NCBI RefSeq assembly: GCF_014931715.1
Contig: NZ_CP063164.1
Location: forward strand, 2,108,001-2,172,000
DNA: 64,000 nucleotides
DNA from: Sulfurovum indicum
Lineage (GTDB): Bacteria; Campylobacterota; Campylobacteria; Campylobacterales; Sulfurovaceae
Reading direction: 5' to 3'
In this document: positions 1 through 64,000 of the stretch, piece by piece
Position numbering within the stretch: the first letter of the stretch is position 1
Layout: each line of letters begins with the position of its first letter
Program-made: the position numbers and the translations under genes
Notes under the pieces: model-generated
What the model was told of the DNA's origin: nothing
What the model saw: only the letters and a program-made list of their open reading frames with translations
Database searches by the model: none

Positions 1-163
1 CGCAACTGACCATGATCGTTGTATCCGGCTGCACCTGGGTAACACTTAGCGTAACTGTCGTAGAAGCAGTGGTATCACTTGAGCTTCCTCCTCCCCCTCC
101 ACAAGCATTCATTAAAAATACCGTCAAGGTCAGTATTGTCAGTTTTGCAAATGTATTTTTCAT
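1..163 (-). CDS. Lipoprotein, N-terminal part only (cut by window edge)
   Basis: The gene reads leftward and runs off the left edge, so only about 54 codons are visible. It starts at an ATG at 161-163 with an AAGGAG ribosome site just upstream. The first 21 residues are a lipoprotein signal: a hydrophobic stretch ending in the lipobox LMNAC, followed by a Gly/Ser-rich linker, which predicts a lipid-anchored envelope protein. The start lies 12 bp after the stop of the hydrogenase large subunit, so the two are probably co-transcribed. The visible part is too short to assign a function. Confidence 0.75.
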   Translation of the reverse strand, partial: MKNTFAKLTILTLTVFLMNACGGGGGSSSDTTASTTVTLSVTQVQPDTTIMVSC

Positions 164-174
164 TTTATCTCCTT

Positions 175-1911
175 TTACAGTCCACATATCGGGTCAACTT
201 TAAACGATCCAAGCTCTTTCCCCCGTGTATCTACCACATGTACCGCACATGCGATACATGGATCAAAACTGTGTACCGTACGCAAAATCTCCAGTGGTTC
301 ATTGATGTTGGCCACTTTAAGACCTTTGATACTCTCTTCATAGGCTCCCAACCGACCCAAATGATCTCTTGGCCCTGCATTCCATGTCGAAGGAACTACC
401 GCTTGATAGTTGGCAACTTTACCGTTTTCTATACGTATCCAGTGTCCCAAGGCACCCCTTGGTGCCTCTTCCACACCATATCCCTGTGCATTTTGGCTTA
501 CAGCATTGAAGTCAAATTTTGTCCAGCTTGTTAAATCCCCGGAAGCAATATTGGTATTGAGTTCATCAACCCAGTCGGTAATAATATCCGACATAAGTTC
601 AGACTCCAATGCGCGCCCTATAGTTCTGCCTGCTGAACTATAGAGATGATCAACAGTTATGTTTGCACGGGTAATAAAATTGTCTACATATCCTTTAATA
701 CGTACATCTCCTCTTGCATATCCGACGATCATTCGGGCAAGTGGTCCCACCTCCACGCGCTGATCATCATAAAGTGGTGATTTTATCCATGAATATTTGT
801 TATCTGTATCAAGATAGGCTACGCCATTGGTAATATTTTTAAATCCGGTATAATCAGGTGTTGTGGTACCGACGGAGGGATGTTCCGGAGATGGGGCAGC
901 ATACCATGCATGTGTTACATCCTCTGTCACAAGTGCAGGATCAAAATCAGTGACCTTTGTTAAATCACCATTATGAACGATCCCTCCCGGGAAAAGTTTT
1001 GCAGCCTGTTCAATGGGACCGTCATTGAGAGGAAACCCGCCATATACCAGAAAACTTTTTAGCCCGGCACCCGAACCGGCACTCATCTCATCTTTGTACA
1101 TTTGAGCCAACATATACATATCCGGTATATAGGCACCTTTGATAAACTGACGTACTCTAAGTGCAAGATCTCTGAAAAGCTTCATGCGCTCCGGGTCCCG
1201 AATATCATTAATGGAAGTGATCCCGCCAACCACCAGACTTTGCGGGTGGGGGTCTTTCCCTCCTATAATGGTCATCATCTGCCCTAAATCTCTTTGAACT
1301 TCCAATGCCTGAAAATAGTGTGTAATGGCTACAAGATTTTGTGCGGGTGTCAACTTGTAACTGCTGTTACCCCAGTATCCATTACCAAAGATACCCAAAC
1401 GTCCTTTTGCAACAAATTTTGCCAATCTCTCTTTCATCGCTGAAAATATCGCGGCATCTGCTGTCCATGGTGTCTCACCTGCAACATTGGCCCACTTTGC
1501 TGCCTCTGTAGCTGCAGCATGGGGATCTGCATCAAGTGCGGAGATGACATCTACCCAGTCAAGCGAATGAAGATGATAGTAGTGGACAAGATGATCATGC
1601 ATAAAGAGTGCCCCTTGTATAAGATTACGCATAAGTCTTGCGTTAGCAGGGACCTGGACATTAAATGCGTTCTCAACCGCTTCGATACTTCTTTGAAAAT
1701 GTGTTACCGTACAAACACCACAGATACGCATTGCCATCAGACCACAGTCTCTTGGATCACGTCCTTTTAGAATAGTTTCAATTCCTCGAAACATTGTTGA
1801 TGAACAGAATACATCTACAACTGTGTTTGTCGCATCATCAATAACAGCCTCTATACGCATATGCCCTTCTATGCGTGTGATAGGATCAATTACTATATGT
1901 TTATTCGCCAT
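175..1911 (-). CDS. [NiFe] hydrogenase large subunit, periplasmic uptake type
   Basis: Catalytic subunit (578 aa) that carries the Ni-Fe(CN)2CO site and oxidises H2. The N-terminal nickel-binding motif RICGVC is at residues 62-67 and the C-terminal motif DPCIACAVH at 550-558, so all four nickel cysteines (64, 67, 552, 555) are present. A 20-residue tail follows His558; in this family a maturation endopeptidase removes such a tail after Ni insertion. I chose the ATG at 1909-1911, which gives the family-like start MANKHIVIDPITRIEGH. An upstream ATG at 1962 would extend 17 residues into the small-subunit gene. The gene overlaps the small-subunit stop by 11 bp. No cytochrome b gene follows it here. 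Confidence 0.96.
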   Translation of the reverse strand: MANKHIVIDPITRIEGHMRIEAVIDDATNTVVDVFCSSTMFRGIETILKGRDPRDCGLMAMRICGVCTVTHFQRSIEAVENAFNVQVPANARLMRNLIQGALFMHDHLVHYYHLHSLDWVDVISALDADPHAAATEAAKWANVAGETPWTADAAIFSAMKERLAKFVAKGRLGIFGNGYWGNSSYKLTPAQNLVAITHYFQALEVQRDLGQMMTIIGGKDPHPQSLVVGGITSINDIRDPERMKLFRDLALRVRQFIKGAYIPDMYMLAQMYKDEMSAGSGAGLKSFLVYGGFPLNDGPIEQAAKLFPGGIVHNGDLTKVTDFDPALVTEDVTHAWYAAPSPEHPSVGTTTPDYTGFKNITNGVAYLDTDNKYSWIKSPLYDDQRVEVGPLARMIVGYARGDVRIKGYVDNFITRANITVDHLYSSAGRTIGRALESELMSDIITDWVDELNTNIASGDLTSWTKFDFNAVSQNAQGYGVEEAPRGALGHWIRIENGKVANYQAVVPSTWNAGPRDHLGRLGAYEESIKGLKVANINEPLEILRTVHSFDPCIACAVHVVDTRGKELGSFKVDPICGL

Positions 1912-3103
1912 GATATCCCTCCTGTGCAGACTCTTCCTGTGTTGCAGTTTTATAAGCAGCAAACAGGCCTATGCCTGCTGCGATTTGAAAATCTGAAGCA
2001 GGATTGTAGTTGGGATTAAAAGGCGTTGGTGCTTCAAATCTGTCAAATTTATCAAAAAATCCCGGTTCAGAACAGCCAATACACCCATGTCCTGCAGCAA
2101 CCGGCCAGCTTGTTCCCCTGTTGTATTTTACTGTTGGACAGTTATTGAATGTTACAGGTCCTTTACATCCCATTTTGTAAAGACAGTGTCCAGCCTGTGC
2201 AGAAGCATCCCCCCACTCTTCCACATATTCACCCGCATCAAAATGCACACGCCTTTCACATGCATCATGAATACGGTAACCAAAAGCAAACTTGGGTCGC
2301 AAAAGCGAATCAAGCTCCGGCAGTTCTCCCGTCATAGCATAAAGCAGAATGACACCCAGCATATTCGCAGGGTTTGCAGGACAAGCCGGAATATTGACAA
2401 TAGGTTTGTTGCTCACAATATCCATTACTCCTCTGGCACCGGTCGGGTTTGGTGCAGCTGCGGGGATACCTCCAAACGTAGCACATGTTCCTACAGCGAC
2501 AATCGCTTTTGCATCAGCTGAAAGCCGGACCAGGTGGTCTACATATGTTTCGCCGCTTGTTCCTATGGTTCCATAGATACCGTTTTCGGCTGTAGGAATA
2601 GCACCTTCCACAAAAAGCAAATATTCATTTTTAAAAGTAGTCATGGCATTTTCCAGCTGCTGTTCTGCATGTTCACCAGAAGGTGCCATAAGCAATTCAT
2701 GAAATTCAAGCGAGATAATCTCCAGAATCAATTCATCAACAGTAGGACCATCTGTACGTAAAAATGCTTCAGAGTTTCCTGCACAATCCTGAAGGTTTAT
2801 CCAGATCACAGGCACCCTGTTCAGTACCTGTACTGTTTTAGCTACCAGGGGTTCAAAGAAACCGGGCAGCATCAACATAGCTGTTGTTGCACTCACCCAT
2901 TTCATAAAATCACGACGATTATATCCCTCCTCGACCAATACCTCTTCCAGCTCATCTTCGGTAAAAGGGTTTACAGCCTGTAATGCATCAATACGCTCTT
3001 CACAACGCTTATACAGATCTTCATAGAAATCATCACCTTTATTGGTATCAATACCTGAAATCTTACTAAATATGGATTTTTGTATTGCCAAATCTTTTTC
3101 CAT
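1901..3103 (-). CDS. [NiFe] hydrogenase small subunit with Tat signal; altered proximal-cluster motif
   Basis: Electron-transfer subunit (400 aa) holding the Fe-S relay. An RRDFMKW twin-arginine motif sits at residues 63-69 after an unusually long N-terminal region, and then comes a hydrophobic segment, so export of the folded heterodimer is predicted. Expected ligands of the distal and medial clusters are visible (IHDAC, GHCLYKMGC, FNNCP, HGCIGC), as are the later proximal cysteines (GTCATFGG, ACPANP). The first proximal motif, however, reads DCAGNSEA at 106-113: Cys107 is present but Asn110 occupies the place of the usual second Cys. The C-terminus has no clear membrane anchor. An AAGGA site precedes the ATG at 3103. 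Confidence 0.95.
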   Translation of the reverse strand: MEKDLAIQKSIFSKISGIDTNKGDDFYEDLYKRCEERIDALQAVNPFTEDELEEVLVEEGYNRRDFMKWVSATTAMLMLPGFFEPLVAKTVQVLNRVPVIWINLQDCAGNSEAFLRTDGPTVDELILEIISLEFHELLMAPSGEHAEQQLENAMTTFKNEYLLFVEGAIPTAENGIYGTIGTSGETYVDHLVRLSADAKAIVAVGTCATFGGIPAAAPNPTGARGVMDIVSNKPIVNIPACPANPANMLGVILLYAMTGELPELDSLLRPKFAFGYRIHDACERRVHFDAGEYVEEWGDASAQAGHCLYKMGCKGPVTFNNCPTVKYNRGTSWPVAAGHGCIGCSEPGFFDKFDRFEAPTPFNPNYNPASDFQIAAGIGLFAAYKTATQEESAQEGYHGE

Positions 3104-3428
3104 CTTTTATCCTTTTTTGTATGGATGTTGTAAACAATTATATTAATTTCTGAATTAGCGGAGTGTTATCTAAGTGGTACCGGCAGATGCATACCTTTAA
3201 ACAGAGGATAGTGATCAGGCACTTGCTATCCTCCTTCCTAAAGCCTTCACCTATCAAAATCTTCCACATTCAGAAGGCTTAAAAAGCTAAATCCTTGTAT
3301 GATAGATGCATCGTTCTGAACCAATGTGCTTGAAACAATAATCATTTTTACACAACAGTGATATACACTTATTTTACTCTTTGTCCCTATATGCTAAAAT
3401 ACACCAATCAAAATAAAGTGAGTCTCCC
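3104..3428. other. Divergent intergenic region, hydrogenase / mqnD, with two hairpins
   Basis: No coding sequence is supported in this 325-bp stretch. It must hold the promoters of the leftward hydrogenase operon and the rightward mqnD gene. Two perfect 8-bp inverted repeats lie close together: GAGGATAG at 3204-3211 with CTATCCTC at 3226-3233, and AAGCCTTC at 3241-3248 with GAAGGCTT at 3273-3280. Neither is followed by a clear U-tract and no gene ends here, so they are not obvious terminators. Confidence 0.6.
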
Positions 3429-4295
3429 ATGCCAAACCCTATCCAATTAGCGCATTCTCCTGATGCCGATGATATCTTTATGTACTATGCCATAAAATTT
3501 GGCTGGGTCAATACCAAAGGACTGAAGTTTGAAAATACTGGCCTCGATATCGAAACACTGAATGTAGAGGCACTCAAGGGAACATATGATGTCAGTGCCA
3601 TCAGTTTTGGTATGTACCCTTTGATTAAAGAGGAGTATGCCCTGCTTCGCACAGCAGTCAGCTTTGGTGAGGGGTATGGACCAAAACTGATCCGCCGCAA
3701 AGACAAAAGGCTCAAGCGCAATTTCAAAGTAGCCCTTTCCGGACAATACACAACCAATGCCATGCTCTTTCGTATCTATTACCCTGATGCACGCCCGGTC
3801 TATATGGATTTTCTTGAGATAGAAGAAGCTGTCATAAACGGGAAGGTGGATGCCGGTGTTCTTATCCACGAATCAATCCTTGACTTTGACGAGAGCCTTG
3901 AAGTCGAAAAAGAGATATGGGATATCTGGGTCGAGCTTGCCGGAGAAGGCCTGCCGCTGCCCCTGGGAGGAATGGCCCTGCGACGCAGTCTGCCCCTGAA
4001 CCGTGCGATCGATATTGAGAACATTCTGATCGATGGTGTCAAGATCGCGAATGAAAGAAAAGAGGAGCTTTGCACAAAACTTGAGGAGGACAGCCTCGTA
4101 CGAATTTCAGATAAAATGCTTAAAAAATATCTGGACATGTACGCCTCCGATGAGTCTGTTCAACTCTCAGACCTGCAACTCAGAGCACTGGACAAACTTT
4201 ATCAAATAGGCTTCGAATATAACCTTTGGAAGTGTCCGATCAAAACAGAAGACTATCTAATACCCAAAGAGTACAGCGCACTTCGTGCGAAGTAG
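3429..4295 (+). CDS. mqnD: 1,4-dihydroxy-6-naphthoate synthase (futalosine menaquinone pathway)
   Basis: This 288-aa cytoplasmic protein belongs to the MqnA/MqnD family, which has a periplasmic-binding-protein-like fold. MqnD converts cyclic dehypoxanthine futalosine to 1,4-dihydroxy-6-naphthoate on the way to menaquinone. The N-terminal motif HSPDADDIFMYYA and the mid-protein motif LPLPLGGMALRR are characteristic of MqnD rather than MqnA. Campylobacterota make menaquinone this way, which fits the rest of the window. The stop codon TAG at 4293-4295 is part of the first unit of an eight-copy 7-bp tandem repeat. Confidence 0.92.
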   Translation: MPNPIQLAHSPDADDIFMYYAIKFGWVNTKGLKFENTGLDIETLNVEALKGTYDVSAISFGMYPLIKEEYALLRTAVSFGEGYGPKLIRRKDKRLKRNFKVALSGQYTTNAMLFRIYYPDARPVYMDFLEIEEAVINGKVDAGVLIHESILDFDESLEVEKEIWDIWVELAGEGLPLPLGGMALRRSLPLNRAIDIENILIDGVKIANERKEELCTKLEEDSLVRISDKMLKKYLDMYASDESVQLSDLQLRALDKLYQIGFEYNLWKCPIKTEDYLIPKEYSALRAK

Positions 4296-4344
4296 GAAGT
4301 AGGAAGTAGGAAGTAGGAAGTAGGAAGTAGGAAGTAGGAAGTAG
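4289..4344 (+). repeat. 7-bp tandem repeat, GAAGTAG x 8
   Basis: Eight perfect, uninterrupted copies of GAAGTAG run from 4289 to 4344, with a partial ninth (GAA). The first copy overlaps the last codons of mqnD and supplies its TAG stop. A change in copy number would alter only the 3' untranslated region because the stop lies in unit one. Confidence 0.97.
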
Positions 4345-4413
4345 GAATGATAACACTAAATGAACTTTTGTCAAACTTAACAAAAACCAGCCTTTTTTCC
4401 TTTAATAATAAAG

Positions 4414-4441
4414 GCATTGCGCAGCAATGCATACCAACACT
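4414..4441 (+). repeat. Dispersed hairpin motif with ATACCAACACT tail, copy 1
   Basis: A perfect 7-bp stem with a 3-nt loop (GCATTGC, GCA, GCAATGC; 4414-4430) is followed directly by ATACCAACACT (4431-4441). The same layout, with a compensatory change in the stem (GCTTTGC, AAA, GCAAAGC) and an identical tail, occurs at 62793-62820. Both copies sit shortly upstream of a gene start. Confidence 0.8.
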
Positions 4442-4469
4442 CTTCACTCTTTACTCTTCACTCTTCACT
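4439..4469 (+). repeat. 7-bp tandem repeat, ACTCTTC x 4.4
   Basis: Four copies of the heptamer ACTCTTC (the second copy reads ACTCTTT) plus ACT run from 4439 to 4469, just before the murB ribosome site. The unit differs from the GAAGTAG array 95 bp upstream but has the same period. Confidence 0.92.
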
Positions 4470-4488
4470 AAAAAACAAGGGGCACTCC

Positions 4489-5265
4489 TTGTTTTTTAAA
4501 ATCATCGACTTTTCCAAATACTCCAGTATCAGGATCGGTCAGCCCACAGAAGTGCTGATGATAGAAAAAGATGATCCCATCCCGACAGACCGCTATCTTG
4601 TCGGCAGTGCGAATAATCTGCTCATCTCCCCGGCACCTCCGCCTCTGATGATGTTAAGCAAGGATTTTGCCTACTTCAGAGAAGCAAACGGTTTTTTGGA
4701 GATCGGTGCTGCAACGCCGACAGGACGTATTGTCAGTTATGCCAAAAAACATGATCTTGCGGGGTTTGAATTCTGTGCAAAACTGCCAGGTACATTGGGT
4801 GGTATGCTTGCCATGAATGCCGGAGTGAAATCCTATGAGATCTTCAATATCCTACACAGCATCCAGATCAATGGCGTATGGATAAAAAAAGAACTGATAC
4901 CCCATGGGTATCGGTATGCCTTACTCGGAGGCATTGCTACAGCTGCAAAGTTCAAGGTCCGTTCCGGATTTGATCAGGAGACTCTTGAGACACTGCGTTC
5001 TCTACGTAGCAATCAGCCTCATGAACCCAGTGCAGGCTCTGCATTCAAAAACCCTCCCGGAGATCATGCCGGGAGACTGATCGAGGCCGCAGGACTAAAA
5101 GGATACCGGCATGGAGATATGGCATGGAGCAGTGTGCATGCCAATTTTCTGGTCAATCTGGGGCAAGGAAGCTATAGTGATGCGATCGTGCTCATCCATC
5201 TTGCGAAAGAGCGGGTCAAAGAAGACTTTGGGATCTTGTTGGAGGAGGAGATCAAACTCCTCTGA
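4489..5265 (+). CDS. murB: UDP-N-acetylenolpyruvoylglucosamine reductase
   Basis: MurB reduces UDP-GlcNAc-enolpyruvate to UDP-MurNAc with NADPH and bound FAD in cytoplasmic peptidoglycan synthesis. Seen here are the FAD-binding segment with VGSANNLL, the GTLGGMLAMNAG motif, and the C-terminal signature PSAGSAFKNPPG containing the serine proton donor. I place the start at a TTG at 4489-4491, preceded by AAGGGG. This gives 258 aa beginning at the family-like segment IIDFSKYSSIRIG. An in-frame ATG at 4417 would add 24 residues encoded by the hairpin and heptamer repeat, which is implausible as protein. Confidence 0.92.
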   Translation: MFFKIIDFSKYSSIRIGQPTEVLMIEKDDPIPTDRYLVGSANNLLISPAPPPLMMLSKDFAYFREANGFLEIGAATPTGRIVSYAKKHDLAGFEFCAKLPGTLGGMLAMNAGVKSYEIFNILHSIQINGVWIKKELIPHGYRYALLGGIATAAKFKVRSGFDQETLETLRSLRSNQPHEPSAGSAFKNPPGDHAGRLIEAAGLKGYRHGDMAWSSVHANFLVNLGQGSYSDAIVLIHLAKERVKEDFGILLEEEIKLL

Positions 5266-5276
5266 TAGATATTTCT

Positions 5277-5768
5277 TTACTTGTTTTTGGTACAGCGTAC
5301 ACAACGAATATAGTTTGACTGGCTTTTACTTCTTTTATACTTATAGGCATCGGCCGGATATATCACGTAGTACTTCCCGTCCGATGTCGGCGTGGAGCTC
5401 CAGAAATCTTTATCTCTGAAGTTTTTAAACACCTCTCCTTCAATACGGTGAACTGCCATCAGTTCATCAACTGTCGGAAGTCTCCAGTCTCTGTACCCTG
5501 CATAATCGAGCCTGCGACAGTAATCTACCGCATGTCTCAGGTTACCTGCTTTACCAGCAGAGTATTCACGTGCATAGGCACCGTCCTCAGCATCTGTATA
5601 AGGTGCATCCTGCCACATCAGATTTGTATCGGAGTCAACATAGACTGTTTCAGCCTGACATGGGTTCCCGATCTTCGCAACTGCCGGAAGTGCCTTGGCT
5701 GCATTTCCGCCTGCAAATACAAATGATGCAGCCAATAAAATACCCAGACCTGTAACCATTTTTTTCAT
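5277..5768 (-). CDS. Secreted DUF1566 (Lcl-type) domain protein
   Basis: A predicted 163-aa exported protein. The first 25 residues form a Sec signal ending near FVFAGG. The mature part holds a DUF1566/Lcl-like domain marked by TNLMWQD, CRRLDYAGYRDWRLPTVDEL and DFWSSTPTSDG. These domains occur in many secreted proteobacterial proteins and resemble C-type lectin folds, but the role of this one is unknown. The ATG at 5768 has AAGGAG six bases upstream, whereas an alternative at 5783 overlaps that site. Confidence 0.8.
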   Translation of the reverse strand: MKKMVTGLGILLAASFVFAGGNAAKALPAVAKIGNPCQAETVYVDSDTNLMWQDAPYTDAEDGAYAREYSAGKAGNLRHAVDYCRRLDYAGYRDWRLPTVDELMAVHRIEGEVFKNFRDKDFWSSTPTSDGKYYVIYPADAYKYKRSKSQSNYIRCVRCTKNK

Positions 5769-5855
5769 AGATTTCTCCTTCATAGCCCAATATTATTCAA
5801 TATGATAATATAACCTTTCTCAAAGATAGCTAAATTTTCCTGCAGCCTCTGTCAA

Positions 5856-6449
5856 TTAAGGATGAATTGTGATCGGTGTACCATTTCTTACCCCCTGCCA
5901 AAGCTGGAGCATTTTTTTGTTCGGTACCGCCATACACCCTTCTGTCCAGTCATGTGCAAGCGTATAGGCATCCCCTCTTCCGTCTGCATTCCACTTTGGC
6001 TGACCATGGATCGTGATATAACCCCCCGGACACACTCCTTTGGCTTTACATCTGGCAAGATCCTCTTTATTTGGATAGGAGATCATCAACGATCTGTAAA
6101 GCCTGGGATCACACTTCTTTCTCACAATCGTATAGGAACCCTCCGGTGTTCTGTAGTCTCCTGCCTGAAGCTTTGTTCCTTTATCTCCGTTTTTCCCAAG
6201 CGACATACGGGATTCAAATACTTTTTTACCATTTCTGTATCCTTCGAGTATACGCCTTGACTTATATGCCACCAATTGGTCTATACGTTGTTCCTGACGT
6301 ATCTCTTTGCCCAGTGCAAGTTCTCTCAGGCACTCTTTTGTCTCATAGGGTGTTTTGTCAACCTTTCCGGTAAATACAGGTTTTCCACATCCCGCCATAA
6401 AAAACATCATTCCTGTCGCCAACAATGCCAATACAATTTTCAATTTCAT
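5856..6449 (-). CDS. Lipoprotein L,D-transpeptidase (YkuD family)
   Basis: A 197-aa lipoprotein with lipobox MAGC at residues 18-21. The YkuD catalytic region has His148 (ITIHGQP) and Cys172 in DWTEGCMAV, the residues used for acyl transfer in peptidoglycan 3-3 cross-linking or lipoprotein attachment. It is clearly paralogous to the protein at 6871-7449 (shared TPEG, YRSL and SYP blocks). The start is uncertain: ATG 6449 gives a clean signal peptide behind GAGGAG, but ATG 6473 overlaps the upstream stop in an ATGA arrangement typical of coupling. Confidence 0.85.
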   Translation of the reverse strand: MKLKIVLALLATGMMFFMAGCGKPVFTGKVDKTPYETKECLRELALGKEIRQEQRIDQLVAYKSRRILEGYRNGKKVFESRMSLGKNGDKGTKLQAGDYRTPEGSYTIVRKKCDPRLYRSLMISYPNKEDLARCKAKGVCPGGYITIHGQPKWNADGRGDAYTLAHDWTEGCMAVPNKKMLQLWQGVRNGTPITIHP

Positions 6450-6469
6450 TTCTCCTCTCTGATCTTTCA

Positions 6470-6859
6470 TCATCCCCAATCCTCATTCTCCCGTCGTGCT
6501 TTATGTTTGTCTTTTTTGTAACTGCTTGCATTCTTCAGTTTTTGTAAACGATTGAGATTGCTCATCTCCGCTTCCCGTATATCATCAAAACACTCATCAT
6601 CAAAACTATCCACTCTGCACGTGTCTCTGTAAAGCCGCTCTATATACTGTTTAAGCTGATGATGATACTCTGAGTCGAGCTGGACTGCTTCCCTCTCATC
6701 CAGTTTTTGCTTCAGCTGCTCAAATTTTACCGTAAACTCTTGAGAAGTGACCTTCTCATCTCTTAACATACGGAAAAGATTCTTGCTGATCTTCTCCAGT
6801 TCTGTAATATACTTCTGCCGATTGAACTTGTCTATCTGTTTCTGGGTATATCTGCTGAT
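6470..6859 (-). CDS. Small charged coiled-coil protein, start codon unresolved
   Basis: A gene lying between two paralogous L,D-transpeptidases. The visible protein is Lys/Glu/Gln-rich with heptad-like hydrophobic spacing over about 60 residues (ITELEKISKNLF onward), which suggests a coiled coil. It has no signal peptide or membrane segment, and I do not recognise the family. No ATG, GTG or TTG follows the upstream stop at a sensible place. A strong AGAGGAG lies six bases before an in-frame ATC at 6857-6859. The first in-frame ATGs are at 6949, deep inside the upstream gene, and at 6769, which would remove the first part of the coiled coil. Confidence 0.6.
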   Translation of the reverse strand: MSRYTQKQIDKFNRQKYITELEKISKNLFRMLRDEKVTSQEFTVKFEQLKQKLDEREAVQLDSEYHHQLKQYIERLYRDTCRVDSFDDECFDDIREAEMSNLNRLQKLKNASSYKKDKHKARRENEDWG

Positions 6860-6870
6860 GTGACTCTCCT

Positions 6871-7449
6871 CTATTTGATAGTAACAGGAACACCTTCCCG
6901 TACGGCATACCAGAGCTGTTTCATAGCACTGTTTGTCACAGCCACACACCCTTGTGTCCAGTTGCGTGCAAGCGTATAGTTGTCACCGTGGCCATCAGCA
7001 TTCCATGTCGGCTGAGCATGGATCGTAATACTTCCCCCCGGATCAACCCCACGTCTTTGTGCTGCTTCCACATCCTCTGGTCTTGGGTAGGAGATACATA
7101 GTGAACGATAGTATTTTGGTGAACATAGTTTACGATGTATCCAGAAGGTTCCTTCCGGTGTTCTGTTATCACCCTTTTGCATCTTATGCCCTATAGGGTT
7201 TTTGCCGAGAGAAACAGGAAAAGTACTTTGCACCTTTCCATTTCGGAAAAGATACATTTTCCGATCTTGCTTTACGACGACAATATGGTCTATTTTTTGG
7301 CTTTTGTCAAAATCTTTTGCTTCAAGCAGCTCTTTTTTACACTCATCCAGTCTATACTGATTTCCCTGTATATCAGGCTGTCCGCAGCCGTTAACCACCA
7401 AAAGCAGCAACAATACATAAAAAAAATGGGAAATCTGTCTCATATTCAT
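6871..7449 (-). CDS. Lipoprotein L,D-transpeptidase (YkuD family), paralogue
   Basis: A 192-aa lipoprotein with a hydrophobic N-terminus and lipobox VNGC (Cys22). The YkuD catalytic residues are His144 (ITIHAQP) and Cys168 in NWTQGCVAV. It shares its whole layout with the gene at 5856-6449, so the pair probably arose by duplication, with a coiled-coil gene now between them. ATGs at 7449 and 7443 are both possible and neither has a strong ribosome site. The likely place of action is the periplasmic side of a membrane, on peptidoglycan. Confidence 0.85.
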   Translation of the reverse strand: MNMRQISHFFYVLLLLLVVNGCGQPDIQGNQYRLDECKKELLEAKDFDKSQKIDHIVVVKQDRKMYLFRNGKVQSTFPVSLGKNPIGHKMQKGDNRTPEGTFWIHRKLCSPKYYRSLCISYPRPEDVEAAQRRGVDPGGSITIHAQPTWNADGHGDNYTLARNWTQGCVAVTNSAMKQLWYAVREGVPVTIK

Positions 7450-7509
7450 GGGGTGATTTTAACAAAATAAAAATTAGGTTGAAATAAGGAAAGGGGAAAG
7501 AAGGGGGAC

Positions 7510-7530
7510 AAAGCCCCGTTAAGGAGCTTT
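7510..7530 (-). terminator. Hairpin downstream of tpx
   Basis: An 8-bp stem (plus strand AAAGCCCC 7510-7517, GGAGCTTT 7523-7530, one G-U pair) with a 5-nt loop starts 13 bp after the tpx stop. The run after it on the minus strand is pyrimidine-rich but not a clean U-tract, so this is only a probable terminator. Confidence 0.45.
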
Positions 7531-7542
7531 GAAAGAAGATAA

Positions 7543-8064
7543 TTATGCGTTAGCAGCAGCTTTTGCAGCTTCGATCGCCTCTTCGTAGTTAGGTTCTTCA
7601 GTAATTTCAGGAACTACTTGTTTATAAGCAACTTTTCCGTCTTTACCTACTACAAAGATTACTCTTGCAAGTACACCGGCCAAAGGACCATCTGCCAAAA
7701 GTACACCGTAAGCGTTACCAAAATCTTTGTTTCTGAAGTCAGAACAAACTTTGATATTTTCAATACCGGCTGCACCACACCATCTTGCTGCTGCAAACGG
7801 AAGGTCCATAGATACAGTGATCACTTCAACACCTTCAAGGTTCGCTGCCTCCTGGTTGAATCTTCTTGTCTCTGCGTCACATACACCTGTGTCGAGTGAA
7901 GGTACTGCAATTACAAGTTGAACTTTACCTTCTCCACCTACCTGCTCATCTTGAAGCATTGGGTTGGAGTTTACTACTGTTACTACCGGAGCTGTATCTC
8001 CAACATTTACTTCATTACCTGCGAGATTACATACGATGTCATTTTTAAATGTTACTGTTGCCAT
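7543..8064 (-). CDS. tpx: Thiol peroxidase (atypical 2-Cys peroxiredoxin)
   Basis: Tpx reduces H2O2 and organic peroxides, with electrons from thioredoxin. The 173-aa length is normal. The peroxidatic cysteine is Cys62 in the motif PSLDTGVC and the resolving cysteine is Cys96 (RWCGAAG), the arrangement of the Tpx subfamily; the usual Pro of PSLDTPVC is Gly here. The gene is leftward and follows two small unknown genes. Two perfect 16-bp direct repeats lie at 8105-8141, just upstream of the start, and suggest its own regulation. Confidence 0.95.
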   Translation of the reverse strand: MATVTFKNDIVCNLAGNEVNVGDTAPVVTVVNSNPMLQDEQVGGEGKVQLVIAVPSLDTGVCDAETRRFNQEAANLEGVEVITVSMDLPFAAARWCGAAGIENIKVCSDFRNKDFGNAYGVLLADGPLAGVLARVIFVVGKDGKVAYKQVVPEITEEPNYEEAIEAAKAAANA

Positions 8065-8104
8065 TTAATATCCTTTAATTTAATTTGATAGTCGTAGTAT
8101 GACC

Positions 8105-8141
8105 TAATTAGGATAAAATTAGTCTTAATTAGGATAAAATT
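8105..8141 (-). promoter_or_regulatory. Paired 16-bp direct repeat upstream of tpx (candidate operator)
   Basis: TAATTAGGATAAAATT occurs perfectly twice, at 8105-8120 and 8126-8141, 21 bp apart or two helical turns. They lie 41-77 bp upstream of the tpx start. A 14/15 match to the core (TAATTATGATAAAAT) lies at 24747-24761 within a near-palindrome upstream of the MOSC gene. The binding protein is not known from the sequence. Confidence 0.5.
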
Positions 8142-8149
8142 GATCCTAT

Positions 8150-8572
8150 TTAGAGATTTTTGTTTTTTTTCTGCTCTTTTTGGGTTTTTTCGATACGCTT
8201 CAATACCCTCTCAAATGCAGTCTCTTCGCTGTTCTTGTAATCAGACTGTATCTTATAGTAACACTTAAAGCCTTTTTTGATCTCCACCCGAACATATCCG
8301 TTAAAATCTCCGCCCACACTCTTGACCACAGGATTGTTGCAGTTACCCACACGATATCTGGTAAGCATTACATGATAAGGACACAAAGGATCATCCTTTC
8401 TGGCAAATGCTTTAGAAAGCGCTTGTCTCTCTTCTTTGATGTGAACCATATAGTGCAGGCAGGACGGAAAATTTTGTAATGAGGCTTGAGGAAACTGCTG
8501 ATAAACAGGATACTCTTCTTTGCACCCTGCAAAGAAGAGAGAGATAAAAAAGATCAGGGCAAAACTTTTCAC
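8150..8572 (-). CDS. Small lipoprotein, unknown function
   Basis: A 140-aa protein with a typical lipoprotein signal (SLFFAGC, Cys17). The mature part has several cysteines and a Lys-rich C-terminus. It starts with GTG at 8572, two bases after the stop of the upstream gene, so the two are probably translationally coupled. I do not recognise the family. Confidence 0.7.
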   Translation of the reverse strand: MKSFALIFFISLFFAGCKEEYPVYQQFPQASLQNFPSCLHYMVHIKEERQALSKAFARKDDPLCPYHVMLTRYRVGNCNNPVVKSVGGDFNGYVRVEIKKGFKCYYKIQSDYKNSEETAFERVLKRIEKTQKEQKKNKNL

Positions 8573-8574
8573 TT

Positions 8575-8964
8575 CTACTTAAGGAGTCCTTTGACCCACT
8601 GTTCCATTGCTTTATTGGCATCTGGGTTTGGTGCCTCCATAAAACTGACCACAAAAGCATCTTCCAGTTCTGCCACCCCGATAGAACGTGGGCGGATTGC
8701 CAATACTTCGGGTTTGGGAAGTACCTTGCCGAAACAACAGATAAAGTTCTTTGCCGCTTTAATCTCACTACTGATCTCCCCAACATCCAATGAAGCGGTA
8801 TGCGTATAGTGGTCAAACTCTCCGATATAAGTAGCAACAGGATGCAGGTCAGCCTGCACTTTCAGATAGGTAAAGATCTCATCGATCGTCTGATAATCCG
8901 TCTCGCTCTTTTCGATCTGCATCGTAAAGACCGGATACTTTTCCATCACAGTAATTTGTTTCAT
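8575..8964 (-). CDS. Conserved-looking hypothetical protein (129 aa)
   Basis: A soluble protein without a signal peptide or membrane segment. It has a compact alpha/beta look, with a mid-protein segment AAKNFICCFGKVLPKPEVLA and a short helical C-terminus. It is the first gene of a leftward group with the small lipoprotein and tpx. The ATG at 8964 has an AAGG site upstream. I do not recognise the family and assign no function. Confidence 0.65.
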   Translation of the reverse strand: MKQITVMEKYPVFTMQIEKSETDYQTIDEIFTYLKVQADLHPVATYIGEFDHYTHTASLDVGEISSEIKAAKNFICCFGKVLPKPEVLAIRPRSIGVAELEDAFVVSFMEAPNPDANKAMEQWVKGLLK

Positions 8965-9344
8965 TATATATACCTTTTTGTTGACTTTTTGGAATTGTAG
9001 CTACTTTAAATAAAGCAAAGCTTATGAAAGTAATAAGATTTTGATATATTTTTTTGATCTTTCTGTGCAGTTCAACTCCTGTAAACTACCTCTCCTGTCT
9101 GCGGTACTCTCCTGCTTCATTCAATACATCGTCTCCGGTTTCTGTATTGCAAAGGCAAAGCAGTTTGACTTCGTTTACATTGCCTCCCGGCCTTCACGGG
9201 TCGTTATGATCCTTCCTTCGGTGGTCTCTTCGAGACAGCACCTCCGGTTTCAAGCCTATGAACAAGAAACAATTCTTGTTCACTTACGGCTTTCACAGTT
9301 TCGACGCTACAAACGACACGCAGGTGTCGTTTGCTTCACGCGTC
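8965..9344. other. Intergenic region rich in hairpins, no gene seen
   Basis: No ORF on either strand looks like a protein; the rightward ORF covering part of it runs antisense through the flavoprotein gene. The region holds two strong stem-loops: 10 bp at 9259-9268/9273-9282 (TGAACAAGAA, loop ACAA) and 9 bp at 9311-9319/9324-9332 (AAACGACAC, loop GCAG). On the minus strand the segment GAAACCGGAG appears twice. It lies between the 3' end of the flavoprotein gene and the start of the 8964 gene. Confidence 0.6.
9311..9332 (-). terminator. Hairpin downstream of the SQR-like gene
   Basis: A perfect 9-bp stem with a 4-nt loop lies about 13 bases beyond the flavoprotein stop. On the minus strand the right arm ends GTGTCGTTTGT, a modest U-run, so it could act as an intrinsic terminator for that operon. 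Confidence 0.5.
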
Positions 9345-10514
9345 TCACATCCCAGGTAGTCTTGGGATCTTGCCTAGTTTGGAGTTACGGCAGTACCAGC
9401 CCCACCCTTTCTTCATCCAGTGACCGACTACCGGAAGCGGGATCATCTTCCCTCCTTTGCTGCTTCTGTACACAAATGCTGCTCCGTTTCCCGTATCCAT
9501 TACACACAGAATATTCAAATGTTCCATATAGCTCTCTTTGGAATCGATATTTTGCTGATTCTGAAAAATATTGTAGGCTACATTACGTGCCATAACTTCT
9601 GCCACATGCCCCTGCTTTGCTCTCCACTCAGGTCCCATCAGTGATGCTGAATCACCGATGGCATAGATCCCATCAAAATCTTCTACTTCATTATACTCAT
9701 TGGTCACAACAAAACCTGCTTCACTAAGCGGCAGTCCGGACTCTTTAAGAATAGTGTGTCCTGTACCTGCAGAGATGAACATAGTAAGGTCGGATTCGAT
9801 CTTCTCACCATCTTCAAACAGAATACCATCTTCAACAAACTCTGTAATCTTTGAACCGACCTTCTTTTTAATATCTGTCATGCTGAACATCCTGTCCATC
9901 ATCACAAGAGCTTTCTCTCCCATCTTCTGTCCCGGTTTCTCCATTGGAGCAAAGAAGGTAAGTTCAAACTTGTCACGCACTCCTTTCTTTTTCAGAAAAT
10001 CATGTACATTGAACAATACCTCGAAAGCAGGTCCGCCACGTACTGCCGATGAATCTTTAGGGTTCCCGCCAAATCCGAAAGCGAGCTTTCCGCTTCCTTT
10101 GCGCACCAAGGCATCCAGACGATTAAAGAGTTCCGTTGCCTCTTCAGGTTTACCGCATATAGAGAGTGTATGCTCCATCCCCGGATGCTGCATCTTGTCC
10201 TGTCCCATCGCCACAACGATGTAGTCATACCCTTCAAGTGTACGTCCGCTCTCCAGAGTTACTTTTTTCTCTTTGGGCTCCAGTGCCGTGACCGGATCGA
10301 CGATCAGTTTGAAACCATGTGCAAATGCCAGTTCATCCAAAGGCACAGCAACATCCTCCAGAGTGGCATCACCGGTCGGTATCCAAATCGATGTCGGGTA
10401 GATATAGAAAAAGTCCCTGTCGCTGACCAGTGTTACGTCCAACTCATTTTTTCGCAGATAGATCGCTGCTTCCACTCCTGCAAACCCACCACCCAGTACC
10501 AATACTTTTGTCAT
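9345..10514 (-). CDS. FAD-dependent oxidoreductase, sulfide:quinone oxidoreductase-like
   Basis: A 389-aa two-dinucleotide-binding-domain flavoprotein. The FAD-binding GGGFAG motif is at residues 8-13, and the second FAD contact, YAIGDSASL, is at about 284-292. It resembles SQR and type II NADH dehydrogenases. Cysteines at 120 and 337 match the spacing of two SQR catalytic cysteines (about 124 and 347 in the Aquifex enzyme), while nothing matches the middle one (156). Oxidation of sulfide or a related sulfur compound with electrons to menaquinone is therefore likely but not proven. It is the last gene of the CcoG operon. Confidence 0.75.
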   Translation of the reverse strand: MTKVLVLGGGFAGVEAAIYLRKNELDVTLVSDRDFFYIYPTSIWIPTGDATLEDVAVPLDELAFAHGFKLIVDPVTALEPKEKKVTLESGRTLEGYDYIVVAMGQDKMQHPGMEHTLSICGKPEEATELFNRLDALVRKGSGKLAFGFGGNPKDSSAVRGGPAFEVLFNVHDFLKKKGVRDKFELTFFAPMEKPGQKMGEKALVMMDRMFSMTDIKKKVGSKITEFVEDGILFEDGEKIESDLTMFISAGTGHTILKESGLPLSEAGFVVTNEYNEVEDFDGIYAIGDSASLMGPEWRAKQGHVAEVMARNVAYNIFQNQQNIDSKESYMEHLNILCVMDTGNGAAFVYRSSKGGKMIPLPVVGHWMKKGWGWYCRNSKLGKIPRLPGM

Positions 10515-10523
10515 CTCAGGCTC

Positions 10524-10712
10524 CTAGTATTTTATAATATCTGTTCTCACTTTCAATGTATCATCAACCACACTGTTCATACTGATGATACTGTAAAGAG
10601 CACCAATAAGCAGACCGGACAGGATCACGATCCATACCGTCATACGCTTCTCTCTACTCTCCTGGTTATAGTAGTCTTCTATCTTCTCCAGTGTCGGTTC
10701 ATTCTGCATCAT
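10524..10712 (-). CDS. Small single-span membrane protein in the ccoG operon
   Basis: A 62-aa protein with a charged cytoplasmic N-terminus, one membrane helix at about residues 25-43 (VWIVILSGLLIGALYSII), and a short polar tail. It lies 10 bp after ccoG and 10 bp before the flavoprotein gene on the same strand. Its position suggests a role linked to oxidase maturation, but no named family is recognised. Confidence 0.65.
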   Translation of the reverse strand: MMQNEPTLEKIEDYYNQESREKRMTVWIVILSGLLIGALYSIISMNSVVDDTLKVRTDIIKY

Positions 10713-10721
10713 ATTCTCACC

Positions 10722-12179
10722 TTACTTTTTTAACAGGTCTGCACGTGGATAGACAAATACCGTATGTCTTGTGACCACGACCTTCTCTTTGTCATCTACT
10801 GCATACGCTTTGATCGTTACAGGAATCGGTACATCTTTACGTGCATTGTCCGCCAGTTTCTCTTTTGTTCTCAATACAACGACTTTCTTGCGTTTTTTGC
10901 CTGGTGCAATACTGAACGGCTCTTTTGGTCTGACAATCTCGATCTTCTCTTTCAGGTCACCCTCTATCTCGAAGAAGTAAGTATGTCTCTTGCTATCGGT
11001 ATTGGCAAAGAGGAATATATAATCGTTCTCAATCTCTCCATTATCAAGGATCTTATAGAGTCTTGTTGTCTTGTTAATGTTCAACAGCATATTCTCCTTT
11101 GTGCTTCCCATAGCAAAAAGTGCCACAAGCACGAGTACCAACACTGTAAAGTATGCAATCACTTTCGGCCTGAAGATACGAGTCTTTCCTTCATGTCTCT
11201 CCGTCTCTCTTACACTCGACCATTGGACAAGGCTTGGTTTGCCCAATGCACCCATAACTGTTGTACAGGCATCCACACACTCCAGACAGTTGATACACTC
11301 AAGCTGCAGTCCTTTACGAATATCAATGTGTGTAGGGCAGACCGTTACACAGCTTTCACAGGTAGTACACTCTGCATTTGGATTGACAGCAAGCAGTTCT
11401 TTTTGCTTACTGAACTCCTTATGCCTTTCATTCCCATGCCCTTCATAAATCTCCCCTCCACGGATCGGATCATAGATCGCCATCAGTGTATCATCGTCAT
11501 AAAGTACCGACTGTACACGGCTGTAAGGACAGATATAGATACAGAAGTCCTCTTTGATGAACACAATATCCGCGATCAAAAAGAGTGCTGTACCAACCAG
11601 CATTCCTATCAGTACCATATGTTCACTCGGGTTCTGTATATACTGGAAAAACTCTTCGGGAGGAACGAAATACCAGAGGAAATCTGCTGCCGCTATGAAT
11701 GCCAGCACAGACCATAGCAGAATTGCGATCACCTTCTTAACCTTATTCTCCGGTTTGCTCATATCAGGTTCTTTCTGCTTATTTTTGATACGTTTGCGGA
11801 GTCCCAGAAGTTTTGTCTCGATAAAATCTCTGTAGATCACACGAAAAACCGTTTGAGGACAGGCCCATCCACACCATGCTCTCCCGCCCACTGCCGTCAC
11901 AGCAAAGATACCAAGAAAAAGAAGCATAAGCAGGAACGGCATCAGATAGAGCTCCTGCATATCAAATGCTACACCGGCAAGGTGCAGTTTCTTATGGTCA
12001 AAGCTCAATAGGAACAGATGGTTTCCGTTAATGGTGATCCAAGGCATGACCAGTGCTATGACCGTTGCTGCCACATAGGCCCAGTAGCGCTTGATACGGT
12101 ACGGTACCCACCCTTTTAAATACTCTTTTGCCTGGTTTTTTTTAGGCTTTTTCTCTTCAACTTCAACTGCTGCTTCCAT
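10722..12179 (-). CDS. ccoG: CcoG (RdxA/FixG) copper reductase / cbb3 oxidase assembly protein
   Basis: A 485-aa inner-membrane iron-sulfur protein. It has an N-terminal four-to-five helix domain with the WCGWACPQT motif (Cys103, Cys107), a polyferredoxin domain with two CxxCxxCxxxCP-type motifs (CTTCESCVTVCP and CINCLECVDAC), and a C-terminal Ig-like periplasmic domain. The family reduces Cu(II) for insertion into cbb3 oxidase. No ccoNOQP genes are in the window. It follows the recombinase-like regulator by only 2 bp, so the two are co-transcribed. Confidence 0.95.
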   Translation of the reverse strand: MEAAVEVEEKKPKKNQAKEYLKGWVPYRIKRYWAYVAATVIALVMPWITINGNHLFLLSFDHKKLHLAGVAFDMQELYLMPFLLMLLFLGIFAVTAVGGRAWCGWACPQTVFRVIYRDFIETKLLGLRKRIKNKQKEPDMSKPENKVKKVIAILLWSVLAFIAAADFLWYFVPPEEFFQYIQNPSEHMVLIGMLVGTALFLIADIVFIKEDFCIYICPYSRVQSVLYDDDTLMAIYDPIRGGEIYEGHGNERHKEFSKQKELLAVNPNAECTTCESCVTVCPTHIDIRKGLQLECINCLECVDACTTVMGALGKPSLVQWSSVRETERHEGKTRIFRPKVIAYFTVLVLVLVALFAMGSTKENMLLNINKTTRLYKILDNGEIENDYIFLFANTDSKRHTYFFEIEGDLKEKIEIVRPKEPFSIAPGKKRKKVVVLRTKEKLADNARKDVPIPVTIKAYAVDDKEKVVVTRHTVFVYPRADLLKK

Positions 12180-12181
12180 AG

Positions 12182-12859
12182 CTATATCCTTTCTTCATTA
12201 TGATTATTATTATCCTGTTCGAACGGACAGATCAGTACGGTGTTGTCCACACCGGGGATCTGCCGAGGCGAAGATATCTCCATCCAAGACCCTTCCACCA
12301 ACTCCCTGATACCTCTTGACTCGATGTAATCCTTCAGTGAACTGCGGCTTACTCCCAGCTCTCTTGCAATGGCACTTACACTTTTTCCCTCTTTTAACAG
12401 AGAGATGATCTGCGGCTGATAGACATCGAACTTTGAAGAGGAACGGCTCCCTTTGGGACGACCGATCTGTCCTGTCTTGGCTTTCTGTGCCTCTCTGAGA
12501 TCATTGAGCAGAGGAAAGACATCGACCAACACAGCCTCTTTTTTAATAACAGTCCCTGTATTTGCGATATAGAGAACGATTTCCCGGCTCAACATACAGT
12601 TGATCACCTTGACAAGCTCCTCTACTCCGTCACTCAGGATCGCCAAATGCTCGACTACAATCATATCTTCACCTTCATTTAAGGAGTGAAGGAACTTTTC
12701 GAACTCTTCACGCTCTTCAATGGGACGGTTCTTCGTACTGTACTCGATCACCTCTTTATCTATCTGTAACCCTTGTGTCAATGCAAAAGAGAGAATATTA
12801 CGCTGCTGTTGGGACAGGTTGCTGCAATTTGGCATCTGTCTTAAATATGCATAAGTCAT
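12182..12859 (-). CDS. Serine-recombinase-like DNA-binding regulator, apparently without catalytic residues
   Basis: A 225-aa protein. Residues 1-120 follow the resolvase/invertase N-terminal fold (MTYAYLR start, central EDMIVVEHLAILSDG). The linker GRPKGS at 133-138 and a helix-turn-helix at about 158-181 (KSVSAIARELGVSRSSLKDYI) match the resolvase C-terminus. The catalytic serine motif (normally YxRVST) reads YLRQMP, and the LDRLGRS segment reads LAILSDG, so the Ser, Asp and Arg residues of a working recombinase are missing. A role as a transcriptional regulator of the ccoG operon, and possibly of moaC, is inferred. The 40-residue C-terminal tail is unusual. Confidence 0.8.
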   Translation of the reverse strand: MTYAYLRQMPNCSNLSQQQRNILSFALTQGLQIDKEVIEYSTKNRPIEEREEFEKFLHSLNEGEDMIVVEHLAILSDGVEELVKVINCMLSREIVLYIANTGTVIKKEAVLVDVFPLLNDLREAQKAKTGQIGRPKGSRSSSKFDVYQPQIISLLKEGKSVSAIARELGVSRSSLKDYIESRGIRELVEGSWMEISSPRQIPGVDNTVLICPFEQDNNNHNEERI

Positions 12860-12880
12860 AATTCTCCTTTCTCATTTGTG

Positions 12881-12925
12881 GTATTCTACTCTTTTTGATG
12901 TTAAAAATCAATTATAAATTAAATA
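12881..12925 (-). promoter_or_regulatory. Candidate promoter of the regulator-ccoG operon
   Basis: On the minus strand TTGATT and TAGAAT are separated by 17 bases about 30-55 bp upstream of the regulator start, close to a sigma-70 layout. The start codon itself has AAGGAG upstream. Position and spacing are the only support. Confidence 0.4.
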
Positions 12926-12929
12926 TTAT

Positions 12930-12975
12930 CGTCATTTTATTCTTTTTAACGTCATAGTGCATTTATTTTCGTCAT
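12930..12975. promoter_or_regulatory. Three CGTCAT boxes at exact 20-bp spacing (candidate operator array)
   Basis: CGTCAT occurs at 12930-12935, 12950-12955 and 12970-12975, in the same orientation and 20 bp apart each time. The array sits between the divergent regulator gene and moaC, next to a TATGCTAAAAT -10-like sequence for moaC. Spacing of about two helical turns suggests side-by-side binding of one protein, most simply the neighbouring helix-turn-helix regulator. Confidence 0.55.
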
Positions 12976-13016
12976 TTTTTATGCTAAAATGCAAAAAACA
13001 TTATTTAGGACAGATC

Positions 13017-13490
13017 GTGAACCTCACTCATTTAGATGACCAGAACAAGCCCAAAATGGTCGATGTTTCAGACAAAGACAATACCGTACGTATCGCTGTG
13101 GCAAGCGGTATCATAGAAGTAGGGAGGGAAGCCTATGACGCAGTGGTCTCCAATACGGCAAAAAAAGGCCCGGTCCTTCAAACCGCTGTTATTGCAGCGA
13201 TACAGGGGACAAAGCAGACAAGTACACTCATTCCTATGTGTCATCCGCTTATGCTTACTTCAGTCAAAACAGACATTGAAGAGTTACCGGAACTACCTGG
13301 CTTCAAACTTACTGTCACTGCCAAGCTTAACGGACAGACAGGTGTAGAGATGGAAGCACTCACCGGTGTCAGTATCGGACTGCTTACCATCTACGATATG
13401 CTCAAAGCAATCGACAAAGGCATGGTCATTAAAAATATACAGCTTGAGCATAAAAGTGGTGGAAAGTCAGGTGATTTTAACCGAGCTTGA
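13017..13490 (+). CDS. moaC: Cyclic pyranopterin monophosphate synthase
   Basis: MoaC carries out the second half of the first step of molybdenum cofactor synthesis, forming cPMP. The start is GTG at 13017 with AGGA six bases upstream, giving 157 aa, close to the usual length. An ATG at 12957 would add 20 residues encoded by the promoter region. Family signatures are [20 protein letters not shown] (substrate and catalytic residues) and [20 protein letters not shown]. The product serves molybdoenzymes such as SoxC in this window. Confidence 0.95.
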
Positions 13491-13556
13491 CTAAAGTTGC
13501 ATGCCTTTTGGAAGAAACTTTACTATAATCTATAAACTACAATAAGGAGTCTATCA

Positions 13557-13826
13557 ATGGTATTGGACAACAACACACAAGAACAACCCAAAATAGAATA
13601 TCCGACCCGGTGGGGGTTCAAGATCATCGGACAAGACAAAGAGAAGCTTAAAGCCTGCATCAAAGAGGTAATGGGAGAAAAGGAACATCTCTGTTCTCTC
13701 GGGAACAGTTCCCGAACAGGAAAATTCCATACCTATAATGCTTCATGTGTCGTTGAGTCCCAGGAAGAGAGAGACAGACTCTTCAAATGCTTTCAAGACC
13801 ATGAAGATGTCAATATGGTGATCTGA
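13557..13826 (+). CDS. DUF493 (YbeD-like) family protein
   Basis: An 89-aa cytoplasmic protein with the DUF493 ferredoxin-like fold: an N-terminal KIEYPTRWGFKIIGQDKEKL strand-helix unit and a C-terminal helix ending in NMVI. YbeD-type proteins are proposed to have regulatory roles near lipoate genes, but no such neighbours are here. It lies 66 bp after moaC with a good AAGGAG site and is followed by a mobile-element copy. Confidence 0.8.
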   Translation: MVLDNNTQEQPKIEYPTRWGFKIIGQDKEKLKACIKEVMGEKEHLCSLGNSSRTGKFHTYNASCVVESQEERDRLFKCFQDHEDVNMVI

Positions 13827-13880
13827 AACAAAGATCATTAAAGCACCAAAATACCATCGGAACTGCCATACAGACAGCTA

Positions 13881-14149
13881 TTACCGTACCAATTAAATAC
13901 CTCAATCTTTGATGCTGCAATTTCATTCACAGACAAGGCAGATTTTCGCAGGACTAGCCGGAGGCTAATTCAAGAAAATCTAACGCCGTATGTGGGCGAA
14001 AGTGCTGCACCCTTCGGGGAGAACGATACGAGACAACCTGCACGCAAAAAAATCTTTGAATTACCTACGGGTAGTCCTTCAGGTTTTTTCACGCACATCT
14101 TGCCTCGTCTCGTTCTCTCAAAGTTTGAGGTATTTAGTTGGTGCGGTAA
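13881..14149. mobile_element. MITE-like element family 1, copy A (269 bp)
   Basis: A non-coding element bounded by imperfect terminal inverted repeats of about 30 bp that begin TTACCGTACCAATTAAATAC on the left and TTACCGCACCAACTAAATAC on the right (minus strand), with TA on both sides (13879-13880 and 14150-14151). A second full copy lies at 25511-25779 with only scattered differences, and a decayed piece lies at about 25242-25352. TA target duplication suggests movement by an IS630/Tc1-type transposase, but none is in the window. The right end overlaps the 3' end of the PqiA-like gene. Confidence 0.88.
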
Positions 14150-14979
14150 TAAAATGCTTTTCCCCTCTCTCCTTGGTGCAGCATCCTCTCCGCACTCAGG
14201 CTTACCAGCATAGAGACGATCACATAGGCCAAAAAGAAATACAGCCCCACCTCAACCTCTGCCCGACTGACACTCTCTTTATTACCGGTCAGATAAACAA
14301 GGAAAGTCGCCACCACAAAGACATCGACCATCGACCATTTTCCGATCATTTTAAAAAACTTTACAACACCATGCGCAGACGGGCTCTTCATAAAAAGGCT
14401 TACGAACATCATGAACAATGTCTTCGCAAAAGGGATCAGTACGGAAAAGAGCAAAATGACCAGAGCGACCACACTCTCTCCACTTTCAAAGAGCTTCGTT
14501 ATGGACCCAAGCACGCTTTTGGACTCAAATGAGAGTATCACGTCCCCCAGGTACTCCACCTCTTTATGGATCGTTACCATCAGTATCGGACTCAAGAGTC
14601 CGAAAAACAGTACAATCCCGGCAGCTGCTGCACCAAAAAAAGTAAATGCACGCAAAGAGAGGAGAGGGAAGAACGCAAGCAGTATTAACAGAAGTATCAT
14701 TGCATTTCGTGTATACTCCATACTTTTGGCTTTGTGCCTCTGGAGCTTTTCCTTTGTCTTTTTCAGTCTTTCACGTTCCTTATTTTCATAAAGTCCGAAC
14801 GAGAGCTTTTCCACCCACTCCCTGGCCCGATACTCTGCCAGTGCCTTCGCATCCATTTGTGCTGTCAGTGAAGCGGTATCTTTTTCATATGCTTTAGCCT
14901 CCTTATAGGCTTCCAAGCCCCAAAAAACAATACCTGCAAGCAGCAAGACCATCATACCGTAGAGCAGTATCTTTTTCAC
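14134..14979 (-). CDS. PqiA-domain inner-membrane protein
   Basis: A 281-aa integral membrane protein with one N-terminal helix, a charged coiled region at about residues 25-90, and several membrane spans. The segment FFKMIGKWSMVDVFVVA at about residues 210-226 is the PqiA family signature. PqiA proteins work with MCE-type proteins in envelope lipid transport; none lies beside it. The last codons (YYRTN) and the TAA stop come from the terminal repeat of a MITE, so the original C-terminus may have differed. It overlaps the upstream gene by 4 bp (ATGA). Confidence 0.8.
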   Translation of the reverse strand: MKKILLYGMMVLLLAGIVFWGLEAYKEAKAYEKDTASLTAQMDAKALAEYRAREWVEKLSFGLYENKERERLKKTKEKLQRHKAKSMEYTRNAMILLLILLAFFPLLSLRAFTFFGAAAAGIVLFFGLLSPILMVTIHKEVEYLGDVILSFESKSVLGSITKLFESGESVVALVILLFSVLIPFAKTLFMMFVSLFMKSPSAHGVVKFFKMIGKWSMVDVFVVATFLVYLTGNKESVSRAEVEVGLYFFLAYVIVSMLVSLSAERMLHQGERGKAFYYRTN

Positions 14980-15923
14980 TCTTTCACCTCAAAGTAGATC
15001 AAAAGAGTACGCTGAAAAAAGTTGTCATTATCATCACTGACCATCACATAACGGTTTTTCCCGACTCTCGCCAAACCTTCAAAGTTATCGACACTCCAAC
15101 CTTTATGAGTGTTCATTTTTGCCAGTACCTCTGTCCGGCACATCCCTTTCTTGCAATTTTTCAAATAGACTCTTTTCAGGGTCACTACAAAAGGGTTTGT
15201 CAAGCCTGTATAGGAACGTTCAAGGACCAGCAGATCACCACTCTCCATAACCTCAATAGCCGATACTGCACTTCTTCTCTCAGGTTCTGCTTTAAAGTGC
15301 CATTTTTTTCCGTTCAGTGCATAAACGGTCTGCTGTTTTTTATCATCCTGTTTCAGCGGCCATTCAGCAACAGTCAGAATACCATACTCCGGATGCCAGG
15401 CCAGCGCTTCAAGCGACTTGTTCCTTGAACGGTAGTTTTTGGGGTTCTGCAGCAGGGCAGGGATAGTATATTTTTTAATACGCTGTCCGATCTTATCAGA
15501 GTTTTTATGGAACCGGCCGATCTTCGCTTTTCCTTCAAAAGAGATCAGAAGTCGTCCTTTGGCATCGATCGTCATCCCTTCACTGTCTTTGGCCCATTTT
15601 TTAAATGCCTTGCCGCCTTTTTTAGTCAGATTCGCCGCTTCTATTGCTTCCAGCTCCTCTATCTTCTCTCCGAACCTGACATGAAAAACAAACAGTTTTC
15701 CCTCATCACTGATCATAAAGAGCTTCTGCGCTTTGGCCCAGTAGGCAACATCGGAGATTTCTGAGAATTTCAGCCCGTCGATCACACTATAGTTCAGCAC
15801 TTTCTGATCCAAAATCCGTATACTTTGCGTACTGCCATTGTTATCAGAAGGGGTGATGTCGATCGTCCGTATCCCTGCAAAAAGATTTACCGCAAGAAGA
15901 GAGAGGAGTAAAAGATATTTCAT
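14976..15923 (-). CDS. Secreted esterase-like / phytase-like beta-propeller protein
   Basis: A 315-aa protein with a signal peptide ending around NLFAG. Repeated motifs such as FSEISDVAYWAKAQKLFMIS, KDSEGMTIDAKGRLLISFE, and DNFEGLARVGKNRYVMVSDD match the phytase-like (esterase-like activity of phytase) family, which folds as a beta-propeller. The substrate is unknown. It overlaps lspA by 4 bp upstream and the PqiA-like gene by 4 bp downstream, so the three form one translationally coupled unit with glmM. Confidence 0.75.
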   Translation of the reverse strand: MKYLLLLSLLAVNLFAGIRTIDITPSDNNGSTQSIRILDQKVLNYSVIDGLKFSEISDVAYWAKAQKLFMISDEGKLFVFHVRFGEKIEELEAIEAANLTKKGGKAFKKWAKDSEGMTIDAKGRLLISFEGKAKIGRFHKNSDKIGQRIKKYTIPALLQNPKNYRSRNKSLEALAWHPEYGILTVAEWPLKQDDKKQQTVYALNGKKWHFKAEPERRSAVSAIEVMESGDLLVLERSYTGLTNPFVVTLKRVYLKNCKKGMCRTEVLAKMNTHKGWSVDNFEGLARVGKNRYVMVSDDNDNFFQRTLLIYFEVKE

Positions 15924-16369
15924 GATGTTTTGGTTTTTTCCGGGAAAAGATAAACCATAATGATGATCCAGACAACTGCCAGGTCGATCGCAACATCTGC
16001 AAAATTGAAAACGGCAAAATTAAAGCCGCAATGCCAAGCCACATAATCAACCACCCCTTCATGTACGAAACGGTCATAGAGATTCCCCAGCGCTCCACCT
16101 ATCAACAGGCCGACAGGAAAAGCATAACGCTTCATGTATCCCTCCTTCAGGACATAAAAGAGGATCATTGCGATCAACACTGCCTGGATCCACTTCAAAT
16201 ACGGTCCCATAAATGCAAACATCGAAAAGGCCACCCCTTTATTGAAGTGAAGTTCCAGGTCAATACACGTTCCCGGGCGGAAATACCCTTCCAGGAAGAG
16301 TGCTTTGATATTTTGATCAATAATAAAAGTACCGATTGCCACCAGCAAAAAAACAGAAAAAGCGCGCAT
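15920..16369 (-). CDS. lspA: Lipoprotein signal peptidase (signal peptidase II)
   Basis: LspA cleaves the signal of lipid-modified prolipoproteins at the Cys of the lipobox. It has four membrane helices in 149 aa. The catalytic aspartates are Asp108 in GVVDYV, following GNLYDR, and Asp125 in FNFADVAID. Several prolipoproteins that need it are encoded in this window. The start overlaps the glmM stop by one base. Confidence 0.95.
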   Translation of the reverse strand: MRAFSVFLLVAIGTFIIDQNIKALFLEGYFRPGTCIDLELHFNKGVAFSMFAFMGPYLKWIQAVLIAMILFYVLKEGYMKRYAFPVGLLIGGALGNLYDRFVHEGVVDYVAWHCGFNFAVFNFADVAIDLAVVWIIIMVYLFPEKTKTS

Positions 16370-17706
16370 TAAATGAGTACACCTTTAAAGAAGGCTACAC
16401 TCTTCTCCATCATCTCTTCGAGTACCTTCGCATCTTTTCCCTCAAGCAACAGACGGACCTTGTTCTCTGTCCCTGAATAGCGGAAGAGATGCCGGATCCC
16501 TTTTGATTCGATCTCCATTTTGAGGTTTTCTAGTCCATCTATCTCCTCAAACGGCCGCTTCTCTTCTACCAAAAGGTTCACCAACATTTGCGGGTACGAC
16601 TCATAGGGGTTGAAGGCTTCACTCGCTTTTTGTCCGGTGGTTACCAGGTAAGCCAGTGCCTGAAGCGCACTTGATATCCCGTCTCCTGTCTTTGCATAAT
16701 CACTGAAGATAATATGCCCGCTCTGCTCTCCACCGAAATTGATACCCTTTTCCTGCATCAGCTTCACAACATTCTTGTCACCAACAGCAGAGCGGTAGAG
16801 CTTAAGCCCATATGAGGCAAGATACTCTTCCATCCCCTGATTGCTCATCACTGTAGCCACCATACCGTCTCCCCTGAGTGTTCCCTGCTCTTTCATATAC
16901 ACAGCAAGTACCGCCATCAGCTTGTCGCCATCGACTACTTCACCCTTCTCATCCACCAGCACAAGTCTGTCTGCATCACCATCCAGTGCGATCCCCAGGT
17001 CAGCACGTTTATCCAGCACAACTTTGGCCAGATTCTCCGGATACATCGCACCACACCCTTCATTGATATTGAAGCCGTCCGGTTCATCACCGATAACCAC
17101 AACTTCCGCACCAAGCTCTTGCAATATGGTCGGACCGACAATATACCCCGCACCATTGGCACAATCGATCACTATACGCATTCCTGCTAAAGTCAGGGAC
17201 TTGGGAAAGGAGTTCTTTATATGGACGATATAGCGCCCGATGACATCATCAATACGCTTGGATTTTCCAATCTCCTTTCCCGTCACTTGTGCCGCTTCAA
17301 GTGATTCTTCATTTCTATAGATCGTCTCGATCTTCTCTTCCTCTTCACGGTTAAGCTTATTCCCTTCGCTGTCGAAGAACTTGATACCGTTATCGTAGTA
17401 AGGATTATGACTGGCAGAGATCATGATCCCTGCATCACAACGCATATTCTCTGTCAAAAATGCGATAGCAGGTGTCGGCATAGGACCGATCTGGATCACA
17501 TCAAAGCCTACTGCCGTCAAACCCGATACCAATGCATTCTCTATCATATAGCCGCTGCGGCGTGTATCTTTCCCTACCAGTATCTTGTTAGTCTTTGCAA
17601 ACTGTTTGAAGTAGATCCCCGTTGCCATTGCCAGACGCATCGTATTGATCGCACTTACCTTTTTCCCCGCTTCCCCCCGTACACCATCTGTTCCAAAAAG
17701 AGTCAC
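16369..17706 (-). CDS. glmM: Phosphoglucosamine mutase
   Basis: GlmM interconverts glucosamine-6-phosphate and glucosamine-1-phosphate for UDP-GlcNAc synthesis. The 445-aa length is standard. The phosphoserine loop [16 protein letters not shown] has Ser99, the metal loop is [12 protein letters not shown], the sugar loop is GGEQSGH, and the phosphate-binding loop is [11 protein letters not shown]. It heads a leftward operon with lspA. The neighbouring rpsT-prfA genes run the other way. Confidence 0.96.
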
Positions 17707-17884
17707 AATAAGTTCCTTGCCATAATTTATCAGACTTAATTTTATCGAAATTTCATTAACCTCCCTGATTTTAGCCTCTTTTAAGTTTATTAATAAATAT
17801 TTAATCTTTTTTTAGATATTATTCGCCAACTATTTTCACTCTATAGTATATGAGTGTTACAACAATATCCAAAAAGGAATCCTA

Positions 17885-18154
17885 ATGGCACACCACAAGT
17901 CAGCAAAAAAGCGTATTTTGCAAACGGCGAAGAGAACAGAAAGAAACAGATACTATAGAACACGTATCAAAAATATCGTAAAAGCGGTTCATGAAGCAGT
18001 AGCAGCAGCAGACAAAGAAGCTGCCGCTGAAGCATTCAAGATCGCAAACAAGCAGATCCACTCACTTGTAAGCAAAGGTTTCATCAAGAAACAGACTGCT
18101 GCAAGAAAAGTAAGCCGTCTTCACAAGATGGTAAACAATATCGAAGCTGCATAA
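17885..18154 (+). CDS. rpsT: 30S ribosomal protein S20
   Basis: An 89-aa, highly basic protein that binds 16S rRNA. The sequence begins [13 protein letters not shown] and ends with the conserved [17 protein letters not shown] segment. It starts at an ATG behind AAAAGGA and lies 57 bp upstream of prfA. A TATAGT-like -10 sequence is visible near 17841-17850. Confidence 0.97.
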
Positions 18155-18211
18155 GCAGTCTTCGACCTCCCCTTCAATATCTCAATTTAAAATTCAATAC
18201 AAAGAACGCCT

Positions 18212-19279
18212 ATGTTCAAAGAAAAACTTCAACCTTTTATCGATAGACACAATGAGATCAGTGAACTGCTGAGTTCCCCGGATATTGCCAGTGATATCAA
18301 CCGCATGACAGAATTAAGCAAAGAACAGGCGGGACTTAATGAACTGGTAGAGAAAGCCAGGCGCTACATTGAAACAGCAGAAGCCATAGAAGAGAACAAA
18401 GAGCTTCTGGGTGATCCCGAACTGGGAGACCTTGCCAAAGAGGAGCTCTCCATACTTGAACCTGTACTCCCGGAACTCGAAGAGGAGATCAAGGTGTTGA
18501 TGATCCCCAAAGACAAGAATGATGACAAGAATATCTATCTTGAACTTCGTGCCGGAGCAGGAGGGGATGAAAGTGCCCTCTTTGTTGCAGATATGTTCAA
18601 AATGTACACACGCTATGCCGAACAGATGGGATGGAGGGTTGAGATCGTCAGCTCCAGTGAGGGGACAGCAGGTGGCTACAAAGAGCTTATTGCACAGATC
18701 AAAGGAGAAGGTGTCTACTCCAAGCTCAAGTATGAGGCGGGGACACACCGGGTACAACGTGTTCCGGATACAGAAACACAAGGGCGTGTCCATACCTCAG
18801 CGATCACTGTAGCCGTTATCCCGGAGGTGGATGATGTCGAGGTAGATATCAAACCAAACGAGATCAAAATGGATGTCTACCGCTCCAGCGGCTGTGGAGG
18901 ACAATCGGTCAATACTACCGACTCGGCTGTACGTCTTACACACATCCCTACCGGTATTGTCGTCGCGATCCAGGATGAAAAGTCACAGCACAAAAACCGT
19001 GACAAGGCAATGAAAGTACTCAAAGCACGTGTTTATGAAGCAGAGCTTCAAAAACAGCTTGACGAAACAGCCGGGCAGCGTAAACTTCAGGTTGGATCAG
19101 GAGATCGCTCTGAAAAGATAAGAACCTACAACTACCCGCAGAACAGGCTCACTGATCATCGCATTGGACTTACCCTCTATGCTCTGGATGATGTCATGAA
19201 CAACGGGAACCTGCAGCTGGTCATCGACCCGCTTATTGCCCATGCACAGGCAGAAGCCATCCAGGAAGCAGGACTGTAG
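18212..19279 (+). CDS. prfA: Peptide chain release factor 1
   Basis: RF1 reads UAA and UAG stop codons and triggers peptide release. The GGQ motif is at residues 229-231 ([18 protein letters not shown]). The stop-codon recognition tripeptide is PDT at 185-187 ([13 protein letters not shown]) where many RF1 proteins have PAT or PVT. At 355 aa it is of normal length. It probably shares a transcript with rpsT. Confidence 0.96.
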
Positions 19280-19414
19280 GCATCTGATCTCTTGGTGCAT
19301 GAACACACACCCTGCATGCCAAACATATTACGTTGGTCTGTCAAAACAGGAGAACGTTTGGCAACACCTAAACCTGCAACACTCAATACCAAATAACACC
19401 AACAGTGTTACGGT

Positions 19415-20374
19415 TCATTCATCCATTGCCTCTATCTCTGCATACACTTTATCCAAATGGCGTCCCAGCGTATGTTCTATACCGTCCCATGCTTTATAGG
19501 CTTCCAATCGTGCCTTTACTTTATCTGCAACTTCATAAGGTTCCACTTCATCTTCATATGCTTTTGCTATCTCTTCTGTGATCACCTTCAAATAGGCAAG
19601 GTATGGTTCTACCGTCTCTTTTCTTCTGCCTGATTGTCCGTGTCCCGGTACATACATCTTCATTTCCGGTTCGGCCATGATCTCCTCAAGCAGCTTTCTG
19701 TTCCCAAAAACACTGGAGGTACTGTCAAAAGCACCAAAGCGTCCCCTCATTACATTGTCTCCCAAAAAGAGTGTATTTGAGTTGACATGTTCGATAAGCA
19801 GGTCAGTATCTGTATGTGCTGTTTTGGGATGTCTTACTACAAATATTTCACTGTCAACTTCTATTTTGTCACCCATCTTCAAGGCTCTTGTCGGATAGGC
19901 AAATTCCTTTGTGCCTTTGAGATTCCCGGTCATACGATCCAAAATATTATACCATTTCTCCGCCTCACCTGCCTTGGCCTCGGCTATCATATGCTCATCT
20001 GCATAAATAACCGCTTTGGGATACTTCTCTGCAATTGCCTTGTTGGCAAACCAGTGGTCACCGTGCTTATGCGTATTAAAGATCGCCAGGATCGGTTTTT
20101 TGCTGACATTCTCTATCTCTGAAAGTACTTTTTCCCCTATATTGTAGTTCCCTCCCGGATCAACAATGATCAATCCGTTCTTCCCTTCAATCACCGCAGG
20201 GTTGTTCATAAACCCTTCATTCTCTTTGTTCGGTTCAGTAACTGGTCCATGCATGACATAAATATTCTCATGCAGTTTTTCAAATTTGAACTCTCCGTAT
20301 TTTCCCAATACAAAAGCATTCAGACCTGTCATCAACAATAGTACCCCTATCAAACTACCTGTTACTCTTTTCAT
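19415..20374 (-). CDS. Exported metallo-beta-lactamase-fold hydrolase
   Basis: A 319-aa protein with an N-terminal signal or anchor (LLLMTGLNAFVLG) and an MBL-fold domain. The zinc motif THKHGDHW gives His102, His104, Asp106 and His107. Further metal ligands are probably in the KTAHTDTDL, LGDNVMRG and VPGHGQSG segments. It resembles periplasmic MBL proteins near sulfur-oxidation genes (SoxH-like), and soxCDYZ follows close by on the same strand. The substrate is unknown. Confidence 0.8.
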   Translation of the reverse strand: MKRVTGSLIGVLLLMTGLNAFVLGKYGEFKFEKLHENIYVMHGPVTEPNKENEGFMNNPAVIEGKNGLIIVDPGGNYNIGEKVLSEIENVSKKPILAIFNTHKHGDHWFANKAIAEKYPKAVIYADEHMIAEAKAGEAEKWYNILDRMTGNLKGTKEFAYPTRALKMGDKIEVDSEIFVVRHPKTAHTDTDLLIEHVNSNTLFLGDNVMRGRFGAFDSTSSVFGNRKLLEEIMAEPEMKMYVPGHGQSGRRKETVEPYLAYLKVITEEIAKAYEDEVEPYEVADKVKARLEAYKAWDGIEHTLGRHLDKVYAEIEAMDE

Positions 20375-20438
20375 TGTATACCTTCTCCATTTTCTTATTT
20401 CTTACTAAAATTATAGTGAATCCGATATAATAATCACC

Positions 20439-20612
20439 ATAATCCCGAAATATGCATTAGAATCACTCGAAGTTCACCAAATGCTTGCGCTATAGGTGTT
20501 TGCAAAAAATTTGAGGTTAACCCAAAGGTTAATCGATGATTTTCTCGTAAATGGCTATGGTGCAATGATTTGTGTGAAATAGAGTGGTTTCTATTGCATA
20601 ATTCGGGATAAT
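20439..20612. mobile_element. Fold-back (MITE-like) element, 174 bp
   Basis: The left half (ATAATCCCGAAATATGCATT onward) and the reverse complement of the right half (ATTATCCCGAATTATGCAAT onward) match over roughly 55-60 bp each, with scattered mismatches and small gaps. The whole element can fold into one long hairpin. It contains no ORF and sits between the MBL-fold gene and the gene at 20633. A related end (CCCGAAATAACGCATTA) may be present near 26826. Confidence 0.7.
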
Positions 20613-20632
20613 ATAATATCTTAGGAACAACT

Positions 20633-21100
20633 ATGTCGCAATTTCAACAGATCGACTCAACTGAAAATATCCGAACTGTCATTAAAGCAGCTTTCGATAC
20701 TGACCTGCCGCTTAGCGGTGGATGGGGATACACACAGGATATTGCTACACTGATTGATGACAATCCAGACAAACTTCCTCTCTCACAACTCGAGCATATG
20801 ATCGCCTCTATGCGGGCATATCTTGAGATGAATCTGACACAGGAAAAAGCCAAGCGGTACGGAAGCATCAATCTCAGGGAAGTAGACAGAAGTGTCGTTG
20901 AAAAAGAGAAGCAGCTTTACCATAAAGTGATCTATGAGATCTCAGCCATGCGAGAAGAGGTCTATGCTGCTTTCATCGATGAATACAAAGAAGGGTACGG
21001 GAAAGAGAACTTTGACATAGCATTACACTTTCAACGCAGAAAAGAAGCAACACTCATTCGCAAAGAGATACACTGGTTCGAAGTGAGTCAAGTCATTTAA
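20633..21100 (+). CDS. Hypothetical cytoplasmic protein (155 aa)
   Basis: A soluble, acidic, helix-rich protein without a signal or membrane segment. Recognisable blocks are DLPLSGGWGYTQDIATLIDD near the N-terminus and a basic, aromatic C-terminus. I do not recognise the family. It stands alone on the plus strand between leftward genes, next to a fold-back element. A perfect 8-bp hairpin (AAGTGATC, CCTT, GATCACTT) begins at its stop codon. Confidence 0.7.
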   Translation: MSQFQQIDSTENIRTVIKAAFDTDLPLSGGWGYTQDIATLIDDNPDKLPLSQLEHMIASMRAYLEMNLTQEKAKRYGSINLREVDRSVVEKEKQLYHKVIYEISAMREEVYAAFIDEYKEGYGKENFDIALHFQRRKEATLIRKEIHWFEVSQVI

Positions 21101-21175
21101 GTGATCCCTTGATCACTTAGAGTACCTGAATCCTTTGCCTGTCCCCAGGGATCAGGCAAAAAGAAAGTAAGAAGA

Positions 21176-21475
21176 TTACTTTATCTTCTTGCTCTCTGTC
21201 ACAGTTTTTCCCGAAAGATCTGTCCATGTAATCTCGATCTTTCCGCCTTTCTGTCCTTTAAACTTGAATTTCCACTGCGGGTTCTTGGACCAGAATTGAC
21301 TTGTAGAGACATCATATACTACTTTATCACCCACTTTTGCAGAAATGTGCGTAATAAAGTTTGCTTCTTTCCCTTTTTTCTTTGCCTGGTCGTAAGTAAG
21401 CATGTCATGTTTAGCCATTACTTTTACGCCAATAACACCATTTTTTTCTTTTGCTTTGATTTTCATATTACCCAT
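21176..21475 (-). CDS. soxZ: Sulfur carrier complex subunit SoxZ
   Basis: A 99-aa protein that forms the SoxYZ carrier, on which sulfur intermediates of thiosulfate oxidation are bound. Family features include the N-terminal MKIKAKEKNGVIGVKVMAKH and FITHISAKVGDKVVYDVSTS. It has no signal peptide of its own, and SoxZ is normally exported with SoxY. It is the last gene of soxCDYZ. The ATG at 21475 has AGGA about five bases upstream. Confidence 0.95.
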   Translation of the reverse strand: MGNMKIKAKEKNGVIGVKVMAKHDMLTYDQAKKKGKEANFITHISAKVGDKVVYDVSTSQFWSKNPQWKFKFKGQKGGKIEITWTDLSGKTVTESKKIK

Positions 21476-21520
21476 GATATTCCTTTATCTTTTCTCAATT
21501 CTTTACAAGTCGTGCAGGTC

Positions 21521-21976
21521 TTAACCTTCACATCCGCCAAGTGCAACTTCAAGAGTCATAGCACCCTTGTAGAATTTACCGTCCGCACCTTCGAGGATAG
21601 CTGTGATCGTACCGGATTTTTTCATCTTGATCTTAAACATATAGTCAATGATAGAGTCTTTGTCACATGAGAATACACATACTGTTGCTTCCGGGTTTGC
21701 ATCCTGGAATACCGCTACAGATTTCGCTACAAGATCAGACTTCACTGTTACAGGGATTGCTCCTCCGTTACTTGCCACCTTTGGTGCTTTTACTGTTACT
21801 CCGCTCTCTTCGGGCTTGATATCACCATACAAAGCTTTGATCGCATCAGGTACAGTATGTGCTGTCCAGGCATCAGGCTTTGTTTTTCTAAAGTCGATCG
21901 TGCTCAGTGCACTTAAAGTTGCTGGCAATGTTGCCATTGCCAACACACCAAAACCAATAAAATTTCTTCTGTTCAT
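21521..21976 (-). CDS. soxY: Sulfur carrier protein SoxY
   Basis: A 151-aa periplasmic carrier with a Tat signal (MNRRNFIGFG). The C-terminal swinging arm, whose Cys carries the sulfur substrate, ends LGGCEG, where most SoxY proteins end GGCGG. The carrier Cys keeps its position third from the end. It lies between soxD and soxZ in the same operon. Confidence 0.94.
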   Translation of the reverse strand: MNRRNFIGFGVLAMATLPATLSALSTIDFRKTKPDAWTAHTVPDAIKALYGDIKPEESGVTVKAPKVASNGGAIPVTVKSDLVAKSVAVFQDANPEATVCVFSCDKDSIIDYMFKIKMKKSGTITAILEGADGKFYKGAMTLEVALGGCEG

Positions 21977-22069
21977 ACTATTTCCTTTTATCTGAAATTG
22001 ATAGGTACCAAAGGCTTGTAACCTTGGATACCATTATACACTAATAATCGTGAAGCAAATGTGAATTTA

Positions 22070-23200
22070 CTATTTGCTTGCACCCACCATATAGTCTACG
22101 ATCTCTTTGATCTTCTCATCAGAAAGTGATGTACCGCCTTTTGGAGGCATACCGCCTTTACCATTGATCGCATTATCGTAAACTTTGTCGATACCTTGCT
22201 TCAGCACTGCTGCCCAGGCTTTTTTGTCACCGACTGCAGGTGCACCCATTGCATCTGTAGCATGGCATACAGAACAAGATGCTTCATATGCTTTTTTACC
22301 AGGATGTTCTGTACCTGCTCCCTCTTTTTTTGCAGGAAGGTCTTTTTTGTTAGACAAAGGTGGCTGATAGTCACTAATACCTGCTCCCTGAATTCTTGCG
22401 ATCTTTGCTTCACCTTTGAAACAGTTTTTCATACAGCGTGTTCCATTTCCGTAATTGCTGACATCGTTGAAATACTTACGTGCATTCTCAAGACCGTTCT
22501 TTCCGTCAATCTTCGGCTCGAAACCATCTTTATTTGGCATAACAAGTTTCAAGAACTTCTCTCTGTTGAGCTCATATTCATCATCAAGCTCTTCTCCATC
22601 AATCATCAATTCATTGATAGAGATAATATATGCACACAATGCATATACTTCATCATCAGTCAGAGTCATTGGTGCAGGGTGAGGCATACCGGTTTTAATA
22701 TACCACCAAAGTGTACTAGCCTGCGGCCAGTATGTACCGAATACACGGATCGGACCATCATCATCCGGAGTCAGTCTCTGGTTTGTCAAACTCTTTTGTC
22801 CTTCATAGGCATTCCCTTTTTGAAGTGCCGGATATCCTGCTCCGCCTGTACCGAAATCAAAGTGACAGGAGGCACATTTTGCCTCATATACTGCATCACC
22901 TTCTTCAACTGTACCTTTTCCTTCAGGAAGACCGGTACCGTCAGGCATTACATCGATATCCCATGCTTTTATCTCATCAGGAGTTGCTGCTCTTCCAAGA
23001 TTAAAAGATGTTTTATGTGCCTTTTCATTTACATAGTAAGCTGATGTCTTTCCTTTTTTCACAGGATATGTCACACCACCATCGATAACTTTTTTACCAT
23101 TCGCATAGGTACGTGACGCATCACTTCCTGCAAACAGTGTCGTTGATGCAGCCGCTACAACAACTGCCGACAACAATACATTACGATAAGACTTGAACAT
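22070..23200 (-). CDS. soxD: SoxD-type dihaem cytochrome c
   Basis: A 376-aa exported cytochrome that accepts electrons from SoxC. The Sec signal ends near TTLFAGS. Two haem c motifs are visible: CASCH at 109-113 and CSVCH at 309-313. The region between includes GTYWPQASTLWWYIKTGMP, typical of SoxD-like first haem domains. The start overlaps soxC by 20 bp. A CMKNC segment at about 256-260 is not a haem motif. Confidence 0.92.
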   Translation of the reverse strand: MFKSYRNVLLSAVVVAAASTTLFAGSDASRTYANGKKVIDGGVTYPVKKGKTSAYYVNEKAHKTSFNLGRAATPDEIKAWDIDVMPDGTGLPEGKGTVEEGDAVYEAKCASCHFDFGTGGAGYPALQKGNAYEGQKSLTNQRLTPDDDGPIRVFGTYWPQASTLWWYIKTGMPHPAPMTLTDDEVYALCAYIISINELMIDGEELDDEYELNREKFLKLVMPNKDGFEPKIDGKNGLENARKYFNDVSNYGNGTRCMKNCFKGEAKIARIQGAGISDYQPPLSNKKDLPAKKEGAGTEHPGKKAYEASCSVCHATDAMGAPAVGDKKAWAAVLKQGIDKVYDNAINGKGGMPPKGGTSLSDEKIKEIVDYMVGASK

Positions 23201-24512
23201 TGTTCACCTCCCCTTTTGCTGTTACTTCCCAGGTATGGATACCGTTTCTGTGGTAGACTGATTCTACACCCATTACTTCTCTCTCATGCTTGACTGTCGG
23301 CTGAATATGTCCGGCATTGTCTCTTGCACGACTCGAAAGCAGCAATGGTTTTCCTTCATACTTGTAAATGTAGCTGAATCTTGTCCATGCTTTTGGCAAT
23401 ACAAGACCTTTCAAACTGGCCTCTACCCAATTCTTACCACCGTCAAATGAGATATCAACACCTTCTATCGTACCCATACCAGACCATGCAAGACCTTCAA
23501 TCTCTACAATATCGCCTTTTTTGAGATCCGTCCAAGGCTTCTCAGGGCACGGTGTGGTAATGACAGAGTTCACTTCGTTTGCATAGAAGTGCTGGATCGC
23601 TTTACCTGATTTTTTAAGTGCTGTATATTTTGCTGTCTCTTCTTTTGCATAGTATGGCTCAGAAGCAAACTCAAGACGGCACAGCCATTTCACACACAAG
23701 TTACCTTCCCATCCCGGTACAAGCAGTCTGATCGGATATCCCTGCTCTGGTCTGAGTGCTTCACCGTTTTGTCCCCAAACGATCATTGCATCATCAAGTA
23801 CCTTGTCGATCGGTACCGTTCTCCCCATATGAGAGTTGTCTGCACCCTCTGCAAGCATCCATCTTGCATTTGGTTTCAACCCAAGATCTTTAAGAATATC
23901 TTTGATATAGACACCGGTCCACTCTGCACAGCTCATCATACCTTTAGCGAACTGAATAGACGGGAACTGCGGGTTTCTCCACTCCGGACCACCATTTGCC
24001 GGACACTCTATGAAGTGGATTCTGCTTACACTCGGGTAACGCTTAAGTTCATCCATGGTAAGCACCAATGTCTTCTCAACAAGACCGTGGATCATTAACC
24101 TGTGTTCATTAGGGTCGATCTCTGCTGTACCACCGTGGCAACGGCTGAAGAAAAGACCGTTTGGTGTGATCACCCCTTGCATATCCTGGATCGGACACAT
24201 CGCGATCGATGCATACCAGTTACCTGAAGAGAGGAGTTTGGTGTTCCTTCTTGTAACATTATGCTCATACGGTGATGGTTGCCCATACAAGTTATGTGTT
24301 ACAGGATAACCGAATGTTGTTCCCCATGGTTTCTCTTCCAAAATTGCTGGATCGCCTTTGAGCTCTTTATGCTCTTTTGCATCTATCTTCACCGGTGCCA
24401 TTACACTTGCAGCCGCCATTGCACTGACCGAGAATGCCGCCGATTTTCTAAAAAAGTCTCTTCTGCCGGACTGAATGGTTTCAGCTTCAGAAGCTTTACT
24501 TATCTTAGTCAT
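23181..24512 (-). CDS. soxC: Sulfane dehydrogenase molybdenum subunit SoxC
   Basis: A 443-aa sulfite-oxidase-family protein that oxidises SoxY-bound sulfane sulfur, with electrons passed to SoxD. The Tat signal is RRDFFRKSAAF at 17-27. The molybdopterin domain has the FFSRCHGGTAEIDP segment and the Mo-ligand Cys170 in HFIECPANGGPEW, followed by a dimerisation domain with the SFDGGKNW motif. It begins the soxCDYZ operon. No soxAXB genes are in the window. Confidence 0.95.
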   Translation of the reverse strand: MTKISKASEAETIQSGRRDFFRKSAAFSVSAMAAASVMAPVKIDAKEHKELKGDPAILEEKPWGTTFGYPVTHNLYGQPSPYEHNVTRRNTKLLSSGNWYASIAMCPIQDMQGVITPNGLFFSRCHGGTAEIDPNEHRLMIHGLVEKTLVLTMDELKRYPSVSRIHFIECPANGGPEWRNPQFPSIQFAKGMMSCAEWTGVYIKDILKDLGLKPNARWMLAEGADNSHMGRTVPIDKVLDDAMIVWGQNGEALRPEQGYPIRLLVPGWEGNLCVKWLCRLEFASEPYYAKEETAKYTALKKSGKAIQHFYANEVNSVITTPCPEKPWTDLKKGDIVEIEGLAWSGMGTIEGVDISFDGGKNWVEASLKGLVLPKAWTRFSYIYKYEGKPLLLSSRARDNAGHIQPTVKHEREVMGVESVYHRNGIHTWEVTAKGEVNNVQVLS

Positions 24513-24740
24513 ATTACCTCCTTATTTTTCTTATGTAGCACTCCTATCTCGATATGAGCAGAGACACTATTGTCATTGATTGTAATCGAAATTGAGTTAA
24601 ATTGTCAAGCAAAATAACAAATATTTTCTTTTGTCTCACAATATTCGTAAAAAATATACATATTATTAGCAATTCCAATATATTATCAATAAAATATTTT
24701 AATATAATCAGAAAAATAGAACAAATGAAAGCATACTTCA

Positions 24741-24761
24741 TTATCTTAATTATGATAAAAT
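24741..24761 (+). promoter_or_regulatory. Near-palindrome upstream of the MOSC gene (candidate operator)
   Basis: TTATCTTAATTATGATAA at 24741-24758 is a near-perfect palindrome, 29 bp before the MOSC start and in the intergenic region shared with soxC. Its right half extends to TAATTATGATAAAAT, a 14/15 match to the repeats upstream of tpx. The regulator is unknown. Confidence 0.4.
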
Positions 24762-24789
24762 AAAGGATCATAAACAAGAGGATAATACC

Positions 24790-25227
24790 ATGAAAGAGGT
24801 CGGGAAGATACATGCCCTTTTCATTTCCCAGAAAGGCATAGAATACCCTGTTGCCAGACAGAGTGTTCTTGTTGATCCTAAAGGGATCAGCGAAGACAAG
24901 CATTATAATACGGCTCCGGAACGTACAGTACTCATTACCTCCCTTGAGAGTTACCATATAGTCAAGGAGCAGCTTGGTACCAGCATGCCTCACGGGTACC
25001 TGGGGGAGAATCTCCTCATAGACTACAACCCGTATCATCTGCCCCTTGGCACACAACTGCAGGTAGGTACTGCAACTTTGGAGATCACCCAGAACTGTAC
25101 TCTCTGCAACCACTTGGCAAAACTTAACAAACACATCCCGAAACTTCTAAAGGATGACAGAGGTATCTTTGCAAAAGTAGTCAAAGAGGGAGAGATCAAA
25201 ACCGGGGATTCTATCCGTATTCTCTAA
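24790..25227 (+). CDS. MOSC domain protein
   Basis: A 145-aa stand-alone MOSC domain, the sulfur-carrier domain also found at the C-terminus of molybdenum cofactor sulfurases. Typical blocks are GISEDKHYNT, GYLGENLLID and the conserved Cys region ITQNCTLCNHL. It is divergent from soxC and may serve the molybdenum cofactor or a sulfur transfer step, which is inference from position. An AGAGGA site precedes the ATG. Confidence 0.88.
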   Translation: MKEVGKIHALFISQKGIEYPVARQSVLVDPKGISEDKHYNTAPERTVLITSLESYHIVKEQLGTSMPHGYLGENLLIDYNPYHLPLGTQLQVGTATLEITQNCTLCNHLAKLNKHIPKLLKDDRGIFAKVVKEGEIKTGDSIRIL

Positions 25228-25241
25228 ATCCGGTCGCGCTT

Positions 25242-25352
25242 TTACTTTGCGTTACCTACGGGTAGCCCTACACATTTCTCAGTTCACACCTTACCTCTTC
25301 TCGTTCTCTCAAAAGTTCAGCTTATTCGTTGGGGGAGCAATAACATCTCCAC
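25242..25352. mobile_element. Decayed fragment of MITE family 1
   Basis: The segment matches the right half of the full copies in order: TTACCTACGGGTAG, a CAC-ACCTTACCTC-like block, TCTCGTTCTCTCAAA and an end resembling GTTGG..G.GGTAATAA. Identity is clearly lower than between the two full copies. It begins 15 bp after the MOSC stop. Confidence 0.75.
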
Positions 25353-25510
25353 CTGCTTCTTCCAGGCTTAGTTACAACAAATGTCTGTAAAAAACGACAT
25401 TAGACCGAAAGTCATTATATATCCAGCAAACCCAAGATGCATTATTTGACTGTAAACGTCTGGCATCGCCAAACCTGCAATATATCATTTTTTAAAAGAA
25501 ACGTAGTTTA

Positions 25511-25779
25511 TTACCGTACCAATTAAATACTTCAAACTTTGATGCTGCAATTTCGTTCACAGATAAGGCAGATTTTCGCAGGACTAGCCGGAGGCTAATT
25601 CAAGAAAATCTAACGCCGTATGTAGGCGAAAGTGCTGCACCCTTCGGGGAGAACGATACGAGACAACCTGCACGCAAAAAAATCTTTGAATTACCTACGG
25701 GTAGTCCTTCAGATTTTTTCACGCACATCTTGCCTCGTCTCGTTCTCTCAAAGTTTGAGGTATTTAGTTGGTGCGGTAA
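25511..25779. mobile_element. MITE-like element family 1, copy B (269 bp)
   Basis: Same length, ends and internal sequence as copy A at 13881-14149, with a handful of substitutions. Flanking TA dinucleotides are at 25509-25510 and 25780-25781. The outer arms pair as TTACCGTACCAATTAAATAC (left) and TTACCGCACCAACTAAATAC (right, minus strand). It lies between a decayed copy and the DUF302 gene and carries no ORF of its own. Confidence 0.88.
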
Positions 25780-25841
25780 TAATATGGAAAGTTATGCAGT
25801 GTGCAGCCGGAGTCTTTGCCTCCGGCTGGAGAAGTAAAAGA

Positions 25842-26786
25842 CTATTTGCCCTCTTTCAACTCTTTAAGCATTTTTTCAAATTTTGCCTGCGCATCGAGAA
25901 GTACATCAATAGACGGTTTGTCTGTGATATTGAGAGATCCAATCCACTTGTGAACATTTGGAAATGCCATATGGATAGTCTTTTCACCTTTTTTCTGATA
26001 CTTGTATGCAGAACATGGTGCAAACGCTCCTGCTTCAGGGTGAAGTTTTGATACTTCGTAAATAACCGGGATACTACAGATTGAATACACATCATAGAAG
26101 AGATACCAGTCTTTATCATGCTCATCAAAGTCATAGTTAAGATCGGTAAATCCTGCCATAACAAAACCATTTGGTGCAAGCTTCTCTTCAAATGCCGTTT
26201 CAAAGTCATCTTTGGCATCTTCCCAGTCATCACCCTGCTGTTCCATAGTGATACGTGTGATCACCTCTTTAGCAGGCTTTTTAGACGCATACGGAAGTTC
26301 GATGAACTTTCCTTTTGGCATTGCTGCTTTAAGAGCCTCTTCGATCTTTTGACCAAGTTTGATCATCTCAGGATGGTCTCTTGGAATATTCATCATGTCT
26401 GCCATTATCTCCGGTCTGAGTGTAGATACAGAGATAGTCTTTGCACCTTTTGGTGTGTAGATAGACATACTTATCGGTGTGAAAAGGCCGATATCCGGGT
26501 ACTTCTCAGCCAATGCAAGTGCTGTATCTTTTCTAAAGACTACCATCAGGTTATACACATCCATATGTGTTGTTTTGAAGTCTCTTTTGAACGGGAAGTT
26601 CATATCATTGTTTGCTGCAATGACGAAACCGGCATTTTTAAAAGCCTCTTCTATCGTCTTCGGTGTAATCTTTTTATCAGCATTGTCTGCCTGCCACACT
26701 CTTACATCATTCTTGAACGTTTTGTCCGCCGCTGTCAGTCCGGTCACCACTAAAAGTGCTACCAGTAAACCTTTGATCAGTTTCAT
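25842..26786 (-). CDS. Exported protein with two DUF302 domains
   Basis: A 314-aa protein with a Sec signal (LLVALLVVTGLTAAD). Two copies of the DUF302 fold follow: the first around residues 45-165 (MDVYNLMVVF, GLFTPISMSIYTPKG, PRDHPEMIKLGQKIE) and the second around 185-300 (DVYSICSIPVIYEV, GAFAPCSAYKYQKKG). DUF302 proteins are common around sulfur-metabolism genes, but their activity is not known to me. It is near soxCDYZ but separated from it by the MOSC gene and MITEs. Confidence 0.82.
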   Translation of the reverse strand: MKLIKGLLVALLVVTGLTAADKTFKNDVRVWQADNADKKITPKTIEEAFKNAGFVIAANNDMNFPFKRDFKTTHMDVYNLMVVFRKDTALALAEKYPDIGLFTPISMSIYTPKGAKTISVSTLRPEIMADMMNIPRDHPEMIKLGQKIEEALKAAMPKGKFIELPYASKKPAKEVITRITMEQQGDDWEDAKDDFETAFEEKLAPNGFVMAGFTDLNYDFDEHDKDWYLFYDVYSICSIPVIYEVSKLHPEAGAFAPCSAYKYQKKGEKTIHMAFPNVHKWIGSLNITDKPSIDVLLDAQAKFEKMLKELKEGK

Positions 26787-27050
26787 ACTGTTCCTTTATT
26801 GTGTTTTATCATAGCTTTCGGTATTACCCGAAATAACGCATTAATTATAGCTGAACTTCATTTAATATAGATTTATAACAAATCATAAAGGAGTATAAAA
26901 AGAAAAAGTGTGAAAATTGTGGAGAGAGGTTATACGAGAAAAAGTTGCTGATTGCCGCTTTGTAAGTATTTTGGTAATAGAGGAACATCGGCTGCAGTAT
27001 ATTGAATCGGCAAAGTATCACCATTAATCAACATACCACTAATCCGTTAG

Positions 27051-27073
27051 AAAAAGAGGCAATGCCTCTTTTT
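27051..27073 (-). terminator. Intrinsic terminator of the porin-like gene
   Basis: A perfect 10-bp stem (plus strand AAAAAGAGGC 27051-27060, loop AAT, GCCTCTTTTT 27064-27073) follows the stop codon directly. On the minus strand the stem ends in a U-run, the classic Rho-independent form. Confidence 0.9.
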
Positions 27074-27075
27074 TC

Positions 27076-28506
27076 TTAGAATCTGTATCTAATGTAGAAT
27101 CTTGCATCCTGTGCTTTTTCTACAATATAAGGAAGCATTCCCTGTGCCATTGGATCACCACCAGCAGCCCATGCTTTAAGATCATCAATACTGTAAGAAG
27201 CCCCTGTTGTACTTCCGAAGAATCCGTTACTTCCTGTATAGTCGTAATTAATAGACGTATATCTAAGCTGTGCGCTTAAAGACTCAGTCAACTGGTATGT
27301 ATAATATACTTCAAAAGCATCACCACGCGCTGCCAATTTGGAACCTATCATTGTGTCTTCTGCATATGTAAATGGTCTCCAGTACTGACTTCCGTGATTA
27401 AATTCAGCACCAAGTTTTCCACCCAAAACCGGAACTTGCGCACCAAACCAGTAAGAAGTACCTGTTTCGCTCTCTGCAGAACCTAGCATTGTTTTTCCTG
27501 AATCAGGTCTAGTTTTAGACCAAGCGAGTGAACCAAATACTTTTGTGTCAGCCAAGATGCCGTCATCACTCAAGCCATCCACCAATACAGAAAGAGCCGC
27601 ACCTTCCATATCACCTACGTTTTCCATTCCAAGCGATGGATTCATAGGATCAATGAGGTCAGGCAAATCAAATGCTTTGTAGTAAGTTGATTTCACAATA
27701 TACTGACCATCATTGTATGGTTCAAAGATAAATCCTGCAAGTGCAATATCATTTACTGCTCCATCGATATTTGCATAATCTGTAGAAGTAGTGAATCTTG
27801 CCGCTGCATTTGTTGAACCCTGTCCCATACAAAGTTTGATAGACATACCCGGTACACCTGTAACATTTGAAAGGTCAAGCTTTGAACTCAAACCATCAAA
27901 TTCAACATTGATAATATGACCAAGTGGCGACTGGGCTGCATCGTCATCTCTAAGATTGGCGAGGAAACCATTTGTAGATGGTCTTCTACCAATAGAGAAT
28001 GTCCAAGGGATATCGGCACCGAATGCTTTTTCACCCAAATAAAGCCAGTATGCTTGACGTACTCTCAAATTGTCATTTGTTAGTGCTTCATTCGTTACCC
28101 AGTCAAAGTTGTCCATACCCCAACCTCTAAGTCCGAAGTCTGCACCAAATGCTTTATGCATTGAAAGCTGTCCTTTGAAGATATTGTGGCTGTCTGGCGC
28201 ATATGCCATGTTTAACCAAAGTCTTAGACTCATAAGATCATTCTTTCCTTGACTTGATCCATCTGCCATATCATAGTTGATGTTATCAATAGCAGTTCTT
28301 AAGTCAACACCCCACTTGATGTTATCGTTTGCATCGTGTGCTCTTACTTGATTGATCTTTTTCTTCTGCTTCTTCATATCTTTCTTAACTGCTGCAAGCT
28401 CTGCTTCCAATGCAGAGAGTTTTGCTGCAAGTGCCGAATTTGAAACCGCATGTGCACTGGTCATTGCCATTGCTGCCACAAGTGACATAGTTACAATTTT
28501 CTTCAT
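27076..28506 (-). CDS. Outer-membrane porin-like protein (DUF3373 type)
   Basis: A 476-aa protein with a Sec signal ending AMTSAHA. An N-terminal coiled coil (KLSALEAELAAVKKDMKKQK) is followed by a long beta-rich domain that ends in an aromatic residue (YIRYRF), the usual outer-membrane insertion signal. The layout matches the DUF3373 family of Campylobacterota. It is a single-gene unit with its own terminator. The transported substrate is unknown. Confidence 0.82.
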   Translation of the reverse strand: MKKIVTMSLVAAMAMTSAHAVSNSALAAKLSALEAELAAVKKDMKKQKKKINQVRAHDANDNIKWGVDLRTAIDNINYDMADGSSQGKNDLMSLRLWLNMAYAPDSHNIFKGQLSMHKAFGADFGLRGWGMDNFDWVTNEALTNDNLRVRQAYWLYLGEKAFGADIPWTFSIGRRPSTNGFLANLRDDDAAQSPLGHIINVEFDGLSSKLDLSNVTGVPGMSIKLCMGQGSTNAAARFTTSTDYANIDGAVNDIALAGFIFEPYNDGQYIVKSTYYKAFDLPDLIDPMNPSLGMENVGDMEGAALSVLVDGLSDDGILADTKVFGSLAWSKTRPDSGKTMLGSAESETGTSYWFGAQVPVLGGKLGAEFNHGSQYWRPFTYAEDTMIGSKLAARGDAFEVYYTYQLTESLSAQLRYTSINYDYTGSNGFFGSTTGASYSIDDLKAWAAGGDPMAQGMLPYIVEKAQDARFYIRYRF

Positions 28507-29286
28507 GTTTTACTCCTTAAATTTATGTTTGTCCAAAAACATGTGAAACTAGTTTAGAACAGAAAACCTAAGTCTATACTTAAATTAATGATAAATTAAC
28601 AGAATTTAAAGTTAATTAATATGAAATAATGGTTCTTATAATGTATTATACTTATTTTATGATCATATATAAGAAACCCTAGCGATTTACATAACAATAA
28701 CTAAAAGTAGTTTGTAGTCTTATCATTTATGTATGCTGCTTGATAAACTTATGATCTTGAAAAAGATATGCCAAAGAGGAGAAAGAAAAAAAAGGTGAAG
28801 GGGAGAGAAAAAGAGGCACAATGGCTGAAAGGCAGCCTGAAAGGGAAAACAAGAGAGGGAAAAACAAGGAAGTTTACAAATTGGACAAGGAGTAAAACAA
28901 AAATCTCTTGAAAGGTATCGGCTGCCTTTTCTAATAACATTATAAACTATAGGTGTTAATAGAGCATTAACTGACGGATAATAGAATATTTCATCATTAG
29001 AAGAGAGAGTAGGTTTGGTCGTAAAAGATCTAATCGAGATATGTATAAAAAAGAACTTGAAATAAAAAATGGATGGCACGTACGTGCCAAGCGTTCAGCG
29101 TGTAGCGCTAAGCGTTAAGAAGAACATTAATTTCATGCTCTTTCTCTTTCTGAACGCTACGTGCTTAACGCTGAGCGCTCTTCTACATAGTTTATTGGCA
29201 GACAGAAGTATAGCTTTGAAATAAAAAGTAACAGTGATAAAAAGTGATTGATTATTGTTAAAGTAGAAGTAGTAAGTAAAAACTCA
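28507..29286. other. Gene-poor region before the rRNA operon
   Basis: A 780-bp stretch with no convincing gene. It has an AT-rich part (28560-28740), a purine-rich plus strand at about 28756-28900 that includes a possible 47-codon ORF of very basic composition (28768-28911, no ribosome site), a 14-bp palindrome GGCACGTACGTGCC at 29075-29088, and an inverted pair of 7-bp arrays at 29090-29179. Confidence 0.6.
29090..29179. repeat. Inverted pair of degenerate AGCGNNN heptamer arrays
   Basis: On the plus strand 29090-29119 reads as AGCGTTC, AGCGTGT, AGCGCTA, AGCGTTA, AG. On the minus strand 29179-29150 reads as AGCGCTC, AGCGTTA, AGCACGT, AGCGTTC, AG. The two arms match at 22 of 29 positions as an inverted repeat around a 30-bp spacer. 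Confidence 0.8.
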
Positions 29287-29403
29287 AAGTGGCAGCGACC
29301 TACATTCCCACCAGCGTAGCCGGCAGTATTATCGGCGATGGGAGGCTTGACTTCCAGGTTCGGAATGGAGCTGGGTATGACCCTCCCTCTAACCCCACCA
29401 CTA
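29287..29403 (-). rRNA. rrf: 5S ribosomal RNA
   Basis: About 117 nt downstream of the 23S gene on the minus strand. The 5' and 3' ends are complementary (AGTGG with CCACT), and the internal segments CCATTCCGAACCTGGAAGTCAAG and CCGATAATACTGC (read on the minus strand) match conserved 5S loops. Ends are estimated to within a few bases. Confidence 0.93.
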
Positions 29404-29539
29404 AGAGAAGTAAGAACACCTTGATGTGCTTAATTCTCTTTGCTTTGAAGCTTTGAGATACTTAGTATTGTTAAGAGTCTAAATAATGTTGGATTACAAT
29501 TCAAGTTTGCACTTAATAAGGTAGTACCTTATGAAGAAT

Positions 29540-32417
<2,878 letters not shown>

Positions 32418-32711
32418 TTAATTCTAAGGTACTACCTTATTAAATGCAAAATGAACTTCATGTGTTACCACTTGGTTCGTTGTTGTACATTAATAAGTGT
32501 CTTGTTAAAGACGTTATTGAGTTTCTTGCACATGAAAGATATCATTGCTGATATTTTCTTGTTAAATTGTAATTTGTTTAAACTTGACTCGATAATTTTT
32601 TACCTCGTCTCGTTTGCAACATTACGTTAGACTCTTAACAATAATAAGTTAAATAACTTTTAGACAATATGTCTAATTCAAATTTTCCATTGAAAACTTG
32701 CATTAAACATA
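32418..32711 (-). other. Internal transcribed spacer, tRNA-Ile to 23S
   Basis: AT-rich spacer of about 294 bp with no second tRNA. The segment next to the 23S gene forms half of the processing stem. Many Campylobacterota operons carry tRNA-Ala beside tRNA-Ile here, but none is found between 32418 and 32915. Confidence 0.75.
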
Positions 32712-32788
32712 TGGTGGGCGTACCAGGACTTGAACCTGGGACCTCACCCTTATCAGGGGTGCACTCTAACCAGCTGAGCTATACGCCC
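32712..32788 (-). tRNA. tRNA-Ile (GAT anticodon)
   Basis: 77-nt tRNA in the 16S-23S spacer, with encoded CCA. On the minus strand the acceptor stem starts GGGCGTA, the anticodon loop is CTGATAA (GAT), and the T-arm is GGTTCAAGTCC. The acceptor 3' strand is TACGCCC. Confidence 0.97.
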
Positions 32789-32915
32789 ATATGTACTACT
32801 TAAAGAACCTAATGATCTTTATCAACCAAACATAAGCTGTACAGCGTACCAAACAAACCAAGTCTTTTCGATTGTTGCTTCCTGCATTGTGAGACACAGA
32901 AAGTCTATACTCTTG

Positions 32916-34430
<1,515 letters not shown>

Positions 34431-34562
34431 AAAATAGAATGGTTTGAACCATTGTCAGAATCACTTAAATATTTGCTATCTAAGTTCATCTTTATCACTT
34501 TTTATTAAAAAAGTGCAAAAATTAAATCTCAAATAGACGTTGATTTGTTTACTTATATTTGG

Positions 34563-34576
34563 TTGTCAAAGATCAC
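34563..34576 (-). promoter_or_regulatory. boxA-like antitermination site in the rRNA leader
   Basis: On the minus strand TGATCTTTGACAA resembles the bacterial boxA consensus TGCTCTTTAACA. It lies between the promoter and the 16S gene, where boxA recruits NusB-S10 for rRNA antitermination. Confidence 0.6.
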
Positions 34577-34630
34577 TCACTCTCACTCTCTTAGCTAACT
34601 CAGCTAAGGTCTCTGTGTTTGTGGACGCGT

Positions 34631-34659
34631 ATTATAGCACCGAATTACTCCCTTGTCAA
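34631..34659 (-). promoter_or_regulatory. Consensus sigma-70 promoter of the rRNA operon
   Basis: On the minus strand TTGACA (34654-34659) and TATAAT (34631-34636) are both perfect hexamers separated by exactly 17 bp. Transcription would start near 34624, about 195 bp before the 16S 5' end. An AT-rich, UP-element-like tract lies upstream (about 34665-34710). Confidence 0.95.
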
Positions 34660-34804
34660 GAGGTTTTCCTAAAAATTGCAAAAATTTTTACATTTTTTGA
34701 TTTATTTTTACACTACTAACATTAATATATAAAGAGTCATATATTTTTGCCCTTTATAAGATGATTTCTTTTACAATAAGATCCACTTTTAACAAAGGAT
34801 ACCA

Positions 34805-34993
34805 ATGAAATACCTGATTCCCACCCTTCTTATTTTTCTATTTAACGGATGTACTGATACACCGACACCACAATCGGGTAAAGAGATCAAGGCCAAAGAG
34901 GCAATTGCTACAAATCTCTCAGAAGCGGAAAAAGCGCGCTCTGAATATTCTGCACTTCAGGAGCAGCGCAAAAAAGAATCTACCTCACAATAA
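34805..34993 (+). CDS. Very small lipoprotein (62 aa)
   Basis: A signal of 15 residues ends in the lipobox FNGC (Cys16). The mature peptide is only about 47 residues, polar and helix-forming (EAEKARSEYSALQEQRKKES). A good AAAGGA site precedes the ATG. I do not recognise the family. Short Ala/Glu/Lys-rich lipoproteins of this kind are often peptidoglycan- or complex-associated, which is only a suggestion. Confidence 0.7.
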   Translation: MKYLIPTLLIFLFNGCTDTPTPQSGKEIKAKEAIATNLSEAEKARSEYSALQEQRKKESTSQ

Positions 34994-35064
34994 ACTTCTC
35001 AGGTTAACCTTAGATTAATCTGACTCGACTATACTTCCAAAAACCATAATGAAAAGGATTATCA

Positions 35065-35754
35065 ATGGCTTTATACGATAGAAATTATACTACTGCACGG
35101 GAAACAGGCTATGTACAGGAGTCTGCTTCCGTTGATTTTATGAAAAAAACCTATCAGCTTTTAGCAGCAAGTATGATTGCCGCTGCTGCAGGTGCCTATG
35201 CAACCATGCCGTATGCTGAGACGATCATGCAGTATAAATGGTTCATCTTCGGTGCTGAACTGCTAATACTCTTTTTTGGACTGAGTCTGACAAGAGGAAA
35301 GCCGGGTGCAAACCTTGCCATGCTCTTTACATTTACTTTCCTGACGGGAGTTTCACTCGTACCTCTTTTAGCCTCACTTATAGGTATGGGCAATGGGGCT
35401 GTCATCGGCAACGCTTTCCTGATGACATCTGTGCTCTTCGGTGCGCTCAGTCTTTTTGCCATTAACAGCAAAAGTGATTATGCAAACTGGGGTAAACCGC
35501 TCTTTATTACATTGATCGTAGTGATCATTGCTTCACTGGTAAACTACTTTCTGCTTCAAAGTCCAATGATGCATATTGTCATTACTGCGGGAATACTGAT
35601 CCTGTTCAGTTTCTTTACCATTTATGATACCCAGAATATCGCCAATGGTGCATACGACTCACCGGTAGATGCAGCCGTCTCGCTATACCTTGATTTTCTG
35701 AATATGTTCACGGCACTGCTTCAGCTTCTGGGTATATTCGGCGGAGAAGACTAG
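35065..35754 (+). CDS. Bax inhibitor-1 / YccA family membrane protein
   Basis: A 229-aa protein with seven predicted membrane helices after a polar N-terminus. The family signature near the C-terminus, FFTIYDTQNIANGAY followed by DAAVSLYLDFLNMFTALLQLLG, is clear. BI-1 family proteins include bacterial YccA, which interacts with FtsH, and pH-sensitive calcium leak channels; the role here is not known. AAAAGGA precedes the start. Confidence 0.92.
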   Translation: MALYDRNYTTARETGYVQESASVDFMKKTYQLLAASMIAAAAGAYATMPYAETIMQYKWFIFGAELLILFFGLSLTRGKPGANLAMLFTFTFLTGVSLVPLLASLIGMGNGAVIGNAFLMTSVLFGALSLFAINSKSDYANWGKPLFITLIVVIIASLVNYFLLQSPMMHIVITAGILILFSFFTIYDTQNIANGAYDSPVDAAVSLYLDFLNMFTALLQLLGIFGGED

Positions 35755-35872
35755 AATACTTAAAACTTCGCCCTGTACGCCTTTTACAGAGCTTTACCGC
35801 ACTTTCAATATAGTTTGGGTATAATCGCCCAAATTATTGTCCACGAAAGTGTGGACCACTGAAGAGGAACCC

Positions 35873-36205
35873 ATGACATCAACACTTCTTATCGTACAGA
35901 TTATTTTGGCGATCGCCATTACCATTGCAGTCTTACTACAGAAAAGTTCAAGTATTGGACTTGGTGCCTACAGCGGAAGTAATGAATCTGTATTTGGAGC
36001 AAAAGGACCTACAGGCTTTCTTGCAAAAATGACCTTTACTCTTGCATTGGCATTTATCATCAATACCCTGGCACTGGGATATCTCTATACTCAAGAGAGT
36101 AAAAGCTCTGTAGCAGACAAGATCATACCAAAAAACAATGCCGTTGTACCTGCTGCTCCGACAGAACCTGCTTCTACAGCGCCGGCTGCTCCTACTGCAC
36201 AATAA
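35873..36205 (+). CDS. secG: Preprotein translocase subunit SecG
   Basis: A 110-aa membrane protein with two helices (residues 3-21 and about 52-72) and the typical intervening segment LLQKSSSIGLGAYSGSNESVFGAKGPTGFLAK. The C-terminal tail is rich in Ala, Pro and Thr. I start it at the ATG at 35873, behind GAGGA, because an upstream ATG at 35837 would add 12 polar residues. It works with SecYE in protein export. Confidence 0.92.
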   Translation: MTSTLLIVQIILAIAITIAVLLQKSSSIGLGAYSGSNESVFGAKGPTGFLAKMTFTLALAFIINTLALGYLYTQESKSSVADKIIPKNNAVVPAAPTEPASTAPAAPTAQ

Positions 36206-36406
36206 TCCTATTTGTTACTACTTTAGACTTTTTCAACCAGGTTTGGCACACAGGCCAGCCTGCAGGAAACACATATTTTAATCTTATTACAAGATCACTG
36301 ATTGTGCTATTGACTGACACCATCATCCGGGATAAACCATTTTGAAGTACACAAAAAGGTAAAAAAGGGTAAAATTCACACAAATAACCCTCCAGGAGAG
36401 AATAAA

Positions 36407-36964
36407 ATGGTCAATGAAATTTTTGAACACACCAGAGAGCATATGGACAAAAGTATTGAAGCACTTAAACGTGATTTTGCATCATTGCGTACAGGAAAAG
36501 TCACAACCAGTATAGTCGATAACATCAAGGTTGACTACTATGGTACACCTACCCCGCTAAACCAGGTGGGAAGTGTCATCGCTATGGATGCAACAACGAT
36601 CAGTATTACACCATGGGAAAAGAACCTTCTGTCTGATATTGAAAAAGCCATTCAGGAAGCAAACATCGGTGTCAACCCCAACAATGACGGTGACTTTATT
36701 AAACTCTTCTTTCCTCCAATGACCTCAGAGCAGAGACAAGAGATCGTCAAACAGGCAAAAGCTATGGCAGAGAATGCCAGAGTCGCAATCAGAAATATCC
36801 GTAAAGACGCAAACAACAAGATCAAAAAGCTTGAAAAAGAGAAAGAGATCAGTGAAGATGAGTCAAAAAAAGCATTGGATGAGATTCAAAAGATCACAGA
36901 TGACCATATTGCAAAAGTCGATGAGCTCTTTAAAGCCAAAGAGGCTGACATACTAAAGGTATAA
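36407..36964 (+). CDS. frr: Ribosome recycling factor
   Basis: RRF splits post-termination ribosomes together with EF-G. The 185-aa length is normal. Family features include [23 protein letters not shown] near the N-terminus and [22 protein letters not shown]-like helices towards the C-terminus (here [18 protein letters not shown]). It is 1 bp upstream of pyrE, so the two are coupled. Confidence 0.97.
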
Positions 36965-36965
36965 C

Positions 36966-37571
36966 ATGAATGTAGAGCAAGTCTATAAAGATGCCAATGC
37001 CCTTCTTGACGGGCACTTTCTCCTTGCAAGCGGGAACCACTCAGCACGTTATCTGCAGAGTGCCAAAGTATTGGAGTATCCTCAAAAAGCAGCAGAACTT
37101 ACCGATGCTCTTGCAAAAATGATCCGAAATGCAGATATCCAGGTAGACACCGTTTGTGCTCCGGCACTCGGTGGCGTCCTGGCAGGATATGAACTGGCAC
37201 GTTCCCTGGGTGTACGTTCTATCTTCGTAGAAAAGAAGGAAGGGGGCATGGAACTTCGCCGCGGATTTGAAGTGAAACCGGGAGAGAAGATCATTATTTG
37301 CGAAGATATCATCACTACAGGTGGTTCAGCACTCAAGGCCGCGCAGGCTATCGAGGCACTTGGTGCAAAGGTAGTCGCTTTTGCCTCGCTTGCAAACAGA
37401 GGCTTCTGCAAACGCGTAGGCGGTCAGAGTGAAGCCAAACCCGAATGCAAACTACCAAAAGATGTGCCGCTCTTCTCTTTGGCGGACTTTACATTTGAAA
37501 TGTATCTGCCGGAAGAGTGCCCCATGTGCAAAGAGGGGAGCAGAGCTATCAAACCGGGCAGCAAAGGCTGA
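36966..37571 (+). CDS. pyrE: Orotate phosphoribosyltransferase
   Basis: PyrE joins orotate and PRPP to give orotidine 5'-phosphate in pyrimidine synthesis. The PRPP-binding loop is [18 protein letters not shown], and [15 protein letters not shown] carries the catalytic loop. At 201 aa it belongs to the long group common in Campylobacterota, with a Cys-containing C-terminus ([10 protein letters not shown]). Confidence 0.95.
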
Positions 37572-37599
37572 TAAACTCTGTTACACTACGTACCACGTA

Positions 37600-37616
37600 C
37601 ACTTCTCCTAGAAGTG
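37600..37616. terminator. Small hairpin between convergent pyrE and PAS gene
   Basis: CACTTCT (37600-37606), loop CCT, AGAAGTG (37610-37616) form a perfect 7-bp stem between the convergent genes. It contains the stop codon of the PAS gene. There is no strong U-tract, so terminator function is uncertain. Confidence 0.35.
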
Positions 37617-38114
37617 GCACGCGTCTCTTCCAAGATAAACTTCTCCGCAGTATTGGCTTCTCTCTGCAGTATTGTTCTCTTTCAGTCTGTCATATTCATC
37701 CATCACTGATTCAAGCTCATCTGCATTGGGTGCACGTCTTGTTGCCATATATCCGGTGATCTCTCCTGCATCATTGAACTTGGGTTGAATAATCGCCTCA
37801 GTCCAGTAACTTACTCCCTCTTTTGAAATATTTCGGAGATAGCCGCTCCATGTCTTGCCTGCAGAGGTCATTTGACAGGCATCTTTAAAAATGGCTTCAG
37901 GCATCTGTGGATGCATATGCATACAGTGAGGCGAACCGATAACTTCTTCTTTGCTATATGCACTCACCTCTATAAAACGTCTGTTCGCGTAAGTAATAAT
38001 ACCTTCAAGATCAGTCTCAACAAGAAGTGCTTTGCCTTCATAAATGAACTCCTCATCTTTTGCATCTTCACGACTTATCGTACTGCCTGTTCTACTGTTT
38101 GTAAATGTAACCAT
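37608..38114 (-). CDS. Stand-alone PAS-domain sensor protein (CetB/Aer-like)
   Basis: A 168-aa cytoplasmic protein made of one PAS fold. The run from ETDLEGIITYANRRFIEVS through EVIGSPHCMHMHPQMP and TWSGYLRNISKEGVSYW to ATRRAPN is typical of Aer-type PAS domains that bind FAD. In Campylobacter a PAS-only protein of this length (CetB) pairs with a membrane receptor for energy taxis. No partner receptor is next to it, so the role is inferred. It is a single gene with a long promoter region. Confidence 0.75.
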   Translation of the reverse strand: MVTFTNSRTGSTISREDAKDEEFIYEGKALLVETDLEGIITYANRRFIEVSAYSKEEVIGSPHCMHMHPQMPEAIFKDACQMTSAGKTWSGYLRNISKEGVSYWTEAIIQPKFNDAGEITGYMATRRAPNADELESVMDEYDRLKENNTAERSQYCGEVYLGRDACHF

Positions 38115-38309
38115 TACTTTTATCCTTCAATATCAAGGAGTCTGTCAGACTCGAAGTGGTTTTGAAAGATTATAGAACAAACTGTTTTAAAGTTGACTTT
38201 ATCAATAAATATAATTTAGTATTATTTTATACCCTCCATACAATGGAGCAATGATCTGTCTGAGGATTTAACAGAGATTTTATAGTGTGGAAGCAGATAT
38301 ATTACCCTT

Positions 38310-38867
38310 CTATGCTTCCGGTTCCTTTTTTAATGTTTTTTCTGGCAGCTTCTTTTTCTTAGGTTTTGGCTTGGTAATACCCTGTACCATAAATGTCACA
38401 GGTTCTTCTGCTTTTTGCTGAAGAAGAACCAATACTTTATCCTTTTCCCAATAGACATCAAACAGCTCTATATCTTTCATAACAGAATCTACTTCTACCC
38501 GTTCATCAATCCCTACAGGCAGACGGTAGCTCCCTCCTTCAATCCTGACAAGTGTATGCCCGTTTTTCAGCACCACCCAGCAGACTTTGGCTTTGGAGAG
38601 ACCGTAAAGCGAATTTTTGGTCTGCTCCATACAGAGCCTGTCAAACTCCCCGTTTGTCAATGTCAGATTACCGTCACTGCTTGCAATATCAAGATATAAA
38701 GTTTGGGTTGCACGGGTCTCTTTTTTGCTTTTTTGCAGATACTCGAACAGATGTGCATTAGAGTCGCGCAGCAAATCGACACTTTTGTAAAGTGCCGGAA
38801 GGATAAGCCCCAGAAGAGCTATGGAAATAAGAACTTCAATAAGCGTAAAACCATCACGTCTCTGCAT
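38310..38867 (-). CDS. gspJ: Type II secretion minor pseudopilin, GspJ-like
   Basis: A 185-aa protein with a prepilin leader and N-terminal helix, RRDGFTLIEVLISIALLG; cleavage by a prepilin peptidase is expected before the Phe. The C-terminus is Lys/Pro-rich and unusual for a pseudopilin. Its start overlaps the gspE stop (TGATG), so translation is coupled. The GspJ label rests on its place at the end of the gspK-E arm and on size; sequence alone shows only a pseudopilin. Confidence 0.75.
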   Translation of the reverse strand: MQRRDGFTLIEVLISIALLGLILPALYKSVDLLRDSNAHLFEYLQKSKKETRATQTLYLDIASSDGNLTLTNGEFDRLCMEQTKNSLYGLSKAKVCWVVLKNGHTLVRIEGGSYRLPVGIDERVEVDSVMKDIELFDVYWEKDKVLVLLQQKAEEPVTFMVQGITKPKPKKKKLPEKTLKKEPEA

Positions 38868-40378
38868 CAACCATCCATCAATCCCACACGAATTGCCTCT
38901 TCATAGCTTGTCTCCCCTTCAAGCAGCATCATTTTGAGTTTGTCTGAAATAGTCACCATCCCGCGTCGTTTCATCGCTTCACGCACCTGGTGGTCATTGA
39001 AGCCATCCTTCATCATCATCTTGACCTCATCATCAACAATAAAAAGCTCGCCTATGGCCTGTCTGCCTTTATAACCAGTAAAATCACACTCTTTGCATCC
39101 TACTGCAGTAAAATAGAGTTTCTCTGACGGTATACCGATCTCCTCCGTAACTGCAGAAGGAAGTGTAGTCTGTGTTTTACAGTGGATGCAGAGTTTTCGG
39201 GTCAGGCGCTGTGCAAGGACACCAAGAAGCGTGGAAGAAATGAGAAAACTCTCAATACCCATATCCATTAGACGACTCAGGGAAGAGGTAGAGTCGTTGG
39301 TATGCAGTGTGGAGAGCAGCAGGTGCCCGGTCAATGCCGAACGCAATGCAATATCTGCTGTTTCAGAGTCACGTATCTCTCCCACCATAATAATATCCGG
39401 ATCCTGTCTGAGGATGGAACGCAGTCCTGCTGCAAATGTAAGCCCGACTTTATCATTGACCTGGATCTGGGAAATGTTATCAGCGTTGTATTCTACAGGA
39501 TCTTCAACCGTGATGATATTCTTGTCTGGTGTAGCAATATGCTGGAGACAGGCATGCAGCGTAGTTGACTTACCCGAACCGGTAGGACCGGTTACCAGAA
39601 TCATTCCGTGGGCATGTGTAAGCAGTTTATAGAGACTTCTGGTGACATCTTCATGGAAGCCCAGAGACTCCAGTGTAGGGATCTGGTCACTCTGTGCCAG
39701 AATACGCATCACCACACGTTCTCCATGGTAAGTAGGCAGAATGGAGACCCTGACATCAAGAGTCTTTCCTGAGATAGATATCTGCGTACGTCCATCCTGC
39801 GGAATACGTTTTTCGGAGATATCCAGGTTGGAGATGACCTTGATACGGTTAATGACCAGGCCGATGATCATCTTGTCCAGATCAATATGCTTTTTGAGTG
39901 CGCCATCTATACGCAGACGCACTTCTCCTTTATACTCCCCACTTTCAATGTGAATATCACTCGCTCCCTTTTGGATCGCCTGAAAAAAGAGAGAATTCAC
40001 CAGCTTGATAATAGGTGCGGACTCTTCGTTGGAAAGAAGATCCTGCGAGTTCCGGATAAACTCAAGAAGATCGGACTCTACTTCGATGAGCTCTTCTGTC
40101 GCGGTGGACATCTTTTCAAAATCCGAACCGGTCTGAATTTCAAGGAATTTGTTTCGAAGGCGTTCAAAACTCTCTTCATCAACAATACTAATGGGATAAT
40201 CCAGTCCCAGCTTGGCAAGATGATTTAGCGCTTCACCCATACTTCCTTCTTCAACAATTGCCCGTTTCTCCCCTTCTATTTCAGAGAAAAGCAGTGCATG
40301 TCTAATAGCAAGTTTATGATTGATATCCTCTTCCCAGAGCGGTTCAAGATTGACATCCTGCAGGCGGGGGAAAAGCAT
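38867..40378 (-). CDS. gspE: Type II secretion ATPase GspE
   Basis: A 503-aa cytoplasmic AAA-like ATPase that powers pseudopilus assembly. The N-terminal domain is followed by the nucleotide-binding domain: Walker A GPTGSGKST at 264-272, Asp box, and Walker B around DPDIIMVGEIRDSET. A tetracysteine zinc motif (Cys397, 400, 428, 431) marks the GspE/PilB group. It follows gspD by 2 bp. Confidence 0.93.
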   Translation of the reverse strand: MLFPRLQDVNLEPLWEEDINHKLAIRHALLFSEIEGEKRAIVEEGSMGEALNHLAKLGLDYPISIVDEESFERLRNKFLEIQTGSDFEKMSTATEELIEVESDLLEFIRNSQDLLSNEESAPIIKLVNSLFFQAIQKGASDIHIESGEYKGEVRLRIDGALKKHIDLDKMIIGLVINRIKVISNLDISEKRIPQDGRTQISISGKTLDVRVSILPTYHGERVVMRILAQSDQIPTLESLGFHEDVTRSLYKLLTHAHGMILVTGPTGSGKSTTLHACLQHIATPDKNIITVEDPVEYNADNISQIQVNDKVGLTFAAGLRSILRQDPDIIMVGEIRDSETADIALRSALTGHLLLSTLHTNDSTSSLSRLMDMGIESFLISSTLLGVLAQRLTRKLCIHCKTQTTLPSAVTEEIGIPSEKLYFTAVGCKECDFTGYKGRQAIGELFIVDDEVKMMMKDGFNDHQVREAMKRRGMVTISDKLKMMLLEGETSYEEAIRVGLMDG

Positions 40379-40380
40379 CG

Positions 40381-42393
40381 CTAGAACTCCTCATCTGTAT
40401 TGAGGATATCAAGGTTGCTCCCCGGTACACGGCTGCGTACTGTGCGGTGTGAAGCAGGCGCATTGGAGACTCCTTCTCCCGGCAGTTTTCCTTCTGCTTT
40501 TGCCTCCAGCCCTTTACGCACAAAAGCATTGTATTTGGTTTGTATCTCTTCCAGTTCTGCAAGCGCTGCCCGTAAACGCTGAAGGTCATTACTGTTTCTT
40601 ACAATATAAGGTGTGAGATAGATGACAACATTTACTTTACTCTGAGCATTGTCTCTGGAAGTAAAGAGTTCCCCAAGTACAGGAATATCTCCCAAGAAAG
40701 GTACTTTTGTAATCGTTTTTCCCCCTGCACTTTTAATCAAGCCACCTAAAATAATCGTCTCTCCATTATTTACAATTGCATTGGTCAACACTTTACGTTT
40801 TGTTGTTGTCGGACGGTCTGCGGAAGCACTTGAGCCTGGCAGAACATCTTCGATCTGTGTTTCCACCTCCAATGTGACTTTGTTATTACTGGAGAGTCTC
40901 GGTTTTACTTTGAGGGTGATACCGATATCTTCTCTTGAGTAGTTATTGATAATATTGCCCTGCCCCTGCGTAGTCTGCTGTGCCTGCGTCAAAATAGACT
41001 GTGTCTGCCCCACATAGATGGACGCTTCTTTATTATTGGTACATAAAATAGAAGGTTCACTCAGAATGTGTGCAGCACCGTTTTGTTTAAGAAGGTCAAG
41101 TTTTGCACCAAGGGCAAAAACCTGTGAAATATTGGAATCAAAACTGAAAGGTGCATTTGTTTCTGTTCCAATTGGATTTCCAGCATCATTATAAATGGTT
41201 GTACTCCCTCCCTGATTAAGGAATCCCAACAGCGTCTGAGAGACCATCAAAGAAGAGGCTCCCATATTTCCTGCCAGAGAGTAAAGCCCCGTTGATGTAA
41301 TCTTTCCTCCTTCAAACCCGTATTTGAGCCCGATCTGCTTTGCAAGATTCTTATTGATCTCCACGATACGTGCTTTAACATAGACCTGTACTTTGGGAAT
41401 ATCTATTTTTTTGACCGTCTCCCTTATGTTCCTGATCTGCTCCCCGGTTGCAAGTACTATAAGCGCATTTCTTTCCACATCTGAAACCACCATAGCCTTA
41501 CTGGGCGGCTTCCCGCCTTTTTTAGGCTGTTTGAGAGCTACGCTGTTCATCTGGGAAACAAGTTTACTCAAAATCTTCTCCATCTCTTCCACATTGGAGT
41601 TCTTCAGGCGGATCACATACATCTTCTGTGTCTGGTCCTCTCCTTTAATATCCAACTGTTTGATATAGTGGATCATTCGCTGGATGTTATCCTCTTTCCC
41701 TACAAGAATAATAGAGTTTGTAGCATCATCTTTGAATATATCGACCTTCTCACTCTCAATTGTTTGGGGGAAAAGCTTTTTAGCCATATTCTGTGCATTG
41801 GGAAAGAGATCTTTGACGCTGGAGTTTTTGAGCTTGATGACTGTCGAACGTTTCACACCGCGTTTTTCAATGGCATTGATAAGCTTGGAGATGGATCGGA
41901 GTGAACGGGGTGTTGCCGTAATGGCAAGTACATTATTTTCCTTAAACGAGATCACTTTGTCATTCTTGTGCAAGAGAGGTTTGATCTTGGCACGAACGAC
42001 AGCCGCATTGGAGCTCTTCAGCGGGAACATAACCGTCTTCATCGTCTCACCCTCAATAGAGCTGCTGACATCAAGTCCCTCTCCTGAAGCAGTTGAGCCT
42101 TTGACAACCTTGTAGAAGTCGCCCTGGTCGATAATTGTCAACCCTTTACTGCCAAGAATAGAGTTCGCCAGAGGGATCAGGGAAGATTTTTTGATAGGCT
42201 CCTGTGCAATGAAGTTTATTTTTCCTTTGAGATCTGCATCGATCAGAATATTCTTATGGGTAATCTTGGAGACCATCTCAATAAAGTCTTTTACACTGAC
42301 ATCTCGAAGATTCAGGTCGACTTTCTGCTCTTCTGCCTGTACCAATGCTGTTGACAACATCAGCAATACCATAATGATCTTAATTGATTTCAT
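40381..42393 (-). CDS. gspD: Type II secretion secretin GspD
   Basis: A 670-aa outer-membrane channel protein. It has a signal peptide, N-domains (starting VDLNLRDVSVKDFIEMV) and repeats of the KH-like N1-N3 type, then the secretin core with VPFLGDIPVLGELF. The C-terminal region after about residue 615 is short and polar. The gene overlaps gspC by 14 bp and precedes gspE by 2 bp. No pilotin is recognised near it. Confidence 0.93.
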   Translation of the reverse strand: MKSIKIIMVLLMLSTALVQAEEQKVDLNLRDVSVKDFIEMVSKITHKNILIDADLKGKINFIAQEPIKKSSLIPLANSILGSKGLTIIDQGDFYKVVKGSTASGEGLDVSSSIEGETMKTVMFPLKSSNAAVVRAKIKPLLHKNDKVISFKENNVLAITATPRSLRSISKLINAIEKRGVKRSTVIKLKNSSVKDLFPNAQNMAKKLFPQTIESEKVDIFKDDATNSIILVGKEDNIQRMIHYIKQLDIKGEDQTQKMYVIRLKNSNVEEMEKILSKLVSQMNSVALKQPKKGGKPPSKAMVVSDVERNALIVLATGEQIRNIRETVKKIDIPKVQVYVKARIVEINKNLAKQIGLKYGFEGGKITSTGLYSLAGNMGASSLMVSQTLLGFLNQGGSTTIYNDAGNPIGTETNAPFSFDSNISQVFALGAKLDLLKQNGAAHILSEPSILCTNNKEASIYVGQTQSILTQAQQTTQGQGNIINNYSREDIGITLKVKPRLSSNNKVTLEVETQIEDVLPGSSASADRPTTTKRKVLTNAIVNNGETIILGGLIKSAGGKTITKVPFLGDIPVLGELFTSRDNAQSKVNVVIYLTPYIVRNSNDLQRLRAALAELEEIQTKYNAFVRKGLEAKAEGKLPGEGVSNAPASHRTVRSRVPGSNLDILNTDEEF

Positions 42394-43222
42394 ACTCTAA
42401 CTCCATCTCTTTATTTCCCCTTTGTATCGTTAGTGTGACGTTCGGTGTATCGTCAATATGCTTATAGGCCTCAAACGCTGCATTATAGCTTGTCAACTCC
42501 TGTCCGTTGACAGACTTGAGTATATCTCCCCGCTTGACACCCAGTTTTTCAAATGGACTGCCGCGCCTGACAAAGGTAATACGGAACCCTTCAAGCTTGT
42601 CTCCTTTTTTTACCTCTTTGATACCGATATTCTTATAGGTATCATCCAAATTCTTGATATAGTGGTCAATGAGGGACTTATCAATGATCTTATGGTCCCC
42701 CATATCGATCACCTCTCCTTCTACTGCAGAGGTGCTCTTTTGATCACCCCTGTTATTTGATGACACAGGCCGTATAGTAGCACTCCCCTTACTGCTTTCA
42801 GGTTTGAGAAGTGTCACTTTATATACTTTGCCGTTCTTTCTGAAAAGAGCAAAGTTGCTTCCTGCACCTTCAAGGACAAACCCGTTGACTGCTTCCCCTT
42901 TTGCAAGCACCTTACTTTTCCCTTTATACTTAACCGTGACAACTGTCTTGTCCGGTGCATGATAGAGTGCAAGCAGTTTGATCTCCTTGATACTTCCTGC
43001 CTGTTTGACAACCTTTGTCCTTTTTGGGGGGACAGGGGCATCATTTGGCGTAAGTTTGATACGGTAGTAAAGCGGTTTGGCTCTTCTCTCCTCTGTATGG
43101 TTCACCCCCTGCACAGGAGTGAAAGCAACCTCAACAGAAAACCAAAGCAGTTTGATCAACAGCAATATGATGAGAATACCAATAAGCTTTTTGATCATTT
43201 GAGGGTTAAAAAGCGGTTTCAT
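42380..43222 (-). CDS. gspC: Type II secretion inner-membrane protein GspC, with PDZ domain
   Basis: A 280-aa bitopic protein with an N-terminal membrane helix at about 11-30, a periplasmic HR-like domain, and a C-terminal PDZ domain (FVRRGSPFEKLGVKRGDILKSVNG). GspC links the inner-membrane platform to the secretin, and its place immediately before gspD fits. It overlaps the upstream gene by 17 bp. Confidence 0.85.
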   Translation of the reverse strand: MKPLFNPQMIKKLIGILIILLLIKLLWFSVEVAFTPVQGVNHTEERRAKPLYYRIKLTPNDAPVPPKRTKVVKQAGSIKEIKLLALYHAPDKTVVTVKYKGKSKVLAKGEAVNGFVLEGAGSNFALFRKNGKVYKVTLLKPESSKGSATIRPVSSNNRGDQKSTSAVEGEVIDMGDHKIIDKSLIDHYIKNLDDTYKNIGIKEVKKGDKLEGFRITFVRRGSPFEKLGVKRGDILKSVNGQELTSYNAAFEAYKHIDDTPNVTLTIQRGNKEMELEYEIN

Positions 43223-43721
43223 AATACCATCCTTTTTCCCCTTGTTTCAGCTGTGGCAGAATTGCCTCGATATCTTTAGTCTCGGTAAAATCTACATGCA
43301 GTGTACGCTGTGTTACAGAAAGTGTTCCTTCCGCTTTGCCGAAACTTCCCTCTGCGCTAATAGACAGACGCATCGGATGGAGTATCGAGTGGGTTACAAT
43401 GATACTTTCTGCCCGTTCTGGCATCATTGTCTTGAGCCCCTCGTCTACCGCAAGGCCTGTTGCCTCTACTTTCGTATAGAACAGCAGGGTTGAAAAAGAT
43501 ATCTCTTGTACCGTTGCGATCCGGATCCCTTTGACATACACCACAGCATCTTTAAGTGTCAATCCGAACAGATTTTCTTCAATCGCAGCTTCATTGATCT
43601 CGACCCCCTGTTTGGCCAATACCCTTTCCAGACTGAAATAGAGCTCCTCTTTGGGCATAAACACAAACAGTGCAGTCCAGACAATCAGAAATCCAAGAAG
43701 GAGTTTTTTTACCATTTGCAT
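43206..43721 (-). CDS. GspN-like type II secretion accessory protein
   Basis: A 171-aa protein with one N-terminal helix (LLLGFLIVWTALFVFMP) and a periplasmic beta-rich domain that matches the GspN style (YFSLERVLAKQGVEINEAAIEENLFGLTLKDAVVYVKG broken into short blocks). It is shorter than classic GspN. Position between GspM-like and GspC is the main support. It overlaps both neighbours (13 and 17 bp). Confidence 0.65.
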   Translation of the reverse strand: MQMVKKLLLGFLIVWTALFVFMPKEELYFSLERVLAKQGVEINEAAIEENLFGLTLKDAVVYVKGIRIATVQEISFSTLLFYTKVEATGLAVDEGLKTMMPERAESIIVTHSILHPMRLSISAEGSFGKAEGTLSVTQRTLHVDFTETKDIEAILPQLKQGEKGWYYETAF

Positions 43722-44110
43722 CGTATCTCCATGCTGTAATTCTCCCCTCTCTTTTTAACCTTTAGAGATTCGATCTGTACGGCGATATTCAGGAACTTTG
43801 TCACCAGAGTGTTGACCTCCGAAGCCTTCAGCTCACTGAATACTGCTGTAAGTTTCTTACCTTTTTTTTGCCATTGTACTTTTGAAGAGGGGATCAATGT
43901 ACGTACTCTGTCGAGTTTTTCAGAAATACGTTTATCGCCCCAGATCTTCTTGAGGCTGCCTATTTCCCGGAGTGTTGCGACTTCTGTTTCCATAACCCGG
44001 TTTACCTCTGCAGTTGCAGAGCGTTGTTTCATTTTATACCCGAATGCAGCCAAAGCAAAGAGCAGAGAGGCACCAACAATAAGCTCATTACGGTAATGTT
44101 TCCAACTCAT
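43709..44110 (-). CDS. GspM-like inner-membrane protein
   Basis: A 133-aa bitopic protein with one N-terminal helix (ELIVGASLLFALAAFGY), an alpha-helical stretch and a small ferredoxin-like C-terminal domain. This matches the architecture of GspM, which works with GspL. Sequence signature is weak, so the call rests on order (L-M-N-C) and topology. It overlaps the GspL-like gene by 4 bp. Confidence 0.65.
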   Translation of the reverse strand: MSWKHYRNELIVGASLLFALAAFGYKMKQRSATAEVNRVMETEVATLREIGSLKKIWGDKRISEKLDRVRTLIPSSKVQWQKKGKKLTAVFSELKASEVNTLVTKFLNIAVQIESLKVKKRGENYSMEIRCKW

Positions 44111-45027
44111 AGTTTTCCCTTAACCACAATTTCATTGTTTGCGGAACGGCTGCTTTTACTGAAGCCTGCGCTCTTGAGCAGATCATCCAAACGTTTGGCA
44201 ACACGCTTGTCTCTGGTGACAAATACTGCCTTAAAGCCCTTTGGATCAAGCTCGAAATCTGTTAAGGTGACTCCTTTGAAGATCAGCCCTGAGATCTTTT
44301 CAATGATCTCCCGCTTGCGCCTTTCCAGCCTATCGATATTGCGATACTTGTCTGCAATACTCTTCCGGCTATACGCACTCTGCAATGCAGGGTAGGTTTT
44401 ATAAAGTTCATTCTGCTCTGCCTGGAGCCCGATATTGTTCTTCCCGTAGCGCCACCCTTCTGCGATCCAAACCACACCAAAAAGGGAAAAAGCCACGGCA
44501 AGTACAACAGCCTGTTTTTTACTTAAAAGTGAAGCACTCCCTGTCTCCAGCTGTATACCTTTATTGGGCCTGAACTGTTCATTAAACGTCGTGAATGTCT
44601 GCTGTGCCACGGCCAAACGGGGTACGACCACCACTGTATCGTCAAATACTGCCAATACCTCTTTTTCTCCAAGGGAGAGAGGTGCAGTGAAGTGTTCAAG
44701 TGCCTGTTGTGCAAAGAAGAGTTTTGAGACTTTGTCAGGCGTGATTCCTTTTTCTTCAAGGAATGCCGTAATCTCTTCTGCATTGTAGGCGATAAACACC
44801 CACTTCTCTCCCTGCTGAAAGACGAAGTAATCATACCTGGAGTGCTCTTCCAGCAAGCCTTCGAAGAGAGAAGGCGCAACCTTTCTTGCCCGATAGGCAT
44901 ACTTGACAGGAAGCGCCTCTTTTTTCATTGTATAGAACTGGGGGGTCAGCATGATATCTACAGGGGCATCCAGTGTTACCTGCTCCATATTCCGGTGGAC
45001 CAACATAAGCCTTCTACTGCTTCCCAT
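44107..45027 (-). CDS. GspL-like type II secretion platform protein
   Basis: A 306-aa protein with a cytoplasmic N-terminal domain, one membrane helix near residues 172-190 (KQAVVLAVAFSLFGVVWIAEG), and a periplasmic coiled-coil plus ferredoxin-like domain. The layout is that of GspL, which binds GspE and GspM. I use the ATG at 45027; a TTG at 45036 is also open. It overlaps the GspK-like gene by 14 bp. Confidence 0.7.
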   Translation of the reverse strand: MGSSRRLMLVHRNMEQVTLDAPVDIMLTPQFYTMKKEALPVKYAYRARKVAPSLFEGLLEEHSRYDYFVFQQGEKWVFIAYNAEEITAFLEEKGITPDKVSKLFFAQQALEHFTAPLSLGEKEVLAVFDDTVVVVPRLAVAQQTFTTFNEQFRPNKGIQLETGSASLLSKKQAVVLAVAFSLFGVVWIAEGWRYGKNNIGLQAEQNELYKTYPALQSAYSRKSIADKYRNIDRLERRKREIIEKISGLIFKGVTLTDFELDPKGFKAVFVTRDKRVAKRLDDLLKSAGFSKSSRSANNEIVVKGKL

Positions 45028-45943
45028 AAAACTCAAAATCTTTTACCTCTCCCTCTTTATCTATAAATGCGAACATAAACTGTTCCCCCTCGTACCCGAA
45101 GGTCACCTCACAGTGTGACTGGTCAACGAACTTTTCTGTATACAGTTTTTGGTCAAAGGCAATACCGTATCGGGACAAAAGACTTTTAAGCGCTCCCTCT
45201 GCTTCTACCCACTCCTCTTTAAGTGTTTCCCTGTCAATATCAAAAAGGATTGAGAGCAGTTCTATCGAAAGGTAGTCTCCCGCGATCACATTCTTTGCTG
45301 CTGCTTTGGAGACAGGGTTGAAAACAAAATATTTTCTCCACGCTATACGTCCGACTTTCTTGTCATCCACTTCGAACTGATACCGGTTTAGAAGCTGTTC
45401 AAACTGCTGATATGATATAATACCATCTTTTTGTCTCAAACGTCTTTGCTCTTCCCCGACCCCGCTCTTATCATTTCCTATAGCTTCAAAAAGTATCTCC
45501 TCCAGTCTGGAAGGATCTTCAATATCATACTCCTGAACCAATGCTTCAAAGACCTTTTGTACAGTATTGTACTGTACGACCATTAACGGGTCATTACCAT
45601 ATCCAAGCCAATTGATATTCACCCCGTTGGTCAACGGACGGCACTGCAGGACCATGGAGAAACGTCCGTCTTTGGACTGTAACGGAACGGGGGATGTGTA
45701 GAGCGTATTATAAAGCGTTTTCTTCTCTTTGAATTTACCGATGATCCCTTTCAGGTCAGCAAAATAGAGATTGGCCTGAATCAAAGCTTTGGTCGCACTT
45801 GCTTCTTTTCTGGCAATATCCAGATATCCGATCAGCACTCCGGCCAATGCAATAAGTACTGTCAGTACGGAGAGAGTGATGATAAGGGCAAACCCTCTTT
45901 TCTGGGAAGTGCCGGAAGATATCAATGCAAGGGGTTTATCCAT
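45014..45943 (-). CDS. GspK-like minor pseudopilin
   Basis: A 309-aa protein with a class III-like leader and helix (QKRGFALIITLSVLTVLIALAG) and a large periplasmic domain, larger than other pseudopilins as expected for GspK, the tip subunit. Residue 5 after the cleavage site is not Glu, again as in GspK. It is the first gene of the leftward arm and is divergent from gspG. Confidence 0.75.
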   Translation of the reverse strand: MDKPLALISSGTSQKRGFALIITLSVLTVLIALAGVLIGYLDIARKEASATKALIQANLYFADLKGIIGKFKEKKTLYNTLYTSPVPLQSKDGRFSMVLQCRPLTNGVNINWLGYGNDPLMVVQYNTVQKVFEALVQEYDIEDPSRLEEILFEAIGNDKSGVGEEQRRLRQKDGIISYQQFEQLLNRYQFEVDDKKVGRIAWRKYFVFNPVSKAAAKNVIAGDYLSIELLSILFDIDRETLKEEWVEAEGALKSLLSRYGIAFDQKLYTEKFVDQSHCEVTFGYEGEQFMFAFIDKEGEVKDFEFYGKQ

Positions 45944-46013
45944 CTAAAAGCTCTATTAAAGTAAAATCGTTAAAATATTGTAAATATTATACCAAAGTAA
46001 ACCAAGGATTGTT

Positions 46014-46460
46014 ATGAAAGCACCTGTAAACAGACAGAACAAAATGCTTAGAAGCGGCTTCTCTCTGATCGAACTTCTTATTGTTATCGTTATTCTGGGA
46101 GGCCTTGTTGCCGTTGTCGCACCCGGTCTCATGGATTCAGCCGATCAAGCCAAGCGTGATACCGTCTGCCTGAAAATGAACGACCTTAAAAAACGTCTGG
46201 ACATGTTTAAGCTTGACAACGGTATCTACCCTGATACGGAAGAAGGTTTTAACGCACTTCTCAACAACCCCGATCCAGACAAGTATCCGAACTACCGTAC
46301 AAAACCCTACCTGAAAAAACTGCCGAAAGATTCATGGAAAACACCGTTTGTATATATCAATAAAGGGGATAGTGTAGAGATCATCTCCTTTGGAGCGGAC
46401 AGAAAAGAAGGAGGGGAAGAGAACGGCAGAGACATTCTCTTCTCCGAGTGTAACAAATAG
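46014..46460 (+). CDS. gspG: Type II secretion major pseudopilin GspG
   Basis: A 148-aa pseudopilin with leader and helix RSGFSLIELLIVIVILGGLV and the GspG globular domain (DNGIYPDTEEGFNALL, YLKKLPKDSWKTPFVY, ending with a calcium-site-like SFGADRKEGGE segment). It is the major subunit of the pseudopilus. AAGGA precedes the ATG. Its promoter shares a 70-bp region with the GspK-like gene. Confidence 0.93.
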   Translation: MKAPVNRQNKMLRSGFSLIELLIVIVILGGLVAVVAPGLMDSADQAKRDTVCLKMNDLKKRLDMFKLDNGIYPDTEEGFNALLNNPDPDKYPNYRTKPYLKKLPKDSWKTPFVYINKGDSVEIISFGADRKEGGEENGRDILFSECNK

Positions 46461-46468
46461 TCCCCTGT

Positions 46469-47017
46469 ATGCCACCATACACAAGAGAAAGGATGCACCG
46501 GGGCTTCTCCCTTATTGAGCTTCTTCTGGTCATCTTTATTGTCTCTCTTGTCTACTTCCTGGGATTCAGCGGAGTGGAGAAAACTGCAGTAAAAGCGGAA
46601 CCTCTTACCCCGCTCTCTCTGAAAAAAAATATCAGGGGGAGTTCCCTTTTTCAGGGAGAAGGGACTTTTATCTGCATCAACCGCTGTTCCTCCTGCTATC
46701 TGCGCAAAGATATCACTTCACCATTTGAGGTATATCCAGGGAAAACCGACTTTCCCAACCTTGAGGTCTATACGATTGATGCAAATGACAATCTGCAAAA
46801 AAAGGAGTATGGACGCTATCAGGATACAAAGATCTGTCTGATGATCGACTTCTATCGCAACGGAAGCTCTTCCCAGCTTATTTTAAAAACGGATAAAGGA
46901 GTCTATTTCCTTCCTTCCTATTTCGGTGAGGTCAAAAAAGTTGATTCACTTCAAAAAGCGCAGGAGCTCTGGCTTTTACATACACAGGATCTTAACAGAC
47001 AGGGAGACTTTTATTGA
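46469..47017 (+). CDS. Minor pseudopilin, GspH-like
   Basis: A 182-aa pseudopilin (leader and helix RGFSLIELLLVIFIVSL, with Glu at position 5). The periplasmic domain has several Cys residues (ICINRCSSCYLRKD), unusual for GspH and suggestive of disulfides. Its size and place after gspG suggest GspH, but the label is tentative. The next gene begins 4 bp before its end. Confidence 0.7.
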   Translation: MPPYTRERMHRGFSLIELLLVIFIVSLVYFLGFSGVEKTAVKAEPLTPLSLKKNIRGSSLFQGEGTFICINRCSSCYLRKDITSPFEVYPGKTDFPNLEVYTIDANDNLQKKEYGRYQDTKICLMIDFYRNGSSSQLILKTDKGVYFLPSYFGEVKKVDSLQKAQELWLLHTQDLNRQGDFY

Positions 47018-47430
47018 ATACTTTACGCCCTGCTTTCACCCTTATCGAGATCCTGGTCTCTGTACTGATACTCTCTACCTCCATCATATATGTACTGCAG
47101 ATCCATTCCCAGAACCATGAACAGGTTATCTATATTTCCGAACGCAACAAACATGCTCTGGAGGACTCTCTCTTTTTAGACCGAAATATTATGTCTTACC
47201 ACAAGGAAGAGAAGAGTGCCTACGATCTTCTGCAGAATGAATTAAAGGTCGATACTTTCAGGAGCAGAAAGATACTCAAAGAGCTCAAAAGAAATATCTT
47301 CATTCCTGAAAAGATCAACCTGACACCTTATGAAGAGATGAAGGGTGGACCGGCTGCAATCATTAACGAAATCAAACTCAAGGGAGATTACGCCTCTTCC
47401 TACTTTCATTTTCAGATACAGTCATTTTAG
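47014..47430 (+). CDS. Minor pseudopilin, GspI-like
   Basis: A 138-aa pseudopilin that starts at a TTG (47014-47016) behind GGGAG. The leader and helix are PAFTLIEILVSVLILSTSI. GspI is the likely counterpart from size and place between GspH-like and GspF. The start overlaps the upstream stop by 4 bp. Confidence 0.7.
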   Translation: MNTLRPAFTLIEILVSVLILSTSIIYVLQIHSQNHEQVIYISERNKHALEDSLFLDRNIMSYHKEEKSAYDLLQNELKVDTFRSRKILKELKRNIFIPEKINLTPYEEMKGGPAAIINEIKLKGDYASSYFHFQIQSF

Positions 47431-47514
47431 GACATAGAGCAAAATACCTGTCGCTTCAACTAAAAGCTAAAAAAGTTATAATACTCCTCATGATCACAAG
47501 GAAGAGAGAGACAG

Positions 47515-48729
47515 ATGCTATTCAAGTACAAAGGGTTTGACAAAACGGGGAAACGTGCCAAAGGCACGGTCACAGCAAGCTCTATAGAAGAAGCTGGACA
47601 GAAGCTGCGAAACCAGAGCATCTATTATGAATCACTCACCCCTGCCAAAGCTTTTTCCCTTGAAAGCCTGACCAGACGACAGATGCCGGGTGAACTGCTT
47701 GCCTCCTTCTCCAAGGAGCTCTCATCATACCTTAATTCCGGCATGACCATTCTTACTGCCATCAAGCTTCTGGAAAACCAACATGAGGGTGAAAAACGCT
47801 ATGTCTCTTTTCTCAACTCCCTCAAAACAATGATTGATGAGGGGAAGTCTCTCTACCATGCATTGAACACCCAAAAGGTCTATACACTTCCAGAGTTCTA
47901 TATTCAGAGTCTGAATATTGCCGGACAGAGTGGGAAAATGGTAGAAGTACTGACCAATATGGGGGCCTTTTTCTCTGCTCAGGATAAAATACGCAAACAG
48001 GTCAAAGGGGCAATGGTTTACCCCGCCGTTATCTTTACCGTTGCCGTTGCCATGACAGCATTTCTTATCACCTTTGTCGTACCGAAGATCACAGAGATAT
48101 TTGAAGATACGGATCAGCAACTTCCTCCTATCACACAGTTCGTTTTGAATATTAGTGACTTTCTAACCGCTTACTATCTGTATCTTATCATGGGGATCAT
48201 ACTCTTCATCATCATTTTCAAGCTTGTTTATACAAAGACCGATGCCTTTCACCGCTTTATTGACGGATGGCTCTTAAGAGTACCTGTACTGGGAACACTC
48301 ATACAAAACCATGAACTCGGAAGATTTTCCTATATCCTATCATTACTGCTAAACAGCGGTGTCGCTTATGCACAGGCTGTCAAACTTGCCGTTGCCTCTT
48401 TTGGGAACTATAAACTGATCAGCCTTTTTGAAAATGCCTCGATCAAGGTAATGGAAGGGAACAAGCTCTCCAATGCTCTGCAGCTGAGCAAAGGGATCAA
48501 ACTCAAACGGAACTTCATGCAGTCGCTTGCATTGGGAGAAGAGTCCAGTGAAGTAGGAGAGATACTGGAAAACATCTCTAAACTGTATGCTGAAGAGAAT
48601 GAAGAAAAACTTAAAATACTTCTGAGTATGCTCGAACCGTTCATGATGCTTGTCATCGGAGCTGTAGTGGGGGTGATCATCTCTGCCATGCTGCTGCCGA
48701 TCTTTACCATGACACAGGGATTGAAGTAA
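47515..48729 (+). CDS. gspF: Type II secretion inner-membrane protein GspF
   Basis: A 404-aa polytopic protein with two GspF domains. Membrane segments lie around residues 165-190 (VYPAVIFTVAVAMTAFLITF), 215-240 and 375-395. The LNSGMTILTAIKLL and LNSGVAYAQAVKLA motifs mark the duplicated domains. A GAGAGAG site precedes the ATG, and the stop lies 1 bp before an inverted-repeat element. Confidence 0.93.
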   Translation: MLFKYKGFDKTGKRAKGTVTASSIEEAGQKLRNQSIYYESLTPAKAFSLESLTRRQMPGELLASFSKELSSYLNSGMTILTAIKLLENQHEGEKRYVSFLNSLKTMIDEGKSLYHALNTQKVYTLPEFYIQSLNIAGQSGKMVEVLTNMGAFFSAQDKIRKQVKGAMVYPAVIFTVAVAMTAFLITFVVPKITEIFEDTDQQLPPITQFVLNISDFLTAYYLYLIMGIILFIIIFKLVYTKTDAFHRFIDGWLLRVPVLGTLIQNHELGRFSYILSLLLNSGVAYAQAVKLAVASFGNYKLISLFENASIKVMEGNKLSNALQLSKGIKLKRNFMQSLALGEESSEVGEILENISKLYAEENEEKLKILLSMLEPFMMLVIGAVVGVIISAMLLPIFTMTQGLK

Positions 48730-48730
48730 A

Positions 48731-49003
48731 ATATGGGCACCTCTAATAACCCCATACGCCCATAATGGGTTTTGCAGATGTGAGATTTTACAAGAGGCTT
48801 TCAAGTCCTAGCCAAAGCTAAGACGATGGAAGCATCTTGTGAAAGATCGCGTCTGCAAAGCCCACCCTTTGGGCAATGCCGGCTTTGCCCTATGCGGCGT
48901 TACACTTTTTCGACTTAGCTACGGCTAGGTCTGTAAAGTGTGCCTTGCCTAGAACAAAGCCGGCAATGTTATGAGCATATGGGGTTATTAGAGGTGCCCA
49001 TAT
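48731..49003. mobile_element. MITE-like element family 2, with perfect terminal inverted repeats
   Basis: The ends 48735-48756 and 48978-48999 are perfect 22-bp inverted repeats that begin GGGCACCTCTAATAACCCC. They are flanked by ATAT on both sides (48731-48734 and 49000-49003), extending the perfect match to 26 bp. Two inner inverted pairs are also present: 48807-48822 with 48914-48929 (14/16) and 48874-48887 with 48955-48968 (13/14). It has no transposase ORF. The end sequence resembles IS5-group ends, and a related solo end lies at 58071-58089. Confidence 0.88.
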
Positions 49004-49023
49004 ATGAAACAAGGAGAAACATA

Positions 49024-49782
49024 ATGACAATTTTAAAAAAAGTGGGATATTCAGCACTGTTTGCTACATCTGCTCTTTGCGCAGACGGTATGGGGGGAGA
49101 GATCTCTTTGGGTATTTTCAGCCATTCTCCGAATGGTTATGCCTCCTATGAAAGTTCTTCTTCTGTAGATCTTGAAGAAGATCTGGGGTGGAGCAGAGAG
49201 CAGGATATGATGTTCAAAGCCTATCTGGAACACCCCGTACCTTTTCTCCCGAATCTAAAGGTAGGCTATACAAACCTGTCACATAATGGACGAGGTACCG
49301 TTACCGCCTTCTCCTGGGGAGGTATCATTAATGTAGACGGAGATATAGACTCCTCCCTTGATCTTAAAATGTATGATGTCACATCCTACTACGCATTGCT
49401 GGATAACACCATTGAAATCGATACCGGTATCACACTACGCTATTTGGATGGCAACATCGATGTTACGGTCACACCGTTTCTTTCACTCCTGGAAGAACAT
49501 GAAGTTGTCAGTTTTACTTCCCTGGTCCCTATGCTCTATGGAAAATTCAGAGCAAATATTCCTGCAACCGATATCAGTTTACAGGCCGAAGGAAATTTCA
49601 TTACCTATGAAGATACTACTTTTTATGACTATGAGATAAGTACACGCTATACTTTCAGTATGGGAATCGGTATCGAAACAGGGTACAGAGCCATACATCT
49701 TGACAGTAAGGATCTTGAAAACGGATTAACTGCCGATATGGACTTTAAAGGGCCGTATGTATCTCTTGTCTGGAATTTCTAA
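49024..49782 (+). CDS. Outer-membrane beta-barrel protein (TIGR04219-like)
   Basis: A 252-aa protein with a Sec signal (LFATSALCADG) and a beta-rich body ending in an aromatic (VSLVWNF). The pattern of short amphipathic strands (PFLPNLKVGYTNLSHNG, DVTSYYALLD, DTGITLRYLDGNID) matches a family of small outer-membrane barrels common in Campylobacterota and Gammaproteobacteria. The start is the ATG at 49024 with AAGGAG; an ATG at 48940 would lie inside the MITE. The promoter may lie in or beyond the MITE. Confidence 0.8.
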   Translation: MTILKKVGYSALFATSALCADGMGGEISLGIFSHSPNGYASYESSSSVDLEEDLGWSREQDMMFKAYLEHPVPFLPNLKVGYTNLSHNGRGTVTAFSWGGIINVDGDIDSSLDLKMYDVTSYYALLDNTIEIDTGITLRYLDGNIDVTVTPFLSLLEEHEVVSFTSLVPMLYGKFRANIPATDISLQAEGNFITYEDTTFYDYEISTRYTFSMGIGIETGYRAIHLDSKDLENGLTADMDFKGPYVSLVWNF

Positions 49783-50270
49783 TGGCAAAACAACGATTTA
49801 GAGATATCAAACAGGGAAAAGCCGCCCCTGTAGAGACAAACAACTCCAAGAGAGAAACGCCTCGGAAAAACTATGCAACTGTAGGTGACAAACTCAAAGC
49901 TTTTCTCACTGACAGCTTTATGCTTCTGATGCCGATTATGTATGTGGTTTTCTATCTGGTGATGGGCGGACGCGAGGGATTTGCTGAACATAAGATAGTG
50001 GGATGGCTCTATATTCTTGTACCGCTTGTTGTCTTACAGACACTTTTCATGTACAAAAGCGGACAGACACCAGGATACCGTGCCTACAAGATAGAGGTCA
50101 TCGATGAGGCAACAGGGAAACGTCCTTCTCTTTTTCTGATTCTGTTCAGAAATCTCTGTGCCATTCTCTCCATGGCAACGCTCTTTGGCTGGATGCTGAT
50201 GTTCTTCAGAAAGGATAACAAGAACCTGCATGACTTGCTGAGCGGAACAGCTGTCATCAGAAAACCATGA
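49782..50270 (+). CDS. RDD family membrane protein
   Basis: A 162-aa protein with a basic N-terminus and three to four helices in an RDD domain (SFMLLMPIMYVVFYLV; GQTPGYRAYKIEVIDE; LHDLLSGTAVI at the end). RDD proteins are often proposed transporters or ion exchangers; the role is not known. It overlaps the barrel gene by one base and the MFS gene by four. Confidence 0.85.
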   Translation: MAKQRFRDIKQGKAAPVETNNSKRETPRKNYATVGDKLKAFLTDSFMLLMPIMYVVFYLVMGGREGFAEHKIVGWLYILVPLVVLQTLFMYKSGQTPGYRAYKIEVIDEATGKRPSLFLILFRNLCAILSMATLFGWMLMFFRKDNKNLHDLLSGTAVIRKP

Positions 50271-51391
50271 AAACACTACTGACGCCCCTGGCACTCTTTT
50301 TGAGTGCTTTCTACTTTTTCTATTTTGCCCTGGTGGGTGTCTATGTGATATTTATGCCAAAGGCTCTGCTTGACCTTGGGTACAATGCTGTGGAAGTAGG
50401 GATCATCTATGCAGCTGCTCCCTTTATGCGCTTTCTTCTCCCTTTCATCTTCAGACACTTTGTCACACTGACCCCCAAAGTCTACCTTGCAGCACTCATT
50501 ATTACCTTTGCTGCGACCCTGCTTTTTTGGGCTACAGTCAATCACTTTATGCTATACCTCATCGCCAACCTTCTCTTTGGAGGTGCCATGGGGGTCTCTC
50601 TTCCCTATGTAGAGACCATTGCACTTGCGATACTTTCCAAAAGCCGTTACGGTAAAGTACGTTTATGGGGTTCACTGGGTTTTATGGCTATTGCACTATG
50701 GCTGGGGAAAGTACTCACTGTACCGTTTGAAGCACTTTACTACCTCTCAGCCATGACTTTTCTTACAATGCTCTTTGGTACTCTTCTCATCAAGTATGAC
50801 AGAACAGAGCATACATCTTCCCTGGAGGATGCAACCTTCTCGTTATCAAAGTACTGGGCATTCTGGATTTCGGTCTTTTTGATGCAGGTTGGTTTTGGAG
50901 GATTCTACAACTTCTTCACCATCTATGAGACCTCCCACGGTATTTCATTGGAGATGACCAGCTGGATGTGGAGTTTCGGCGTGATCTGCGAAATCGTGAT
51001 GCTTTACTTCCAGGGGCCTCTTTTGCAACGGAATCTGCTCAATATTCTGCAGTTTGCCACACTGGTGACGGCAGGAAGATGGCTTATACTCTATCTCTTT
51101 CCTGATTCTGTCACACTAACCTTTGCATCACAGTCTTTACATGCAGTCAGTTTCGCTCTCTACCATACCGCTGCCATCACTTATGTCTTCTCTCTCTATA
51201 CCCAGAAAAAACTGGCACAGCAGTTCTTCCTGGGTATCGCTTTCGGACTGGGAGGCTCTGTCGGTGCTGTACTCTCCGGACAGATATACGGAGAGTACCT
51301 CTTTTTGGTCGAATCAGGCATTACCTTTATGGCTTTTGTGGTATTGTGGATCCATCAGAGACGCAAGAAGGAGGTACTGCATGAAACATAA
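50267..51391 (+). CDS. MFS transporter, HcaT/LacY-like
   Basis: A 374-aa protein with about twelve membrane helices. The region around GGAMGVSLPYVETIALA and YGKVRLWGSLGF matches the MFS_1-like (HcaT/nucleoside transporter) group. The substrate cannot be judged. Its stop overlaps mobA by 11 bp and its start overlaps the RDD gene. Confidence 0.8.
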   Translation: MKTLLTPLALFLSAFYFFYFALVGVYVIFMPKALLDLGYNAVEVGIIYAAAPFMRFLLPFIFRHFVTLTPKVYLAALIITFAATLLFWATVNHFMLYLIANLLFGGAMGVSLPYVETIALAILSKSRYGKVRLWGSLGFMAIALWLGKVLTVPFEALYYLSAMTFLTMLFGTLLIKYDRTEHTSSLEDATFSLSKYWAFWISVFLMQVGFGGFYNFFTIYETSHGISLEMTSWMWSFGVICEIVMLYFQGPLLQRNLLNILQFATLVTAGRWLILYLFPDSVTLTFASQSLHAVSFALYHTAAITYVFSLYTQKKLAQQFFLGIAFGLGGSVGAVLSGQIYGEYLFLVESGITFMAFVVLWIHQRRKKEVLHET

Positions 51392-51950
51392 AATGCCCGC
51401 TGTTATCTTTGCCGGAGGGAAGAGCTCCCGCATGGGAGAGGACAAAGCCCTACTCCCTTTTGGCAGTTTTCCTACCCTTGTACAGTATCAGTATGAACGT
51501 TTGTCCAAAATATTCGAGAAAATCTATCTCAGTACAAAAAGTGCAAAGTTCAACTTTGAAGCACCGCTTATACAGGACCTCTATAGTGAAAGTTCACCGC
51601 TTGTCGGACTTGTTTCCGTTTTTGAAACTCTGGATACGGATGAAATCTTTATTTTGAGTGTCGATGTACCTTTTATAGAAGAGAATATTATTAAAAGCAT
51701 ACTGAAAGAACCGTCTGGCTATGATGCTGTGATAGCTAAAAACAAAGGACAGCTACAGCCGCTGTGCGGACGCTACTCACGTTCGATACTCCCCCTTGCC
51801 AAAGCAGAGCTGGAAAGAGGTAACCATAAACTGGGCATACTGCTGCAGCAGGCAAATACCTCTTATATGGCTTTTGAGGAGAAAAAAGCGTTCATGAACC
51901 TGAACCATCCCCATGAGTACAGGGAAGCTCTCAAGATCATTTCTTCTTAA
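51381..51950 (+). CDS. mobA: Molybdenum cofactor guanylyltransferase
   Basis: MobA transfers GMP from GTP to molybdopterin to give the MGD form of the cofactor. The GTP-binding motif FAGGKSSRMGEDKALLPFG is at residues 9-27, and VDVPFIEE is a metal-binding segment. At 189 aa it is normal. The ATG at 51381 lies behind AAGGAGG, inside the end of the MFS gene. The product would serve bis-MGD enzymes not in this window. Confidence 0.92.
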   Translation: MKHKMPAVIFAGGKSSRMGEDKALLPFGSFPTLVQYQYERLSKIFEKIYLSTKSAKFNFEAPLIQDLYSESSPLVGLVSVFETLDTDEIFILSVDVPFIEENIIKSILKEPSGYDAVIAKNKGQLQPLCGRYSRSILPLAKAELERGNHKLGILLQQANTSYMAFEEKKAFMNLNHPHEYREALKIISS

Positions 51951-52854
51951 CCTGTAGCTGATTTTCATTCTCAAGCATCTGTATCATCAGTTTTTTGGAG
52001 AAGAAGAGGAACTTCTCAAAAAGCGTACTGTGGTATTTGTCTTTATGATAGATTAACAAAAAGTCACGCTTACACTCAAAGTTCTTTACCTTTACACGGT
52101 AAAGCTTCTCTTCTTGCAGTTCATTCTCTACAGAAATTTTCGAGATACAGGTAAGACATTCCCGGTTCATCAAAATACTTTTGATCGATTCTGTATGTCC
52201 AAGCTCAAAAAAGATATTCAGGTTATCCACCTTATCTTTGATATAGTCAAGAAAGACTTCGCGCGTTCCGGACCCCTCTTCTCTCAGTACCCACCGTTTA
52301 TCCGCCAACTCATCAATATAGCATGAGTCGCATAGATCCTTTTGGGAAGAGACAACAATCAGCTCATCTATCCCAACTTTCTCCTTAATAATATCTGACC
52401 CCGAAACAAAGCCCTCAACAAATCCGACATCGATCTCGCCGCTTTGGATCATCTCTGTGATCTCTTTGGTATTACCCTCTTTAAGCGTGATCTTTACATC
52501 AGGATAAGAGCTCATATAGCTGCAGATGATCGAAGGCATCAGATAATCTACGATCGTTGTACTCGCCCCTACACGGATCATCCCTTTGTTCTCAGAGTTT
52601 TGGAACTCATACTCTATATCCGAAAGCTTTCTAAAAAGCGGCTCTATCTCTTTGTGAAAAGCACGTCCCACCTCATTCAGTACCAGTTTCTTGTTAATAC
52701 GGTCAAATACCGGACGACCCAGAATACTCTCAAGCTCTTTGATGGACATTGAAATCGCTGATTGACTGAGGTTCATCTCTTTGGCTACATTGGTCAGGTG
52801 CCCTGAGGCTACCACATTAAGGAAAATTTCCATCTGTCTGAGTGTTAGTTTCAT
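51937..52854 (-). CDS. LysR family transcriptional regulator
   Basis: A 305-aa regulator. The N-terminal winged HTH is clear (MKLTLRQMEIFLNVVASG, NLSQSAISMSIKELESILG), followed by a two-lobe substrate-binding domain. It is divergent from the YeiH-type transporter 138 bp away and likely controls it. The gene overlaps mobA (opposite strand) by 14 bp at the 3' end. Confidence 0.92.
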   Translation of the reverse strand: MKLTLRQMEIFLNVVASGHLTNVAKEMNLSQSAISMSIKELESILGRPVFDRINKKLVLNEVGRAFHKEIEPLFRKLSDIEYEFQNSENKGMIRVGASTTIVDYLMPSIICSYMSSYPDVKITLKEGNTKEITEMIQSGEIDVGFVEGFVSGSDIIKEKVGIDELIVVSSQKDLCDSCYIDELADKRWVLREEGSGTREVFLDYIKDKVDNLNIFFELGHTESIKSILMNRECLTCISKISVENELQEEKLYRVKVKNFECKRDFLLIYHKDKYHSTLFEKFLFFSKKLMIQMLENENQLQVKKK

Positions 52855-52991
52855 GATTGACTCTCTTTTATTCTAAAAAATTTATTATTGTACACTATTT
52901 GATTTATTTCATGATTATATCAGAAATATGGTAGAATTTCAAAAAAGTAATCAATTTTTTTGAATGAAATTTTACTAATGAGGAAAAAAGT

Positions 52992-54059
52992 ATGCCATTT
53001 TCACCAGAACACCGCAAAGGTACCTTAAGTGGTATCATTTTCGTTGCTATTTTTGCTGCAGGTGCAACCTACCTCGCCGGCATGGGTCCGATCAAAGCAC
53101 TTGGCCTCTCTCCATTGGTCATCGGTATTGTCATGGGTATCTTCTACGCCAACACCCTCCATAACCAGACACCGGCAGAATGGCAGGGCGGAATCACCTT
53201 TTCTGCAAAAAAGATCCTTCGTTTTGCTATCGTGCTTTACGGTTTCCGTATTACCTTCCAGGAGATCGCTGCAGTCGGAATGGACGGATTTCTTGTTTCG
53301 CTTATCATGCTGACATCCACACTTATCCTTGGGTCATGGCTTGGCTACAAGATGTTCGGTATGGAGAAAGATACTTCCATTCTTACTGCATCCGGAGCCG
53401 CTGTCTGTGGTGCTGCTGCTGTTCTTGCCACGGAACCGGTACTCAAGTCCGAAGAGTACAAAGCAGCCATTGCTGTATCGATGGTCGTTCTTTTTGGAAC
53501 GATATCTATGTTCCTTTACCCGGTACTCTACACAACACTCATTGAGAATGCTACAGGTTTCCTGCATATGACAGCAAGAGAGTTCGGTATCTATGTGGGA
53601 GGGACCATCCATGAAGTAGCACAGGTTGTTGCAGTTCCTGCTTCTGTACCCGGTTCCCCCAAAGAGATGGCGGATGCTGCCGTGATCGTGAAAATGACAC
53701 GTGTTATTATGATCGCTCCAATGCTTATACTCCTCGGGCTTTATCTCTCGTACAGTGCCAATAAAGAGGGAGGAGCGAGTAAAGAGAAGACGCCTCTTGT
53801 TATTCCCTGGTTTGCTGTCTACTTCATCATGGTTGCCGGCTTCAACTCATTGCATCTGCTTCCTGAGAACATTGTATCTCTCATCAATGAAGTCGATACT
53901 TTTCTGCTTACTATGGCAATGACCGCTCTTGGTATGGGAACTATCTTTGCAAAGTTCAAAGGGCTCGGACTCGCACCGGTCTATACAGCATCGAGTATGT
54001 TCGTATGGCTGGTTGTCGGTGGCTTCCTTGTAACAAAACTTATTGTTGAGGTGATATGA
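52992..54059 (+). CDS. YeiH-family putative sulfate exporter (PF03601-like)
   Basis: A 355-aa membrane protein with about ten helices. Typical blocks are ILRFAIVLYGFRITFQEI, SGAAVCGAAAVLATEPV and GGTIHEVAQVVAVP, which match the YeiH group. Some members are thought to export sulfate, sulfite or taurine-derived anions, which would suit a sulfur oxidiser, but the substrate is inferred. It is divergent from a LysR regulator and followed by a good terminator. Confidence 0.88.
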   Translation: MPFSPEHRKGTLSGIIFVAIFAAGATYLAGMGPIKALGLSPLVIGIVMGIFYANTLHNQTPAEWQGGITFSAKKILRFAIVLYGFRITFQEIAAVGMDGFLVSLIMLTSTLILGSWLGYKMFGMEKDTSILTASGAAVCGAAAVLATEPVLKSEEYKAAIAVSMVVLFGTISMFLYPVLYTTLIENATGFLHMTAREFGIYVGGTIHEVAQVVAVPASVPGSPKEMADAAVIVKMTRVIMIAPMLILLGLYLSYSANKEGGASKEKTPLVIPWFAVYFIMVAGFNSLHLLPENIVSLINEVDTFLLTMAMTALGMGTIFAKFKGLGLAPVYTASSMFVWLVVGGFLVTKLIVEVI

Positions 54060-54075
54060 GTCCTCTTGACTTTTT

Positions 54076-54112
54076 CTGCTCTGCCTGCGTTACAGAGTAG
54101 TTTGTTTTTCTT
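54076..54112 (+). terminator. Intrinsic terminator after the YeiH-type gene
   Basis: An 8-bp stem (CTGCTCTG 54076-54083, CAGAGTAG 54093-54100, one G-U pair) with a 9-nt loop is followed by TTTGTTTTTCTT. Confidence 0.85.
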
Positions 54113-54247
54113 CACAACGAAAAGTATTGAACTACAGAACACCATATGAAATATTTTTTGAAAAACTTACCAAGAAATTGACTGCATGATTAAATTTGAA
54201 TAGCACTTATAATTTTAAGGGCATATGTAAAATAGACTTTATGATAG

Positions 54248-54323
54248 TGGTGGCCACGAATGGACTCGAACCATCGACCACCACCATGTCAAGGTGGTGC
54301 TCTACCAACTGAGCTACGCGACC
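54248..54323 (-). tRNA. tRNA-Val (GAC anticodon)
   Basis: 76-nt tRNA with encoded CCA. On the minus strand the acceptor arm begins GGTCGCG and ends CGTGGCC, the anticodon loop is TTGACAT (GAC), and the T-arm contains GGTTCGAGTCC. Confidence 0.96.
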
Positions 54324-54384
54324 ACATATTTTGTAGGTGGGAATTATATACGAAAATAGCTTAAACTCCTCTCATAAAGAAGAG

Positions 54385-55020
54385 TTAGTTTTGACAAACC
54401 CAACTGCTCTCTGCACAGAGTCTGTCCAGGTATTTACCTGCTTCTGTCTTACCAAGCTTCAAAGCTTTTTTGAGATTCTCATATGCTTTGAGCTTATCGG
54501 TCGGAATACCCTCTCCCCAGGCATACAGAATACCTACATTAAGCTGCGCATTGGCATCACCCATATCGGCTGCTTTCCTAAAATGTTCAAATGCTTTTTG
54601 TATATCCTGGGCAACACCTTTGCCTTCAAGATAAAGCGTACCCAGATTATTGTGTGCCTGTATGATCCCATGCTGTGCAGCCTTTTCATACCAGTACTTT
54701 GCCCGCTCATAGGAATGTTCTTCCTGTTCGCCAAGACTATGGTAGATCTCTGCAAGATTATACTGTGCAGAAGCCAGTCCCTGCTTGGCCGCCCTTTCAT
54801 ACCACTCCATCGCCTTTTTAATATCCTGCCGGGCACCTTTCCCCATAGCATACATCAATCCGACATTATACTGTGCTTTTGCATCACCATTCTTGGCCAG
54901 TATATAAAAACCGTTAAGTGCTTCAATATAACTTCCGTTCCTGTAGGCCTGCATTGCATTGTCAAACTCACCGGCAAACAAACTAACTGCCAATGCTGCA
55001 CCTAAGAGTATCTTTTTCAT
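54385..55020 (-). CDS. Exported Sel1-repeat protein
   Basis: A 211-aa protein with a short signal (LLGAALAVSLFAG) and at least four Sel1-like repeats of 36 residues (AQYNVGLMYAMGKGARQDIKKA, AQYNLAEIYHSLG, AHNNLGTLYLEGKGVAQDIQKA, AQLNVGILYAWGEG). Proteins of this kind mediate protein contacts and are common in Helicobacter (Hcp). It has only one Cys pair at the end (LCAESSWVC). The ATG at 55020 lies behind GAGGACGGGA. An ATG at 55035 overlaps the dapF stop. Confidence 0.85.
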   Translation of the reverse strand: MKKILLGAALAVSLFAGEFDNAMQAYRNGSYIEALNGFYILAKNGDAKAQYNVGLMYAMGKGARQDIKKAMEWYERAAKQGLASAQYNLAEIYHSLGEQEEHSYERAKYWYEKAAQHGIIQAHNNLGTLYLEGKGVAQDIQKAFEHFRKAADMGDANAQLNVGILYAWGEGIPTDKLKAYENLKKALKLGKTEAGKYLDRLCAESSWVCQN

Positions 55021-55031
55021 TCCCGTCCTCT

Positions 55032-55778
55032 TCATATCAATGTTTCGGCAATAAATGTCTTGGTCACTTTCCCGCCAAATCTGTATACACCCTCTTCACA
55101 GCTGACATACAGCTCATCTCCGCTTTTAGGGTGTACCTTGACCTGGCCGGGCACTTTCCCCTCTTTATGATTACGAATGAAACAGGCCACCATACCCGTT
55201 CCGCACGCCAGTGTTTCATCTTCCACACCACGCTCATAGGTACGGACATACATCGTATTCCCCTCTATCTTACAGATGTTGACATTGACATTGTATTTTT
55301 CTCTAAGCTTTCGTGCCTGTTCCAGATCAAATGTATCAATATTGTCACGTACTGCTACCAGGTGCGGTACACCTGAATCGATCAGCCACCATATTTCATC
55401 ATCCTCTTCAATATCGGTTCGGATAATACGTGGTTCAACCATATCACTGACCACATACAGACCGTTGATCGTGGCATGGATCACTCCCGCACCGGTAAGG
55501 AACTCCGCTTTACCGTTCTTGCTGATCCCTTTCTCATGGGCGAAGTGAGCCACTGCACGGCTGGCATTTCCGCACATTGCCGCATAAGAGCCGTCTGCAT
55601 TGTAGAATTCCCATTCAAAATCGTACTCAGGATGAGGCAGCACTACCACCATCCCATCTGCTCCCACACCATTCTGGCGATGACAGAGCTTCTTTGCAAG
55701 CTCAGATCTGTCTGCTTTCTCCTGCGCAATGAAGATGATAAAATCATTTCCGTTGGCAGAGTATTTGGTCACTGTCAT
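55032..55778 (-). CDS. dapF: Diaminopimelate epimerase
   Basis: DapF converts LL-DAP to meso-DAP for lysine and peptidoglycan. The two catalytic cysteines are Cys69 in ADGSYAAMCGNASR and Cys192 in ETLACGTGMVACF. At 248 aa it is near standard length. It overlaps coaE by 4 bp upstream and the Sel1 gene at its stop. Confidence 0.95.
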   Translation of the reverse strand: MTVTKYSANGNDFIIFIAQEKADRSELAKKLCHRQNGVGADGMVVVLPHPEYDFEWEFYNADGSYAAMCGNASRAVAHFAHEKGISKNGKAEFLTGAGVIHATINGLYVVSDMVEPRIIRTDIEEDDEIWWLIDSGVPHLVAVRDNIDTFDLEQARKLREKYNVNVNICKIEGNTMYVRTYERGVEDETLACGTGMVACFIRNHKEGKVPGQVKVHPKSGDELYVSCEEGVYRFGGKVTKTFIAETLI

Positions 55779-56368
55779 GCAAACTCCTTCAGTATCGCAT
55801 CTTTTACTTGCTCGTATTCTATCCTAAGTTGGGTTTTATCACAACTATTGTCGATGACAAAATCGGCCATATAGCGCTTCTCTTCAATATCTATTTGTGC
55901 AGCGATCCGTTCCAGTATCGCTTTTTTGTCAAGTCCGTCCCTGAGTATCGCTCTTTCTATCTGTTTCTCCTGTGGTGCATAGACAACAAGAGAGCGCTTT
56001 ATAGGATAGCGTTTCCCTTCAAAAAAGAGTGGGATATCCACGATATACGGCTTCCTTTTTGCATCTTCTGTTTGTGCTTCCGTTTCAATCCTCTCATAGA
56101 TCAAAGGGTGTAGCAGATGCTCGAGAGCTTTACGTTTCAGAGGATCTGCAAAAATCACGGTACCCAACGCTTTTCGGTCAACCCTTCCCTCTTTTACCAT
56201 CTCCTCTCCAAACATTTTAACGATCCGGTCACGCTGCTCTTCCAATATCTCATGTGCGATCCGGTCGGCATCAATAACTGTAAACCCATCTTCTTTAAAC
56301 ATTTTTGCCACAGAACTTTTTCCTGTCGCTATGCCTCCTGTCAGTGCCACAGCATAGTCAAATGTCAT
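55775..56368 (-). CDS. coaE: Dephospho-CoA kinase
   Basis: CoaE phosphorylates the 3' hydroxyl of dephospho-CoA, the last step of CoA synthesis. The P-loop is GGIATGKSSV at about 11-20. The VIDADRIAHEIL and VDIPLFFEGKRYP segments are typical, and the length of 197 aa is normal. Confidence 0.95.
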   Translation of the reverse strand: MTFDYAVALTGGIATGKSSVAKMFKEDGFTVIDADRIAHEILEEQRDRIVKMFGEEMVKEGRVDRKALGTVIFADPLKRKALEHLLHPLIYERIETEAQTEDAKRKPYIVDIPLFFEGKRYPIKRSLVVYAPQEKQIERAILRDGLDKKAILERIAAQIDIEEKRYMADFVIDNSCDKTQLRIEYEQVKDAILKEFA

Positions 56369-56371
56369 CTT

Positions 56372-58045
56372 TTACCACCTTTTGTAAGACTGCAGCTGCA
56401 TCCGGTCATAATGGTACACATCATCCCTGAACTGCAATTTTCCGTCATAATCCACCCAGGCGGTCAGATAGACAATATCGACCGGTACCTTTTTGCTCAA
56501 ACGCATATGGACATTCTTTTTACCTTGAAGGATCTGTTCAGATTTTGCAAGATCAATGTTCTCTTCAAACGCTGCAAACGTTCTAAACAGCTCCCTTGGT
56601 TTTTCCAGGCGTACACATCCGTGGCTGAAAGCCCGCTTCTCTCTTTTAAAAAGAGGTTTTGTCGGTGTATCATGCATATAAACAGAAAATCTGTTAGGGA
56701 AAAGAAACTTAATCTTTCCCAGGGCATTTCTGTAGCCGGGTGGCTGGGCAAAACGATAGGGAAGATGTTTACTGTACCGGTAAGCTGCCCAGTTAACCGA
56801 AGCAGGATCGATCTTTCTGGCATCTCTGCCCCAGCCCGTATAGACATCGATCCCCTCTTTCCTCATTGCATACGGATTACGCAGGAGTTTAGGGATCATC
56901 TCCTTTTGAACAATACTTTTTGGCACATTCCAGTAGGGGTTGAGCACAATTATCTCCACCTCATCGGAAAAGATCGGTGTCGGGTGATTTGGTTTACCCG
57001 TAATCACTTTCATACTCTGAATCAGCTTCCCGTTCTCTTCAAAGTAGAGTGTGAAAAACGGAATATTGATGATGATATGCCGATGCGGCTGTCTCGGATT
57101 GAGCCACTTGATACGGTCAAGGTTGAGGCGAATTGTTGCAATGCGCTCAGAGACAGGAGTGTTCAATGCTCTCAGTGTTGCCGGTCCCACAACACCGTCT
57201 GGTTTAAGTCCGTTACGTTTCTGAAAATGCCTGACTGCTTCCTGAAGACAACCGTCATACAGCTCCCCCTCTACACTCTCACTGCATCCGGTATAATCAC
57301 CTGTGACCTTCAGTCGTTCCCGAAGAGAGTATACTCCTTCGTCATGGCTGCCAGGGTCAAGTTTTCTTCTATGCAGCACTACCCTCTGCCAACCGCCATC
57401 AGCTTCAATATCCATATAGTGTTTAAGCGCTTTTTGCAATGCCCGGTAGTGGTAGGCTGTCGGTACAGCAGCCTGAAGTTCCTTCTTCATGTCTCCTCCA
57501 AGCAATGCCCTCTCCACCATCTTCACAGGATCCACATCCGGCCGGTGCAGTACCCATTCTGTACTTACCCCGTTGACCTTCAGGTTGGAGATGCGTGCCT
57601 GAAATGCCCCCCAGTTGATACTGCCAAAGTAAGCATAGTCTATATAGGCTTTATAGAGCAAAGAGATCTTAAATTCCATCTCCATTTTTTGAAGGAATGT
57701 ACTTTGGGAAAGATAAAGGTTTTGCGCTTCCTCATAAAGAAGTCTGGCATCACGGTAGAGCTTACTTTCCGGATCGAGTGTAAAATCCTCCTGCATCGTT
57801 CCAAAAAGTCCTTTAGCCGGTGAAGAAAGACCCTTTTCCTGCATCCAGACCGGTAAAAACAGAAGCTCTTTGTAAAACCTTTTCAAAAAACTTTTGGAAG
57901 GCTGGGTCTTCAAAGAGTTGAATATTACATCCGTTGCATGCTCTTCAAATGCCATTTGACCGGCATACAAAGGCGTCATGTGCAGTGACAGTATCATCAC
58001 TGCTGTACCCAACCAGAGCCTTGCCTGCTTCCAACTTTGCTGCAT
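56372..58045 (-). CDS. Exported L,D-transpeptidase with peptidoglycan-binding domain (YcbB/LdtD-like)
   Basis: A 557-aa protein with an N-terminal helix or signal, a long helical scaffold domain, a peptidoglycan-binding type 1 domain near residues 245-295 (LQEAVRHFQKRNGLKPDGVVGPATLRALN), and a YkuD domain with RAFSHGCVRLEKP carrying the catalytic Cys. This layout matches LdtD (YcbB), which makes 3-3 cross-links. It lies 3 bp upstream of coaE on the same strand. Confidence 0.92.
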   Translation of the reverse strand: MQQSWKQARLWLGTAVMILSLHMTPLYAGQMAFEEHATDVIFNSLKTQPSKSFLKRFYKELLFLPVWMQEKGLSSPAKGLFGTMQEDFTLDPESKLYRDARLLYEEAQNLYLSQSTFLQKMEMEFKISLLYKAYIDYAYFGSINWGAFQARISNLKVNGVSTEWVLHRPDVDPVKMVERALLGGDMKKELQAAVPTAYHYRALQKALKHYMDIEADGGWQRVVLHRRKLDPGSHDEGVYSLRERLKVTGDYTGCSESVEGELYDGCLQEAVRHFQKRNGLKPDGVVGPATLRALNTPVSERIATIRLNLDRIKWLNPRQPHRHIIINIPFFTLYFEENGKLIQSMKVITGKPNHPTPIFSDEVEIIVLNPYWNVPKSIVQKEMIPKLLRNPYAMRKEGIDVYTGWGRDARKIDPASVNWAAYRYSKHLPYRFAQPPGYRNALGKIKFLFPNRFSVYMHDTPTKPLFKREKRAFSHGCVRLEKPRELFRTFAAFEENIDLAKSEQILQGKKNVHMRLSKKVPVDIVYLTAWVDYDGKLQFRDDVYHYDRMQLQSYKRW

Positions 58046-58070
58046 CTTGTCTCGCTTTACCGTAAGTTTT

Positions 58071-58089
58071 TGGGTTATCAGAGGTGCCC
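58071..58089. repeat. Solo terminal repeat of MITE family 2
   Basis: TGGGTTATCAGAGGTGCCC matches the right end of the element at 48731-49003 in all but two positions. No partner end is found within the next 100 bp. The core GTTATCAGA recurs at 58111-58119. It lies between divergent genes. Confidence 0.65.
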
Positions 58090-58185
58090 TTCAAATAATT
58101 ATATCGTAACGTTATCAGATAAATGCTAAAATAAGAACGCTTTGAATACTTCATGCATTCACAGCAGGATCGGAAGAGGAAAGGT

Positions 58186-59094
58186 ATGCATTTTACACTC
58201 GGGTCACCCTGGTTCCTACTGCTTCTACTGTTACTGCCCTGCTTTTTCTGGTGCAGAGAAACAGACAGAAGCTTCTATGTTTCAAAACTTGACTGGGCAG
58301 GAAAGGAGAGTTCTCTTCTCTCATGGAAACAGTGGTTCAAAATTCTCATTTTTACACTTATGGTCATTGCTCTGACCAAACCCTTTGTCTATGAGAGTGA
58401 AGGCAACCAGTATAAAAAGGGCCGTGATCTTATCCTTGCCATTGATGCAAGCGGCTCCATGGCACAAAGCGGTTTTGATGCCAGGAACCGTTTCAGTAGC
58501 AAATATGAAGTCACCCTCAAACTGGCTAAGACCTTTACCCAAAAACGTTACGATGACAATATAGGTGCCGTGATCTTCGGTACCTTTGCCTACACTGCTT
58601 CCCCCCTCACATACGATCTGGAAGCTCTGGAATATCTGCTTGACATGACCACAGTCGGTATTGCAGGAGAAAGTACCGCCATTGGTGATGCCATCATGCA
58701 ATCCATCCGTACACTCTCCTATGGAAAAGCAAAAAACAAAGTGATTATTCTGCTTACTGACGGATATCATAATGCAGGGAAATATTCACCAAAACAAGCA
58801 GTTGCCGAAGCAAAAAAGCTTGGAATCAGGATCTATACTATCGGAATCGGCAAAAAAAGTGACTACGATGCCGCACTTTTGCAAACTATAGCCAAAAAGA
58901 GTGGCGGGAAAAGCTACAGTGCAAACAGTGCAGAAGCACTCAGTGCAGTCTTTTCCGAAATCTCAAAACTTGAACCCAGCCGCATCCGCGGGGAGAATTA
59001 TCTGAACCAGAGACTGCTTATCTTTTTCCCGCTGATCATTGTGATAGGTCTTCTGCTTTTATGGATATTCCGTCAAGAGAGGGGGAGAGAATGA
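58186..59094 (+). CDS. VWA-domain membrane protein, BatA-like
   Basis: A 302-aa protein anchored by helices near the N-terminus (WFLLLLLLLPCFFWC and IFTLMVIALTKPF) and at the C-terminus. The VWA domain has the MIDAS motif LAIDASGSMAQSG and threonine and aspartate segments (TTVGIAGESTAIGDAI; LLTDGYHNAG). It is the first gene of the Bat/MoxR operon. I start it at the ATG at 58186 behind GAGGAAAGG. Confidence 0.85.
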   Translation: MHFTLGSPWFLLLLLLLPCFFWCRETDRSFYVSKLDWAGKESSLLSWKQWFKILIFTLMVIALTKPFVYESEGNQYKKGRDLILAIDASGSMAQSGFDARNRFSSKYEVTLKLAKTFTQKRYDDNIGAVIFGTFAYTASPLTYDLEALEYLLDMTTVGIAGESTAIGDAIMQSIRTLSYGKAKNKVIILLTDGYHNAGKYSPKQAVAEAKKLGIRIYTIGIGKKSDYDAALLQTIAKKSGGKSYSANSAEALSAVFSEISKLEPSRIRGENYLNQRLLIFFPLIIVIGLLLLWIFRQERGRE

Positions 59095-60638
59095 GTCTTC
59101 TCTATCCACAGTTTCTCTGGCTGCTGATCCCTTTCGGATTACTCTTTCTCTACCTGAAACCCAATCTCCTGATACAAAGAGTCCATCTGATCATCCTTCT
59201 ATTGCTGGTCTTTACGCTTACGCGTCCACAGCTGCAAAAAGGATTTCAGGAAGAGAGCATCGAAGCAAAAGAGGTGCTTATTGCACTGGATGTCTCCTAC
59301 TCAATGCGGGCTACCGATGTCAAGCCTACCCGCTACGACTATGCCAAAGCAACTATTGATACCCTCTTGAGAGAGAATGTACAGGATAACATCATGCTGA
59401 TCGCCTTTACAACCAACCCCCTGCTTCTCTCTCCCCCTACAACAGACCATATACTCGTAAGGACAGCACTCAATGCTCTTGATCTGAACAACATTCTCAC
59501 CAAAGGTACATCACTTGAAAAACTCTTTAAAAAGATCTCAAGCATGAAAAAAGTCCACCGTGAACTGCTGCTCATCACCGATGGAGGAGAAGAGAAAGAC
59601 CTGAAGAGGCTGACAACAGCACTTGAAGATACCGATATTCACTTGACTATCCTGGCACTGGGAAGCAAACAGGGGACAACCATTCCCACAGAAGATGGAA
59701 GTATGCTCAAAGACAGCGACAACCATCTGGTCGTTTCACGTATCAACCCTCTTCTCAAAGAGCTTGCACAAGCCATGAACGGTACATACCTGACCGCATC
59801 AGGGAATCCACAAAGCACTTCCGATGCCATCAACCGCAGTTTTTCACAATCACACCTGGAAGCCAAAAGAGTGAACAAACTGCACTATACCACTACCGAA
59901 CTCTACCAGATACCTCTTTTATTGGCTCTCCTGCTCTTTTTGATGCTGCATACCCGTGCCTCGAAATACCTGCTGATACTTTTTGCCCTCCTGGGTATAC
60001 CGCTTCAGGCATCCTTCCTCGATACCTTCTACCTTGACCAAGCCTATCATTCCTATGAAGCCAAAGAATACAACACTACGAAACGTATCCTTACAAAAAT
60101 AGAGACACCCTCTTTACAAAAACAGTTCGCTCTGGCCAATACCTTTTACAAGCTGCACCAATACAAAAAAGCCATTGCCCTCTACTCAGCCATCCATTCT
60201 ACCTCAGCATCGGTCAAACAAAAGCTTTACTACAATATTGCCAATGCCTATGCAATGCAAAGAGCGTATGATAAAGCCAAGATATATTATACTAGAGCCT
60301 TGCAGCTGGGAGATGACGAAGATGCTCTGCACAACCTGAAAATCATTGCACTTTTAAAGAAAAAAAAGCGTGCGGAACTTGGTATTTCCCATCCCAAATC
60401 CCAAAGCAGCGACAGCAGCAAAAGTAATGCAGAAAAGGGCAGTCAGTCCAAAAAAACTCAGGATGAGGAGCAGCAAAGTTCCGGCTCCGGCTCCGGAGGC
60501 GAAAAACAGGAAAGTACAAAAAAGAAGCAGGAAAAACAGAAACTGATACTCGATAAAAGAGAGGAACAGCAACCACTCAGTTCGAAGGTTTACGAGCTCA
60601 TCAACAAAGGATACATCCATGAAACACATCCCTGGTAA
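59091..60638 (+). CDS. VWA and TPR fusion membrane protein, BatB/BatC-like
   Basis: A 515-aa protein that combines a BatB-like VWA domain (MIDAS LIALDVSYSMRATD near residues 67-80) between membrane helices with a C-terminal TPR region (KQFALANTFYKLHQYKKAIALY; LYYNIANAYAMQRAYDKAKIYY). A low-complexity Ser/Gln/Lys tail with GSGSGG ends it. BatB and BatC are separate genes in many species, so this is a fusion. It overlaps BatA-like by 4 bp (ATGA). Confidence 0.85.
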   Translation: MSLLYPQFLWLLIPFGLLFLYLKPNLLIQRVHLIILLLLVFTLTRPQLQKGFQEESIEAKEVLIALDVSYSMRATDVKPTRYDYAKATIDTLLRENVQDNIMLIAFTTNPLLLSPPTTDHILVRTALNALDLNNILTKGTSLEKLFKKISSMKKVHRELLLITDGGEEKDLKRLTTALEDTDIHLTILALGSKQGTTIPTEDGSMLKDSDNHLVVSRINPLLKELAQAMNGTYLTASGNPQSTSDAINRSFSQSHLEAKRVNKLHYTTTELYQIPLLLALLLFLMLHTRASKYLLILFALLGIPLQASFLDTFYLDQAYHSYEAKEYNTTKRILTKIETPSLQKQFALANTFYKLHQYKKAIALYSAIHSTSASVKQKLYYNIANAYAMQRAYDKAKIYYTRALQLGDDEDALHNLKIIALLKKKKRAELGISHPKSQSSDSSKSNAEKGSQSKKTQDEEQQSSGSGSGGEKQESTKKKQEKQKLILDKREEQQPLSSKVYELINKGYIHETHPW

Positions 60639-61758
60639 GTTTCTGCTGCTGTTGACACTATGGCTTGTCACCCTGCAGGCAGAAGATTTCAGCTTTAACT
60701 ATCATATCCGGAAACATAACCCCTATGTGAAAGAACCTCTTCTTCTCTCCATCGATCTGAACCAGACCAACCATGATATTGTCCTGCTTTTCAATTTCGA
60801 TCTCAAACCAAGCGATGACTACACTTTTCAACGGATCGATTCGGAAGAGACCGACACACACCACAATGCAAAGGTGCACTACCTCTACCTCCTCTATCCG
60901 CTAAAGTCCGGAGAGGTCAAAGTCCATTTCGATCTTGTCAAACGTGTAACCAATGACGAGAGTGTTGCATACAGTTTTTCCGGTGACAGAGACAATGTCA
61001 AAGGTTTGGTTACAGAAGATACCAAAATAGATCTGCCTCCACTTACTCTGCATGTCAAAGCTCTTCCAAAAGGGACACAGATCGTAGGAGACTTCAATCT
61101 CACCTATGACCTGAAACAAAAAGAGGCAAAAGCCTATGAACCGATCCCTTTCCAAGTCACCATTAGCGGAGAAGGGTACCCGCCTCTGCTCACGCATCTG
61201 CTGCCAAGAGATACCAACTTCACTCTCTTCAGTGAAAAACCGATCATCCATACGAGTCACTCCCAAAAAGGTACACAGAACAAGATCATCTACCCGATGG
61301 CTCTCTCCCACAACAAAAGTTTTGTACTCCCTGCCATAATGATCAGAGCATTCAATCCCCAAAAAGAGCAAAGCTATACGCTTGAGATCCCTTTACAAAA
61401 GATCAATATAGACAAAAGAGATATCAATGAACTGGTTGACAAGGTTGACACTCCTCCTCCATTAAGTACCGACTGGAGCTGGATGACAACACTTTTTGGC
61501 TATCTGCTAGCATTTGCTTCCGGATTTGCCGCAGCATGGCTTGTCAAATGGCAGAAAAAAAGAACAAAAAATACCGCCCACCCGCTTATTGAAAAGATCA
61601 ACGTATGCAATAACAAAAAAATGCTTCTGCAACTGCTTTTGGCACATGATGCAGCAAAGTTCTCCAAAGTCATTGCAAAACTGGAAAAAGAACTTTACGG
61701 GGAAGGGACATACTCACTAAAATCACTCAAACAAGAGGCAAAGGAGCAACTGATATGA
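60619..61758 (+). CDS. BatD-like exported protein
   Basis: A 379-aa protein with a Sec signal (LLLLTLWLVTLQAED), Ig-like beta domains (a BatD hallmark), one membrane helix at about 290-315 (TLFGYLLAFASGFAAAWLV), and a short cytoplasmic tail. It overlaps the upstream gene by 20 bp and the MoxR gene by 4 bp. The exact job of BatD is not known. Confidence 0.78.
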   Translation: MKHIPGKFLLLLTLWLVTLQAEDFSFNYHIRKHNPYVKEPLLLSIDLNQTNHDIVLLFNFDLKPSDDYTFQRIDSEETDTHHNAKVHYLYLLYPLKSGEVKVHFDLVKRVTNDESVAYSFSGDRDNVKGLVTEDTKIDLPPLTLHVKALPKGTQIVGDFNLTYDLKQKEAKAYEPIPFQVTISGEGYPPLLTHLLPRDTNFTLFSEKPIIHTSHSQKGTQNKIIYPMALSHNKSFVLPAIMIRAFNPQKEQSYTLEIPLQKINIDKRDINELVDKVDTPPPLSTDWSWMTTLFGYLLAFASGFAAAWLVKWQKKRTKNTAHPLIEKINVCNNKKMLLQLLLAHDAAKFSKVIAKLEKELYGEGTYSLKSLKQEAKEQLI

Positions 61759-62702
61759 CAACTAAGATCACCAAACTCAAAGAGGAATTACACAAAGCAG
61801 TCATTGGCCAGGAGGCAATGATAGAAGGACTGCTCATAGGACTGCTCAGTGACGGACACATTCTTGTTGAAGGAGTACCCGGACTTGCAAAAACCACGAC
61901 TATCAATGCTCTTGCAAAGACATTGGGGCTGGATTTCAAGCGTATCCAGTTCACTCCGGACCTTCTGCCTTCAGATATCATAGGTACACAGATATACAAT
62001 CCCAAGGACCATACTTTCAGCATCAAAAAAGGTCCTCTTTTCACCCATCTGCTTCTGGCCGACGAGATCAACCGTGCTCCCGCAAAAGTACAGTCCGCGC
62101 TACTTGAGGTGATGCAGGAAAGACAGGTAACCATCGCCGATGAGACTTTTACTCTTGAAAAACCCTTCCTTGTCATGGCAACCCAGAATCCCATCGAACA
62201 GGAGGGGGTCTATACATTGCCGGAAGCACAGCTTGACCGTTTTATGATGAAGCTTGTTGTCTCCCATAATACAGAAGAAGAGGAACTGGAGATCATGCGA
62301 AAAGGGGCGACCAAAAGTTTTGAAGCAGTACAAAAGGTGCTCAGTATCGAAGATCTCTGTGCTCTTCAGGAGGAACTGGAAAAGATCCATATTGATCCGG
62401 AACTGGAGCAGTATATCGTCCAGCTTGTCACTGCTACAAGAACTCCGGAAAAATTTGGTCTTGAAAGTATTTCACAGAACATTATGTACGGTGTCAGCCC
62501 CCGTGCCTCCATCGACCTCTACAAGGCAGCCCGTGCAAAAGCCTTTTTGCGCGGTAACAACTTTGTCACCCCTGCTGATATCGGATACATAATCCATGAT
62601 GTCCTGCGCCATCGTATTGTACTCAGCTATGAAGCACGGGCCAGAGGGATTAAAACCGATGAGATCATCACAAAGATCATAGAAACAGTGCCGATACCAT
62701 GA
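61755..62702 (+). CDS. MoxR-family AAA+ ATPase
   Basis: A 315-aa ATPase, likely a chaperone that acts with VWA partners. Walker A is GVPGLAKTT (40-48), Walker B is LLADEINRAP, and the sensor segment is ATQNPIEQEGVYTLPEAQLDRF. C-terminal lid motifs (GVSPRASIDLYKAARAKAFL) are typical. In other bacteria MoxR/Bat operons are linked to stress tolerance and envelope integrity. Confidence 0.92.
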   Translation: MTTKITKLKEELHKAVIGQEAMIEGLLIGLLSDGHILVEGVPGLAKTTTINALAKTLGLDFKRIQFTPDLLPSDIIGTQIYNPKDHTFSIKKGPLFTHLLLADEINRAPAKVQSALLEVMQERQVTIADETFTLEKPFLVMATQNPIEQEGVYTLPEAQLDRFMMKLVVSHNTEEEELEIMRKGATKSFEAVQKVLSIEDLCALQEELEKIHIDPELEQYIVQLVTATRTPEKFGLESISQNIMYGVSPRASIDLYKAARAKAFLRGNNFVTPADIGYIIHDVLRHRIVLSYEARARGIKTDEIITKIIETVPIP

Positions 62703-62711
62703 AAAGTATTC

Positions 62712-62727
62712 AGTGTTTAGCGTTTAG
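62712..62727 (+). repeat. Short AGYGTTT heptamer repeat (about 2.3 copies)
   Basis: AGTGTTT, AGCGTTT and AG follow each other just after the MoxR gene. The unit resembles the AGCGNNN heptamers at 29090-29179. The array is short and would be weak evidence alone. Confidence 0.45.
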
Positions 62728-62792
62728 GATGCTTTGCATCTGTCATTGGTTACTAGCAATTGATGATTGGGAAGATTCTCTTTTGAATAAAA

Positions 62793-62820
62793 GCTTTGCA
62801 AAGCAAAGCATACCAACACT
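62793..62820 (+). repeat. Dispersed hairpin motif with ATACCAACACT tail, copy 2
   Basis: GCTTTGC, AAA, GCAAAGC (62793-62809) forms a perfect 7-bp hairpin, followed by ATACCAACACT (62810-62820). The tail and layout equal those at 4414-4441, while the stem sequence differs by a compensated base pair. It lies between the MoxR and DUF58 genes. Confidence 0.8.
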
Positions 62821-62844
62821 ACTCGTGAAAAAAAAGGTCACTCT

Positions 62845-63672
62845 ATGAGTTCTTCTTTCAAAGCGCTCCAGCTCAAGGCAAGACACCAGGTCTACACTCT
62901 TTTAAGCGGCCATAATCTTTCCCGACTGCATGGTGAAGGGTATGATTTTGCCGAACTGCGTGAATACCAGATGGGAGACGATATCCGAAAGATCAACTGG
63001 ACCGTGACAGCAAAGCTTGGCAAACCCTATATTAAAGAGCTGCATGCCAACAGGGAACTCTCTGTCGTTGTCTCTGTACTTATGGATGGCGGGGTCTATT
63101 TTGGTGCCGGTAATGCCAAACAGAAAACCATGACAGAGGTAGCTTCACTGCTGGGCTATGCTACCCAGCACAACAACGACCTGTTCAGTGGGCTGCTCTA
63201 CACCAAAGATCAGATATATATGACACCTCCTACCAAACAGCTCTTTGAGATAGAACATTTTTCAGAACAGATCCATTCCCTCGAAGTGCTTCACTCCCAA
63301 CTTGACCTGCAAGCTTCAATTGATGATCTTTTCAAACGGATACACAAACCCTCCCTGCTCTTTATTCTTCACGACTTCCTTACCCCTGTTGACCTCTCTC
63401 TGCTGGCACAACGCCATGAAGTGATCGCTGTTGTCATTCGTGAAAGAGAAGAAGAGTTTCCGGGGGAAAAGGGTGAGATCATCATGCAGGACCCCAGAAG
63501 CGGAACAAAGTTCAATACCTACTTTGGCAAACGGAGTGTTACCCGCTACCTTGCCAGACGGGAAGCAAATGATGAGAAGATACTCGAACACTTTTCACAG
63601 TATGATATACGTTATATAAAGATATTTACGGATGAGGAGTCTGTAGAAAAGCTTATCTCTCTGTTCCGGTAG
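62845..63672 (+). CDS. DUF58 domain protein
   Basis: A 275-aa cytoplasmic protein with the DUF58 signature LREYQMGDDIRKINWTVTAKLGKPYIKEL at residues 33-61 (given here in shorter blocks: LREYQMGDD, INWTVTAK) and a VWA-like fold after it. DUF58 proteins accompany MoxR and Bat genes. It ends the operon and is convergent with the gene at 63677. Confidence 0.88.
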   Translation: MSSSFKALQLKARHQVYTLLSGHNLSRLHGEGYDFAELREYQMGDDIRKINWTVTAKLGKPYIKELHANRELSVVVSVLMDGGVYFGAGNAKQKTMTEVASLLGYATQHNNDLFSGLLYTKDQIYMTPPTKQLFEIEHFSEQIHSLEVLHSQLDLQASIDDLFKRIHKPSLLFILHDFLTPVDLSLLAQRHEVIAVVIREREEEFPGEKGEIIMQDPRSGTKFNTYFGKRSVTRYLARREANDEKILEHFSQYDIRYIKIFTDEESVEKLISLFR

Positions 63673-63676
63673 CGTC

Positions 63677-64000
63677 TTACAGACCGAGCCCTTTCAGCAG
63701 GGATCCTGCTCCCTCTCCCCACTTCTTTTCCAACTTCTCTCTAAGCTTGTTGCCAAATTTCTCTTTAAGTATGGCACCTGTATCAAGAACGATCTTCGGA
63801 TGATCGGTCGTCCCTGTGATCTTTCCATAAACCGTATACCCTTCATACACGAACTTCAGTCGCCCACTTTGCATTTTGGTTCTTTTATTGACCCTGCCTT
63901 TTGTAATCTCTATGGCACTTCGTGTGCCTTTTGCATATAAAGTATAAGCGATGTCATCACCCTTTATATTGGCATGCAGTGTGGTTGACAGGAAGATGAT
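63677..64000 (-). CDS. C-terminal part of an AsmA/DUF748-like protein (cut by window edge)
   Basis: The reading frame is open to the right edge, so only the last 107 residues are visible. They contain beta-strand-like segments (HANIKGDDIAYTLYAKGT, GRLKFVYEGYTVYGKITGTTDHPKI, split) and a final helical tail (KLREKLEKKWGEGAGSLL). The pattern resembles the C-terminal end of AsmA-type envelope proteins. The ATG at 63874 is internal, not the start. It is convergent with the DUF58 gene at 4 bp. Confidence 0.6.
   Translation of the reverse strand: MIFLSTTLHANIKGDDIAYTLYAKGTRSAIEITKGRVNKRTKMQSGRLKFVYEGYTVYGKITGTTDHPKIVLDTGAILKEKFGNKLREKLEKKWGEGAGSLLKGLGL

Follow-up and report, generated by a model that had tools for sequence, protein, structure and literature searches.

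A Serine Recombinase Fold That Has Lost Its Active Site as a Predicted Transcription Factor of Oxidase Genes in Sulfurovum indicum and Related Campylobacterota

Genes and Predicted Control Elements at the Locus

The window (the whole stretch of 64,000 nucleotides of Sulfurovum indicum DNA that was analysed) carries on its reverse strand a gene for a recombinase-like protein, designated here the regulator, followed by ccoG, a gene for a 62-aa protein (small62) and a gene for a flavoprotein resembling sulfide:quinone reductase (SQR-like). The features located are listed below.

9345..10514, (−) strand: FAD / sulfide:quinone-reductase-like (SQR-like) gene, the last of the run, with homologues elsewhere that have their own predicted operator
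10524..10712, (−) strand: small62, gene for a single-pass membrane-type protein of 62 aa, whose homologue in family f16 has its own operator copy
10722..12179, (−) strand: ccoG, cbb3 oxidase accessory protein (cupric reductase family), TIGR02745 with E 4e-149
12182..12859, (−) strand: recombinase-like regulator gene, 225 aa
12864..12869, (−) strand: ribosome-binding site of the regulator gene, AAGGAG, assigned from the sequence
12883..12888, (−) strand: −10-like element TAGAAT, separated by 17 bp from the −35-like one, consensus match only
12896..12934, (−) strand: 39-bp inverted-repeat predicted operator TGACGATAATATTTAATTTATAATTGATTTTTAACATCA, with half-sites TGACG and CATCA (E 8e-7 with the operator model R1)
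12906..12911, (−) strand: −35-like element TTGATT, between the operator half-sites, consensus match only
12950..12954, (−) strand: second TGACG half-site, in direct orientation with the operator's outer half-site and 20 bp upstream of it
12970..12974, (−) strand: third TGACG half-site, a direct repeat 40 bp upstream, adjoining the putative moaC −10
12980-12985, (+) strand: putative moaC −10, TATGCT

The regulator reading frame ends at 12182 and ccoG, the second gene of the operon, starts at 12179, which agrees with the 2-bp distance given in a preliminary description of this DNA. This arrangement was found to be general, with ccoG lying directly downstream of the regulator in 110 of 114 testable loci, nearly always overlapping it or within 60 bp. 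Several genomes (G152, G224, G309, G166, G183, G209 and G233) had two or three copies of ccoG whose profile scores were identical; one of these follows the regulator and another follows ccoNOQP-like genes. The three copies of G309 are exactly 111,017 bp apart, which may reflect duplication, gene conversion or an assembly effect. The ccoG adjacent to the regulator in G187 (L042:2249-3533, L206) is in fragments, and an intact ccoG is present elsewhere in that genome (C1:133815).

Fold, Lost Active Site and Descent of the Regulator

The protein comprises an N-terminal recombinase domain (residues ~1–105), a shortened helix E (111–129), a GRPKG arm (133–137), a helix-turn-helix (HTH, 145–181) and a C-terminal tail with the conserved Cys211. 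Matches above the cut-off were obtained with Pfam PF00239 (Resolvase N, E 7e-9) and PF02796 (HTH_7, E 4e-6). The AlphaFold model, built with 61 aligned sequences, had a mean pLDDT of 79.7 (83–95 over residues 1–100, 82–94 over the HTH and below 50 in the tail) and presented a serine-recombinase fold, with γδ, Sin and Tn3 resolvases as the best structural matches (Z ~10–13) and predicted HTH helices at 145–156, 161–168 and 172–181. The preservation of fold and HTH put forward in the preliminary description was thus borne out, as was its statement that the Ser of YxRVST and the Asp/Arg residues of LDRLGRS are replaced: in the alignment to γδ resolvase, Ser10 corresponded to Met9, Asp67 to Ala, Arg68 to Ile and Arg71 to Asp, the stretch L-A-I-L-S-D standing where the D67-R68-x-x-R71 motif is expected. 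Two features went beyond that description, namely the conservation of the Arg8, Gln19 and Arg45 equivalents, which the window protein retains together with that of Tyr6, and the deletion of the helix E segment with Glu124/Arg125 in this protein and in all aligned orthologues. Judged against the features of an active serine recombinase, the resolvase fold and family and the resolvase HTH were present, and the nucleophilic Ser, the D67-R68-x-x-R71 motif and the E124/R125 segment were absent; on its sequence, the failure of these three defining features indicates that the window protein is not an active serine recombinase.

Of 150 genomes from the same family, 89 contained a match to the regulator; many other families of the order also had orthologues, with Sulfurovum, Nitratifractor and Hydrogenimonas among the named records. 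The orthologues formed one clade (SH-aLRT 100), separate from Arcobacter-type and catalytically intact relatives, and alignment with resolvases revealed the same catalytic losses throughout this clade. Among 115 distinct orthologues, the Ser10 position was never Ser (M, L, I, V, K, T, A, F and others) and the equivalents of D67, R68 and R71 were variable, whereas those of Arg8, Gln19 and Arg45 were kept in 112, 113 and 115 sequences, respectively. No conserved Ser was found near the Ser10 position in this set, and recombination through another nucleophile was rejected on these grounds. The HTH and DNA arm were the most conserved part of the protein, with twelve residues (G133, R134, P135, G137, S140, S142, D145, R172, S174, D177, S181 and R182) invariant in 115/115 orthologues despite an overall identity of 30–45%. 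A recent mobile insertion or a relic was also considered and rejected, the regulator being a single copy in the window genome and its HTH conserved clade-wide. Cys88 was present in 113 and Cys211 in 112 of the 115 orthologues; both are absent in the f17 orthologues L085 and L086, which are not linked to ccoG and keep the operator, and in the L208 orthologue Cys211 was not aligned, Cys88 not being among its losses.

A Predicted Operator in the Regulator Promoters

The motif TGACGA/T was picked out by unbiased k-mer counts in the upstream regions. In the window and in many Sulfurovum promoters, TGACG half-sites lie at −75, −95 and −115 from the start codon, 20 bp apart, and the element common to all families is the inverted repeat TGACG-N28/29-C(G/A)TCA. 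Of 149 orthologue promoters, 141 contained this repeat in its loose form, whereas dinucleotide-shuffled versions gave 0.95 on average; for the strict form (120/149) and the 20-bp direct repeats (94/149), the shuffles gave none. Neither operator nor direct repeats occurred in the promoters of more distant resolvase-like genes (0/12). The orientation and spacing of the operator relative to the gene were constant over the 149 promoters, and its copy in the window falls inside 12860-13016, the region that the preliminary description had singled out for DNA binding.

In most relatives the −35 box TTGACT (TTGATT in the window) lies between the half-sites, with the inner half-site inside the −35/−10 spacer. 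In L085 and L086, the N29 repeat is the same but spans a −10-like element rather than the −35, so that it is an independent unit whose conservation does not simply follow from that of the promoter; at these loci, where neither ccoG nor moaC adjoins, the operator stays with the regulator gene. Assignment of the operator to the divergent moaC was rejected, since families without an adjacent moaC keep it. The extra 20-bp TGACG repeats (12950-12985 in the window) were found at 65 of 90 loci with a divergent moaC versus 2 of 23 without, a difference confounded by phylogeny, and they reach the putative moaC promoter, so that moaC may be co-regulated. In some f16 regulator promoters (L061, L067 and L070), the region between promoter and start codon holds a second TGACG, in part a second inverted repeat, located about 52 bp downstream from the first half-site of the operator.

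Sites Elsewhere and the Predicted Regulon

A sequence model of the operator (R1) was built from 33 regulator promoters only. In the window genome, the sole strong hit was the regulator promoter (E 8e-7), the next place being intragenic (0.06), and within the window's own family hits below 1e-4 came almost exclusively from regulator promoters, so that there the regulator looks local to one operon. In 59 regulator-bearing genomes, 17 trans sites were found at E < 1e-3, 16 of which precede small62 (7), cytochrome bd-type (6) or SQR-like (3) genes; in the window, homologues of the small62 and SQR-like targets follow ccoG. Among the six bd-type sites, that of G410 stands before a NifX-like gene only, with no cydAB seen adjacent. 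Weaker sites (E 0.001–0.03) added three small62 operons, three SQR-like genes, one bd operon, DUF6858 in two families and one SLAC1 transporter; genes for SLAC1 are also found next to the regulator in L085/L086 and, in L208, behind regulator-ccoG. The N29 spacing was present in almost all trans sites, and a control model of reversed sequence (R2) gave no hit below 3e-3 in the same genomes. R1 hits in coding regions (L225, L226, L234, L251-L253 and L262) were treated as chance, and TGACG-N15-TGACG proved too weak as a regulon finder, most of its hits beyond the regulator promoter looking like coding sequence. The earlier designation as regulator of a CcoG operon fits the window genome, with its single strong site, and is too narrow for other families, where the predicted regulon extends to cydAB, SQR-like, SLAC1 and DUF6858 genes.

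By our own tally of 90 genomes, which includes several R1 training promoters (the trans sites were outside training), an R1 hit below 1e-3 was present in 32 of 37 genomes with the regulator versus 3 of 53 without. In genus g27, G165 and G196 have both regulator and sites, and G182 has neither; in the matched genomes without the regulator gene (G182, G195 and G200) the site was absent or weak. Five regulator-bearing genomes (G010, G020, G184, G208 and G233) gave weak or no R1 hits.

No operator was found before ccoG in f17. The f17 regulator of L085 (4510-6552), which lacks the C-terminal tail and both conserved cysteines, is flanked on one side by SLAC1/DUF6858 and on the other by SCO1/SenC and PCuAC copper chaperones, whose homologues in C. 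jejuni support cbb3 activity (PMC8267372).

Proposed Function and Alternative Readings

The clade-wide catalytic losses, the adjacency to ccoG, the conserved predicted operator, its co-occurrence with the regulator gene and the trans sites argue strongly for the reading that the preliminary description had ventured, and we regard it as very probable that the protein is a domesticated serine recombinase which no longer cuts DNA and instead regulates transcription in a sequence-specific manner, with a regulon for terminal oxidases and oxidase assembly. From these sequence data we infer direct binding of the operator by the regulator protein. The 39-bp inverted repeat, TGACGATAAAA-N17-TTTTATCGTCA, would be occupied by a dimer whose HTHs contact the outer TGACG and whose GRPKG arms reach into the A/T-rich inner portion; by analogy with known complexes, a TGACG half-site that runs on into an A/T tract would suit a resolvase HTH together with a minor-groove arm. 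Binding would control the regulator's own promoter and hence the operon regulator-ccoG-62aa-SQR-like, and in related families the same regulator would also govern operons not linked to it, with genes for the 62-aa protein, the SQR-like flavoprotein, cytochrome bd oxidase (cydAB), DUF6858 and SLAC1. Where the −35 box falls within the site, autoregulation would most likely mean repression; a steric block would be the simplest reading of that position and would mirror Tn3 TnpR at res (PMC7157771). The small62 promoters of f16 have the site centred near −73, some 41 bp ahead of an extended −10, and activation would be possible there; with these two positions, the geometry accords with either sign of control.

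The best-surviving alternative, in our judgement improbable, is that another transcription factor binds TGACG-N29-CGTCA and that the recombinase-like protein is merely its target, for example as an oxidase-assembly helper. This would accord with the regulator gene being always the first behind the site and with the indirect way in which the protein's own binding was deduced; nevertheless, the site is absent or weak in the three matched genomes without the gene and persists without ccoG linkage in L085/L086, so that a second factor would need to be gained and lost together with the regulator gene, and the marked conservation of HTH and arm, with a half-site plus A/T tract matching the binding mode of resolvases, also favours the regulator itself. 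Much less probable is that the protein binds DNA in a structural or architectural capacity (NAP-like), or that it is a decaying relic with no regulatory role. Resolvases can act architecturally, and the catalytic function is lost here, but the twelve invariant HTH/arm residues do not fit a relic, and essentially one strong site in the window genome, with a small coherent promoter set in others, does not fit a NAP. A still active site-specific recombinase with a non-canonical active site, inverting or excising DNA at repeats, is barely credible, even with the Arg8, Gln19 and Arg45 equivalents conserved and inverted and direct repeats in the promoter, against the lack of a conserved nucleophile, the loss of D67/R68/R71, the deleted E124/R125 segment, an operator fixed in orientation and spacing over 149 promoters, and trans sites that are single and not pairs around an invertible segment.

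As for the signal to which the proposed transcription factor would respond, redox or copper is suggested by the predicted regulon (cbb3 assembly, bd oxidase, copper delivery and a quinone-linked flavoprotein) and by the paired cysteines, and we infer possible sensing through Cys88 and Cys211; the cysteines are a correlation only, and the f17 orthologues without both keep the operator. The fuller proposal, that this is a new transcription-factor family acting as a main oxygen/redox (or copper) regulator of terminal oxidases in mostly environmental Campylobacterota, with Cys88-Cys211 sensing and a 39-bp operator, is put forward tentatively, as a possibility with the balance somewhat against it.

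Comparison with Known Systems

Like Tn3/γδ resolvase (TnpR), the window protein combines a serine-recombinase fold with an HTH and is associated with sites in a promoter region between divergent genes. TnpR autoregulates, repressing tnpA and tnpR from res (PMC7157771). It is catalytically active and borne on a mobile element, whereas in the window protein the active site is lost and helix E is cut short at its end, its gene is chromosomal and vertically kept, and its predicted targets are respiratory. In both fold and sequence, Sin recombinase (site II complex, PDB 2r0q) ranked with the nearest matches. Its dimers occupy half-sites arranged as direct repeats when they form a regulatory complex that is not catalytic (PMC2428073), but at site I Sin is an active resolvase, and the window protein has in addition an inverted predicted operator with N28/29 between half-sites. 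The best NCBIfam match was the master DNA invertase Mpi (NF009949; residues 1–101, E 1e-15), with 57.6 bits against a cut-off of 272 and the catalytic residues missing. Predicted control of terminal-oxidase genes from sites near −35 is shared with the FNR/ArcA-type regulators of other proteobacteria, whose protein fold is unrelated.

A second resolvase-like family (L072-L080, L090 and L091, e.g., L074:4402-5040, + strand), mostly from f8, has lost the catalytic Ser (Asn/Gln or other) and the Asp (LNVFGRT). Its genes lie upstream of rplI-hslV-hslU and, where checked, divergent from ubiX, and their promoters carry a different repeated motif, AACATTTTGTATAA, which suggests a parallel domestication.

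Significance

No description of a recombinase-like regulator beside ccoG or in Campylobacterota was found in the open-licence papers searched, and the part consulted of a review on the co-option of mobile genetic elements makes no mention of serine recombinases as host transcription factors. If the proposed function is correct, it would be a clear prokaryotic case of domestication, in which a recombinase fold became fixed as a chromosomal transcription factor over many families, with operator and regulon readable from the sequence; the 39-bp operator makes the hypothesis quickly testable. According to a review, Campylobacterota encode no ArcA, FNR or NarP orthologues (PMC6682613). Against this background a dedicated oxidase regulator of different descent is of interest, and the protein would be a candidate to fill a known gap, the control of cbb3 assembly and bd oxidase genes in Campylobacterota.
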